Positions 1 through 46,170 of a stretch of DNA of 46,170 nucleotides are shown here, one piece after another. A program made the position numbers and the translations under genes. This DNA comes from Deltaproteobacteria bacterium. GTDB taxonomy: Bacteria; Desulfobacterota; DSM-4660; Desulfatiglandales; Desulfatiglandaceae. Under the pieces are notes generated by a model. That model saw only the letters and a program-made list of their open reading frames with translations, was not told the DNA's origin and did not search any database. The DNA is taken from the NCBI GenBank assembly GCA_019307945.1, contig JAFDIS010000018.1:1-46170 (forward strand). The letters are read 5' to 3'. How positions within the stretch are numbered: the stretch's first letter is position 1; every line of letters begins with the position of its first letter.

Positions 1-69
1 TGGGTGGCTATCCGGTTGTTCCGCCGAGCCGATAAGCAAGGTCCCGACAAGAATGAAGGTGGCCCGCAT
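1..69 (-). CDS. Possible partial exported protein (N-terminus only)
   Basis: A minus-strand reading frame starts at ATG 69-67 and runs off the left edge without a stop. It encodes about 23 residues beginning MRATFILVGTLLIGSA, which resembles the start of a signal peptide (one basic residue, then a hydrophobic stretch). No clear ribosome binding site precedes it, so the start is uncertain. It would lie downstream of the methylase gene at 302-1780 on the same strand, separated by a G-rich minisatellite. Nothing can be said about function. Confidence 0.3.
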   Translation of the reverse strand, partial: MRATFILVGTLLIGSAEQPDSHP

Positions 70-98
70 GAAATGGGGCAGCGGCCGTGATCGAGGGC

Positions 99-237
99 GT
101 TGGGTTTGTGGGGTTTGTTGGGTTGCTTGGGTTGCTTGGGTTTGTTGGGTTACTTGGGTTTGTTGGGTTTATTGGGTTCGTTGGGTTTATTGGGTTTATT
201 GGGTTCGTTGGGTTTATTGGGTTTGTTGGGTTTGTGG
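99..237 (+). repeat. 9-bp G-rich minisatellite, about 15 units
   Basis: Fifteen consecutive 9-base units of the form GTTGGGTTT, with variation mainly at positions 1 and 9 (A, C or G), run from 99 to 233 and a partial unit follows. Each unit carries one GGG run, so the plus strand has GGG at a fixed 9-base pitch and could form G-quadruplexes. Because 9 is divisible by 3, all frames stay open and translate as tryptophan/valine- or glycine/phenylalanine-rich strings. I regard these as artefacts rather than genes. Confidence 0.95.
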
Positions 238-250
238 ATCAAACATTATG

Positions 251-282
251 GAGCGGCTCCTCCTGCGGCAAGAGCACCGCTC
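251..282 (-). terminator. Possible hairpin after the rsmG-spoU gene
   Basis: On the minus strand, just past the stop at 302, GAGCG...CGCTC pairs around an inner GCTC...GAGC, giving about 9 base pairs with one internal mismatch and a purine-rich loop. The following bases contain only a short broken T run (ATGTTTG). It could be a weak terminator or a 3'-end stabiliser. Confidence 0.35.
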
Positions 283-301
283 GTTCATGAACCTTCATGC
301 A

Positions 302-1780
302 CTAGCCCTTATCACGTATCCTGCTCCGCCAAGAGTACAGAGCGATCCCGGTGGCCAGGGCGGCATTGAGGGATTCCGTACCCGGTTCCATGGGAATCCC
401 CACGAGATTTTCCCGTCGCAGGCCCTCCGGAAGCCCCGGCCCCTCGACGCCCGGCACCAGGCCGAACGTCCCGGGGAATTTCACGGTTTCGAGGTTTGTG
501 CCGCCCGGCGACAACGCGAAAAGCGGGACCTGTCTCGTGCGGAGTTTCGCCAGAGACGGGCCTCTCCGGAACGAAACTCTGAACACCGCATTGCCGGCGG
601 CCCGCAAGGACTTATGGTGAAAGGGGTGGGCCGCCTCCTTCAACAGCACGATCCGCGCCACCCCGAAGGCCGCGGCGGTCCGGATCACAGCACCCACGTT
701 GGCGGGGTCTTGAAACGGAACAAACAGGGTGCATCCTTGGGGCCACCGCCCGTCCCGCCAGGCCGGCATGGGCGGCACTTTAACGATCAACAGGGGCGAT
801 CGCGTCCCGTGGATATCCAGCCGCTCGAAGAGATCCTTGCCCAGGCGGTACACAGAGATATTGTCCGGTACCGGATCCAGCGGCGGTTCATGCTCCTCTC
901 CCAGGACCAGGCTCGCGCAGCGGTCGGGAAACGCCTCGAGCGTCTCCAGCACGGACTTTGAACCGGCCAGGAGGGCCAGGCCCTCCTTCTTGATGCCCCG
1001 CGAGCCGGCCGCCCGCAAGAAGCGCTTGTATGTGGAATTTTCGGTGCTTTCGATCTTTCTGATCAAGTTCTCCCGACCGACGTATTTCCGCTTCGGGGGT
1101 TTCCGGTCCGCCGTCCGGCGGATGGATTTCGCGGCACCCTTTTTTTCAAAGACCACGAGACGCCGCCGGTGGGGCGTGCCGGCCAACGTGTAGGGCTTAT
1201 CCTGAACGAGCCTGAAATCGTCCCCCCGGCGGGAGAGTGCTTCGGCCAGCTCTTCGTCGCAATGGGGGCCCTTCATGAACACCACCAGCCCGCCCGAAGG
1301 CAAGAACCATTCAGCCCGCCGAAGCGTCAGTTCCATCTTCTCAAGGGCCCTGGTTATGACACCCGAAACAGGCACCGTGAACCCAGGGCCTACTTTGTGA
1401 GGGAAGACGTCGATACCCTTCAGACCGAGGGTCTTGCAGGTCTCCCGGAGAAAACCGGCGCGCCTGGCCCTCCCTTCGGCCAGGATGATCTTGATGCGGG
1501 GCCTTACGATCTTGATGGGAATGCCCGGCAGGCCGGCCCCCGACCCGATATCCAGGAGAGGCGATGGAAGTTCCATCAGATTCGGGACGATGACACTGTC
1601 CACGTAATGCTTGACCACCATGTTTTCGAAGTTCCTGATCCGCGTCAGGTCCAGGGCCTCGTTCCTTTCATGGATAAGACGATGATAGCGCCACAGCAGG
1701 GAGATCTGCTCCTCCTCCAGGCGCAAACCGCTCCGCTCGAACAGACGCGCCATGGCCCGCAGGCTGGGTTTCAGTTGCAT
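302..1780 (-). CDS. rsmG: RsmG-type 16S rRNA methyltransferase fused to SpoU/TrmH-family RNA methyltransferase
   Basis: This 492-residue protein carries two SAM-dependent RNA methylases in one chain. Residues 1-215 are RsmG/GidB-like (16S rRNA G527 N7-methylation in the family), with the SAM-binding motif DIGSGAGLPGIP at 77-88. After a basic linker (about 215-245), residues 245-492 are SpoU/TrmH-like. They show all three knot motifs: FQDPANVGAVIRTAAAFG (356-373), VPGVEGPGLP (442-451) and IPMEPGTESLNAALATGIA (462-480). RsmG alone is usually near 210 residues and SpoU proteins near 260, so both domains appear full length. The ATG start at 1780 follows GAGG at a good distance. The SpoU target (a 2'-O-methylated nucleotide in rRNA or tRNA) cannot be told from sequence. 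The gene is divergent from the pseudouridine synthase at 1973, and mnmG, a common rsmG neighbour, is not present. Confidence 0.9.
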   Translation of the reverse strand: MQLKPSLRAMARLFERSGLRLEEEQISLLWRYHRLIHERNEALDLTRIRNFENMVVKHYVDSVIVPNLMELPSPLLDIGSGAGLPGIPIKIVRPRIKIILAEGRARRAGFLRETCKTLGLKGIDVFPHKVGPGFTVPVSGVITRALEKMELTLRRAEWFLPSGGLVVFMKGPHCDEELAEALSRRGDDFRLVQDKPYTLAGTPHRRRLVVFEKKGAAKSIRRTADRKPPKRKYVGRENLIRKIESTENSTYKRFLRAAGSRGIKKEGLALLAGSKSVLETLEAFPDRCASLVLGEEHEPPLDPVPDNISVYRLGKDLFERLDIHGTRSPLLIVKVPPMPAWRDGRWPQGCTLFVPFQDPANVGAVIRTAAAFGVARIVLLKEAAHPFHHKSLRAAGNAVFRVSFRRGPSLAKLRTRQVPLFALSPGGTNLETVKFPGTFGLVPGVEGPGLPEGLRRENLVGIPMEPGTESLNAALATGIALYSWRSRIRDKG

Positions 1781-1972
1781 CGTAAGACCTCAATGACCCA
1801 AGGCCGGGCCCTCTTGAGCGGACCAGGGGATCTTTCTTGCCGTTCCCGTGGTTCTGTATTACGCTGCATCCATCCACCTGGGGTGGGTCCCGGGGGGTGG
1901 CCGCCCGCCTCGAACAGCCTGGATGCACGACCCGGGAAATCCCTGCAAGGGGCATATACATGGAAGTCGGGA

Positions 1973-2644
1973 ATGGTGTTTTCCAAATCGAGCAACATCG
2001 AAATCCTATATGAGGACAACCACCTGCTGGCTTTGTTCAAGCCCGCAGGTCTGCTGGTTCAGGGGGATCGGACAGGCGATCCCTCCCTTCTCGATTGGGC
2101 CCGGGAATACATCAGGGATCGTTACGAAAAACCCGGCAGGGTCTTCATCGGGCTGGTCCACCGCCTCGACCGGCCCGTGCCCGGAGTCGTGCTTACGGCC
2201 AAGACCTCCAAGGCCGCGGCCCGCCTCTCGGAGCAGTTCCGGCAAAGGACCATCCGGAAAGTCTACTGGGCCGTCGTGCGCGGCATACCGGCAAGGCCGG
2301 AGGGCCGTTCCGTGGTCTACCTCGAAAGACAGGGGAAACGGGTCCTGCTGGTCCCCCCGGGGAGAAGCGGGGCCAAGCGGGCGGAGCTCTGCTACAGGAC
2401 CCTGGAAACCATCCCTGGTCACGCGCTCCTCCATGTGGATCTCTTGACCGGAAGGCATCATCAGGTTCGGGCCCAGTTGGCGGCCCTGGGGCATCCCATC
2501 GTGGGAGACGCACGCTATGGCCGGTCGAGGGGCGGGGAAAGGCTGGGACTCCTGGCCAGGTCCCTCAGCTTCCGCCATCCCACCAGGGACCTGGATCTCA
2601 CGGTCGAGGCCCCATGTCCCGCTGATTGGCCGTGGCCCCCTTAG
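1973..2644 (+). CDS. RluA-family pseudouridine synthase
   Basis: This 223-residue protein isomerises uridine to pseudouridine in an RNA, probably rRNA or tRNA. The family catalytic motif HRLDR lies at 63-67, with Asp66 as the expected nucleophile. The downstream conserved block RHHQVRAQLAALGHPIVGDA (161-180) is also present. It is short for the family and has no N-terminal S4 domain. Subfamily and target are not resolvable. The start is ATG 1973, preceded by a weak GGAAG. A longer upstream reading frame exists but overlaps the divergent methylase and has no family similarity. The gene converges on the small minus-strand gene ending at 2657. Confidence 0.88.
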   Translation: MVFSKSSNIEILYEDNHLLALFKPAGLLVQGDRTGDPSLLDWAREYIRDRYEKPGRVFIGLVHRLDRPVPGVVLTAKTSKAAARLSEQFRQRTIRKVYWAVVRGIPARPEGRSVVYLERQGKRVLLVPPGRSGAKRAELCYRTLETIPGHALLHVDLLTGRHHQVRAQLAALGHPIVGDARYGRSRGGERLGLLARSLSFRHPTRDLDLTVEAPCPADWPWPP

Positions 2645-2656
2645 TCCCGGCAGGGA

Positions 2657-3088
2657 TCACGGTCTTGATCCCGCCTCCCGGAGATAGAGGGCAAGCCAGG
2701 CATCCACGTCCGCAGCACCAACGTCCTTCCTGTCATAAAAGATCAGGAACAACTCTCGCATCTTTCTCTTGAGACCTTCATCCCGGACCGCTTCCTCCAG
2801 GGAGAGCCTGTCCCTGGGGTCATAAAAGGCCTTGAGCAACGGAAACAGAGTGGTCGCCGCCGCTCCCAGGTCTTCGCCCGGGGTGTTCTTCCGGGACAAC
2901 GCCTCCAGCAACGAACGCAAAGGGCCCAGGTAGGGACGCAGGATCCGGTAATTATAATAGTATACCTCGCGCTCCGAGCGATAGCCGCCGGGGGCAAACC
3001 GCTCGATCTTCGCGATCATGAGGTCTATTTCATCCCCTGCCTTGCCCGCCGGTTTACGCTTCCTCTGAATGAAAGTGTTCCAGATCAT
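2657..3088 (-). CDS. Conserved-looking hypothetical protein, 143 residues
   Basis: I do not recognise a family. The protein is soluble, helical and rich in charged residues, with no signal peptide, membrane segment or cysteine motif. The middle contains YYYNYRILRPYLGPLRSLLE, and the C-terminal part LFLIFYDRKDVGAADVDAWL also looks helical. An in-frame ATG lies eight codons upstream at 3112, but a strong GGGAGGTGGGAGAAA ribosome binding site sits directly before ATG 3088, so I chose that start. The gene stands alone between the pseudouridine synthase (convergent) and the CsgG-like lipoprotein (divergent). Confidence 0.65.
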   Translation of the reverse strand: MIWNTFIQRKRKPAGKAGDEIDLMIAKIERFAPGGYRSEREVYYYNYRILRPYLGPLRSLLEALSRKNTPGEDLGAAATTLFPLLKAFYDPRDRLSLEEAVRDEGLKRKMRELFLIFYDRKDVGAADVDAWLALYLREAGSRP

Positions 3089-3287
3089 TTTCTCCCACCT
3101 CCCTGTACGCATGATGCGGCATGGCCGAGCCGCCTGTCAACCGCATTGTCTCCCCTGTCAAGACAGCATCCCTGACGGGCGGGACCTGACAGGCGGGAAC
3201 AAACCGGAGCGCAGGGGAAAAACACTATCTCTTGGTCCTAATGATCTCGGCCGTCCGCGCCGATGGAAAAGGCAAGAGTCTTTTTGG

Positions 3288-3314
3288 TTGACAAAGCCCG
3301 GGTGAGGGGATAAC
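3288..3314 (+). promoter_or_regulatory. Candidate sigma70 promoter for the CsgG-like gene
   Basis: A perfect -35 box TTGACA (3288-3293) is followed by either GATAAC (3309-3314, 15-base spacer) or TAACAA (3311-3316, 17-base spacer). It lies about 70 bases before the ATG at 3381 in an AT-rich stretch. The -10 match is only moderate. Confidence 0.4.
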
Positions 3315-3380
3315 AATTTTCAAACGGTCACCGTCTAAGAATTTTTTCATTAATATTCAATATGTTAAAAGGAGGTTGCC

Positions 3381-4196
3381 ATGTTCAGAAGAATCCCGGT
3401 CGTTTTCCTCTTCCTAACCCTTGCATGCTTCGCCCTGACGAGTTCAGGGTGCCTCGAAAGCATGGTGAAACCCACCGCCAAGACCGATACCGGCCTGGAG
3501 CAACAGCTTCCCCCTTACAGCGGACCACGGGCCAAGGTGGCGGTGGCCAAGTTCCAGTGGAAAGTGGGAGGAAAAGGCAGCACCACCCGGATCAGCGGAT
3601 TCGGGCGGGGAATCACCATTACCCACGAAGAGACGGGTTACATGACCGGCCTGCGCGACATGCTCACCACGGCCCTGGTCCAGAGCAAACGGTTTCGCGT
3701 CCTGGAAAGGCAGGACCTGGATGCCCTCAAGCAGGAGATGCAACTCTCGGGCCAGGGGTACACCGACCGAAGCGGCATAAAGAAAGGGCGGATCAAAGGG
3801 GCTGATCTGGTCATTTTGGCTGCAATCACCGGCTGGGAGCCGGGTTCGTCCGGCGGTGGAGGCGGGCTGGGGGCCGCAGGCCTCTTCGGCAAGGCCGGCA
3901 AGGCCATCGCCGCCCTGGGAGCCATCGGCGGCGCGTTCAAAAAGTCCAGCATGGCCATGGATATTCGGATCGTGGATGCGAGCACCTCGGAAGTGCTGGC
4001 CGCCACCCGTGTCGAAGGTGTGGCCAAGGATGTCAATCTAGGTGCGGCCCTGGGCGCCATCGGCGGCAGCGGTGGCATGGGCGGAGGCCTGAGCGGATTC
4101 GCCAAGACCCCCATGGAGAAGGCGATCAGGACCTGCATCTATGAGGCCGTCAAGTATATCGTGGCCAACACGCCCAAGAAGTATATGAAATACTGA
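3381..4196 (+). CDS. CsgG/HfaB-like outer-membrane lipoprotein
   Basis: This 271-residue lipoprotein has a signal sequence with lipobox TSSGC, acylated Cys24. Residues 50-150 look like the CsgG/TolB-N type fold: VAVAKFQW, then GLRDMLTTALVQSKRFRVLE and a block ending in GADLVILAAITGWE. The second half (190-265) continues the fold with MDIRIVDASTSEVLAATRVEG. Two glycine- and alanine-rich inserts (154-188 and 221-240) are unusual and could form a flexible or membrane-lining segment. CsgG forms the curli secretion pore, but no curli subunit or CsgE/F is nearby, so a curli role is not supported. A strong AAAGGAGG site precedes the ATG. It appears monocistronic or co-transcribed with the PilZ gene 127 bases downstream. 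Confidence 0.8.
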   Translation: MFRRIPVVFLFLTLACFALTSSGCLESMVKPTAKTDTGLEQQLPPYSGPRAKVAVAKFQWKVGGKGSTTRISGFGRGITITHEETGYMTGLRDMLTTALVQSKRFRVLERQDLDALKQEMQLSGQGYTDRSGIKKGRIKGADLVILAAITGWEPGSSGGGGGLGAAGLFGKAGKAIAALGAIGGAFKKSSMAMDIRIVDASTSEVLAATRVEGVAKDVNLGAALGAIGGSGGMGGGLSGFAKTPMEKAIRTCIYEAVKYIVANTPKKYMKY

Positions 4197-4323
4197 TCCG
4201 GGCGCAAAGGAGGACCGGAGGCGGCGCGGTGCATGGCACCGGCCCCGCCCTAGCCCGAAGCCGGGGGGGTTGGCCCGCATCCGGGGAAACAGGTGTCCCG
4301 CAGGGGGCAGGGGAGCAGTGCTC

Positions 4324-4686
4324 ATGGTGCAGGAGAGGCGGAGGTTTTTCAGGGTCCCCTTCGACGTCAGGGCCCGCCTTCATGTGGCGGGTAAGGAACT
4401 TGAGATCCAGGGCATCCGGAATCTGAGCATGGGGGGAAGTCTGCTGTCCCTCAAGGCCCAGGTATCTCCGGGCGTCCCCTGTAAGTTGGTGATCCAACTG
4501 GAAGGCAGTCGAGAACGGCTGAAGATATCCGGTGAAGTGACACGCAACACGGGCGACACCGTTGCAGTGAAATTCACTGGTATTGACCCTGAAAGTCTCC
4601 ATCACCTCCGAAATATCGTGCGCTACAACGCGCCCGACCCGGAAACCGTGGAAAAAGAATTCAGCGAACGGCCGGGCCTGCTCTGA
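4324..4686 (+). CDS. PilZ-domain protein (cyclic-di-GMP binding)
   Basis: This 120-residue single-domain protein has both PilZ signatures: ERRRFFR at 4-10 (the RxxxR switch) and NLSMGG at 33-38 (the D/N-x-S-x-x-G motif). The remainder (LKISGEVTRNTG, VAVKFTGIDPE) fits the PilZ beta barrel. Such proteins act as cyclic-di-GMP receptors that change partner activity. The partner is unknown. The start ATG 4324 is preceded by AGGGGAG. An in-frame start at 4270 would add 18 residues with no family match. It lies between the CsgG-like lipoprotein and the iron-sulfur regulator-like gene. Confidence 0.82.
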   Translation: MVQERRRFFRVPFDVRARLHVAGKELEIQGIRNLSMGGSLLSLKAQVSPGVPCKLVIQLEGSRERLKISGEVTRNTGDTVAVKFTGIDPESLHHLRNIVRYNAPDPETVEKEFSERPGLL

Positions 4687-4791
4687 AACGTTCGATTCAG
4701 GTCTCAGCAGCCCACCGCCTCTGCCGCGTGGGAGCAGATTGACGTTCAGGGACGTTTGAAAAACCACCCCTCTTGACGGGAGAGTTTTATC

Positions 4792-5880
4792 ATGCCCGAG
4801 GACCCTTACGTAGAACTTCGTGCCTTCCTGGACCGCTTTCCTCTGGGTTTCCCGCCCACGCCCTCCGGGGTGGAACTCAAGATCCTGAAACGGTTGTTCA
4901 CCCCTGAAGAGGCCTCTTTGGCCGTGAAGCTCAGTGCCCGGCCGGAGGGCGTGGAAGAGATCGCCGAAAGAACCGGCATGGCCCCGGGCGCACTGGAACC
5001 GATTCTCGACGCCATGGCCCGGAAGGGTCTGGTATTTAAGATGCGAAGACAAGGAAAGGCCTGCTACAACGCAGCGCCTTTCATGATCGGCCTTTACGAA
5101 TACTCTGTCAAACGAATCGACCCCGAGCTTGCCGCGCTTTACAGGGAATACCATGACAGCGCATATGCCGACGAAATGGGTGCCAGTCACGTACCGGGCT
5201 TCAAAGTGATCCCCGTCAACAGGCACGTGGCCTCCGATTTGGTCTTACTGCCGTACCAAAAAATGGAGGAAGACATCCGCTCGGCCAGAGTCATCGCGGT
5301 GACCGATTGCATCTGCCGAAAGGAGGCGGCACTTGTCGGAGAGGCATGCGACCACCCCCTTGAAACCTGCCTGAGCTTCGGCGCAGCGGCCGAGTACTAT
5401 ATCGAGAACGGCCTGGGACGCAGGATTTCAGCCGATGAAGCGATCCGCATCCTGGAGGAAGCGGACGAATCGGGCCTTGTGCACGCCGGGGCCAATTCCA
5501 AACATCTTTCCAACATCTGCAATTGCTGTCCCTGCTGTTGCGCCTCCATGAAGGGCATTACGCGGAAAGGAATGAAAAGGCGTCAGTTCATGAACGCCAT
5601 TTTCGAGGCCGTGGTGGACGAAGATTCATGCACCGCCTGCGAGGTATGCGTCGACCGATGCCCTGTGGGGGCCGTCTCCGTGGACGACTGGGCTGTGGTG
5701 GATAGGGACCGTTGCCTGGGTTGCGGTCTGTGCGCGGGTACATGCCCTACCGAGGCCATCACCATGAAGCTGAGGCAAGACCGGGAGGAACCTTTCGACC
5801 GCGTCCTGGACATGGGGCTTGCCATCCTGGAAGGCAAGAAAAAACACGCCAAAGTACCATCCGGCAGGGAAACAGCCTGA
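4792..5880 (+). CDS. Winged-helix / 4Fe-4S ferredoxin-domain protein
   Basis: This 362-residue soluble protein joins three parts. Residues 26-95 look like a winged-helix domain (LAVKLSARPEGVEEIAERTG, then LDAMARKGLVFKMRRQGKAC). Residues 160-250 form a cysteine-rich middle with Cys173, 175, 186 and 193, then the dense CNCCPCCC cluster at 243-250. Residues 275-325 are a bacterial 2[4Fe-4S] ferredoxin domain with CTACEVCVDRC (280-290) and CLGCGLCAGTC (308-318). The combination suggests a redox protein whose DNA-binding or protein-binding module responds to the cluster state, or an electron-transfer adaptor. Neither role is proved by sequence. Similar architectures are, to my knowledge, common in anaerobic Desulfobacterota. 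The hybrid kinase follows 161 bases downstream on the same strand. Confidence 0.8.
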   Translation: MPEDPYVELRAFLDRFPLGFPPTPSGVELKILKRLFTPEEASLAVKLSARPEGVEEIAERTGMAPGALEPILDAMARKGLVFKMRRQGKACYNAAPFMIGLYEYSVKRIDPELAALYREYHDSAYADEMGASHVPGFKVIPVNRHVASDLVLLPYQKMEEDIRSARVIAVTDCICRKEAALVGEACDHPLETCLSFGAAAEYYIENGLGRRISADEAIRILEEADESGLVHAGANSKHLSNICNCCPCCCASMKGITRKGMKRRQFMNAIFEAVVDEDSCTACEVCVDRCPVGAVSVDDWAVVDRDRCLGCGLCAGTCPTEAITMKLRQDREEPFDRVLDMGLAILEGKKKHAKVPSGRETA

Positions 5881-6041
5881 GCGTTTCTTCAAGAAGTCCC
5901 CGCCCCTGATGCAAGTCAGCCGTGCGGGAGACGCCCCGCGTTCGCCCGGTGAATCGGATTTTTTTAGTCCGCCTGAGCGCATATCCGTTTACTCTTCTGT
6001 CCTTCTTGCCGAAAAAGAGAATAAGCGAATCATCTTGGACC

Positions 6042-8273
6042 ATGCGTCTCCCCAGGGGAAACGCCAGGAAGGATATCTTGAACTCCCCCGAAAACAATCC
6101 GGATCAAGAATACCCAGCGGAGAGTCGTGAACGGCTTATCACGGAAGTAGCCAGACTCCGGAAACGAATTCGTCGTCTGGAAGAAAAACTTCGGGATGCC
6201 GGCGGTGGACGCGGAGAGCGGCAATTTCTCGAACTTCTGGAGAGCATCGAAGACGGATACTATGAGGTAGACGAGGCAGGCCGATTCCTGGTGATAAACT
6301 CCGCTTTGTGCCGGATCCTGGGATACACGCGCGAAGAGATCATCGGCACGAGCTACCGGGCCCACACTCCCCTGGAAGCGAGGGACGCCGTCTTTCGCAC
6401 GTTCAACGAAGTGTTTCGGAGCGGAAAGCCTGCAAGGGCCTTTGATTGGGCCGTGATTCGTAAGGACGGCACGCTGAGGCACGTGGAGGTCTCGATCTCC
6501 CTGAAAAGGACTCCAGAAGGAAAGCCCGTGGGCTTCAGGGGACTCTTGCGTGACGTCACGGCTCGAAAACAGGATGAAGAAAGGACACGGGCCGCCTTTC
6601 GGGACCTGGAGCAGCTCAACCGGCAACTCGAGGAGACCACGGAGCGCGCCAACCAGATGGCCTTTGAGGCCGAATCGGCCAGTCTTGCCAAAACCGAGTT
6701 TCTCGCAAGGATGAGCCACGAAATCCGCACGCCAATGAACGCCATCCTGGGATTCACCGAGATGCTGCTTGAGACGAGCCTGGACCGCGAGCAGACCGAG
6801 TACCTGGAGATTGTCAAGAGGAGCGGGGAGTCCCTTCTGGCCATAATCGACGACATCCTCGATTTTTCCAAGATCGAGTCAGGTCGATTCGAACTGGAAT
6901 CGACCGCCTTTGACCCAGAGGCGACCGCCGTGGAAGTGTGCGAACTGCTTTATCCGCGCGTGGCCGGCAAACCTGTGGAGATTCTTTTCCGCGCTGAAAC
7001 CGATGTTCCCGTAACGGTGGTGGGGGATCAGGTCCGTTACCGCCAGGTCCTGGTCAACCTCCTGGGAAATGCCGTCAAGTTCACGGAAGCAGGGGAAATC
7101 GAATGCACACTGGCCGTGGATCAAAGGCAGGACGATCTCGTTTTGCTTCATGCATCGGTTCGCGATACGGGGCCCGGAGTGCCTGAGGAGAGCCGAGAAC
7201 TCATATTTGAAGCCTTTCAGCAAGCAGACGGTTCCATGACCCGAAGACATGGAGGCACGGGTCTGGGCCTCGCCATATGTCGGGAGATCGCGAGAAAAAT
7301 GGAAGGTGAGGTATGGGTGGAGGGCCCGCCCCCCGATTTGTCGGTCACGGGCAGTGTGTTTCATTTCACCGCCCGGCTCCAAGACCCAGGTGGGGGGCTC
7401 CCGGTGGTTCCCCGGAATCTGAAGGGATGCCGCGCACTGATCTACGACCACAACAAGCGGCAACTGGATATCCTCTCGTCGGTCCTTCGTTACGCGGGGA
7501 TGGACACGCAAACGTGCACTGACGCTCAAACGGCTCTTGCGGCGCTAGAGGAGGCCGCCATAAACGGTGACCCAATACAACTTTTCATCCTCGACGTTGA
7601 ACAAAGGCCGCCCGAATTCCGGGAGACGCTGAAGCGTATCCGCAATTCGCTACCGAGTAGCAGGCGGATCGCCGCCGTGGCGACCGCGCCATACATCGAT
7701 CTGGAAGCAAAGGCCTGGTCCTCACAGCCCTTTGACGCCTATCTCCCGAAGCCCGCGTCACGGGTCCGCATCCTGAAACAAATATCCGCTCTGCTGGAGC
7801 CGACACGGCCCCCGGGACAAGGAGAGGATGACGCAGGAACCCCTTTCATGCAGGCCTCCGAGAATCCCCAGGGCGACGAGGTTTCAATCCTGCTGGTGGA
7901 AGACAACCCGGTCAACCAGAAGCTGGCGCTCCTGCTGCTTCGCAGGGCCGGATATGAGGTGGACGTAGCCTCCAATGGAAAAGAGGCCATCCGGATGTAC
8001 ACGGCGCCCGGGGCCCATTACGACCTCGTCTTCATGGACATCCAGATGCCGGAAATGGACGGACTGGAGGCGGCCAGGGAAATCCGACGCTGGGAATCGG
8101 CCCAAGCTGATCCTTCCAGCCGCGGACCCGTCCCCATTGTGGCCATGACCGCCCACGCCATGAAAGGTGACAGGGAGAAAAGCCTTCGGGCCGGAATGAA
8201 CGACCACCTCACCAAACCCATCCGTAAAGCCCCCCTCCTGGAAACGATCGAGAGATGGGTCCCCCGGGCATAA
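6042..8273 (+). CDS. Hybrid sensor histidine kinase (PAS-HisKA-HATPase-REC-REC)
   Basis: Counted from ATG 6042 the protein has 743 residues and no membrane segments, so it is a cytoplasmic sensor. In order it shows an N-terminal coiled coil (RLRKRIRRLEEKL), a PAS domain (about 60-175) and a coiled linker. The HisKA H-box is MSHEIRTPMN, with phosphoacceptor His226. The ATP-binding domain has an N-box with Asn343 and a G1 box DTGPGVP at 375. A receiver-like domain (FILDVEQ, Asp518) follows that is poorly conserved around the acidic pocket. The C-terminal receiver is canonical (FMDIQMPEMDG, Asp666; Lys in LTKP). The start is uncertain: GTG 5922 opens the frame but lacks a ribosome site, and TTG 6078 has a good AGGAAGGA just upstream. 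The target regulator is not in this window. Confidence 0.88.
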   Translation: MRLPRGNARKDILNSPENNPDQEYPAESRERLITEVARLRKRIRRLEEKLRDAGGGRGERQFLELLESIEDGYYEVDEAGRFLVINSALCRILGYTREEIIGTSYRAHTPLEARDAVFRTFNEVFRSGKPARAFDWAVIRKDGTLRHVEVSISLKRTPEGKPVGFRGLLRDVTARKQDEERTRAAFRDLEQLNRQLEETTERANQMAFEAESASLAKTEFLARMSHEIRTPMNAILGFTEMLLETSLDREQTEYLEIVKRSGESLLAIIDDILDFSKIESGRFELESTAFDPEATAVEVCELLYPRVAGKPVEILFRAETDVPVTVVGDQVRYRQVLVNLLGNAVKFTEAGEIECTLAVDQRQDDLVLLHASVRDTGPGVPEESRELIFEAFQQADGSMTRRHGGTGLGLAICREIARKMEGEVWVEGPPPDLSVTGSVFHFTARLQDPGGGLPVVPRNLKGCRALIYDHNKRQLDILSSVLRYAGMDTQTCTDAQTALAALEEAAINGDPIQLFILDVEQRPPEFRETLKRIRNSLPSSRRIAAVATAPYIDLEAKAWSSQPFDAYLPKPASRVRILKQISALLEPTRPPGQGEDDAGTPFMQASENPQGDEVSILLVEDNPVNQKLALLLLRRAGYEVDVASNGKEAIRMYTAPGAHYDLVFMDIQMPEMDGLEAAREIRRWESAQADPSSRGPVPIVAMTAHAMKGDREKSLRAGMNDHLTKPIRKAPLLETIERWVPRA

Positions 8274-8430
8274 GTCCCTCAAGGGATATTCCGCGGGACC
8301 GGCCAATGGCTCTTCCCTGATCGTCCCGGCCTAGATTCCTGGATTTTGGTTGACGGGAGATGAATCGTTGAATTAAAGTCGATTTCATCAAGGTGACCCA
8401 TGGAACTTTCAACCCCGATCCGGTTGTTTC

Positions 8431-8992
8431 ATGAAAAGGCGTTTTTATGCATTGAACATCGGGAATAAATTGCGTTCCCTGTGTCGGCACACCGAAAGCG
8501 AAGGGATCATCCTTCGCCTCTGGGACGAAGTACACGCCTACCCTCCGGAGCTCAATCAAAGGATAAACTCCTTGCAAGATCCCGAGGTTTCAGACCGCGT
8601 GGCGGATTGGAACCGGAAGCAGGGAGCCGCAGTCCGAAAAATCCAGATGTCCTCAGGGGAATTACTGCTTATTCGCCCATTGAATCCACCGGACGACCGC
8701 ACCCTTGCCTACCTGGCGCGCCAACTGGAAGAGGACCTCGAATCATTCCGAACAGATCGTGCTGGAACCTTTCCTGAAAGGGCTGTGCGAGCAAGCGCGC
8801 CGCTCCATGGCGGGGCGACAGGTCGACCTTGTTCTCCTTGCTACACCGGACGTCCGTGTGCGAATGGACCAGGAGGTCCTGCAAAAGGTAGTGGCGGGTC
8901 TCATAAAGAACGCCGTGGAAAACACGCCTGACGGAGGCACGATTGAAGTGCGTGCCGCCCGCCAGGATGAAAATGAAAATTTATCACCTTAA
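8431..8992 (+). pseudogene. Truncated, frameshifted histidine kinase remnant
   Basis: The first frame from ATG 8431 gives about 105 sensible residues up to LARQLEEDLESF (near 8745), then turns into low-quality sequence. A second frame takes over in the same area with SEQIVLEPFLKGLCEQARRS and continues to stop 8990-8992. That half holds a histidine kinase ATPase N-box region, LQKVVAGLIKNAVENTPDGG. The ATPase domain then stops before any G-box, and no recognisable H-box lies upstream. Two lesions are therefore visible: one frameshift and loss of the C-terminus. It lies directly after the intact hybrid kinase but is not similar enough by eye to be a simple duplicate. A sequencing error could explain the frameshift but not the missing G-boxes. 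Confidence 0.65.
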
Positions 8993-8998
8993 TTTTAT

Positions 8999-9020
8999 GC
9001 TGAGCATCGACAAGCTCAGC
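8999..9020. repeat. Perfect 7-bp inverted repeat at the end of the kinase remnant
   Basis: GCTGAGC (8999-9005) and GCTCAGC (9014-9020) are perfectly complementary with an 8-base loop. The hairpin sits 7 bases after the stop of the truncated kinase and 43 bases before the lipoprotein start. There is no T tract, so it is not a standard terminator. It may mark the junction of the deletion that removed the kinase C-terminus. Confidence 0.6.
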
Positions 9021-9062
9021 AGTCTTTCAACAGCATGTTTAAGCAAGCAAAAGGGTAAGAAT

Positions 9063-9752
9063 ATGATCCAGTCGGACGGACGAGAGGGGAGAGAATACCT
9101 GCGGTTTACCTGCGTGGCGGTCTCCTTCCTGCTCTGCCTCCTGGTAGGCATGACCTCATGCGGACAAACTGATAACGAGAGTACTCCCCAGGCACAAAAG
9201 AAGGCGGCCGGGGCACGATCGGTCGAGGAGCAGCCGAGGCAGGTCGACGCACCCCCCGCCCAATCCAAAACCCGGCCCTCGTCGCAATCCCCGGCCACGA
9301 AGACCGTCATCTTGAACCCTTCCATGGACAAGAACAAACCCGGGGCCCTGCGCATCCAGGGGCTTTATCTCGGCATGCCCATCAGCGATGCCAAGCGTGT
9401 GCTGGAGGAGATGCTGGGACGCAAGCTGGCCATCCGTGAAAGCACTGGAGATCGTCCTTACAGTATCTGGGACCCCAAGGGGGACACGGGCGTGGAGGCC
9501 GACGGCAGGGGCCGTGTACAAATGATCCGCATTGCGCCCTCTCTGGCCAACAAGCTTTTCAAAGCCTACAGGCTCACGGGCTACCAGTTCAAGGAGCACT
9601 TTGCACGCATCTACGGCCTCGGGAAGATGAAGCCTTTCGAAAAAAGAGTACAAAACATTCGTTTCCCGGGGTGGCGGATTCGGATCGGGGGTAGAGATCA
9701 ACTGACCATATATCAAATCAAGATGGTGGAATTGAAACGCGCTGCTTCCTAA
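9063..9752 (+). CDS. Putative lipoprotein of unknown function
   Basis: This 229-residue protein starts at ATG 9063; the frame is open further upstream, but that part overlaps the kinase remnant. Residues 14-32 form a hydrophobic signal segment ending MTSC, giving a probable acylated Cys33. The lipobox is imperfect and the n-region is longer than usual. Residues 36-105 are a proline/glutamine/lysine-rich linker, typical of a tether across the periplasm. The C-terminal domain (106-229) begins ALRIQGLYLGMPISDAKRVL, a pattern recalling small periplasmic SmpA/DUF-type folds, but I cannot assign a family. It stands between a decayed kinase and a small hypothetical gene. Confidence 0.7.
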   Translation: MIQSDGREGREYLRFTCVAVSFLLCLLVGMTSCGQTDNESTPQAQKKAAGARSVEEQPRQVDAPPAQSKTRPSSQSPATKTVILNPSMDKNKPGALRIQGLYLGMPISDAKRVLEEMLGRKLAIRESTGDRPYSIWDPKGDTGVEADGRGRVQMIRIAPSLANKLFKAYRLTGYQFKEHFARIYGLGKMKPFEKRVQNIRFPGWRIRIGGRDQLTIYQIKMVELKRAAS

Positions 9753-9873
9753 GCTTTCGAAAAGGACCCCTTACGAGAAAACCCCGGGCCCAAGCAAAGG
9801 AAATCGTTCTCACCGCTCTCTTGACGCCAGGGCACCTGAGACAAGGAGCAGCGCAGGGACGTGGAGTCTGGTT

Positions 9874-10158
9874 GTGAGCAAGGAAACCCTTCTGGGCCTC
9901 CTCGAGGAACAGGCGGATCACCTTGGAATCAAGCTGCGGTATGAAAGGCTGGAGGCCGCCGGACCCATGAGCCCGGGCGGCCTGTGCAGACTCCGGGGTG
10001 AATGGGTCCTTTTTCTGAACCCGGCCGCCCCCGTGAGCCGGCGAATCCTCCTTCTGGTCCAAGCGCTCAAAAAATTCGATCTTACAGGAGTCTACCTCAA
10101 GCCGGCCGTCAGGGAGATATTGGAAAACCCTGCCCTGCTCGACTCTTCCACTCCATGA
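9874..10158 (+). CDS. Small hypothetical protein, 94 residues
   Basis: The start is GTG 9874, preceded by GGAG about 8 bases upstream. The protein is a compact soluble chain: LLEEQADHLGIKLRYERL, then a GGLCRLRGEWVLFLNP strand-turn block, then RRILLLVQALKKFDLTGVYL. The pattern looks like a conserved family seen in Desulfobacterota, but I cannot name it or give a function. No signal peptide, membrane helix or metal motif is visible. It is followed by the palindromes and terminator at 10244-10320. Confidence 0.65.
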   Translation: MSKETLLGLLEEQADHLGIKLRYERLEAAGPMSPGGLCRLRGEWVLFLNPAAPVSRRILLLVQALKKFDLTGVYLKPAVREILENPALLDSSTP

Positions 10159-10207
10159 GGCGCCCCACCCCCTGGAACCCTCTCCGGACCCACAGCGCCA
10201 TCCTGCC

Positions 10208-10235
10208 TTGAAAATGGATGAATCGTCCTTATGTT
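10208..10235 (+). promoter_or_regulatory. Candidate promoter for a small RNA
   Basis: TTGAAA (10208-10213) and TATGTT (10230-10235) are separated by 16 bases. The expected transcription start near 10242 coincides with the base of the first palindrome, and an intrinsic terminator follows at 10290-10320. Each box matches 4 or 5 of 6 consensus bases. Confidence 0.4.
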
Positions 10236-10241
10236 TAAGAC

Positions 10242-10320
10242 ACGGTTGGTACCAACCTCGGTCGTTTCGACCTCCTTATTAACCCTTGCCCCCCCGGGCC
10301 CCCCCGCCCGGGGGGTTTTT
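10242..10320 (+). ncRNA. Possible small structured RNA (three hairpins)
   Basis: The interval holds three successive hairpins. First is a perfect 14-base palindrome GGTTGGTACCAACC (10244-10257, GUAC loop as RNA). Two bases later comes GGTCGTTTCGACC (10260-10272, 5-bp stem). Last is the very GC-rich terminator stem at 10290-10315 followed by five T. A candidate promoter is placed so that transcription would begin at the first stem, giving a product of about 80 bases. No protein gene follows on the plus strand for 1.4 kb, so it is not an obvious leader. The alternative reading is a DNA operator (palindrome) plus the terminator of the gene ending at 10158. Confidence 0.4.
10290..10320 (+). terminator. 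Rho-independent terminator
   Basis: CCCCCCGGGC (10290-10299) pairs perfectly with GCCCGGGGGG (10306-10315) across a six-C loop, and TTTTT follows. The T tract is on the plus strand, so it ends transcription from the left. The minus-strand permease gene ends 16 bases further on. Confidence 0.85.
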
Positions 10321-10335
10321 CTATCCCGGTCCACC

Positions 10336-10836
10336 CTATCTCATCCCCGGGAAGAGCGCCTGTGCAAGGATGCCCGAAAGCGGCGGAAAGACCAGCGTGG
10401 CGGCCAGCCTGGCGAAGGTCAGCTTCCATCCCAGGATCCCCACCTCCATGGGAAGCCTGCTGACCGCCCAGAGGGACCATCCGGTCAAGAACGCCACCAT
10501 GGTCCCCATTCCGGCTCCGGCCCGAAGAAGACCAGCGGCAATGGGAAGGCTCACGAAGGGACCACCGGGACAAAGTCCGCCTGCCAAGGAACCCACCATG
10601 ATCCCGCGTAGCCCTGAGGCCTCACCCACCCACCGGGCAATGGTCTCCTGGGGCAACATCACCTGGACCATGCCCGCGATGATGAACGCAAAAATCAGGA
10701 GGGGCAAAATCTCCACCAGCATTCCAAAACCCGCACAAAGACCCGCCAGATGTACCCCGCCTCCCTTTTGATAGCCCATGGCCAACAGGGACAGGGCCAC
10801 TCCACCCATGATGAAAGTGGGAACCCACATTTTCAC
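10336..10836 (-). CDS. Half-size permease (ArsP/YraQ-like, DUF318 type)
   Basis: This 166-residue inner-membrane protein has about five hydrophobic segments. The conserved loop GGLCPGGPFVSLPIAAGLL is typical of the permease family that includes ArsP and YraQ, where full-length members run about 300-350 residues in two similar halves. Only one half is present here, so it probably works as a dimer or with a partner. The substrate is unknown. The start is GTG 10836, set by AAGGAG seven bases upstream; ATG 10830 is the alternative. No arsenic or metal regulator is adjacent. Confidence 0.7.
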   Translation of the reverse strand: MKMWVPTFIMGGVALSLLAMGYQKGGGVHLAGLCAGFGMLVEILPLLIFAFIIAGMVQVMLPQETIARWVGEASGLRGIMVGSLAGGLCPGGPFVSLPIAAGLLRAGAGMGTMVAFLTGWSLWAVSRLPMEVGILGWKLTFARLAATLVFPPLSGILAQALFPGMR

Positions 10837-10905
10837 TTATGTTCTCCTTTCAGTCCCCCGTACGTTTCCCTCCGGGACTCGCCCGTGCTCGCGGCCCTCT
10901 TTCCC

Positions 10906-11586
10906 CTAAAAAAATCGCAACAGATCCTCCGGCCGTTCCAGGAGTCCATGCGCGCCGCTCCGCATCAGTTCCTCCCTCGTGCGAAAGCCCCATAGAGCTC
11001 CCACAGGCACCATGCCCGCTGCGCGTGCAGTTTCCATGTCAACGGAACTGTCCCCCAGGTAGACGAACGCTTCCGGCCGAATCCCCAGCTTTCGCGCCAC
11101 CTCCAGAGCGCCCGCGGGATCCGGTTTTCGGGGAACCCCTTCCCGCTCTCCCAGAACGGCGGCAAAAGCCCATTTGCCCAGGAATTCCTCCACGCACCGT
11201 GAGGTGAAATCATGGGGCTTGTTGGAGAGAACGGCCATGGGGATCCGGCGGGCGCTCAGCGCATCCAGCAACTCCGCCACCCCGGGATAGGGTTTGGAGT
11301 TCTCCTTCCAGTGCTTACGATACTCCAGGCGAAATTCCTCCACCATTCGAGAGACCGACTCAGGGTCTCGCCTCGACTCCGGCAGAGCCCTGCGAACAAG
11401 CATATGCACCCCGTCGCCCACGAACGTCCGGTAGGCATTTATGTCGTGCGGAGGCATTCCGTTCCTCTCAAGGACCCTGTTTACCGCATTCCCCAGGTCC
11501 TGAAGGGTGTCCAGTAGGGTCCCGTCCAGGTCGAACAGGACGGCGGAAAATGTCACCGAATTTGATCCGGATCGGTTTCCAACCAA
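10906..11586 (-). CDS. gph: Phosphoglycolate phosphatase-like HAD hydrolase
   Basis: This 226-residue HAD-superfamily phosphatase has all four motifs: DLDGT at 19-23 (nucleophile Asp19, acid Asp21), the SNK block in MAVLSNKPHDF, the lysine of PRKPDP, and GDSSVDMETARAAGM as motif IV. The helical cap and overall length fit Gph, which removes 2-phosphoglycolate. Related HADs with other substrates cannot be excluded. The longer frame begins at GTG 11625 without a ribosome site. TTG 11586 follows GAGGAGGA at eight bases, so I chose it. It is divergent from the thymidylate synthase gene. Confidence 0.82.
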   Translation of the reverse strand: MVGNRSGSNSVTFSAVLFDLDGTLLDTLQDLGNAVNRVLERNGMPPHDINAYRTFVGDGVHMLVRRALPESRRDPESVSRMVEEFRLEYRKHWKENSKPYPGVAELLDALSARRIPMAVLSNKPHDFTSRCVEEFLGKWAFAAVLGEREGVPRKPDPAGALEVARKLGIRPEAFVYLGDSSVDMETARAAGMVPVGALWGFRTREELMRSGAHGLLERPEDLLRFF

Positions 11587-11689
11587 CTTGCATTCCTCCT
11601 CTGAAAATGGAAAAGGCCCAACCACGAGCGCCGTGCGCTTTCACCCTCCGCCTGCCACGCCCGGGGGCGACGCCACTATACCTTTGCCG

Positions 11690-11718
11690 TTGACAAAAGT
11701 CACCCGTCGCTGCAGAAT
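11690..11718 (+). promoter_or_regulatory. Candidate sigma70 promoter for thymidylate synthase-rlmN
   Basis: A perfect TTGACA (11690-11695) and CAGAAT (11713-11718, 4 of 6) are separated by 17 bases. It lies 72 bases before the ATG at 11790. Confidence 0.5.
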
Positions 11719-11789
11719 GCATCTGTTTCCAGGATGAGATTAGACAACGAATCCACTTGATATTACATCAAAAAACAGAGGGGCATTTT

Positions 11790-12473
11790 ATGAGGGTCGA
11801 GTTCTTGGAGGCAAGGGATCTGCCCGATGCGTGGTTTCAGTGCGTGTACCGCCTTCTGGAAACGGGTCACGAATATACCATCGATCGGGGAAGCTACGAA
11901 GGACAAAAACGCCTTGAATTCGACTATGTCACGATTCACGTAAGATACCCCGGCACCCGGCCTCTCATCCCCGACATCCCGCCGTCACTGGGCATTCCCA
12001 ACCCCGTGGCCGAAGGCTATATCGAGGAGTACCTTCCCTATCTCATGACCTCCGTCAAGCAACCGGGCGAGGACTATACCTACGGCTCGTACCTGGAGGG
12101 GCAGATAGCCGAAGTGATTCGGATGTACAGGGAGGACGGTTACGGCACCAACCAGGCCTATATGACGGTGGGAGACCCTGACGCAATATTCTTGAGCGAT
12201 CCCCCCTGCCTGCGGGGGATCGACACGCGGATCCGGGACAACAGGCTCCATTTCATGGTCTATTTCCGTTCGTGGGATCTGTGGAACGGATTTCCCGCCA
12301 ACCTCGGGGCCATTCAACTGCTCAAAGAGTACATGGCCGGAGAAATCGGCGTGGAGGACGGGGAAATCATAGCGGCCAGCAAGGGCCTTCATCTTTATGA
12401 CTACGTCTGGGAACTGGCCAAACTGCGTACCATGCGTGAAAATCCTGCGGCGTTGGCCGGTGAGGGGCGGTAG
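11790..12473 (+). CDS. thyA: Thymidylate synthase, archaeal-type ThyA family
   Basis: This 227-residue protein would methylate dUMP to dTMP using methylenetetrahydrofolate. The expected catalytic cysteine is Cys140 in SDPPCLRGIDTRI. The ThyA-like dUMP-binding block is RSWDLWNGFPANLG (160-173) and the later conserved GLHLYDY is at 199-205. Proteins of this size and pattern resemble the methanogen-type thymidylate synthases rather than the E. coli enzyme of about 264 residues. The start ATG 11790 is supported by AGAGGGG nine bases upstream. An earlier TTG at 11757 has no such support. It lies 5 bases before rlmN, so the two are probably co-transcribed. Confidence 0.78.
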   Translation: MRVEFLEARDLPDAWFQCVYRLLETGHEYTIDRGSYEGQKRLEFDYVTIHVRYPGTRPLIPDIPPSLGIPNPVAEGYIEEYLPYLMTSVKQPGEDYTYGSYLEGQIAEVIRMYREDGYGTNQAYMTVGDPDAIFLSDPPCLRGIDTRIRDNRLHFMVYFRSWDLWNGFPANLGAIQLLKEYMAGEIGVEDGEIIAASKGLHLYDYVWELAKLRTMRENPAALAGEGR

Positions 12474-12478
12474 CGAGG

Positions 12479-13516
12479 ATGAAGGTTGAACTGAAGGGAC
12501 TGGACGCCCTTGAGACAGCCCAGTGGGCCGAAAGCTTGGGGCTTGAGCCCTACCGGGGCGGACAGATCCGAAAATGGCTCTTCAAACGCCTCGCCCGTTC
12601 CTTCGATGAAATGACCGACCTTCCTCTCTCACTCAGAAAAACCCTGGCCGATCGTGCCCCTCTGAACCACCTTGAAACGGCCAAGGTACTCTCGTCACGT
12701 GACGGCACGAAGAAATTCCTCTTCCGGCTCCACGACGGCCCGGGGATCGAATCGGTCCTCATCCCCGAAAAGGACCACTTTACTCTTTGCATATCCTCCC
12801 AGGCGGGCTGCGCCATGGGATGCCGGTTCTGCCTCACGGCGAAACAGGGCCTAAAGCGAAATCTCTCCCCCGGGGAGATCGTGGACCAGGTGCTGGAAGT
12901 CAAGAGAAGCATGGAACGGCCCGAACGTCTCACCAACATCGTGCTCATGGGAATGGGGGAACCACTGGCCAACTATGAGGCCGTGGTCCGGGCCCTCAGA
13001 AACCTCGTGGCGGATGACGGGTTGAACTTTTCCCACCGCAAGGTCACCCTTTCCACTTCCGGACTGGTCCCGGCGATGGAGCGTCTGGGAAGGGACCTGG
13101 AGGTAAACCTGGCCGTTTCCCTCAATGCGGCGGACGACGACACTCGAAGCATGCTCATGCCCGTGAATCGCAAATACCCGCTAGGTGACCTCATGGCTGC
13201 GTGCAGACGCTATCCATTGCCTCACCGCAAGATGATCACCTTCGAGTACGTGCTCATAGGCGGGGTCAACGACAGTGCCGAAGACGCGCGCAAGACCGCG
13301 GCCCTGCTCTCCGGAATCCGGGCCAAGGTGAACCTTATTCCCTTCAACCCCCACCCGGGCTCCACCATGGCCCCCCCGTCGGAGCACAGAGTGCTGGCCT
13401 TCCAGGAGGTGTTGCTGGAGAGAAACATCACCGCCATCATCCGTAAGAGCAAAGGCCGGGACATCGCCGCCGCATGCGGTCAACTCAGCGGAACCCAGGA
13501 CCCTGCCGCCGGTTGA
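12479..13516 (+). CDS. rlmN: 23S rRNA A2503 / tRNA A37 C2-methyltransferase RlmN
   Basis: This 345-residue radical-SAM enzyme methylates adenosine 2503 of 23S rRNA and, in the family, A37 of some tRNAs. The [4Fe-4S]/SAM motif is CAMGCRFC (Cys111, 115, 118). The second essential cysteine is Cys333 in DIAAACGQLSG. Other family blocks are VLIPEKDHFTLCISSQAGC, LMGMGEPLANY, and NLIPFNPHPGS near the C-terminus. The presence of Cys333 argues for RlmN. Length is normal. A GAGG lies immediately before ATG 12479, which is close, and the gene follows thymidylate synthase by 5 bases. Confidence 0.95.
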   Translation: MKVELKGLDALETAQWAESLGLEPYRGGQIRKWLFKRLARSFDEMTDLPLSLRKTLADRAPLNHLETAKVLSSRDGTKKFLFRLHDGPGIESVLIPEKDHFTLCISSQAGCAMGCRFCLTAKQGLKRNLSPGEIVDQVLEVKRSMERPERLTNIVLMGMGEPLANYEAVVRALRNLVADDGLNFSHRKVTLSTSGLVPAMERLGRDLEVNLAVSLNAADDDTRSMLMPVNRKYPLGDLMAACRRYPLPHRKMITFEYVLIGGVNDSAEDARKTAALLSGIRAKVNLIPFNPHPGSTMAPPSEHRVLAFQEVLLERNITAIIRKSKGRDIAAACGQLSGTQDPAAG

Positions 13517-13911
13517 GACGGCCGGCGGATCACCGCAAGACGTATCCTTTTGCTGTTGCCTGCGAACCGATTTCATGGCAAAATATAAAGTTTAATACAT
13601 ATTCGAAATCACGGTCGAGACGAATCCACACGGCCTTCATGACCGGGGACAAGGTAACGTACCGACTGGCCGGGCCGCCTCGGAATAGACGGACAAAGGG
13701 GAGCCTCACGGGCAAGCCCCGGGCTTTGTGAGGGCCGGGTGAAAATCGTATTTCCGATATTTCGTCTTCGATTTTACAGGATCTGCCGTGTTGCCTGCCG
13801 GTGCGTGCCCGCGCCCGTCTGGATGCGCACAGGGGCAGGGGCAGGCAGATCTCCAGCAAACTTCGGAAATCGCTCAATTCGAGTCTTAATCGCACAGGGA
13901 GACCGACGGGT
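13517..13911 (+). other. Structured non-coding leader between rlmN and hisI
   Basis: No gene is seen in these 395 bases, but several inverted repeats are. CCGCCGG (13506-13512) pairs with CCGGCGG (13522-13528) across the rlmN stop. CCTCAC (13704-13709) pairs with GTGAGG (13728-13733) around an inner AAGCC/GGCTT stem. AAAATCG (13742-13748) pairs with CGATTTT (13769-13775). TGCCTGCC (13792-13799) pairs with GGCAGGCA (13840-13847), enclosing GTGCG/CGCAC. None matches a riboswitch class I know, and there is no run of histidine codons of the classic his leader type. A TATAAA (13584-13589) could be a -10 box but lacks a convincing -35. Confidence 0.5.
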
Positions 13912-14292
13912 ATGATCGAACTGGCATTTTCCAAGGGCGGCGGGCTCCTGCCGGCGGTGGTGCAGGATGCTGCCACCGGCAGGGTGCTCATGGTCGCCTA
14001 CATCAACCAGGAGGCCTGGGAAAAGACCCTGGAAACAGGAGAGGCCCATTACTGGAGCCGATCGCGCAATGAGCTCTGGCACAAGGGCGGAACTTCGGGT
14101 CATGTCCAGAAGATCAGGGAGATCCTGGTGGATTGTGACAATGATACCGTGCTGTTCCGGGTGGAGCAGGTAGGCGGAGCGGCCTGCCATACCGGGTATG
14201 AAAGCTGTTTCTATCGCCGCGTGGATGCCCGTGGTGAGGCAACCGTCACGGGCCGGAAGGTGTTCGATCCCAGGAAGGTATACGGATCATGA
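13912..14292 (+). CDS. hisI: Phosphoribosyl-AMP cyclohydrolase HisI
   Basis: This 126-residue single-domain enzyme opens the adenine ring of phosphoribosyl-AMP, step three of histidine synthesis. The family metal site DCDND is at 74-78 and the catalytic/zinc cysteines are Cys92 (AACHTGY) and Cys99 (ESCFYR). No HisE pyrophosphohydrolase domain is attached. ATG 13912 follows GGGAG. The stop overlaps the hisG start in the ATGA arrangement, indicating translational coupling. The rest of the his operon is not in this window. Confidence 0.95.
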
Positions 14293-15161
14293 AAAAGCTC
14301 AAATTCGGCATCCCCAAAGGGAGCCTTCAAAAAGCCACGGTACACCTCTTCGAAAAATCGGGGTGGAAGATCACGGTCAACTCGCGAAGCTATTTCCCGG
14401 ATGTCAATGACGATACCCTCGAGATCAGTATCTGCAGGGCCCAGGAGATGTCGCGGTACGTAGAAAACGGCACCCTGGATGCGGGCCTCACGGGGCGGGA
14501 CTGGATCGAGGAGAACGAGTCGGACGTCCTGGTGGTGGACGACCTGGTCTATTCCAAGGTAAGCCAGAACCCGGCCCGGTGGGTGCTGGCCGTCCCGTCC
14601 GACTCGGATATCCGATCCCTGGAGGACCTGCAGGGCAAAAAAATCGCTACGGAACTGGTCCAGTTCACCAAGCGGTATTTCTCCGAAAGGAATATCGAGG
14701 TGCAGGTGGAGTTCTCCTGGGGCGCGACGGAGGCCAAGGTGGTCTCCGGCCTTGCGGACGCCATCGTGGAGGTGACCGAAACGGGCAGTACCATCAAGGC
14801 CCACGGGCTGAAAATCATTCACGAACTCATGACCACCAACACCCAGTTGATCGCCAACCGCGAGGCATACGAAGACCCTGCAAAGAGGGCCAAGATCGAC
14901 CAGATCTGCCTCCTTCTCAAGGGCGCCTTATGTGCCGAGGGCATGGTTGGGCTCAAGATGAATGTCCCCACGAAACGAATCGAAGACGTGATGGCCAGGC
15001 TTCCAAGCCTGAACGCGCCCACCGTGGCGGGACTCTACAACGCGAATTGGGTGTCTGTTGAGACGGTGGTGGAGGCCACGGCCGTACGCGATCTGATCCC
15101 CAAGCTCATGGAGGTGGGGGCCGAGGGCATCATCGAGTATCCACTGAATAAGGTAATCTAG
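14289..15161 (+). CDS. hisG: ATP phosphoribosyltransferase HisG, long form
   Basis: This 290-residue enzyme catalyses the first step of histidine synthesis, joining ATP and PRPP. The N-terminus [15 protein letters not shown] and the block [19 protein letters not shown] are typical. The length includes the C-terminal regulatory domain (about 215-290: [20 protein letters not shown]). The long form, which in the family binds histidine for feedback inhibition, therefore does not need HisZ. It overlaps hisI by four bases and is followed 50 bases later by an intrinsic terminator. Confidence 0.95.
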
Positions 15162-15210
15162 TGCTCATTGTCGGGGATCGCCCGTAACCGCCCCGGAGAG
15201 CGGCCCAAGG

Positions 15211-15242
15211 GATCCGCCCCCCGGGGGTGCCGGGTCTTTTTC
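15211..15242 (+). terminator. Rho-independent terminator after hisG
   Basis: GATCCG (15211-15216) pairs with CGGGTC (15231-15236), one G-U pair, and extends into a C/G-rich inner stem. TTTTT then TC follow directly. It ends the hisI-hisG transcript before the aminotransferase gene. Confidence 0.75.
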
Positions 15243-15277
15243 TCAAGTGAGTCCGTTGTCAAATGGCTTGAAACGCC

Positions 15278-16456
15278 ATGGAGAAGACACACGTGCTGGA
15301 AAGAATCACGAAAAAAGCGAAAAACATACCGTCTTTCATAGTCATGGACGTGCTGGAAAGGGCCCATGTTCTTGAAAGGGAAGGCAGGGACATCATTCAC
15401 CTGGAAATCGGCGAGCCTGATTTTCCCACTCCTTCCTGCATCTGCGAAGCCGCCGTGGAAGCCATTCATCGCGGGGAGACCCACTATACCCACAGCCTGG
15501 GTCTGCTGGAACTCCGGGAGGCGATCTGCGAGAAGTACCTCGAGTGGTACGGCGTGACGGTGAATCCTGATCGCATCGTGGTGACGAGCGGGACCTCGCC
15601 CGCTCTGTTCATGATTTTTTCGGCATTGCTGGAGGCGGGAGACGAGATAATCCTCTCGGATCCCCATTATCCTTGCTACCCCAACTTCGCGGAGTTCATC
15701 GGCGCAAAGCCCGTATTCGTGGATACCCTCGAGGAGGAAGGCTTTCAGCTTCGGGCCGAAAAGGTTGCGGAAAAAATCGGGCCCCGAACCAGGGCCGTCA
15801 TGATCAACTCCCCTTCCAACCCCACAGGAAATCTCCTGGCGCCCGAGGAAATGGCCCGAATCGCGGACCTGGGTCTCCCGGTGATCTCCGACGAAATCTA
15901 CCATGGGCTGGTCTATGGCCGCAAAGCCCATTCCGCACTGGAATATTCCGATAACGTATTCGTGCTCAACGGCTTCAGTAAACTGTACGCCATGACAGGA
16001 TGGCGGCTGGGCTTTCTGATCGCCCCGGAACCGGCGATACGCCCCCTTCAAAAGGTTCAACAGAACTTTTTCATTTCCGCGGGTAGCATATCCCAGTGGG
16101 CCGGCGTTGCCGCTCTCAAGGAGGCGGAAGAGGACGTGGCGAGGATGAGAGAGACCTATGACGAGCGGCGACGTTACATGATCGGCAGGCTTCGTGAATT
16201 GGGTTTCGGCCTGCCCGTGGAGCCCGCAGGCGCCTTCTACATGCTGGTCAACGCCAAGCATCTTTCACCGAACTCCTACGAGCTTGCCTTCGAGATGCTG
16301 GAAAAGGCGGGCGTCGGCGTAAGCCCCGGCATTGATTTCGGAAAGAACGCCGAAGGGTATCTGCGCTTTTCCTACGCCAATTCCATAGAGAAAATTCGCG
16401 AGGGCCTCGACCGAATCGAGGAATTTCTCACCAACAGGTCAACCGTCATCGGCTGA
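15278..16456 (+). CDS. Class I/II PLP-dependent aminotransferase
   Basis: This 392-residue fold-type I aminotransferase has the PLP lysine Lys235 in NGFSKLYAMTGWRLGF. NPTG (181-184), the SDEIYHGL block with Asp205 and Tyr208, and the C-terminal YLRFSYANSIEKIREGL arginine region complete the fold. It resembles aspartate/alanine-type transaminases (AspC/AlaT-like). Proximity to hisG might suggest histidinol-phosphate aminotransferase, but the sequence looks more like the AAT group and a terminator separates them, so I leave the substrate open. No strong ribosome site precedes ATG 15278. Confidence 0.85.
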   Translation: MEKTHVLERITKKAKNIPSFIVMDVLERAHVLEREGRDIIHLEIGEPDFPTPSCICEAAVEAIHRGETHYTHSLGLLELREAICEKYLEWYGVTVNPDRIVVTSGTSPALFMIFSALLEAGDEIILSDPHYPCYPNFAEFIGAKPVFVDTLEEEGFQLRAEKVAEKIGPRTRAVMINSPSNPTGNLLAPEEMARIADLGLPVISDEIYHGLVYGRKAHSALEYSDNVFVLNGFSKLYAMTGWRLGFLIAPEPAIRPLQKVQQNFFISAGSISQWAGVAALKEAEEDVARMRETYDERRRYMIGRLRELGFGLPVEPAGAFYMLVNAKHLSPNSYELAFEMLEKAGVGVSPGIDFGKNAEGYLRFSYANSIEKIREGLDRIEEFLTNRSTVIG

Positions 16457-16531
16457 GGCCGATAGTCTGCCGCGAGAGGAACGAAGGCCTGAAGGCGAAG
16501 ATTTGCTACCGTTACCGGAGGGGTATGACAA

Positions 16532-17125
16532 ATGGACGCCCGCTTCGTGATCAGCGCCTTCAAGGAGGAACAGTATCCGGCCCCGGACCGACCGGAAGTG
16601 GCCTTTGCGGGCCGGTCCAATGTGGGTAAATCCTCTCTCATCAATGCGCTCACCCTTCGCAGAGGCCTGGCCAAGACGGGAAGCACGCCCGGAAGGACCC
16701 AGTCCCTGAATTTTTATGCCGTGGGCGAGCGGCTCTATCTGGTGGATTTGCCGGGCTACGGGTTCGCGCGCGTGCCGCTCAGGGTAAAGGCATCCTGGAA
16801 GGCCATGGTTGAATCCTACCTGGAGAACCGAAAAACCCTTAGGGCCGTGGTGGTAATCGTGGACGTTCGCAGGGAACTGACGTCCGGAGACAGGGAACTC
16901 ATGGCATGGCTGACCCATTACGGGGTCAAGGCCATCCCCGTGGTGACCAAGGCGGACAAGCTCTCACGACAGAAGGCCGGGAATCGCGCGCGCGCATTGG
17001 CCGCACAGATCCGCGAATTCACCACCTACCCCCCCATTCTTTTTTCGGCCAAGACGAAGGAGGGCAGGGACGAGCTCTGGCGGGCCATCGACGAGGTCGC
17101 GGAAAACGGCGTGACGCACCCTTAA
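16532..17125 (+). CDS. engB: Ribosome biogenesis GTPase EngB/YsxC
   Basis: This 197-residue TRAFAC GTPase is involved in late 50S assembly in its family. G1 is GRSNVGKSS (27-35), G2 is the threonine of STPGRTQ, G3 is DLPGYG (72-77), G4 is TKAD and G5 is SAKT. Length is normal. ACCGGAGGGG lies about 9 bases before the ATG. The gene ends 5 bases from the convergent regulator gene, with no terminator visible between them. Confidence 0.95.
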   Translation: MDARFVISAFKEEQYPAPDRPEVAFAGRSNVGKSSLINALTLRRGLAKTGSTPGRTQSLNFYAVGERLYLVDLPGYGFARVPLRVKASWKAMVESYLENRKTLRAVVVIVDVRRELTSGDRELMAWLTHYGVKAIPVVTKADKLSRQKAGNRARALAAQIREFTTYPPILFSAKTKEGRDELWRAIDEVAENGVTHP

Positions 17126-17130
17126 CCCTT

Positions 17131-18501
17131 TCAAGAACGGCCGTCCTCGATCCCGTATGCCTTGATCTTCTTGTGCAGATTGCTCCGCTCGATACCGATG
17201 GCCTCGGCGGTCTGCGAGATGTTCCACCCGTATTCCTTCAATTTTCCCTGGATATATGCCTTCTCGAATGCCGCCTTGGCCTTTCGGATGGAATCCTGCC
17301 GCAGTGCTTCTTCGTAATCCGGCTTCAATACATCCCCTTTTCGGATAAAGGGCGAGGGGATGTCATCGGCGTCGATGGTGGCGCCGGGCGTCATGATCAC
17401 CAACCGCTCAACCAGATTCTTGAGTTCGCGTACGTTTCCGGGCCACTTGTATCTCTGAAGGACGTCGATGGCCCTCGGTGTGATCTGCTTGACGGACATG
17501 TTCGTGCTCAGGGCGAACTGTTCGAGGAATTCGTTCACCAGATCCGGAATATCCTCGGTCCGCTCTCTGAGGGGCGGCACCCGGACCGGAATAACGTTTA
17601 GTCGGTAATAGAGGTCTTCACGGAAAGTCCCCTTCTCGATCTCCGCCTCCAGGTCCTTGTTCGTTGCCGCAATGACACGCACGTCCACTTTGATGGTCCG
17701 CGTCCCGCCCACCCGTTCAAAGGTCTGCTCCTGCAGGATGCGCAATGTCTTGGACTGCGCCTTGAGGCTCATGTCACCGATTTCATCAAGGAAAATCGTC
17801 CCTTCATTGGCCAGATCGAATTTCCCTTTCCGCATGGTGGCCGCACCGGTGAAGGCCCCCTTCTCATGACCGAAAAGTTCGCTTTCGATGAGATCCTCCG
17901 GGATGGCGGCGCAATTGACCTCCACCATCGGTTTGTGCGCCCTCCGGCTCATCCGGTGGATGGAATGGGCCACCAGTTCCTTTCCCGTGCCGTTTTCGCC
18001 GGAGATGAGGACCCAGGCGTTGGTTGGACCGATGATCTTGATCTGCTCCTTGAGTTGCATGATCGCCTTGCTGTGCCCCGTGATGTGTGATTTTTCCTTC
18101 TGCTTCTCGCGGAGGAGATTCACCTCCTCTTCCAGGCGATAGAAGGCCAGGGCATTATTGACGGAAAGGAGCAGTTTCTCCATGGAAAGGGGCTTCTCAA
18201 TGAAATCGTAAGCACCCAGCTTTGTGGCCTTGACGGCGGTCTCGATATTCCCGTGTCCCGACATCATGACCACCTGGATGTACGGGTAGGACTCCTTGAT
18301 CTTGACCAGCGTCTGGATACCGTCCAGGCCCGGCATCCAGATGTCCAGCAGGACCAGATCGGGGATCGTCTCGCCGATCTTTTCGAGGGCCTCGGCCCCG
18401 CTCTCGGCGCTGATCACCTCGAACCCCTCGTCCGTCAGGATACCTTCCAGGGACTGGCAGATGCTCGCCTCGTCATCCACCACCAGGATCGTTCTGGGCA
18501 T
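17131..18501 (-). CDS. Sigma54-dependent response regulator, NtrX/NtrC-type
   Basis: This 456-residue three-domain activator begins with a receiver 1-120 (acidic pair DD9-10, phosphoacceptor Asp53, Lys in IEKPLS). A AAA+ domain follows at about 140-375, with Walker A GENGTGKE (168-175), the sigma54-contacting GAFTGA (215-220), Walker B GTIFLDEIGDM and RYKWPGNVREL. A Fis-type helix-turn-helix at the C-terminus (ISQTAEAIGIERSNLHKKIK) ends the chain. The sequence is most like NtrX. No NtrY-type kinase is present. It begins 7 bases after lpxB and should be made with the lipid A cluster, so envelope genes are a plausible but unproven target. Confidence 0.92.
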   Translation of the reverse strand: MPRTILVVDDEASICQSLEGILTDEGFEVISAESGAEALEKIGETIPDLVLLDIWMPGLDGIQTLVKIKESYPYIQVVMMSGHGNIETAVKATKLGAYDFIEKPLSMEKLLLSVNNALAFYRLEEEVNLLREKQKEKSHITGHSKAIMQLKEQIKIIGPTNAWVLISGENGTGKELVAHSIHRMSRRAHKPMVEVNCAAIPEDLIESELFGHEKGAFTGAATMRKGKFDLANEGTIFLDEIGDMSLKAQSKTLRILQEQTFERVGGTRTIKVDVRVIAATNKDLEAEIEKGTFREDLYYRLNVIPVRVPPLRERTEDIPDLVNEFLEQFALSTNMSVKQITPRAIDVLQRYKWPGNVRELKNLVERLVIMTPGATIDADDIPSPFIRKGDVLKPDYEEALRQDSIRKAKAAFEKAYIQGKLKEYGWNISQTAEAIGIERSNLHKKIKAYGIEDGRS

Positions 18502-18508
18502 GTTCCTG

Positions 18509-19696
18509 TCACCTCATCATTTCCAGCGCGATTTCGGCGGCTTTCCGGGATGCGCCTCCCCGACCCAGCAGGCGTTGAACCCGCCGGAGGTCACCGATGC
18601 TCTTGCGCCGGGCCTCACCCTCTTTCATCAGGGGGAGGACCTCAGCGCAGATATTTTCAGGCGTGGCCTCGCCCTGGATCAGTTCGCGCGCCACCTCTTC
18701 TCCAGCCACCAGGTTTACGAGACCGATGTGCGGGACGCGGACCACCGCTCTTCCGGCCCAGTAGGTCAGTCCCGACACCCGGTAGAGGATCACCATGGGA
18801 ATGCACATGAGCGCCACTTCCAGGGTGGCGGTTCCGGAGGCCACCAGGGCGGCGCGACACCCCTTGAGAGCTTCATACACCGTCGCCCCGGTGATGCGGA
18901 CGGGGAGGCCGGCACGGGCGGTGAATGAGCGCAAAAAGTCCTCTTTCACCGTGGGCGCCAGGGGCAGCACGCAGTGAAGCGAGGGGAAAACACGCTTCAA
19001 CCTCTCGGCCGCCAGCAGCATGTCGGGCAGGAGACGGGAAATCTCCTCGGTCCGACTGCCCGGCATCAAACCGAGCTTTACGCCCCCGCTTTCGTAGGGT
19101 AGCACCTCGGCATCACCATGCTGCAGAATCTCCCGGGGGCAGGCATCCAGCAACGGATGTCCCACGTAGTCCACCTTCACCCCCCGTTCCGCGTAAAAGG
19201 CCTGTTCAAAGGGCAAAATGACCGCCATACGCGAGACACGCTTCTTGATCTTCTTCACCCTCCCCTGCCTCCAGGCCCAGACCTGGGGGCCGATGTAATA
19301 TAGCACGGGCACGTTCAGTGCGCGGGCTACGCCCGCCAGGCGGAGATTGAAGCCGGGGTAATCTATGAGGATGAGCAGGTCCGGTCGCCCTTCCTTCAAG
19401 AGGCCCTTCATCTTCCTGTAGGATGCGAGGATAGTGCCGAGGCGGCTAAAAACTTCCGTCAAACCCACCACGGCCATTTCGGATGAGGGGACCAGGACGC
19501 GGACTCCGGCCTCCGACATGGCGGCCCCGCCGATGCCCGCAAAAGCCGCCCCCGGTTCGAGCCTGCGGATCGCCTTGACCAAATTGGCGCCGTGAAGGTC
19601 CGCAGACGCTTCGCCCGCCACAATCAACACAAACCTGGAAGCCGACTCTTCAGCAGATGTCCTCGAAATGGCCGCACCCTCTCTTGATCTGATCAA
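18509..19696 (-). CDS. lpxB: Lipid-A-disaccharide synthase LpxB
   Basis: This glycosyltransferase (family GT19) condenses UDP-2,3-diacylglucosamine with lipid X to form the lipid A disaccharide at the inner membrane. The family start VLIVAGEASADLHGANLVKA, the block LLILIDYPGFNLRLAG, YYIGPQVWAWRQGR, LGLMPGSRTEEI and SGTATLEVALM are all present. The frame opens at TTG 19696, overlapping the preceding oxidoreductase by 47 bases. A GTG just before the VLIVAGE block could instead be the start, making the N-terminus about 20 residues shorter. Length (395) is normal. Confidence 0.93.
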   Translation of the reverse strand: MIRSREGAAISRTSAEESASRFVLIVAGEASADLHGANLVKAIRRLEPGAAFAGIGGAAMSEAGVRVLVPSSEMAVVGLTEVFSRLGTILASYRKMKGLLKEGRPDLLILIDYPGFNLRLAGVARALNVPVLYYIGPQVWAWRQGRVKKIKKRVSRMAVILPFEQAFYAERGVKVDYVGHPLLDACPREILQHGDAEVLPYESGGVKLGLMPGSRTEEISRLLPDMLLAAERLKRVFPSLHCVLPLAPTVKEDFLRSFTARAGLPVRITGATVYEALKGCRAALVASGTATLEVALMCIPMVILYRVSGLTYWAGRAVVRVPHIGLVNLVAGEEVARELIQGEATPENICAEVLPLMKEGEARRKSIGDLRRVQRLLGRGGASRKAAEIALEMMR

Positions 19697-20621
19697 TGAT
19701 TCCCAGAGCGACCGCCAGGGCCCTCCGTCCGTCCCTCCCTGAAACCACCGGTTCGGAGCCCTTGCTGACGGCCTCCACGAAGGCCGAAATCTGATCCGCC
19801 AGGGGGTCGCTGTCCGGAAACCTCTTGGTATTGGACGTCAGTTGCGGCAGGGAATCCGGAGGCCGTTCTTCCGAGGCCAGGCGGGTCACGTCCAGTTCCC
19901 TCTTCACGCAATCCACCGCAAGGTAGGCGTCGGGCTGAAACACGCGGATCTTGCGCAGGGTTCGGTTCGACACACGGCTGGCGGTCAGGTTGGCGGCCGT
20001 TCCGTTATCGAAAACGATCCTAACGTTGGCTATATCAGTAAGTCCGGTCACAACGGACATGCCCACGGCATGCATTTGCCGAATCTCGGAATCAACCACG
20101 TGGAGGATGATATCCAGATCGTGGATCATCAGATCCAGGACCACGTCCACGTCGGTCCCACGGGGGGTGAATATGTTCATCCGGTGGGATTCGATGAAGA
20201 CAGGCTCCGTGAGGTGCGTCTCCATTTCCACCACAGCCGGGTTGAATCGCTCGATGTGGCCCACCTGGAGGACGAGACGTTTCTCTTTGGCCTTGTGGAT
20301 CAGGATGTCGGCATGATCAAGTTCATAGGTAATGGGTTTCTCGACGAGTAGATGGACTCCCCTGGACAGGACTTCACAGGCCAGATCGAAATGGCTCTCC
20401 GTGGGAACGACCAGGCTCACTCCTTGGACATGGTCGAGCAACTCCCGGAAATCGGAAAATACCGGGGTGTCGTACCTGCTCCCGATCTCTTCGGCCCGCT
20501 CGGGGCGGGTATCCACAATGCCCACCAGCTCCACGTCGGGCAGCGCACGATACTTCTGGACATGGTATTCACCCAGGTGCCCTACGCCGATCACCCCGAT
20601 CCTGACTTTACCAGGCTTCAC
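19650..20621 (-). CDS. Gfo/Idh/MocA-family oxidoreductase in the lipid A cluster (GnnA-like candidate)
   Basis: This 323-residue NAD(P)-dependent sugar oxidoreductase has a Rossmann motif GVIGVGHLGEYH (9-20), the family EKP signature at 94-96 (LLVEKPITYE), GHIERFNPAVVEM, and the substrate-domain block VLDLMIHDLDIILHV. It sits between lpxI and lpxB, overlapping the latter. In some bacteria (for example Acidithiobacillus and Leptospira) a Gfo/Idh enzyme, GnnA, oxidises UDP-GlcNAc at C3 so that GnnB can add an amine and lipid A carries amide-linked chains. Position supports this idea, but no GnnB-type aminotransferase is adjacent. The start is GTG 20621 with AAGGGAG upstream. Confidence 0.85.
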   Translation of the reverse strand: MKPGKVRIGVIGVGHLGEYHVQKYRALPDVELVGIVDTRPERAEEIGSRYDTPVFSDFRELLDHVQGVSLVVPTESHFDLACEVLSRGVHLLVEKPITYELDHADILIHKAKEKRLVLQVGHIERFNPAVVEMETHLTEPVFIESHRMNIFTPRGTDVDVVLDLMIHDLDIILHVVDSEIRQMHAVGMSVVTGLTDIANVRIVFDNGTAANLTASRVSNRTLRKIRVFQPDAYLAVDCVKRELDVTRLASEERPPDSLPQLTSNTKRFPDSDPLADQISAFVEAVSKGSEPVVSGRDGRRALAVALGIIDQIKRGCGHFEDIC

Positions 20622-20685
20622 CTCTTAGTATTCTCCCTTGGGTTCCGGGGGGGAGCAGGAGCACTCGTGCCCTCCCGAATCATTC

Positions 20686-21498
20686 TCATCGCGCCACGAC
20701 ACATATGCCCGCCTCGTCGGCCCGGGCGATCATTTCTTCCCGATCGAAAAGCAGGGTCTTGCCGGCCTCCACGGCCAGTACCGAGGCCTTGACTCGCTCC
20801 ATCACGGCAATGGTGTCCCGACCAGCCGTGGGGACGTCGAAACGCATATCTTGCTCGGGCTTGCTCACCTTCACCACCACGGCCCCTTCTTTCCCGATAC
20901 GCCCTCCCCGGCGGATGGTCTCATCCGTCCCCTCGATGGCCTCAACCGCGAGGACCGTCTTTCGTTTGACCACCACGCACTGCCCGATGTCCAACCGCCC
21001 CAGTTCCTTGGCTATCCGCCAACCGAAAAGGATGTCTTCGTTTTCCGATCTGGTGGGTTTTCGCTTCGTGAGACAGCCCTCTGGGGCGTAAAGTTCGGGC
21101 AGAAACGCCGTGGAGCTGACGATCTCGATCCCTTCCCGCTCCAGTTCGCCGGCCACCGCCCTGAGAATATCATCGTCGTGGAATACCGCCAGTCTTGACA
21201 TGACGGTGAGACCCTTTAGGTCGGGAAGCACGTTCTCGAACATCTTTCGTTTCGTGATGGTCCCCGCCATCAGGGCCTTCCGCGCACCGTTTTTCTTGAG
21301 GGCCTTTATGAGATGCCCGAGTTGTCCCAACTTTATCCATACGATCCGATCCACTTGCTCGGATAGTGCGGGGTCGGTCTCACCCTTGTGGGCCACGGCC
21401 ACCACCGCAAGCCCCCGCTTCTTGGCGGATTCGGCCGCCAGCAGTGGAAATTGGCCGCCCCCTGCAATGATTCCCAGGATGTCTTTCTCTTCACCCAT
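20686..21498 (-). CDS. lpxI: UDP-2,3-diacylglucosamine pyrophosphatase LpxI
   Basis: This 270-residue LpxI (DUF1009) cleaves UDP-2,3-diacylglucosamine to lipid X, the step done by LpxH in E. coli. The family N-terminus ILGIIAGGGQFPLLAAESAK is present. So are the middle block AGTITKRKMFENVLPDLKGL and the C-terminal FDVPTAGRDTIAVMERV with ASVLAVEAGKTLLFDREEM. I chose ATG 21498, which follows AGGATACAAGGC and sits at the family start; an upstream frame adds 23 unrelated residues. No LpxH homologue is in the window. Confidence 0.92.
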   Translation of the reverse strand: MGEEKDILGIIAGGGQFPLLAAESAKKRGLAVVAVAHKGETDPALSEQVDRIVWIKLGQLGHLIKALKKNGARKALMAGTITKRKMFENVLPDLKGLTVMSRLAVFHDDDILRAVAGELEREGIEIVSSTAFLPELYAPEGCLTKRKPTRSENEDILFGWRIAKELGRLDIGQCVVVKRKTVLAVEAIEGTDETIRRGGRIGKEGAVVVKVSKPEQDMRFDVPTAGRDTIAVMERVKASVLAVEAGKTLLFDREEMIARADEAGICVVAR

Positions 21499-21666
21499 GC
21501 CTTGTATCCTGTGGAGCCTTGCGGGCAAGCCCGCGGCGCCACCTGGTTTCGTCAAACGGCCTCGCAACAGACGGGATCCAATCGGGTGGGACCTACCGCC
21601 CGTGACCGTCTTCGTCCTCCAGAGCCTGAGGCCCGGGGTTCCTGCGGAAGCGGGTAATCGGGCGCA

Positions 21667-22440
21667 CTAGCGCATGATTCCCCGCTTGGAACCCTCGAAA
21701 AACGAAAGGAGGACTTCCAGCTCCGGGAAGGGAGGAAGCTCCTTGCGCACCTGCCTGATCCCTTCCCGGAAACGTCTGTTGTCCCGCCAGATGATGCGAA
21801 ATGCCTTTTTCAGGCCGTCTATGCGGTCCTTTTCGAACCCCGACCGGGCCAGGCCCACGCGGTTGACGCCGTACAACTTGGCCCGGTGACCGGAAGTGAT
21901 CATGTAAGGCGGGACATCCTTATCGATCCCGGACTTGGCTCCCAGGAAGGCATGAGGACCGATCCGCACGAATTGGTGCACCCCCACGAATCCCCCGAGG
22001 ATCGCATGATCCCCCACGGTGGTATGCCCCGCCAGAGAAGCCACATTGGCCATTACCACGTGGTTGCCCACATGACAGTCATGGGCCACGTGGGCATAGG
22101 CCATCAGGTAATTGTGATCTCCCACCGTCGTTTCCCAGGACTCCTTGGTGGTGGCCCGGTGAACGGACACATACTCACGGATCACGTTTTCGTTCCCGAT
22201 GACAAGGCGTGTGTCCTCCCCGCGGTAGCTCATATCCTGCGGAGGCGTCCCCAGGGTGACGAAGGGATGAATCCGGTTGTTTTCTCCTATGGTTGTGTGT
22301 CCCTCGATGACTACGTGGGATCCCACAACAGTCCCCTTGCCTATGGTCACGCCCTCACCGATGCACGCATAAGGTCCCACCTGGACATCTTGGGCCAGGT
22401 GTGCGCCCCTGCTCACGACGGCTGTGGGATGGATACTCAT
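21667..22440 (-). CDS. lpxA: Acyl-ACP-UDP-GlcNAc O-acyltransferase LpxA
   Basis: This 257-residue left-handed beta-helix enzyme carries out the first acylation of lipid A. Hexapeptide repeats run from about residue 5 to 190. The catalytic histidine corresponds to His120 in YAHVAHDCHVG, with His117 also conserved. GGFVGVHQFVRIGPHAFLGA and the C-terminal helices (FRIIWRDNRRFREGIRQVRK) match the family. The stop is followed by a 168-base gap before lpxI, the widest in the cluster. That gap holds a GCGGGC-AA-GCCCGC hairpin (21521-21534). Confidence 0.96.
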   Translation of the reverse strand: MSIHPTAVVSRGAHLAQDVQVGPYACIGEGVTIGKGTVVGSHVVIEGHTTIGENNRIHPFVTLGTPPQDMSYRGEDTRLVIGNENVIREYVSVHRATTKESWETTVGDHNYLMAYAHVAHDCHVGNHVVMANVASLAGHTTVGDHAILGGFVGVHQFVRIGPHAFLGAKSGIDKDVPPYMITSGHRAKLYGVNRVGLARSGFEKDRIDGLKKAFRIIWRDNRRFREGIRQVRKELPPFPELEVLLSFFEGSKRGIMR

Positions 22441-22517
22441 CGCTGTCCCTTTTCCGCCGGTGTATTCCCCTCGCGGCGACCGCCTTCCGATCCGTCCCGG
22501 GGGGCCGGCCCTTGCTC

Positions 22518-22967
22518 CTATCCGATGGTGGCGGTGAGTTCGGCCTCCGCGACCAGGGCCCCGTCCACCAGTGCCTTTCCTTTCATCTTCCAGACCCGGG
22601 TTCCGGTCCGCAGCGGCTCCACCTCGAAGACGATCCGGTCACCGGGGACCACCGGCCGCCGGAACTTGACCCGGTCCATGGCCATGAACAGGACCGTGTC
22701 ATCCGAGTCGTCCGTTTTTTCGGGCATGGAAAGGCGGGCCAGGACACCGCCCACCTGAGCCATTGCCTCGACGATGAGCACACCGGGCATGATGGGCCTT
22801 CCCGGGAAGTGGCCCTGAAAGAACGGTTCGTTCGCGGTCACATTCTTGATTCCCTTAACCCGCTTTCCCGGCTCCAGTTCGATGACGCGATCCACCAGGA
22901 GGAAGGGATAGCGATGCGGCAGGATCTTGACGATATCCTCGTAGTTCAACGGTAGTTGAAAATCCAT
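22518..22967 (-). CDS. fabZ: 3-hydroxyacyl-ACP dehydratase FabZ
   Basis: This 149-residue hot-dog-fold dehydratase removes water from 3-hydroxyacyl-ACP in fatty acid synthesis and competes with LpxA/LpxD for substrate. The motif [18 protein letters not shown] contains the catalytic His53, and Glu67 is in [19 protein letters not shown] is at 17-29. ATG 22967 follows GAGAGGTGAC and lies one base past the lpxD stop, so it is translationally linked. A longer upstream frame overlaps lpxD and is not family-like. Confidence 0.95.
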
Positions 22968-22968
22968 G

Positions 22969-24003
22969 TCACCTCTCCCGCATATCCTGTTCCAGCGTTT
23001 CCACCCGCTTCTCCAGGGTCCGCAGCCGATCAAAGAGGCGCGGCAACCTGGGGATCAAACCGGTGGTTTTCAGCCAGACCCGGTGGGGCATGGTGGGGGA
23101 GCCGGAGACGATCCGCCCCTCCGGGATCGACTTGGCAACGCCGGACTGGGAAGCTATCATCACCCTATCGCCGATCTCCACGTGGTCCCTGATGCCCACC
23201 TGACCGCCTATGATCGCCTCCCGGCCCACTTTGACGCTCCCTGAGATCCCCGCCTGGGCCACGATGATCGTATCCTCTCCAATAACCACGTTGTGGCCCA
23301 CCTGCACCAGGTTGTCCGTCTTGACGCCGCGGCGGATCCAGGTCTTCCCGAAGGCGGCCCGGTCGATGCAACTGTTGGCCCCGATCTCACAGTCGTCATC
23401 GATCTGCACGATGCCCAACTGGGGCACCTTCACGGAACGCGCGCCGTCCCGGACGAACCCGAATCCGTCAGCGCCCACCACGGTACCCGCGTGGAGAATC
23501 ACATTCCGGCCCAGGAGACAGCCGCCGAGGACCGTGACATTGGGGTAGAGCACGGATCCGGCTCCTATCCGCACCCGGTCCCCCACAAACACGCCGGGGA
23601 AAAGGATCACTTCGTCCCCGATCTCAGCCCCGGCACCCACATACGCCCTGGGGTAGATGGAAACGCCCTCACCCAGCGTTGCGCTCTCGTGGACGAAAGC
23701 GTCATGGCTGACGCCCGGGAAACGAGGAACCGCCGGCGCAAACAGACCGGCCGCAAGGGTATAGGCGAGGCCCGGATTGTCGACCACGATCTGTGCGCCT
23801 CGGAAGTCGTCAAGCCGCTCGGCCGTGATCAGCGCTCCGGCGCGCGTCTTCTCCAGGGCCCGGCGATAGCGCGGATCCGAGTAAAACGAGATCTCCTCCG
23901 GCCCGGCCAGGTCAAGGGCATTGACGCCTTGCACTTCAAGGCCCTCGTCCCCCACCAGTGTGCCTCCCAGGTGCCGGGCGATTTCACCAAGCGTGCGCTT
24001 CAA
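22969..24003 (-). CDS. lpxD: UDP-3-O-acylglucosamine N-acyltransferase LpxD
   Basis: This 344-residue enzyme N-acylates UDP-3-O-acyl-glucosamine, the third step of lipid A synthesis. The N-terminal uridine-binding domain (1-95) is followed by hexapeptide repeats (100-310). The catalytic His237 lies in [15 protein letters not shown]. The C-terminus ends in a short coiled coil ([14 protein letters not shown]). TTG 24003 is chosen because GGGAGGAGG sits six bases upstream and the family start ([13 protein letters not shown]) follows. The open frame extends 37 codons further upstream, inside ompH. Confidence 0.94.
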
Positions 24004-24019
24004 AGCCGCCCTCCTCCCA

Positions 24020-24544
24020 TTACGGGTTCTTGGACTCGTCGTAAGCAGCCGCCACCTTCTCCGTGATGTCCAGGGCGTGGTCATAGTAGAGGAGCCCAAC
24101 GGTCCTCCGTTCAAAAATCAGAGTATAACCTTCTTCTTTTCCGATTTTTTCCACCACCCTGGAAAGCTCCTTACCTATGCGCTTCTTGGCCTCGACCTCT
24201 GCCGCCTGCATCTCCCGGGTGTACTCTTCGGCCAGGTACTTGTAATGGCGCTGCTTTTTCTCAAGCTCTCGTTTCTTGTCCTCCTTGGCGTCCAGGCTCA
24301 ACATCATGCTCTGTTTCTTGAACTCTTCCTCCACCCGTCTCAGTTCCTTCTTCTCCGCATCCAGCTTGGCCTGAAACGCTTCGTATTTCTTTTTCAGTTC
24401 GGCGCGGACCTTCTGGAAGGCCTTGGACTTTTCCTGGAAGACCTGCATATCCACCACGCCGACCCTGCCCTGACCGGCTGCCGCGGCCTGCGCCCCCGCA
24501 AACAACAAGATGCAACACAAAAAGACGGTTCCCAAAGATCGCAT
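24020..24544 (-). CDS. ompH: OmpH/Skp-family periplasmic chaperone
   Basis: This 174-residue exported chaperone has a signal peptide at 1-23 (FLCCILLFAGAQAAAA). GRVGVVDMQVFQEKSKAF follows, then a long lysine/glutamate coiled coil (45-125) forming the tentacle region, and a closing segment (GYTLIFERRTVGLLYYD) for trimerisation. Skp carries unfolded outer-membrane proteins to BamA. The gene lies 29 bases after bamA and 16 before lpxD, the common bamA-skp-lpxD order. GAGGAGGG precedes the ATG. Confidence 0.93.
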   Translation of the reverse strand: MRSLGTVFLCCILLFAGAQAAAAGQGRVGVVDMQVFQEKSKAFQKVRAELKKKYEAFQAKLDAEKKELRRVEEEFKKQSMMLSLDAKEDKKRELEKKQRHYKYLAEEYTREMQAAEVEAKKRIGKELSRVVEKIGKEEGYTLIFERRTVGLLYYDHALDITEKVAAAYDESKNP

Positions 24545-24573
24545 GCCAACCCTCCTCGTCCTCTCATGAATTC

Positions 24574-27288
24574 CTAAAAAATACCACCCACGGTGAACTC
24601 CCAGTTACCCGAATCTTCGCCTTCCCTGCGATCGAGGTTCTTCCCGTATTCCAGGCGAAGGGGACCTATGGGAGAATACCAGCGAATGCCCGCCCCGGCC
24701 GTCCTCCTGATTCCGGAGAATGTCCAGCTCTCATCCTTCTCAAAGACATTTCCCGCGTCGAAGAACACCAGACCCACGATACCCTGTTCAGCCACGAGTG
24801 GAAACCGATATTCCAGGTTATACACCATCATCTTCTCGCCGCCGATGCGGTCCCCCGTGGCGGGATCCACGGGGGAGATGGAGGCGTAGTCGAATCCCCG
24901 GACGGAATTGATCCCCCCGAGCCTGAACTTCTGATACACCGGCAGATCCCCGCCCGATCTCCTGGTCACGTACCCCCATCGGCCCTGAACCAGGAAAACG
25001 GTGTCCCAGATCACGGGAAAATACCATGCGGAGCGGGCCCTGTACTTGTTGAAATAGGCGTCTCCACCCAACAATCCGCCCGCGTATTCGAAAGAGAGAC
25101 TGTTAACGGACCCCTCGTGCGTGTTCCATGGTCGATCCTTGCTGTCGCGCCGGATCCCGATGGTGATGCTGCTCGTGACGTTGCTTCCCTCCATGTCCTT
25201 TATGACCTGACTGGCCTCATCCGCTATGTCACTGATATCCGCGTTGTCATAGGCGTAGCCCACGGACCCGCGGGTGAACTCATCGAGCCCCAGGCCCGTG
25301 AGCGGGAATCCCACGGAAAGGCCCACCCCGAGGCTGTCCTTGGTGTATTCGTCGTACTCCCTCTCCCACTTGTAAAGATCGAAAGACGTGGACAGCGGCC
25401 GATCAAAGAGCCACGGCTCGATAAAGCGAATATCGTACTGGCTGGACTTGGATCCCAGGCGCGCCGAGGTCGAGATCTTTTGTCCCCTTCCCATCAGGTT
25501 GTTCTGTGAGACCTGAAACGTGGCGATGGCCTTGTCCACGGAACTGTACCCGGCGCCGATGCTGAAAGATCCCGTACGCCGCTCCTTCACGTTGACGTCC
25601 AGGATCATGCTGTCGTCACTGCTCCCCTTCTTGGTTCGAACTTCCACGTCCTCGAAAAACCCCAACCGATGAAGATTCTGGGTGCTCCTGCGAAGCGCTT
25701 TCCCGCTGAAGTATTCTCCCTCGACGGCCTTCAGCTCCCGGCGGATCACCTTGTCCCTCGTTATGTTGTTGCCCGTGATGTTGATCCGTTCAAAGCGGAC
25801 TTTCTTTCCCTTGGAAATTCGGTAGGTGATATCCACCACCTTCTTTTCCTCGTTCTCCTTCGTGGCGGGCACCACTTCCGCATAGGCATAGCCCACATCC
25901 GCATAGCGGTTTCGAAGGGAAAGGATGTCTTTGCGCACCACCTCGCGGTTGAAAACTTTCTCCTTTCCGATGCGGACCACCTCGAGCAATTTTTCCTGGG
26001 GTTCGATCAGGTCGCCCTCCACGGTAACGGCTCCCACGCCGAACTGCTCACCCTCCTCCAGTTCGATGGCGATGTGAAGACCGTCACCCTCCACGTAAGT
26101 CACGCGTGGTTCTCCCACCTTGGCCCTGATGAACCCGTGATTGTGGTAGAAGGCGGCGATCTTGTGAACGTCGAACTCGAGCTTTTTCTTGTCCAGGTAT
26201 CCCGACTCCGTAATCCATGAAAAGAGGCCCTTTTCACTGGTCTCCATGATGTCGCGCAACTCGTCGTCGTCAAAGGCCTTGTTGCCCAGGAATTCGATCT
26301 TTGTGACGTACACCTTGTCGTGTTCTTTTATCTGGTAAGTCAGGAGCACCTGGTTGTCTTCCATTTCTTCCGTTTTCACCTCTATCTCGGCGTTGTAATA
26401 TCCCTTTTGCCGATAGAAGTCCTTGAGCCGATTGATGCTCTGTTTGACGCGATTGCGATCCAGGATCTCATATAATTTGATTCCTGTCTCAGCGCGGAGG
26501 TCTTCATCCTTGATCTCATCGTTGCCTTCGAATTTGATCCGGCCGATGGAAGGCTTCTCCGTGACACGAAACACGATTTCTTTCCCGCGGGGACCGTCCT
26601 CCGTTTCCATCCGAACGTCGTTGAAGAAGCGCATCTTGTAGATATTCCTCAGGTCTTCATTGAGCCTTCCCTCGTCGAGTCGATCGCCGGGTTTCGTTTT
26701 CACCACGGCCAGGACGGCCTCTTTTTCAATGCGCTGATTTCCCTCCACGCGGACCGCGTCCACAATGACTACGCCGGCGATCTGGTTGTCCACGCTCACC
26801 GCCACACGATCGGCCGCCTCGCTCAGTTGGTCGACGTCCTCCGCCACCTGGTAGATGAAAAAGGGCTCTCTCTTGCCCGACGTATCGACCACCTCGATGT
26901 CCACACTGATTCTCTTTCCGATCTGCGTGAGGCTTCCCGACAGGACCCAATCCGCCTTCAGGTCCCTGCCGATGCGGACGAGTTCCTCCTTTTGGAAGAG
27001 GGGAAGAAAGGCCAGGGGATGTGCATTCACCCGTTTCGGGTCCACGGTCCGCAGGCCCCGTCGATTGAGCCTGGAAGACACCATCTCCTGGAATCCCTGC
27101 TTCAAGTGCCCCAGCGACTCCAGGGCATGGATCCTGAAAGGCAGCACGGCCGTCACCGGCCCTTTCTTCCCGGCCGTGGCGATGCCCTGGGAGAAGACCA
27201 CGAAAAAAAGGGTCCACGCCACCGCCGTCAACAACCGGGCGCAAGGACCCCTGAAGAATCCATATACATCGTCAATGTAGTTTTCCAC
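24574..27288 (-). CDS. bamA: BamA outer-membrane assembly protein with an extra N-terminal domain
   Basis: This protein, about 904 residues, is the core of the outer-membrane protein insertion machine. A signal segment (19-39: LLTAVAWTLFFVVFSQGIATA) is followed by an unusual domain at about 43-172 (VTAVLPFRIH, FQEMVSSRLNRRGLRTVD, ADWVLSGSLTQIGKRISV) that resembles TolB-N/CsgG-like folds. Five POTRA domains follow, starting near VDAVRVEGNQ, GRIKFEGNDE, TKIEFLGNKA, GAVTVEGDLI and ERINITGNNI. A 16-strand barrel comes next, with the VRGF loop motif (GGINSVRGFDY) and a C-terminal phenylalanine. GTG 27288 overlaps lolD by 17 bases. A TTG 18 codons later would give a shorter n-region. Typical BamA is about 800 residues. 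Confidence 0.92.
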   Translation of the reverse strand: MENYIDDVYGFFRGPCARLLTAVAWTLFFVVFSQGIATAGKKGPVTAVLPFRIHALESLGHLKQGFQEMVSSRLNRRGLRTVDPKRVNAHPLAFLPLFQKEELVRIGRDLKADWVLSGSLTQIGKRISVDIEVVDTSGKREPFFIYQVAEDVDQLSEAADRVAVSVDNQIAGVVIVDAVRVEGNQRIEKEAVLAVVKTKPGDRLDEGRLNEDLRNIYKMRFFNDVRMETEDGPRGKEIVFRVTEKPSIGRIKFEGNDEIKDEDLRAETGIKLYEILDRNRVKQSINRLKDFYRQKGYYNAEIEVKTEEMEDNQVLLTYQIKEHDKVYVTKIEFLGNKAFDDDELRDIMETSEKGLFSWITESGYLDKKKLEFDVHKIAAFYHNHGFIRAKVGEPRVTYVEGDGLHIAIELEEGEQFGVGAVTVEGDLIEPQEKLLEVVRIGKEKVFNREVVRKDILSLRNRYADVGYAYAEVVPATKENEEKKVVDITYRISKGKKVRFERINITGNNITRDKVIRRELKAVEGEYFSGKALRRSTQNLHRLGFFEDVEVRTKKGSSDDSMILDVNVKERRTGSFSIGAGYSSVDKAIATFQVSQNNLMGRGQKISTSARLGSKSSQYDIRFIEPWLFDRPLSTSFDLYKWEREYDEYTKDSLGVGLSVGFPLTGLGLDEFTRGSVGYAYDNADISDIADEASQVIKDMEGSNVTSSITIGIRRDSKDRPWNTHEGSVNSLSFEYAGGLLGGDAYFNKYRARSAWYFPVIWDTVFLVQGRWGYVTRRSGGDLPVYQKFRLGGINSVRGFDYASISPVDPATGDRIGGEKMMVYNLEYRFPLVAEQGIVGLVFFDAGNVFEKDESWTFSGIRRTAGAGIRWYSPIGPLRLEYGKNLDRREGEDSGNWEFTVGGIF

Positions 27289-27934
27289 CGGACAATTCCA
27301 TCTGTTTGGACGTGCTGCGGGCCAGGCTTTGGTTATGGGTCGCCAGAACCATGGACAACCCCGCCTCATTCTGCAGCCTGCGCAGAAGTTCAGCGATTTC
27401 GCGACCCGTCTGCCAATCCAGGTTTCCCGTCGGCTCATCGGCCAGCAAGAGCTTCGGTCCCATGACCAATGCCCTTGCGATGGCCACACGCTGCTGTTCC
27501 CCTCCTGAAAGTTCTCCGGTCCTGTGTGTCATACGTCCTTCGAGGCCCACCCGTCGTAAGGCCTCCTCGGCCATGCCGTAGGCGGTCCGCTTCGGGTACC
27601 TGGCGATCAGGGCGGGCATCATTGTGTTCTCCACTGCGTTGAACTCGGGGAGCAGATGGTGAAACTGGAACACAAAACCGATCTCCTTATTCCTGAGCCT
27701 GCACAGGCTCGGCTCGTCCATTGCGTAAAGGTCCCTGTCATTGAATCTCACCGAGCCCTCGCTGGGCGGCTCAAGGCTTCCCATGATATGGAGCAATGTG
27801 GACTTTCCCTCCCCGGAAGCACCCATGATGGAGATGCTTTCCCCCTCCCGCACCTCCAGATCGATCCCTCGAAGGACTTCGATCGTGTTGCCGCGATGGT
27901 CGAAAGATTTGTGTATGTTCTCCAGTACCAGCAT
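27272..27934 (-). CDS. lolD: Lipoprotein-releasing ABC transporter ATPase LolD
   Basis: This 220-residue MacB/LolD-type ATPase has Walker A GASGEGKST (38-46), a Q-loop in GFVFQFHHLLPEFN, signature LSGGEQQR (142-149), Walker B LLLADEPTGNLD (162-173) and the switch histidine in ATHNQSLA. The FHHLLPEF block is characteristic of LolD. It powers release of lipoproteins from the inner membrane together with the LolC/E protein encoded just upstream. Its end overlaps the bamA start, so the two are probably coupled. Confidence 0.93.
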   Translation of the reverse strand: MLVLENIHKSFDHRGNTIEVLRGIDLEVREGESISIMGASGEGKSTLLHIMGSLEPPSEGSVRFNDRDLYAMDEPSLCRLRNKEIGFVFQFHHLLPEFNAVENTMMPALIARYPKRTAYGMAEEALRRVGLEGRMTHRTGELSGGEQQRVAIARALVMGPKLLLADEPTGNLDWQTGREIAELLRRLQNEAGLSMVLATHNQSLARSTSKQMELSGGKLH

Positions 27935-27991
27935 CTCGGATTCTTTCCAGGGCGACCCTCGCCCCGGCGGGGCAGCCGGGTCAATCCGTCA

Positions 27992-29218
27992 TCACTCGTA
28001 TCGAATCGCCTCCACGGGATCGAGTCTTGCCGCATGCCAGGAAGGATAGATGGTGCTCAGGAACGAAATCAGCACGGCCGATCCTGCAACGAACAACACG
28101 TCCAGTGACTCAACCCGTACCGGGAGCGTGGAAATGTAATAGACATCGGAAGGCAGGGAGATGAACTTGTACTTCGCCAGAAGATGGCATATGCCCAGCC
28201 CCGACAAGAGCCCGGCCAGGGTCCCGATCACCCCCACCATGAGTCCCTGGAGCATGAAAACCGCCATGACACTCCTGGATGAGGCTCCTATAGCACGTAA
28301 GATCGCTATATCCTTTGTCTTTTCCATTACCACCATGACCAGCGTGCTGATGATGTTCAACGCACCCACCAGCACGATCATGGTGAGGATGACAAACATG
28401 GTCACCTTTTCCAGCTTGAGCGCGGAAAAGAGGTTTCGGTTCATCATCTTCCAGTCTTTTGTCCAGTAGGGATACCCCAACCTTTCCTGGATCGCCTTGG
28501 CCACGGTGTTGGACCGATCCACGTCTCGTACCCGCACCTCCAGTCCCGTCACCCGGTCGCCCAGCCCCAGGAACTCCTGGGCCTCCCGGAGGCCCACAAA
28601 GACCATGGACGCATCGTACTCGTACATCCCTGAGTCGAACAGCGCCTTGACCAGGAACTTCTTTGTCTGAGGCACCCTGCCCATCGGCGTCAGACGTCCC
28701 TCGGGGGCCACCACCTTGATGATATCACCTTCATGGGCTCCAATCTGCTTGGCCAGTTCCTGACCCAGGATAATCGCGGGAGGACCCGGCCCCCTTTCTC
28801 TCAGGGAGGGCAGGGCTCCCTCCCGGATCATCGAAGTGATATTGAGGACCTCTCCTACGGTTCGTGGGTCAATACCCCTGAGCAACGCCCCTGAAATGCG
28901 GCCCGCGTTATTGACCATCACCTGACCGTATACGAAAGGAGTTACGGCCTTTACCCCCGGGACCTCCATTACGCGACCTGCCACCCGCACGTGATCACCG
29001 TAGGGCCCACCGTAGCTCATGACGAGGACATGGGCATTGACGCCCAGGATCTTCCCCATGAGATCAGCCCTGAATCCGTTCATAACGGACAGCACCACGA
29101 TCAGCGCCATGACGCCCACCATGACTCCCAGCACGGAAATGACCGAAATTACGCTTATGAAGGCCTGCTTCCGCTTGGCCCGCAGGTATCGGAACCCTAG
29201 GAACAGTTCAAAGAGCAT
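27992..29218 (-). CDS. lolE: Lipoprotein-releasing ABC transporter permease LolC/LolE
   Basis: This 408-residue inner-membrane protein has one N-terminal membrane helix (VISVISVLGVMVGVMALIVV), a large periplasmic MacB-type domain (about 50-255) and three C-terminal helices of the FtsX type, ending YPSWHAARLDPVEAIRYE. Only one LolC/E gene is present, so it probably forms a homodimer as in LolF-type systems; the LolE label is therefore nominal. ATG 29218 has AGGA 11 bases upstream. The GTG three codons earlier lies too close to it. The gene is 13 bases after lysS. Confidence 0.9.
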   Translation of the reverse strand: MLFELFLGFRYLRAKRKQAFISVISVISVLGVMVGVMALIVVLSVMNGFRADLMGKILGVNAHVLVMSYGGPYGDHVRVAGRVMEVPGVKAVTPFVYGQVMVNNAGRISGALLRGIDPRTVGEVLNITSMIREGALPSLRERGPGPPAIILGQELAKQIGAHEGDIIKVVAPEGRLTPMGRVPQTKKFLVKALFDSGMYEYDASMVFVGLREAQEFLGLGDRVTGLEVRVRDVDRSNTVAKAIQERLGYPYWTKDWKMMNRNLFSALKLEKVTMFVILTMIVLVGALNIISTLVMVVMEKTKDIAILRAIGASSRSVMAVFMLQGLMVGVIGTLAGLLSGLGICHLLAKYKFISLPSDVYYISTLPVRVESLDVLFVAGSAVLISFLSTIYPSWHAARLDPVEAIRYE

Positions 29219-29231
29219 GGGCGTCACTGTC

Positions 29232-30710
29232 CTATTTGTGCCTCATATGGGGGAAAAGAATGACATCCCGGATGGAAGGCGAATCGGTCAGCAGCATGAC
29301 GAGCCTGTCGATACCTATGCCTTCCCCGGCGGTGGGCGGCATTCCGTGCTCCAGGGCAATGAGGTAATCCTCGTCCATGAATTGGGCCTCTTGATCGCCG
29401 GCCTCTCGCAACGATACCTGATGCTCGAACCGTTTCCGCTGGTCAACCGGATCATTCAGTTCGGTGAAGGCGTTGGCGATCTCCCAGCCCCCGATGAAAA
29501 GTTCGAAACGGTCAGTGACGGCCGGATCGTCGTCGTTTCTCCTGGACAGGGGAGAAACCTCCGTGGGGTACCCGGTCACAAAGGTCGGCTGGACCAGCTT
29601 GGGCTCCACCAGATGATCAAACAGCTTGGTGAGCAATGTCCCGTGGCCGTCTCTATCAGTGACATTGAGTTCCAGGGAACGGGCCAGTTTCAAAGCCTCT
29701 TCCCTCGAGCCCAGCACGTTTTCGGGGGCGCCGCCAAGATCGGTCAGGGCCTCGAACAGGGCGATCCGCTTCCATGGGGCCTCGAAGTCGATGGTCTGCC
29801 CCCGGTAGGTTATGGTGCGGGCCCCGATGACCTCATCCAGAATGTGAGCGAACAGCGCCTCGGTGAGCGCCATGAGGTCTTCGTACGTGGCATAGGCCAT
29901 GTAGAATTCCAGCATGGTGAACTCAGGGTTGTGCTTGATGCTTATTCCCTCGTTTCGAAAATTGCGATTGATCTCGAAGACCCGCTCCAGCCCCCCCACC
30001 ACGAGGCGTTTGAGATAGAGCTCGGGCGCCACCCGCAGGTAGAGGTCCATGCCCAGAGCATTATGGAACGTCTTGAAGGGCCTTGCCGTGGCACCCCCGG
30101 GAATCGGGTGCATCATGGGAGTTTCAACTTCAAGGAAATCTCTTGCCGTGAAAAACTCCCTCACCGCCTGTATGATGCGGCTCCTCCTGACAAAGACCTC
30201 CTTGACCTCGTCGTTTACAATGAGGTCGAGGTAGCGCCGGCGATAGCGGGTCTCCACGTCGGTCAGCCCGTGCCACTTCTCGGGCAGAGGCCTGAGTGAT
30301 TTGGAGAGCAGGCGGATCTCTTCCGCCTGGATGGTGAGTTCATCGGTCTTGGTGCGAAAGAAAGGCCCCTTGACAAGGATGAAATCCCCGATGTCCATGA
30401 GCTTGAACATGGCGAAGGACGCCTCCCCCACCTTGTCCTTGCGCACATAGGCCTGCATCCTTCCCGTGCGGTCCTTGATGTGTATGAATGAGGCCTTTCC
30501 GAAGTCCCTTCGGGACATGATCCTGCCGGCCACTGAAAAGGATCCGGTTCCTCGATCCAGCGCCTCCCGGTCCATTCCGCCGAAGCGTTCGCGGGCCTCG
30601 AGCAGGGTCAGGTCCACGCCCGGCGCGGGAGGATAGAGCCTCACGCCCATGTCCTCCAGCTTCCTTGCTTTGTTCAATCTGTCTTCGACAACCCCGCTTT
30701 TCTTCTCCAT
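29232..30710 (-). CDS. lysS: Lysyl-tRNA synthetase, class II
   Basis: This 492-residue enzyme has an N-terminal OB-fold ([20 protein letters not shown]) that binds the anticodon. The class II catalytic core follows, with motif 2 ([20 protein letters not shown]) and motif 3 ([13 protein letters not shown]). [13 protein letters not shown] is typical of LysRS. ATG 30710 fits the usual family N-terminus ([18 protein letters not shown]). A TTG nine codons upstream is possible but without a ribosome site. It is the first gene of the long envelope cluster. Confidence 0.95.
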
Positions 30711-30870
30711 GCGTTCCACGCCGCTTTCTTTTTCCAACCGTCACGGGCCCGGGAAGCCCATATCGGTACCGATCTTTCGGCCTCCATCCCCTCTCCGGAA
30801 GAAGGCCCCTCGCTTCGTCCTTGCTTTGGATTTTCCCAGTATTTACAACGAGACAGGCTTAAAACGTATT

Positions 30871-30899
30871 TTTTTAATTCAATTACCGGGGTGAGTCAA
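30871..30899 (-). promoter_or_regulatory. Candidate promoter of the lysS-lol-bam-lpx cluster
   Basis: On the minus strand TTGACT (30899-30894) and TAAAAA (30876-30871) are separated by 17 bases in an AT-rich patch, about 160 bases before the lysS ATG. Five of six and four of six bases match consensus. Confidence 0.5.
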
Positions 30900-30902
30900 G
30901 GT

Positions 30903-30938
30903 AAAAGGGCCTCTCCCTCTCGGGTGTTTTCAGGGCCC
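30903..30938 (-). terminator. Possible terminator after the cupin gene
   Basis: On the minus strand GGGCC (30938-30934 side) pairs with GGCCC (30911-30907) around an inner CCC-GAGA-GGG stem, followed by TTTT. It sits just upstream of the lysS promoter and would separate the two units. Confidence 0.45.
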
Positions 30939-31047
30939 GGGGAATGATCTACGCGTCTTCCGGGTCGCACCCCGGTCCCCGCCGGGTGGAAACCGTATCC
31001 CGTGAAAAGGACCCTTTCGGTGGTTTCGGATGGAATGTCGTCTTTCC

Positions 31048-31371
31048 TCAGGGCAGGAAATCTTCTCGCACCGGAGAAAAAACCTCGATGATCACCGCGT
31101 CCTCCAGCACCTCGGCCCCGTGGGGCACGTTGCCCGGGATGCACCAACTGTCTCCGGGCTCCGCCACGTGCCGTTCGCCCTCCACCTGCATCACGATCTT
31201 TCCGGAGACTACGTACCCGGTCTGCTCATGGGGATGGCTGTGCTCGGGCAGCACATGACCCCTGGTGAGCCGAAATTCGGCCATCAAAGTCTTTTCACCC
31301 CAGCAAACGGCCTTGAGACGAACCCCCTCGGCAGGACTCTTGTATCCTTCATCGGTCTTCTTGCTGAACAT
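31048..31371 (-). CDS. Cupin-domain protein
   Basis: This 107-residue single cupin barrel has motif 1 GHVLPEHSHPHEQTGYVVSG, with probable metal ligands His44, His46 and Glu49 or Gln50. Motif 2 is PGDSWCIPGNVPHG, with His84. Small cupins of this type bind a divalent metal and may be isomerases, dioxygenases or sensors. No substrate can be assigned. A strong AAGGAGGAGAC precedes the ATG. It is the last gene of the minus-strand group with the nitroreductase and the dehydrogenase. Confidence 0.82.
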   Translation of the reverse strand: MFSKKTDEGYKSPAEGVRLKAVCWGEKTLMAEFRLTRGHVLPEHSHPHEQTGYVVSGKIVMQVEGERHVAEPGDSWCIPGNVPHGAEVLEDAVIIEVFSPVREDFLP

Positions 31372-31533
31372 GTCTCCTCCTTATCCGGTGCACGAATTTC
31401 CCGGCAACAACCACGAGACGGCTGATCTCTACCACACGCATCCCCGGGAAGGGGATAGGACCCGGGCCACCGGAAAATCCTCCCGATCCACACCCCGCCC
31501 TCGGCGTTCTCGCGTTCAGGCGGCCCCGAGGAT

Positions 31534-32358
31534 CTACAGCCAGACGATCCGCGGGGCCTCCCTCGTGGGCTGCCTGCGATATGAAAAGCGGGGATAGCCC
31601 ACCATCACCGCGCCATAGGCCCGATGCTCCTCCGGGATTCCCAGTGCGCGCGCCAGGGGCGGATATCCGTTGACCGCCGTGTAAAAATACCCGCCCCAGC
31701 AGCTCCCGAGACCCAGCATGGGGGCGTAGAGCTCCAGGTAAGCCAGGGCAAGGGCCCCGTCCTCGGACCCGTACCCCCAGTCCCGTTGGCCGTGGAGCAC
31801 GATCACGTGAGGTGCCCCCCGGCACACCCGCTCCTCTCCCTGGTCCCATGCAGCGGTTACACGGGCCAGGGTCGCCACGGCCGCCGGGTCGGGGCTTTGC
31901 CGAATCACATCACGCATCCAGTCAACAACCATCCCGGCCAGTTCCTTCACCCGGTCAGGATTTTTCACCACTATCCAGTGCCAGGGCTGCATGTTCTTGG
32001 CCGAAGGCGCATAGCACGCCACGCGCATCAGGGTCTCCAGTTTCTCTTTTTCCACCGGCTTTTTCTTGAAACTCCTGATGGACCGCCGCGACCGGAGAAA
32101 CTGTTCGGCCTGGGCAGAGGTGATCATGAGATCCTTCTTGATCTCCGGGCAGTCAGAAGGCGGCATGCCCTCCAGGCTGAAAGCCCCGGCCGGGCAAACC
32201 GCAACGCAGTGGCCGCAGCGTATGCAATAGTCGGCAAAGTCCTCCGAGGCCGTAGGTGGATCCTGCGGAGTCTTCATTTCAATGACCCTGGCCGGGCATT
32301 CCGCCACGCAGATCGCGTCCCGTTTGCACTTGTCCGGGTCCACCTCAAAATAAGGCAT
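31534..32358 (-). CDS. Ferredoxin-nitroreductase fusion protein
   Basis: This 274-residue protein has an N-terminal 2[4Fe-4S]-type ferredoxin domain (1-62) and a C-terminal FMN nitroreductase fold (80-274, with SRRSIRSFKKKPVEKEKL and APSAKNMQPWHWIVV). The second cluster motif is complete (Cys45, 48, 51, 55). The first reads CKRDAICVAEC, so the second ligand position is Asp14 instead of Cys, as in some archaeal ferredoxins with a labile or 3Fe/4Fe convertible cluster. The protein would pass electrons from its ferredoxin part to FMN. The substrate is unknown. GGGAGGATG lies before the start. It is 76 bases after the dehydrogenase gene. Confidence 0.88.
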   Translation of the reverse strand: MPYFEVDPDKCKRDAICVAECPARVIEMKTPQDPPTASEDFADYCIRCGHCVAVCPAGAFSLEGMPPSDCPEIKKDLMITSAQAEQFLRSRRSIRSFKKKPVEKEKLETLMRVACYAPSAKNMQPWHWIVVKNPDRVKELAGMVVDWMRDVIRQSPDPAAVATLARVTAAWDQGEERVCRGAPHVIVLHGQRDWGYGSEDGALALAYLELYAPMLGLGSCWGGYFYTAVNGYPPLARALGIPEEHRAYGAVMVGYPRFSYRRQPTREAPRIVWL

Positions 32359-32434
32359 TGCTACATCCTCCCTGACGAACGAAACGCACCAACAGGTCGG
32401 AGCAGGGGATATGCGCCTTCGGTCCCCTTTTCCA

Positions 32435-33391
32435 TTATCGATAAAGATTTTTCAGGCGCCCCAGGAATTCCCTGTCCCGCCTCTTGATGGCCTCGTCCAG
32501 ACCTTCTTTGGTAAAGTCCGTGCTGTAATCGTAAAAACCCCGCCCCGTCTTGATCCCATCGTACCCTTTGTCAACAAGCTCCTTCAAGGCCTTGGGGGAT
32601 TCGGTGGAGCTGCTGATTTCCGGGAGGAGGTTCTCGCACACCCGCAGCCAAAGCCCGAGACCTGCCAGATCCATGGTGAGCAGGGGGCCGATGCTGGCCA
32701 ACCGGAACCCTATACTTCCCTTGATGGCGTTGTCGATGTCCTCAGGGGTCGCAATGCCCGCATCGCAAAGGGCGAGGATCTCGCGAGCCATGGCGATCTG
32801 CACCCGATTGACCAGGAACCCGGGCAGCTCCCCGTGGATCTTGACCGGAACTTTCTTGATTCTGACCAGGAGATCATAGGCCGTATCAAGAGTCTCCTCC
32901 GTAGTCTCCTCCCCTTTGACCACCTCCACCGTGGGTACGATGTGCGGGGGATTGAACCAATGGGTGATCACGAGGCGCCCCTTGTTTTTCACTCTTTGCC
33001 CGATGCCTTTGAGAGTCAACGACGAGGTGTTGCTGGCAAGAATCGCCTCCGGCCTGCAAAGGGCTTCCATCCTCTCAAAGAGCTCCTGCTTGACCGTCAG
33101 GTCCTCGGGTGCCGCTTCCACGACAAAATCGCTCTCGGCCACAGCCTCTTTCAGATCAAGCGTGGTGGAAAGACGCTCAAGTGAGGGTGTGATTCGATCG
33201 TGATCCAGCAACCCCGAGTCCGCGAAAAGCCGCAGGCCTTCCTCGATATGATGGGATGCCACATCCAGGACACCTTGATTTACATCGTAAAGCGTGACCG
33301 GGAATCCTTCCATGACGAAGCTCATGGCGATCCCGTGTCCCATGATTCCCGCGCCCAACACGCCGACCTTTTGGATATCTCGAACTCCCAT
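32435..33391 (-). CDS. 3-hydroxyacyl-CoA dehydrogenase
   Basis: This 318-residue NAD-dependent enzyme of beta-oxidation or butanoate metabolism has the Rossmann motif VLGAGIMGHGIAMSF (11-25). NTSS at 121-124, the catalytic His144 in THWFNPPHIVPTVEVV with Glu156, and PGFLVNRVQ all match the family. Length fits a single-function Hbd-type enzyme without a hydratase domain. ATG 33391 is chosen because AAGGAGG lies eight bases upstream; a GTG three codons earlier overlaps that site. A hairpin (CCGAGAA/TTCTCGG, 33440-33465) lies in the leader. Exact chain-length preference is unknown. Confidence 0.9.
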   Translation of the reverse strand: MGVRDIQKVGVLGAGIMGHGIAMSFVMEGFPVTLYDVNQGVLDVASHHIEEGLRLFADSGLLDHDRITPSLERLSTTLDLKEAVAESDFVVEAAPEDLTVKQELFERMEALCRPEAILASNTSSLTLKGIGQRVKNKGRLVITHWFNPPHIVPTVEVVKGEETTEETLDTAYDLLVRIKKVPVKIHGELPGFLVNRVQIAMAREILALCDAGIATPEDIDNAIKGSIGFRLASIGPLLTMDLAGLGLWLRVCENLLPEISSSTESPKALKELVDKGYDGIKTGRGFYDYSTDFTKEGLDEAIKRRDREFLGRLKNLYR

Positions 33392-33473
33392 ACGATCCAC
33401 CTCCTTTTATCACCGCCGATTCGCACCCCCCGCTCCTTCCCGAGAAATCGGGGGGGCATTCTCGGCAACAGGG

Positions 33474-33511
33474 AAAAAGGGCCGCCTTCCTCAACCAAGA
33501 GGCGGCGGCCC
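33474..33511 (-). terminator. Rho-independent terminator of the TRAP transporter operon
   Basis: On the minus strand GGGCCGCC (33511-33504) pairs perfectly with GGCGGCCC (33486-33479), then TTTTT (33478-33474). It lies about 115 bases past the dctM stop and before the dehydrogenase gene. Confidence 0.88.
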
Positions 33512-33626
33512 TCTCCGCGTTCTTTTCGTTCGATGAAGGGAAGGCTCGGGGTCCCTCGAAGGATCCCTTTGCGTTATCAGGTGTTCCCCCAGCAGGCCCA
33601 CCCTTCTGCGGTCTACAAGCTTCCCA

Positions 33627-34946
33627 TCAGTTGGCCAGGACCTTCGGGAGCCACAGGCACAGTTGTGGAAATACGATGATGAGAATAACCACCAGGACCT
33701 GCAGTCCCACAAAAGGCACGATGCCCTTGTACATCTCCGGCAGTTCCAGGCCCACGTTGATACCCTTCAGGTAAAAAATGGAATAGGCGAAAGGCGGTGT
33801 GAGGAACGAAATTTGCAGACTGGTACACACCACCAGGCCCACCCAAAGGGGATCGAATCCCAGGCTCATCAGCATGGGACTGAATATGGGAACGATGATC
33901 ATCAGGATCCCGATCCAGTCGATGAACATGCCCAGGAAAAGGATGATCAGGAGCATGGTGATGAAGATCCCCCAGGGCCCCAGGCCCAGACCTTTGAGAA
34001 AATTCGTGATCACATCCCCGCACCCCGCGCCCAAGAACGCGCCGGTGAACATGGAGGCGGCCACCGCGATAAAAATAATCATCGAGGTCACCCGTATGGT
34101 CACGAAACAGTTCTCCCTGAATTCCTTCCACGTAAGCCGCCTGTAAATCAACCCCAGGAGAATGGCGCCGATGGACCCCACTGCCCCCGCCTCGGTGGGA
34201 GACGCGAAACCCACGAAAATGGACCCCAAGACCAGGACGATCAAGGAAATGGGGGGCAGGAGGTATTTCAATCCCAGGATCAGAGACTCCTTCGTGAAAA
34301 AGTTGAGTTGTTCCTCCGTGGGAAGCTTGGGTCCCATTTCGGGTTTGAACCAGGTCACGACAAGGACGTAAATGATGTAGAAAGTTCCCAGGAGGATTCC
34401 GGGGATCACCGCACCGGAGAACATCTGGATCACCGATACGCCGGCCATGGGCGCATAGAGGATCAACATGATACTTGGAGGGATCAGGATCCCCAATGTA
34501 CCTCCGGCGCACACACAGCCCGACGCCAGGGACTTGGAGTATTTCGCCTGGAGCATGGGCGGAACCACCAGAAGACCGATAGCCGTCTCAGAAGCCCCCA
34601 CCACCCCGGTGGTGGCGGCAAAAAGCATGGCCAGAACGATCGTGGCCAGGGCCAGCCCGCCGTTGATACCGCTCATCCACCGGTTGAGAATATGGAAGGC
34701 CCGTTCGGCCACGCCCGATGTCTGCATCATGGTACCCATGAAGATAAAAAGCGGTACGGCGGCGATGATGTATTGCGACAGGATCCCGTTCACCACCCGC
34801 ATCGGGATCATATAGAGATAGGCCTGGCCCGTGGTCAGGAGACCGAAGACCAGGCCTACGGTTCCCAGGTTGAACGCCAGCGGAAACCCCGCCAGGAGGA
34901 TGAACAGGCTGGCAATCATCAATATGGTGGTCAGTTCAGGACTCAT
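33627..34946 (-). CDS. dctM: TRAP transporter large permease, DctM type
   Basis: This 439-residue inner-membrane protein has about 12 hydrophobic segments and transports an organic anion using a sodium gradient with the DctQ and DctP partners. Typical blocks are LFAATTGVVGASETAIG, CAGGTLGILIPPSIMLILYA, FASPTEAGAVGSIGAILLG and LIILFLGMFIDWIGILMI. It overlaps dctQ by 11 bases. An intrinsic terminator follows. Confidence 0.95.
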   Translation of the reverse strand: MSPELTTILMIASLFILLAGFPLAFNLGTVGLVFGLLTTGQAYLYMIPMRVVNGILSQYIIAAVPLFIFMGTMMQTSGVAERAFHILNRWMSGINGGLALATIVLAMLFAATTGVVGASETAIGLLVVPPMLQAKYSKSLASGCVCAGGTLGILIPPSIMLILYAPMAGVSVIQMFSGAVIPGILLGTFYIIYVLVVTWFKPEMGPKLPTEEQLNFFTKESLILGLKYLLPPISLIVLVLGSIFVGFASPTEAGAVGSIGAILLGLIYRRLTWKEFRENCFVTIRVTSMIIFIAVAASMFTGAFLGAGCGDVITNFLKGLGLGPWGIFITMLLIILFLGMFIDWIGILMIIVPIFSPMLMSLGFDPLWVGLVVCTSLQISFLTPPFAYSIFYLKGINVGLELPEMYKGIVPFVGLQVLVVILIIVFPQLCLWLPKVLAN

Positions 34947-35448
34947 GGGAAGCCCCCTTCACCGCGACATAAAGTGATCGAATGAAATCCGCGATACCCT
35001 GCAGGAAGAACAGCACGACGCCCAAGGCGATGGCCAGTTTGAACGGCCCGAGGATGGGGCGCCACGAACTGGCAGAGGCCCGCTCCCCATAACTCACGGC
35101 CCAGAGGGCGTGCCCGCCGATCTTGTACACGAGGACAATGAACAGCGGGAAAAAGAGCAGCAAATAACAAACCACGTCCACAATGGCCTGGGTCCTGGGC
35201 CTCAGGCGGCCGTAAAGCAGGTCCATCCGCACGTGCCCTTTGGTGTAGTGGCAATAGGCTGCGCCCAGCATGGCGTGTGCACCATAGAGCATGTAGGTGG
35301 TATCGAAGACCCACGTCTGGGGCCTATCGAAAAAATAGCGCATCACCACCTCGTACATGATGCAAAGTACCATGGCCATCACAAGATAACTGGCTCCCTT
35401 GCCGGTCCACTCGCTCATTCGATCAATGATTCGGAGTACCTTTTCCAT
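34936..35448 (-). CDS. dctQ: TRAP transporter small permease, DctQ type
   Basis: This 170-residue protein has four membrane helices. The conserved early block VLCIMYEVVMRYFFDRPQTW and the GHVRMDLLYGRL loop are typical of DctQ. It forms the membrane complex with DctM. The start ATG 35448 is followed immediately by a charged stretch, and its end overlaps dctM. A long hairpin lies in its leader between dctP and dctQ. Confidence 0.93.
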   Translation of the reverse strand: MEKVLRIIDRMSEWTGKGASYLVMAMVLCIMYEVVMRYFFDRPQTWVFDTTYMLYGAHAMLGAAYCHYTKGHVRMDLLYGRLRPRTQAIVDVVCYLLLFFPLFIVLVYKIGGHALWAVSYGERASASSWRPILGPFKLAIALGVVLFFLQGIADFIRSLYVAVKGASHES

Positions 35449-35465
35449 GGAGACTCCCCAGCAAA

Positions 35466-35505
35466 CCGGGCTACTACCCGGCCCCGTGCACGGGTAATAG
35501 CCCGG
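35466..35505 (-). repeat. 15-bp inverted repeat between dctP and dctQ
   Basis: CCGGGCTACTACCCG (35466-35480) and CGGGTAATAGCCCGG (35491-35505) form 15-base arms with a 10-base loop. On the plus strand one pair is a C-A mismatch. In the minus-strand transcript that same position is a U-G wobble, so all 15 pairs form. It has no strong T tract. It probably acts as an mRNA 3'-end stabiliser or partial terminator that raises DctP over DctQM. Confidence 0.8.
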
Positions 35506-35583
35506 TGGCTTATTGGATTGAACCCCGTCCGCCTTTCTCCGGCCGCAACGCCGACCGTCGGGAAGGAAAGACCGATCCTTCGT

Positions 35584-36636
35584 CTAGTGCGGTAGGTTGT
35601 GGGTGTTGAAGAAGGGATACCACTGCTTCCCATAGGCCTTCTGGGATTCCCACACCTTCTTGAAGAAGGCGTCCTTCTCAGAGAGTTCATCCAGGTATTC
35701 CCACGCCCACTTGACCAGGGTCTTGACGGTCTCGGGCTCCATGACCACCGTCTGGATCCCTTTTTCCTTGAAGAATTTCACTGCATCGATGTTCTTTTTC
35801 TCCATCCAGAGCCAGTCCAGGAAACGACTCGCCTGGATAGCGGATTCCATCTGGTCCCTAATATCGGCCGGCAGTTTCTTGTAGGCGTTCTTATTAACGA
35901 GCACTTCGATTTGCCCACAGGGCTGGTGCACACCGGGGAGCATGACGTACTTGCAGACCTCCCAGATTCCCAACGTCTTGTCGAAGGCAGGGATGCTGTA
36001 CTCGGCCGCCGTGATCACACCCCGCTGGAGGTTGGGCATGATCTCGCCGCCGGGCATGAAGACCACGGACATGCCGTGCCTGGTCAGGACGTCGCCCATG
36101 AGCGGCATCATGCGCATCTTGAGGCCTTTGAAATCCTCGATGGTGCGGCAGGGCTTTTTGGACCACATGAAGTTCTCCATGCTGAGGGGGGGACCGTGAA
36201 GGACCTTCACGTTGAAGCCGTACCTGTCCATCATCTCCTGGTGAAGTTCCTTGCCGCCTCCGTGCTCCAGCCACATCTGCATGTCAATGGAATTGAATCC
36301 ACCAGGAACCGAGCAGAAGAGGGGCGCCACCTGGATCTTGCCCACCCACTGGCCCGCATAGCCGAAATTGACCTGGTAGACCCCGTCGCTCACAGCCTTG
36401 ATGCCCTCGAAGGGCGGCACCAGGGCACCTGCCGGGTAGACCTCCCAGATCATCCGGCCGCCCGTGGCCTTTTTCACCCGATCCGCCATGTGAAGGAGGA
36501 TGTCATGGTAGAGCATGCCCGCAGGGACGAAGCCCTGCACTTTCCATTTTATGACCTTGCCTTTTGCGAAAGAGGTTACGCTAAAAGAAATTACCAGTCC
36601 GACAACCAACAGGGCGATCAAGAGCTTCCTTCCCAT
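35584..36636 (-). CDS. dctP: TRAP transporter solute-binding protein, DctP family
   Basis: This 350-residue periplasmic binding protein has a signal peptide at 1-24 (LLIALLVVGLVISFSVTSFA). The TRAP-family block FKGLKMRMMPLMGDVLTRHG contains the conserved arginine that binds a carboxylate, and NLQRGVITAAEYSIP follows. The ligand is probably an organic or keto acid; the exact one is not visible. AAAAGGGAGG precedes the ATG. It is the first gene of the operon and is divergent from acetoacetyl-CoA synthetase, which hints at an acyl or keto acid. Confidence 0.93.
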   Translation of the reverse strand: MGRKLLIALLVVGLVISFSVTSFAKGKVIKWKVQGFVPAGMLYHDILLHMADRVKKATGGRMIWEVYPAGALVPPFEGIKAVSDGVYQVNFGYAGQWVGKIQVAPLFCSVPGGFNSIDMQMWLEHGGGKELHQEMMDRYGFNVKVLHGPPLSMENFMWSKKPCRTIEDFKGLKMRMMPLMGDVLTRHGMSVVFMPGGEIMPNLQRGVITAAEYSIPAFDKTLGIWEVCKYVMLPGVHQPCGQIEVLVNKNAYKKLPADIRDQMESAIQASRFLDWLWMEKKNIDAVKFFKEKGIQTVVMEPETVKTLVKWAWEYLDELSEKDAFFKKVWESQKAYGKQWYPFFNTHNLPH

Positions 36637-36713
36637 CTACTGCCTCCCTTTTCAAAAATTGTCAATAGTTCTCAATGGTTAACAGAAAAAACGCCTTCGA
36701 AAGATTCCTGTTA

Positions 36714-36741
36714 CTTAAATTCATCTCTTAGTAGTTGTCAA
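36714..36741 (-). promoter_or_regulatory. Candidate promoter for dctPQM
   Basis: On the minus strand a perfect TTGACA (36741-36736) and TTTAAG (36719-36714) are separated by 16 bases, about 80 bases before the dctP ATG. Confidence 0.5.
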
Positions 36742-36787
36742 GAAAAAACCATGCATCCCCGTCTACAGGGCGCGGAGAACATTTTTT

Positions 36788-36816
36788 TTGAAAAAAGAAC
36801 TGATTGGTGGTATGAG
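36788..36816 (+). promoter_or_regulatory. Candidate promoter for acetoacetyl-CoA synthetase
   Basis: TTGAAA (36788-36793) and TATGAG (36811-36816) are separated by 17 bases, about 150 bases before the ATG at 36967. Confidence 0.4.
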
Positions 36817-36966
36817 TCATCCCAGAACTAATAGAGTCCGGGGAGAAATGTTTTTCGACTGAGCGGCCTCCATAGCGGGTGCAAGGATGGCCTCATTACG
36901 GCGGAAAAACAGTGGTTCCCCGGCGCGGGCATCTTTACACACCATAAATAAAGAGGGGGTGGACGC

Positions 36967-38922
36967 ATGGCCAAGATCCTGTGGGAACCTTCCAGCGAAG
37001 CCGTAAAAAAGACAAATATGTATAAGTTCTTTGGTTTCGTAAACGAAAAATACGGTCTGAATATCTCGGATTACAACACGCTGTGGGAATGGTCGGTTGA
37101 AGACATCCCGAACTTCTGGGCTGCCGTATGGGACTTCGTCCAGATCAAGGCCTCGAAGCCTTATGACGAAGTGGTGGACGACCCGGCGAAACTTCCCGGA
37201 GCGCGCTGGTTTTCGGGGGCGGAACTAAACTTCGCCGAAAACCTTCTCAGGTACCGGGATGAACAAACGGCTCTGATCTTCAGGGGGGAGGACAGCGTCA
37301 GGCGCACAGTAACTTACAAGGAGCTTTACGACGAAGTGGCGCGCACGGCCAAGTCCCTTCGGGAGGCCGGGGTCAAATCAGGCGACCGGGTGGTGGGGTT
37401 TGTCCCCAACATGCCCGAGGCGATAATCGCCATGCTGGCGGCCACCAGTACCGGCGCCACCTGGTCTTCCTGCTCTCCCGATTTCGGGATCAAGGGCGTT
37501 CTGGACCGTTTCGGCCAAATCAAGCCGAAAGTTCTTTTCACGGCCGACGGGTACTGGTTCAAGGGCAAGCCCCTCGACTCCCTGGAGAGGATCGGCGCCA
37601 TCCTCAAAGAACTCCCCAGCATCGAAAAGGTAGTGGTCATCCCGTATACCAATGAAAGGCCCGACATCTCCGCCGTGCCCAATGCGGTGCATTATGCGGA
37701 TTTCAAATCGGCCGAAAGCGGCCTTGAAATCGACTTCGAGCAACTTCCCGCGGACCACCCCCTTTACATCATGTACTCTTCGGGCACCACGGGGCTTCCC
37801 AAGTGCATGGTCCAGAGTGCGGGAGGGGTCCTGATCAACCAGCTCAAGGAACTGGTCCTTCACACGGACCTCAAGCGGGAAGATACGATTTTCTATTTCA
37901 CCACCTGCGGATGGATGATGTGGAATTGGCTCACCTGTTCCCTGGGCGTGGGCGCCACACTGGTGCTCTACGACGGCAACCCCTTTCACCCGGACCCCTG
38001 GGCTCTCTGGAAGATGGCCGAAGACGAAGGAATCACGGTATTTGGAACCAGCGCGGGATACATTGCGGCCATGATGAACGCAGAGGTGAAACCCCGCGAA
38101 CGGTTCGCCCTCAAACCGCTCCGCGCAGTCCTTTCCACCGGCTCGCCCCTGTCCGTCGAGGGCTTTGAATACATCTACGAAACCGTGAAAAGCGACCTGC
38201 AACTTGCTTCCATTTCCGGCGGCTCGGACATCAACGGGTGTTTCGCCGCGGGCGATCCCACCTCACCGGTTTACGCGGGCGAACTCCAGTGCCGGTGTCT
38301 CGGGATGAAGGTGGAAGCCTTCGACGAGCAGGGCCGTCCCGTGCGCAACCAGCAAGGTGAGCTTGTCTGTACGGCGGCCTCCCCTTCCATGCCCATCTAT
38401 TTCTGGGACGATCCGGACGGAGCCAAGTATCATGCAGCCTATTTCGACGTCTATCCCAACGTGTGGCGTCACGGGGATTTCATCGAAATCAACGACAGGG
38501 GCGGTGTGGTCATCTACGGCCGGTCCGATGCGACTTTGAATCCCGGGGGAGTGCGCATAGGAACGGCCGAGATCTACCGTCAGGTGGAAGCCCTACCGGA
38601 GATCGCCGACAGCCTCGTGGTGGGCCAGAACTGGAAAAACGATGTGCGGGTGATCCTCTTCGTAAAGATGGAAGAGGGCCGGGAGCTAACCGACGAGTTG
38701 AAAAACAAGATCCGTGTCACCCTGCGCACAAATGCATCGCCAAGGCACGTTCCCGCCAAGATCATCGAGGTGCCTGACATTCCATATACGCTGAACATGA
38801 AAAAGGTGGAACTGGCGGTCAAGAAGGTGATCGAAGGCAAAGCGGTGCTGAACAAGGACGCCCTGAGCAATCCGGAGTCCCTTGATTACTTCGCGGACCT
38901 GAAGGAATTGCAGGAAGACTAG
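36967..38922 (+). CDS. aacS: Acetoacetyl-CoA synthetase
   Basis: This 651-residue ANL-superfamily acyl-CoA ligase adenylates acetoacetate and transfers it to CoA. The N-terminal cap begins MAKILWEPSSEAVKKTNMYK, the P-loop is YSSGTTGLPK (270-279), and TTCGWMMWNWL and SGGSDINGCF are characteristic of the acetoacetate branch. The catalytic lysine region reads DIPYTLNMKKVELAVKK, with Lys612 the likely adenylation lysine and Met611 where acetyl-CoA synthetases have Gly. Length is normal for the family. AGAGGGGGTGGACGC precedes the ATG. The hypothetical gene at 38937 follows after 14 bases. Confidence 0.9.
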   Translation: MAKILWEPSSEAVKKTNMYKFFGFVNEKYGLNISDYNTLWEWSVEDIPNFWAAVWDFVQIKASKPYDEVVDDPAKLPGARWFSGAELNFAENLLRYRDEQTALIFRGEDSVRRTVTYKELYDEVARTAKSLREAGVKSGDRVVGFVPNMPEAIIAMLAATSTGATWSSCSPDFGIKGVLDRFGQIKPKVLFTADGYWFKGKPLDSLERIGAILKELPSIEKVVVIPYTNERPDISAVPNAVHYADFKSAESGLEIDFEQLPADHPLYIMYSSGTTGLPKCMVQSAGGVLINQLKELVLHTDLKREDTIFYFTTCGWMMWNWLTCSLGVGATLVLYDGNPFHPDPWALWKMAEDEGITVFGTSAGYIAAMMNAEVKPRERFALKPLRAVLSTGSPLSVEGFEYIYETVKSDLQLASISGGSDINGCFAAGDPTSPVYAGELQCRCLGMKVEAFDEQGRPVRNQQGELVCTAASPSMPIYFWDDPDGAKYHAAYFDVYPNVWRHGDFIEINDRGGVVIYGRSDATLNPGGVRIGTAEIYRQVEALPEIADSLVVGQNWKNDVRVILFVKMEEGRELTDELKNKIRVTLRTNASPRHVPAKIIEVPDIPYTLNMKKVELAVKKVIEGKAVLNKDALSNPESLDYFADLKELQED

Positions 38923-38936
38923 AGGGGGGGGCGGGC

Positions 38937-39932
38937 ATGAGCGGAGAAAAGGACACCAGCGCCCTGCCCGTCACCCTGTTCCCCCACTCTTACGCGGTCC
39001 CCGAGACCTTCCGGTGCCTCCGAGATATGTTCGGGCGGGTTAGGCTCTGCCTTCCCTGGTATATGGAGCCACCCCCCGGCGCGCATGAGGAGGGAGTGGA
39101 GATCCTGAGGCCTCCCGAGATTCTCAGGCCCGAGGAAGATTTCAACGCCCTGCTCAAGGAATACCTCGGATGGATGGAAGAGCATGCGGCCCGGGGAGAC
39201 AATTCCTTCGTGCACGCAGCGCGCGAACTGCTCGAGGCTGAGGAGACCACCTGGGGCATTGGAAGGACGCTTCGACGAATGGGGGGAGGCCGAGACGATG
39301 AGAGTGAGTCGGATCAGGCGTTTCGGTGGCACATGATACTACACCTTTCAGCCGAAGTCGAAAAGAACCGTGCCGACGCTGAACAAATCCTTCGTAAACT
39401 CAAGCAAGAGTCATCTCCCCTGAAGGAAGCCCTGGGCGAAATCGAAGAACCCGTGGGTGTCCTAGACGATCTTCCGCCGGGCGAGGGAAGCGGGGACGAA
39501 CGACGCGTTTCCAGGACACTGAAGGCCTGGACGGGGCTTTTCGGGCGAGAGCTGGATCGGGAAACCATACTCATCACCTTTGATCGCGAGGTGATGGACC
39601 ACGTGGCGGGCCTTTTGGAGGAGCACGGGCCGGCGGGATCTCATGAGATCTTCGAGGTCGGAGTGCCGTCTTTTGCAGGTGACGATGCCCGCAAAAAAGC
39701 CCTGGAACCCCTTCGAACAATCCTGCGTCCCGCGGGGCCAAAGGGCGAGCATGCGAGTAGCGCCTCGGAAAGATCCACGGAAGGGAACCACCGTGTGTCC
39801 GAAGGCTCTCCCGACGAAGGAGCCCCCCTCCGGGTCCTTCCCCTGCCGCAGGACCCCGCGTCGCTCCCACGCCCGCTCCAGGAGGAGATCCCCCCAGCAG
39901 GAGCGCTCCTATACTTCTCCTGCACCTCGTAA
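38937..39932 (+). CDS. Hypothetical protein, 331 residues, after aacS
   Basis: I do not recognise a family. The N-terminal half (10-160) is probably helical, with LFPHSYAVPETFRCLRDMF, WYMEPPP and FRWHMILHLSAEVEKNRADA. The middle has RTLKAWTGLFGRELDRETIL, and VGVPSFAG suggests an ordered domain. The last 90 residues are low-complexity, rich in Pro, Ser and Glu, and less likely to be folded. No signal peptide or membrane segment is seen. A GGGGGGGCGGGC tract precedes the ATG 14 bases after aacS, so it is probably co-transcribed. It may be a conserved partner of the next small gene. Confidence 0.65.
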   Translation: MSGEKDTSALPVTLFPHSYAVPETFRCLRDMFGRVRLCLPWYMEPPPGAHEEGVEILRPPEILRPEEDFNALLKEYLGWMEEHAARGDNSFVHAARELLEAEETTWGIGRTLRRMGGGRDDESESDQAFRWHMILHLSAEVEKNRADAEQILRKLKQESSPLKEALGEIEEPVGVLDDLPPGEGSGDERRVSRTLKAWTGLFGRELDRETILITFDREVMDHVAGLLEEHGPAGSHEIFEVGVPSFAGDDARKKALEPLRTILRPAGPKGEHASSASERSTEGNHRVSEGSPDEGAPLRVLPLPQDPASLPRPLQEEIPPAGALLYFSCTS

Positions 39933-39998
39933 GACCAGAAACGCCGTGACGTCGGAAAACGCGGAGCCTGCACCCCGGGCCACGGCCCCGCGCACGCC

Positions 39999-40367
39999 AT
40001 GGAAAAGACAATGAACGACCAAGACAAATCCCAGGGCCGCGTCGCGGGAGAGCAAGGCGCACATTTTCCCGGCCGGGAGGAATGGACACGCCGATTCATC
40101 GCCTGTGAACCCCGCCTGAGCGAGGCGGTTGAACTCTACCGAGAAGCGGGCTTCGAAGTGCGGTTGGAACCCCTGCCCCCGGAACCGGAGTGTGTGGAAT
40201 GCAACGGCCTGGAAGGCCGGGCTCCTGAGTGCCGCATCTGTTACCAGGGGATGGAAGATCGCTACAAGGTCATCTACACCAGGCACGTTAAGAAAGACGA
40301 TGGCCGGAAGCACCCCTCATCCGGCCCCGGAACCCCGTCTCCTGCTCAATCGCGGAGGCGTCGTTAG
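39999..40367 (+). CDS. Hypothetical small cysteine-motif protein
   Basis: This protein of up to 122 residues has two CxxC pairs in ECVECNGLEGRAPECRICYQ, spaced as in a small zinc ribbon or a metal-binding knuckle, followed by GMEDRYKVIYTR. The C-terminus is a basic tail ending RRRR. ATG 40011, four codons in, has GGAAAAG upstream and may be the true start. It follows the 331-residue protein after 66 bases. The two appear to form a conserved pair of unknown role. Confidence 0.65.
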   Translation: MEKTMNDQDKSQGRVAGEQGAHFPGREEWTRRFIACEPRLSEAVELYREAGFEVRLEPLPPEPECVECNGLEGRAPECRICYQGMEDRYKVIYTRHVKKDDGRKHPSSGPGTPSPAQSRRRR

Positions 40368-40675
40368 AGCTCGAGCCGCGATCCAGACGTTTTAGAGTAG
40401 CAACTTCCGCCCGCCCCCCAATCCGACAACTCTGTGGGGCCACCTGGTTTCCATCCATAAACGGCTCTTTTTGTCCTCGCCTGTGGGCTCGGACTCCCCA
40501 CTCTCCGAGTGGGTCCCCAGTTTGTCCTCGCCTGTGGGCTCGGACTCCCCATCCTCCGGATGGGTCCCCGGTTTGTCCTCGCCTGTGGGCTCGGACTCCC
40601 CATCCTCCGGATGGGTCCCCGGTTTGTCCTCGCCCGTGGGCATTGGTTTGTGGACAGCCACTTGCCTATTAGTTT
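40368..40675. other. Intergenic region at the edge of the AT-rich island
   Basis: This contains the 51-bp tandem repeat (40471-40646) and otherwise no supported gene. It marks the change from GC-rich sequence to the visibly AT-richer dockerin genes. No clear terminator was found for either flanking gene. Confidence 0.6.
40471..40646. repeat. 51-bp tandem repeat, 3.4 copies, with covarying hairpin arms
   Basis: Three full 51-base units start at 40471, 40522 and 40573, with a fourth partial at 40624. Each begins TTGTCCTCGCCTGTGGGCTC. Each contains a stem-loop: unit 1 has CCCACTC-TCC-GAGTGGG, units 2 and 3 have CCCATCC-TCC-GGATGGG. Both arms change together, so pairing is kept while sequence differs. 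Because 51 is divisible by 3 all frames are open; on the minus strand it would read as a 17-residue repeat (PTGEDKPGTHPEDGESE), which I do not consider a proven gene. Confidence 0.93.
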
Positions 40676-42406
40676 TTAGTTTCCAAACTCACCAGCAAAG
40701 TACATCAGATCATCCAGATCCACGTCGCAATCGTGGTCCAGATTTGCAAGACAAGTATCCTGAATCTCGCTGACAAACCAGGTACACGTTCTCCCTTCCA
40801 GGGTAAAGGTCCACCTAAAACCAGGACCCAGCGGAAAATAGTCACCTGAATTACTCGCTATATTTCCATATGAGTCAAGCCCACCCACATATTTAGTTTC
40901 TGTTGTTCCATCTGCGGCTTTTTCGGTTATTATGAGTTTTACTGGTCCAACACCCGGCGCAAACCACCTTTCATATTTTACGGGGTAAGGCTGCCCGGAG
41001 GTATAGCCACCTGGATAAGAAAGATTCTCTACCACCTTGACGCAGTTCTCAAAGGATCCTGCCGGCACATTTACTGTTTCGCTGCGGCTGACAACCCGGG
41101 CAATGGAGTTAACTGTGTAGCCGGCCGACTCGCCACTGGAAGACCATTCATCCCCGGGTTCAGGAGGAAAAAATCTAAGAGGCGGAGAATGGGTGGCAAA
41201 TGGCAATATTACATCAACGCCAGAATAGGCCCCTCCCCCATCTCCTGCTACGCTAAATCCTTCATACCACAGTTCACCATTGCCATCCTCACACAATTGT
41301 TTTCCGAAGGTAATACTCCCATTGGCATTCCCCACAACCTCTATTTTATATGTGGCATTGCAATTGGATGACCCGAAGTTAGACACAAAATAACTTACAA
41401 AATGTGCCAGATCAGCCCCATCGACGTCCCTGTCCTGGTCAACATCAGAGTTATATACAGTCACACAGGATGGTGGGTTGTATCCTATACCTGCAAGATT
41501 GTAGTATTGCCTTGCTTTTTCCCAATATAAGGTGGCTGTAGGGCAGTCGCCTTTGAAATTCGCTGCATCTCCAGCTTGACGGAAGCAATCTCCTGTTCTT
41601 TGATAGTCTGGTGCATCAATAAAATTCTCAGCCGCCACAACATAATAGCTTATCGCGGCATCCCAATTTTTAGATGCAGAAGCAGCGTTGCCGGCCCAAG
41701 CATAAGCGTCTCCTGCTTTCCAATAATCAGACACGAGGAGATAGTTATCGCCTGATGTTTCGTAATTCGTCATGCTTTCATCGTACTTGCCTGTGGCATA
41801 TGCCGCCTGACCTGCATGGTAATGCGCCTCGGCCTTTCTTTGAGAGTCTGACGTCATATCAGCATACGTTACCTCTAATTGGTAATACTCATATGCTTGG
41901 TCATAGCTCCCCAGCTCATAGGCCACGTTACCTGCCCAGCCATAGGAGTCAGAAGCCCGCCAGTAATCAGGCACTTCTGAATAGTATTCACCTGCAGTTG
42001 AATATTCCGTTTTACTCTCTTCGTATCTCCCTGTGGCATAAGCTGCTTGTCCAAGATGATAATATCCTATCGCTTTTCTTTCAAAATCCGTGGTTAGATT
42101 CGCATAATTTACCTCTTGCTGATAGTAAAGGTATGCCTGTTCGTAGTTTCCTTGTTCAAAGGCCACATTGCCTGCCCGGCCATAGGAGTCAGAAGCCCGC
42201 CAGTAATCAGGAGGGTTAAGGCTTGAGTAGCATTCTGCCGCCTCCACATAACTTTTAGAAGCGTACAGGTCATCACACTCGTCACTGGAGGGACCATCCG
42301 CCCACAAAATAGCGTTGCCGACAGTCATGAATGAACTAAACAAACCAAAGAGGGTCCACAGCCAAAAAGCCCGTATTTTTCCTTTAATAAAGGTTGTAAT
42401 TAGCAT
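40676..42406 (-). CDS. Exported TPR protein with dockerin-like calcium-binding repeats
   Basis: This 576-residue protein has a signal segment at 10-36 (FWLWTLFGLFSSFMTVGNAI). TPR-like helical repeats fill about 66-305, including an 80-residue tandem duplication. A first dockerin-type calcium loop follows (DVDQDRDVDGADLAHF, 321-336), then an all-beta region (350-550) and a second loop at the very end (NLDHDCDVDLDDLMYFAGEF). The calcium loops resemble single F-hands of dockerin type I, which in other bacteria bind cohesins or act as C-terminal sorting/anchoring signals. The role here is unknown. GGAGGGAATAAA precedes the ATG, 18 bases after the upstream dockerin gene. The sequence is AT-richer than flanking genes. 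Confidence 0.75.
   Translation of the reverse strand: MLITTFIKGKIRAFWLWTLFGLFSSFMTVGNAILWADGPSSDECDDLYASKSYVEAAECYSSLNPPDYWRASDSYGRAGNVAFEQGNYEQAYLYYQQEVNYANLTTDFERKAIGYYHLGQAAYATGRYEESKTEYSTAGEYYSEVPDYWRASDSYGWAGNVAYELGSYDQAYEYYQLEVTYADMTSDSQRKAEAHYHAGQAAYATGKYDESMTNYETSGDNYLLVSDYWKAGDAYAWAGNAASASKNWDAAISYYVVAAENFIDAPDYQRTGDCFRQAGDAANFKGDCPTATLYWEKARQYYNLAGIGYNPPSCVTVYNSDVDQDRDVDGADLAHFVSYFVSNFGSSNCNATYKIEVVGNANGSITFGKQLCEDGNGELWYEGFSVAGDGGGAYSGVDVILPFATHSPPLRFFPPEPGDEWSSSGESAGYTVNSIARVVSRSETVNVPAGSFENCVKVVENLSYPGGYTSGQPYPVKYERWFAPGVGPVKLIITEKAADGTTETKYVGGLDSYGNIASNSGDYFPLGPGFRWTFTLEGRTCTWFVSEIQDTCLANLDHDCDVDLDDLMYFAGEFGN
41729..42208 (-). repeat. 240-bp tandem duplication inside the TPR-dockerin gene
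   Basis: Residues 67-146 and 147-226 of the encoded protein are strongly similar (both begin DYWRASDSYG, both contain GQAAYATG), matching two 240-base DNA units at 42208-41969 and 41968-41729. Two shorter, more diverged units follow (DYWKAGDAYAWAGN and DYQRTGDCFRQAGD). This is a recent internal duplication of a pair of TPR units. Confidence 0.85.
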
Positions 42407-42424
42407 TTTATTCCCTCCAATCTC

Positions 42425-43804
42425 TTATTGCCCAAACTCATTTCCGAAAATCTCAAGGTCCTGTTCATCAATCACCCCGTCTTGATGAAGATCGCAGGCG
42501 GGGTTAAACCCGGCATCTCCTGTGCTGCTGCCGAAGCCCGCTGCAAAAGCGGTCAAATCCTTCCCATCACAATCCTTATCCCCATCGAAGTCTCCTGCCA
42601 ATTGTGGCCCTATTACTCCTTGATAACGTCCAAAGTAAACCGAGCAGATCCGGACGAAAACCAGACACGGTTCTCCGTCCTTGTTCACGGCAAGAGCGCA
42701 ATGATAGAGTGTTTCATCAACCCCTTCGTCCACCGTCTCAACGTCCCACCCGGAACCAAGATCTTTAGCGAAACGGATGGCACTATACACGTGGTCGGCG
42801 CCGGTGCCTGGATCACTAAAAACCCTTTCAAGTGTATAAACCACGTAAGCATCGTTCCATTTGCCAAACGCAGGACAGGGGTGGTATATCCCGCTGTCGC
42901 TCGAATGGTCAATAGGGGAAATATTCCATGAGTGACCATCAAAACGAGCGATTTCAACAGTGTCGTCGTGCGTGCCCCCAAACCCACGGTACACAACATA
43001 GCTCAAGGCAGGAAGCCCATTTTGATTTAGCGCTATCGAGGGGTTACGGAGGGAGAAATCTTCCCCAGACTGCCTCACGCTTTGAAATATCCACGGGTCA
43101 CCACCAGCCTGGCCTGATTTCGCCAGGATCAGTTCCGTTCCAAAATGGCCGTCGTAATAAGAACTCAGGTAGCCCACAAGAATATGTCCCTCTCGATCTA
43201 TTGCCAGTGTAGGTGCTCCTATGATGTCAGACGTCAGGGAAACATGAGACCAAGTTCCGTCCTTGCGAATTGCTACCCGGAGTTCTTTAGACAAGGGATC
43301 CCCGGTCACGTAAGCAATGACGGGGTTTCCCTGGGAGGTGTACCCAAGGGACGTTGTGGTCTCTGCTCCAGACCAGTCTGGGACGACAGCCTCTTTTGTG
43401 AAATTAAGTCCCGTCCCTTCAGCCAGGCAAATTTCTCCACTTAATTGATCATCAGCATTCTCTAAGCAATAGGAGAGGCCCCAGATCCCGGTTGGGCTTA
43501 AGGCAAGGGAGGGTGCGGGCATACCGGCGTAAGCCATTGAGGAGGGAAACGTATCAATGTTAACAAGTTCCCATGCCGATTCTCCTCTGCGGGCCAATCG
43601 TAGTATCCCAGTGGAGCCACTGAATGACCTTTCGGGGTAAGCGATGATGGGTTTGCCGTCCTGATCAAATATCAGCGGGCCACCTCCACAGACATTCATT
43701 TCCTGGACCAGCTCCGCCTCCCAGTTGGGGGAAAGGTCGGCCCACGACCAACATGGCCCCCCTAAGGCTAGGCCAATACCCAAAGCAAACAGAGCCAATT
43801 TCAT
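42425..43804 (-). CDS. Exported beta-rich repeat protein with C-terminal dockerin-like domain
   Basis: This 459-residue protein has a signal peptide MKLALFALGIGLALGGPCWSWA. The body (30-400) is built from repeating short beta-strand blocks around PSLALSPTGIWGLSY, GNPVIAYVTGD, PTLAIDREGHILVGYLS, PSIALNQNGLPALSYVVY and CALAVNKDGEPCLVFV. These resemble blades of a beta-propeller. The last 58 residues hold two calcium loops (GDFDGDKDCDGKDLTAF and CDLHQDGVIDEQDLEIF), a complete dockerin-type pair. I start it at ATG 43804, with AAGGA upstream, because the signal peptide begins there. The open frame reaches back to 44050 through a GAF-like fragment. Confidence 0.78.
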   Translation of the reverse strand: MKLALFALGIGLALGGPCWSWADLSPNWEAELVQEMNVCGGGPLIFDQDGKPIIAYPERSFSGSTGILRLARRGESAWELVNIDTFPSSMAYAGMPAPSLALSPTGIWGLSYCLENADDQLSGEICLAEGTGLNFTKEAVVPDWSGAETTTSLGYTSQGNPVIAYVTGDPLSKELRVAIRKDGTWSHVSLTSDIIGAPTLAIDREGHILVGYLSSYYDGHFGTELILAKSGQAGGDPWIFQSVRQSGEDFSLRNPSIALNQNGLPALSYVVYRGFGGTHDDTVEIARFDGHSWNISPIDHSSDSGIYHPCPAFGKWNDAYVVYTLERVFSDPGTGADHVYSAIRFAKDLGSGWDVETVDEGVDETLYHCALAVNKDGEPCLVFVRICSVYFGRYQGVIGPQLAGDFDGDKDCDGKDLTAFAAGFGSSTGDAGFNPACDLHQDGVIDEQDLEIFGNEFGQ

Positions 43805-44050
43805 GCTAACGATCCTTTGAATGGGGATAACAAATATTGCCATAACCATCTCGACATTCAGCGCTAATTCAGGAGGAAGACCATATCCTGAATAAGTGCA
43901 AACAACGTTTTTTTGTTGGGTCAGACGATTGTAAAGAGCGCAAGCGCCTCCAATCAGTTCAGCGGCATGCTGGACAATTATATGGATGTTTTTTCCCGGG
44001 TCAGGGGTGAGTCTGTAAAGAAGTGAAGATAACCCTGCAATGGTCTTCAT
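43805..44050 (-). pseudogene. GAF-domain fragment fused in frame upstream of the dockerin gene
   Basis: Up to 82 codons from ATG 44050 read in frame into the dockerin gene. They contain IIVQHAAELIGGACALYNRL and VVCTYSGYGLPPELAL, which look like the start of a GAF domain from sensor histidine kinases. The rest of GAF and any kinase are missing, and the segment ends in an unrelated linker. It is best explained as the leftover 5' end of a sensor kinase gene after a deletion or insertion. An alternative is that the whole 541-residue chain is one protein, but an internal signal peptide at residue 83 argues against this. Confidence 0.6.
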
Positions 44051-44663
44051 TGGCAGCCCTCTACTGGCGATGATTCAAAATTCATGGTCCCGTAGGAACG
44101 ATAATGCAACTAAGGGCCTAAACCAAATGATTACGAAATACCTAGCACTTCAGAGATAAAATGTCAAACAGGCCAAGCAAAGCCTCAAACAAACCGTTAG
44201 TGCGAAGCTCTGTTGTTCCTCCCCCGGTTTTGCAGGATTCAAGAGTGCCGGATCAAGCCTGTTATTGGAGGATAATTTCTGATTTCAATCGGTTATAACA
44301 TGTGCAGCGACCGTACAGCCCTGTTCTGTTCCTCTGATTCATCACCCCCAACAATGTACCTTTCCCCTATAAATTGCCCTTCCAGGTTAGGTGGTGGAAC
44401 CCTCCGGCATAGGCGCCGTCTCTTTCCAGAGCCCTGGGCATCTGAAAATGCCTACCGCGCGCTAGCGATCTGAGAGGAAGGTCAAGAGAAACCGTCCGAT
44501 GGGTTGAGCGCCTCCGAACACCGTTTTTGGCCGTTTTTAAACGGGTCCTCCAGAGGAATCATTTTCGGTAACAGACCAACGTTGTTTTAATGTTATTTCA
44601 AATTGTTAGCATATTATTTTCGAATATTTCACGCGGACAAGAACCATAATTTGTAAATATACC
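44051..44663. other. Long AT-rich non-coding stretch
   Basis: No convincing gene is visible in these 613 bases on either strand; all frames are short or lack a ribosome site. A tight inverted repeat CCGTTT-TT-AAACGG occurs at 44531-44544. The stretch separates the GAF fragment from the carboxyltransferase promoter and may be eroded sequence. Confidence 0.5.
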
Positions 44664-44690
44664 TTGACAAATATTTCTCCGATTTATAAG
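44664..44690 (+). promoter_or_regulatory. Candidate promoter for the carboxyltransferase gene
   Basis: A perfect TTGACA (44664-44669) is followed after 15 bases by TATAAG (44685-44690), 33 bases before the original ATG at 44723. The spacer is shorter than the usual 17. Confidence 0.5.
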
Positions 44691-44722
44691 TAAATAATGA
44701 CATATAGGAAAAGGAGACCACC

Positions 44723-44827
44723 ATGAACTGGAAGCCTGAGGTCGACGAGATAGTCCGCCGCAAAGAGATGGCTGAAAGGATGGGGGAGCCGATGCGGTGG
44801 AGCGGCATATCAGGGCCGGCAAGCTAA
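44723..44827 (+). pseudogene. Displaced N-terminus of the carboxyltransferase gene
   Basis: AAAAGGAGACCACC and ATG 44723 begin a frame reading MNWKPEVDEIVRRKEMAERM, a typical start for this carboxyltransferase family, but it stops at 44825-44827. The rest of the gene continues in another frame. Adding one G to the five-G run at 44782-44786 would join the two as AERMGGADAVERHIRAGKL, which fits the family. A single-base slip in this homopolymer, real or a sequencing error, is the simplest explanation. Confidence 0.75.
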
Positions 44828-46140
44828 CGGTTCGCCAGAGAATAGACAAGATCCTGGATCAAGGAAGTTTTAGGGAAATCGGCGCGTTGACCGGTGCAGA
44901 GAAGTACGACGAACATGGCAATTTGATCGAATTTACCCCTGCTAACGTAGTCATCGGATCAGGACGTGTAGATGGTAGAGTCGTGGTCATATCTGCAGAA
45001 GATTTTACCGTGCGCGGCGGTTCTTCCGAGGCCACCATCTCCGATAAATGGATCTGGGCGGAAACGCTGGCCCTGGAGATGCGAATGCCCCTGATACGCC
45101 TGGTGGATACAGCAGGGGGCATTATCAAATTATTGGAAAAGATGGGTGCGACCAAGCTGCCGGGATACAAAGACTGGGACCTGGCAAATGTCCTCGGCAT
45201 AGTGCCTGTCGCAAGTGCTGCATTGGGCTCCGTAGCCGGCCTGGGAGCCGCAAGGGTGGTTGCTTCACATTTCTCGGTCATGGTGAAGGAAACCAGCCAG
45301 GTCTTTGCAGCCGGGCCTCCCGTGGTCTTACGGGCCACCGGGGAAGAATTGAGTAAGGAACAATTGGGGGGCTACAGGATTCACGCCCGTGGAAGCGGTG
45401 TGGTAGACAACGAAGCCCACAATGAAGAAGATGCCTTTCAGCAGATCAGACGCTTCTTTTCCTATTTACCTTCCAGCGTGTACCAGGTCCCACCACACCA
45501 ACCCAGTGACGACGATCCCAACAGGCGAGAAGAAGCCCTCCTTTCCATTGTGCCGCGTAACAGGAAAAGGACTTATGATCCCAGGAAATTGCTGGACCTT
45601 GTTTTTGATCCAGGCACCCTTTTTGAGATCGGTCGCCACCAGGGCCCTTCAGTAGTCTCCATGCTGGCCGGGCTGAACGGCTATCCCGTGGGGATTATGA
45701 TCAATGACACTCGATTTTTTGGTGGGGGGATGGATGCCAGGGCCGCCGAAAAGACCGTTCGTTTCGTAGACATGTGTGACACATTTCATTTGCCCATCGT
45801 CAACTTCGTGGATCAACCGGGGGTTATCGTAGGCCAGGCCGCGGAAAAGGCCGACACCATCCGGTCAGCGGTACGGGCGTTACAAGCCATCGCGCAGAGC
45901 AGGGTGCCATGGCTCGCAATGATTCTCCGAAGGGCATTCGGCGTAGCAGGCTCTTATTACGGCCGTCAGCATGATCTTAACCTGCGCTACGCGTGGCCTT
46001 CGGGAGTCTGGGGCTCCCTGCCCATCGAAGGTGGCGTCGAGGCCGCCTATAAAAGAGAACCCAAATTGAGCGTTTCAAATTTTGATGAGGAACTGTTCCT
46101 CATTGTTTTTAGGGAGATCGCTTGCAATGAGGCTGTCTGA
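44797..46140 (+). CDS. Acyl-CoA carboxylase carboxyltransferase (beta) subunit, frameshifted at its start
   Basis: From GTG 44797 the reading frame gives 447 residues of a biotin-dependent carboxyltransferase (propionyl/methylmalonyl-CoA carboxylase or decarboxylase type). Both crotonase-fold halves are present. The N-terminal half has VVVISAEDFTVRGGSSEATI, RLVDTAGGIIKL and QVFAAGPPVVLRATGEELS. The C-terminal half has FFGGGMDARAAEKTVRFVDM, FVDQPGVIVGQAAE and GVWGSLPIEGGVEAAYKRE. The true start is probably ATG 44723 with a restored G run. The C-terminus is short: family members usually run on about 40 more residues after GGVEAAY, and here it ends at ACNEAV. The protein may or may not be functional. 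The biotin carrier is not in the window. Confidence 0.85.
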   Translation: MERHIRAGKLTVRQRIDKILDQGSFREIGALTGAEKYDEHGNLIEFTPANVVIGSGRVDGRVVVISAEDFTVRGGSSEATISDKWIWAETLALEMRMPLIRLVDTAGGIIKLLEKMGATKLPGYKDWDLANVLGIVPVASAALGSVAGLGAARVVASHFSVMVKETSQVFAAGPPVVLRATGEELSKEQLGGYRIHARGSGVVDNEAHNEEDAFQQIRRFFSYLPSSVYQVPPHQPSDDDPNRREEALLSIVPRNRKRTYDPRKLLDLVFDPGTLFEIGRHQGPSVVSMLAGLNGYPVGIMINDTRFFGGGMDARAAEKTVRFVDMCDTFHLPIVNFVDQPGVIVGQAAEKADTIRSAVRALQAIAQSRVPWLAMILRRAFGVAGSYYGRQHDLNLRYAWPSGVWGSLPIEGGVEAAYKREPKLSVSNFDEELFLIVFREIACNEAV

Positions 46141-46170
46141 ATCACCACCCAACGGGGTTCGCCCAAGCGG

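Follow-up and report, generated by a model that had tools for sequence, protein, structure and literature searches.

A 51-bp tandem repeat next to dockerin-like genes, in which both arms of a hairpin differ between units while the hairpin still pairs, raises the question of whether the pairing itself is conserved and to what kind of element such a repeat belongs. The repeat lies in the window, the whole stretch of 46,170 nucleotides analysed here, on a contig of a 185-contig, 4.16-Mb draft genome. Tandem Repeats Finder places the array at 40470-40641, with a period of 51 bp, 3.4 copies, 95% matches and a score of 302, which confirms the repeat described in the original prediction. The arms quoted there are also exact, CCCACTC/GAGTGGG in unit 1 and CCCATCC/GGATGGG in units 2 and 3, and the loop is TCC in all three full units. 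The outer sequence, described as constant, is nearly so: unit 1 ends in CCCAGTTT, units 2 and 3 end in CCCGGTTT. The features of the locus are the following.

40447..40464, plus strand: left terminal inverted repeat of a MITE-like element, GTTTCCATCCATAAACGG, with one mismatch against the family end
40470..40520, minus strand (the folding strand): bi-hairpin unit 1, H2 variant CCCACTC-GGA-GAGTGGG; covariance-model match 40470-40523 (-), E 2.8e-16
40473..40494, minus strand: hairpin H1 of unit 1, with the minus-strand sequence GTCC-GA-GCC-CACA-GGC-GA-GGAC
40497..40513, minus strand: hairpin H2 of unit 1, 7 bp with a 3-nt loop
40521..40571, minus strand: bi-hairpin unit 2, H2 variant CCCATCC-GGA-GGATGGG; model E 4.7e-17
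40524-40545 and 40575-40596, minus strand: hairpin H1 of units 2 and 3, same as H1 of unit 1
40548-40564 and 40599-40615, minus strand: hairpin H2 of units 2 and 3, counterparts of H2 of unit 1
40572..40622, minus strand: bi-hairpin unit 3, identical to unit 2; model E 4.7e-17
40623..40642, minus strand: fourth unit, truncated, part of hairpin H1 only
40647..40661, no strand: tentative decayed right terminal repeat TTTGTGGACAGCCAC, proposed by inspection against intact copies ending in ATTTGTGGATGGGCAC

The placement next to dockerin genes was correct only in part. The neighbouring gene (40676-42406, minus strand) encodes a TPR protein with a C-terminus, NLDHDCDVDLDDLMYF, that is EF-hand/dockerin-like in look and has no match to any Pfam dockerin model, while the gene at 42425-44050 (minus strand) shows a Dockerin_1 match below threshold (E 0.02). 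Near the contig start, the window holds another tandem repeat, at 99-235 (9 bp, 15 copies, consensus GTTGGGTTT), within or across the open reading frames 53-961 (+) and 302-1780 (-).

Each unit folds into two hairpins, H1 and H2, on either strand. H2 consists of 7 bp and a 3-nt loop, while H1 has the form GTCC..GGAC around a variable inner stem and usually measures 19 or 22 nt overall. The whole window array folds better than its shuffles (z -2.7), with a z of -3.4 for the element as DNA. In the units of this genome 99.1% of the H2 cells pair on the minus strand, compared with a mean of 94.6% and a maximum of 96.1% in 1000 trials in which the arms were re-dealt among these units. H2 pairs in 97% of cells in the 43-unit alignment, pair 15-23 being C-G in 22 units and U-A in 19. 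Among 68 matches at other loci and in other genomes, 97% of the stem cells pair, 10 of 13 pairs have changed on both sides (3.3 in shuffles), and the covariation score is 0.221 against 0.117 in shuffles and at most 0.038 in slid versions. These figures lean somewhat toward pairing, as the structure was used to fit or derive the alignments and the copies are related. A striking single case is HyVt-17, where an H2 of CCCAACC/GGTTGGG stands with an A-T-rich H1; another is locus L070, where a perfect GTCCGTAC/GTACGGAC stem takes the place of H1. The pairing is conserved by real covariation. The original suggestion that pairing itself is kept thus holds across genomes, as changes in the arms do not break pairing as often as they keep it and re-dealt arms never equal the observed value.

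Read on the minus strand, the most frequent variant of H2 is CCCGCCC/GGGTGGG. It contains a G.U pair that becomes A.C on the plus strand, and plus-strand H2 pairing in the units of this genome drops to 94.2%. We therefore take the minus strand to be the one whose folding is kept. The G.U pair also argues against pure self-correction of a palindrome, which would yield perfect palindromes.

The repeat is not local to the window and is dispersed between the genes of this Desulfobacterota genome, for the most part within small mobile elements. A 201-bp query gave 36 BLAST matches in the genome; sequence searches and the 26 places retrieved yielded 66 well-formed units, which form arrays of 1-5 units at 26 loci, far more than chance would produce. 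A covariance model trained on 43 different units found 67. Other arrays are spaced at 57, 59, 60 or 62 bp, and the units are flanked by AAACYGGGGA / GA and AAA. The search of relatives proposed with the original prediction, run with the covariance model, detected the unit in 23 of 85 genomes from the order, in a very patchy distribution: at least 69 units were found in genome G055 and none in two congeners, while G037 and G074 have 55 and 60 units. In the rest of the phylum the unit is rare (8 of 297 sampled genomes, 5 of these 8 from the same order). When 84,980 species were scanned with a DNA pattern, 59 stretches were returned, all in Deltaproteobacteria/Desulfobacterota MAGs, every named match being a Desulfobacterota MAG. 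Plasmid and phage collections gave no unit match, and an origin from either was rejected on that ground.

The dispersed copies also bear on how the arms of the window array came to differ. The ACTC/GAGT variant of H2 is also present at three other loci of the genome (L011, L022 and L029). Variants of the two hairpins combine freely: a single H1 is found with four H2 variants, and neighbouring units share H1 and differ in H2 in 7 cases and share H2 and differ in H1 in 4. Evidently, whole hairpins are exchanged between copies. The arms of the window array do differ yet pair, as the original prediction of a compensatory change within the array had it; since the same variants exist elsewhere in the genome, this change is best read as an exchange of pre-existing hairpin variants and not as proof of local compensation. 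Generally, covariation within one tandem array can arise by swapping ready-made hairpins between dispersed copies and should be judged with this in mind.

Many arrays of this genome begin directly after GTTTCCATCCATAAATGG (21 places), and several full copies end in ATTTGTGGATGGGCAC. Ends of the type GTKYCCATCCATAAA stand inverted around the units; in the window the left end is present and the right end is decayed, with no clear target duplication at the ends of this copy. Among all loci examined, 23 elements have such ends, and 13 of them show a perfect 6-bp target duplication, where 0.78 would be expected by random pairing; none has a perfect duplication of 4, 5, 7 or 8 bp. The unit is present in 7 of these 13 elements, including L114 and L121 of the window's own genome. 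It is likewise bounded by a second family of terminal inverted repeats, GTAACAGCTCAATAA (in G055), in which 6 of 24 elements have perfect 8-bp duplications; L063, a member with such a duplication, carries two units. Further contexts are GGAGGCTGTCGGAAAA in G077, GACGGCTTCGTAAAAAGTC in L070, AGACCTTTGAAAAACG in L043 and a TTTGGTG palindrome in G215, and some units in relatives stand alone, with no detectable inverted repeats around them. As the unit occurs both in several such contexts and alone, we regard it as a module common to several MITE families.

The elements are 130-435 bp long with stops in nearly all frames. They combine the properties of MITEs, namely terminal inverted repeats, target duplications (in sister copies), short length, many copies and no transposase gene. 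The genes flanking several of the copies with terminal inverted repeats are housekeeping or host genes only, and no autonomous partner transposase or insertion sequence was found at these flanks or in the copies of genome G018. In G018, contigs stop within copies that have these termini, a break of the kind expected from a repeated insertion sequence, and the interior is absent from the assembly. Two observations on related elements may be added. G037 contains 226 matches to GTGCCCATCCATAAA, which represent a large expansion of MITEs that measure 130-200 bp and have 6-bp duplications (e.g. L192-L196), many of them without the unit, and at L068 and L060 a GTAACAGCTCAATAA-type MITE, or part of one, is nested inside a GTTTCC-type element.

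The number of units changes in exact steps. One MITE at the same exact position contains no unit (L201, L202), one (L152) or two (L086), and the added units are exactly TTTGTCC..CCGG before TTTG. A MITE family of G037 likewise occurs with and without the unit. In all, 0-5 units are found in the same kind of context, which corresponds to the variable internal array between end modules of BOX-type elements. The kdsC-lptC loci of G023 and G059, whose sequences beyond the array are ~99% identical, differ in length by precisely one unit of 48 bp. These two genomes are filed in different genera, yet their ~99% identity at kdsC-lptC suggests contamination or transfer. At the 3' end of kdsC (L036, L225, L226) the stop codon appears to be provided or changed by the inserted unit, so that the C-terminus of the protein varies with the insertion. 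Two congeners of G055 lack the element that it has at another site; their spacer is filled there by other repeats and is no clean empty site. In the orthologous spacer of G056 and G020 (L217, L218) short degenerate tandem repeats are seen (GTGTGAAGT.. and GGGAGTAGG..), of a different kind in each species. Of 15 sites that look independent, most have AAA as the outer border on either side. These states are compatible with insertion of the unit and equally with its exact removal through slippage between TTTG repeats.

Taken together, we assign the feature, with a probability of roughly 0.8, to the core of a BOX-like modular MITE, in which GTKYCCATCCATAAA terminal inverted repeats bound a variable number of tandem two-hairpin units. 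The 6-bp duplications in sister copies, the unbiased orientation to genes (see below), the copy changes by one unit, the occurrence in several families of terminal inverted repeats and the kept pairing all support this assignment; the lack of a partner transposase among the sequences searched, the decayed right end in the window and the units that stand alone count against it. The unit itself is most likely a structural module of such MITEs. The elements would be non-autonomous and moved in trans by an insertion-sequence transposase that recognises their terminal inverted repeats. The unit may be kept because a stage in the life of the element, possibly a single-stranded DNA intermediate, a transcript or the binding of a protein, requires the minus strand of the unit to be folded, either as single-stranded DNA or as RNA. 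Slippage or unequal exchange, involving the units and the short TTTG repeats at their borders, would make the arrays grow and shrink, and arm variants would spread through exchange between dispersed copies.

Some of these observations would also suit a unit that moves on its own, i.e. a REP-like mobile element of ~48 bp. It would target A/T triplets (CAAA/TTTG), in many cases within MITEs, and form arrays as each copy recreates the target. The occurrence of the same unit in at least five unrelated contexts of terminal inverted repeats and alone between genes, the exact states of zero, one and two units bounded by TTTG in one MITE and the AAA..AAA boundaries point in this direction, and hairpin loops of the GNA type would suit recognition as single-stranded DNA. 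However, the RAYT/IS200-type enzymes that mobilise REPs are absent from the genome save for one fragment, the unit-rich G037 has only one short Y1 protein, and the surroundings of 12 Y1 genes sampled in relatives contain no unit. Slippage between TTTG repeats that removes a unit precisely would also produce the 0/1 pattern. The REP-like element is a tentative possibility. Also tentative is a form in which the enzyme is not a RAYT and the unit is an independent module of ~48 bp, folding as a single strand, with precise insertion at AAA/TTTG, often in unrelated MITEs, and tandem growth by regeneration of the target. The pairing could also be kept by mutation and not by selection, through quasipalindrome repair and gene conversion in a neutral satellite. 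Homogenising exchange clearly operates, as the H1 and H2 variants assort freely and are swapped as blocks; template correction, however, gives perfect Watson-Crick palindromes, while the commonest H2 in many genomes keeps G.T/G.U at pair 14-24 (A.C on the other strand), and we consider this origin unlikely.

A transcribed structured RNA, or a 3' mRNA element such as a terminator or stabiliser of the neighbouring genes, would agree with the stable fold of the array, the covariation and the preference for the minus strand. It is nevertheless improbable, as the units show no bias of orientation to genes in heuristic gene calls (antisense in 21 cases, sense in 17, convergent in 8 and divergent in 7), no promoter is conspicuous, the search for terminators gave nothing convincing (one 5-bp stem, 0.4 expected), and Rfam gave no match at E up to 1 over 38000-44500. 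For these reasons we do not read the array as a regulator of the dockerin-like genes. The proposal that it marks the 3' end of a dockerin operon fails in the same way, the unit being dispersed and its gene orientation unbiased; the dockerin link is incidental. The array might finally encode a repeat, as units of 48 and 51 bp are multiples of three, long open reading frames cross it and the window element is open in 5 of 6 frames. In complete elements at other places, stops interrupt almost every frame, other arrays have the different spacings given above, and no start is conserved; the coding repeat is thus very improbable and was rejected.

Other known repeat classes were rejected as well: a CRISPR array, as the units abut with no spacers; an integron attC site, as inspection of the unit sequences did not reveal the core boxes RYYYAAC / GTTRRRY; and a RAYT/REP system, as the distribution and loci of Y1 transposases do not fit. 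The GTAG or CGTC tag of REP/RAYT systems at the hairpin foot was not found in the unit flanks. Many relatives (G001-G040) have RAYT-like Y1 proteins of ~330 aa, of which there is none in the window's genome, and two sampled RAYT-like Y1 genes of relatives are flanked by other palindromes, e.g. TTACCCAAA..TTTGGGTAA.

The closest parallels are modular mobile repeats. BOX elements of Streptococcus pneumoniae and S. suis are built as boxA-boxB(n)-boxC, with different end modules around the same boxB in S. suis (PMC3049150). As described there, they share with the elements studied here terminal modules bearing inverted repeats, a self-folding internal module in an array of variable length, target duplications and an intergenic location (PMC3049150). 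Unlike in BOX, the internal module here consists of two covarying hairpins, is common to families with 6- and 8-bp target duplications and also occurs alone. The likeness to BOX is one of plan and working, and membership is not claimed. BrickBuilt of Porphyromonas gingivalis, a minisatellite inside a MITE with a 23-nt repeat found in P. gingivalis and P. gulae, is similar in that a tandem repeat with predicted stem-loops lies in a transposase-less element bounded by inverted repeats and varies in copy number at orthologous loci (PMC4596501); it differs in having target duplications of varying length and, in the description drawn on here, no covariation at the level of pairing (PMC4596501). Chunjie of Geobacter uraniireducens, an intergenic MITE of ~178-235 bp in tens of copies, is likewise deltaproteobacterial and has terminal inverted repeats and direct repeats, a likeness by description, while a tandem bi-hairpin core does not figure in the review's account of it (PMC10969869). 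REP/BIME sequences are also short, palindromic and intergenic, single or clustered (PMC3733652), but here there is no GTAG or CGTC tag, no RAYT in the genome or beside the units, and contexts are bounded by terminal inverted repeats. Compared with BOX, BrickBuilt and Chunjie as described in these sources, what is new is a covarying bi-hairpin unit common to families with different duplication lengths; since the descriptions contain no such unit, we call it a new relative of the known modular mobile repeats.

The finding describes a short structured DNA module with compensatory changes over many genera that travels in several unrelated MITE families of Desulfobacterota. With it, one can test if selection acts on the hairpin structure of bacterial MITEs, and which strand and which enzyme are important.
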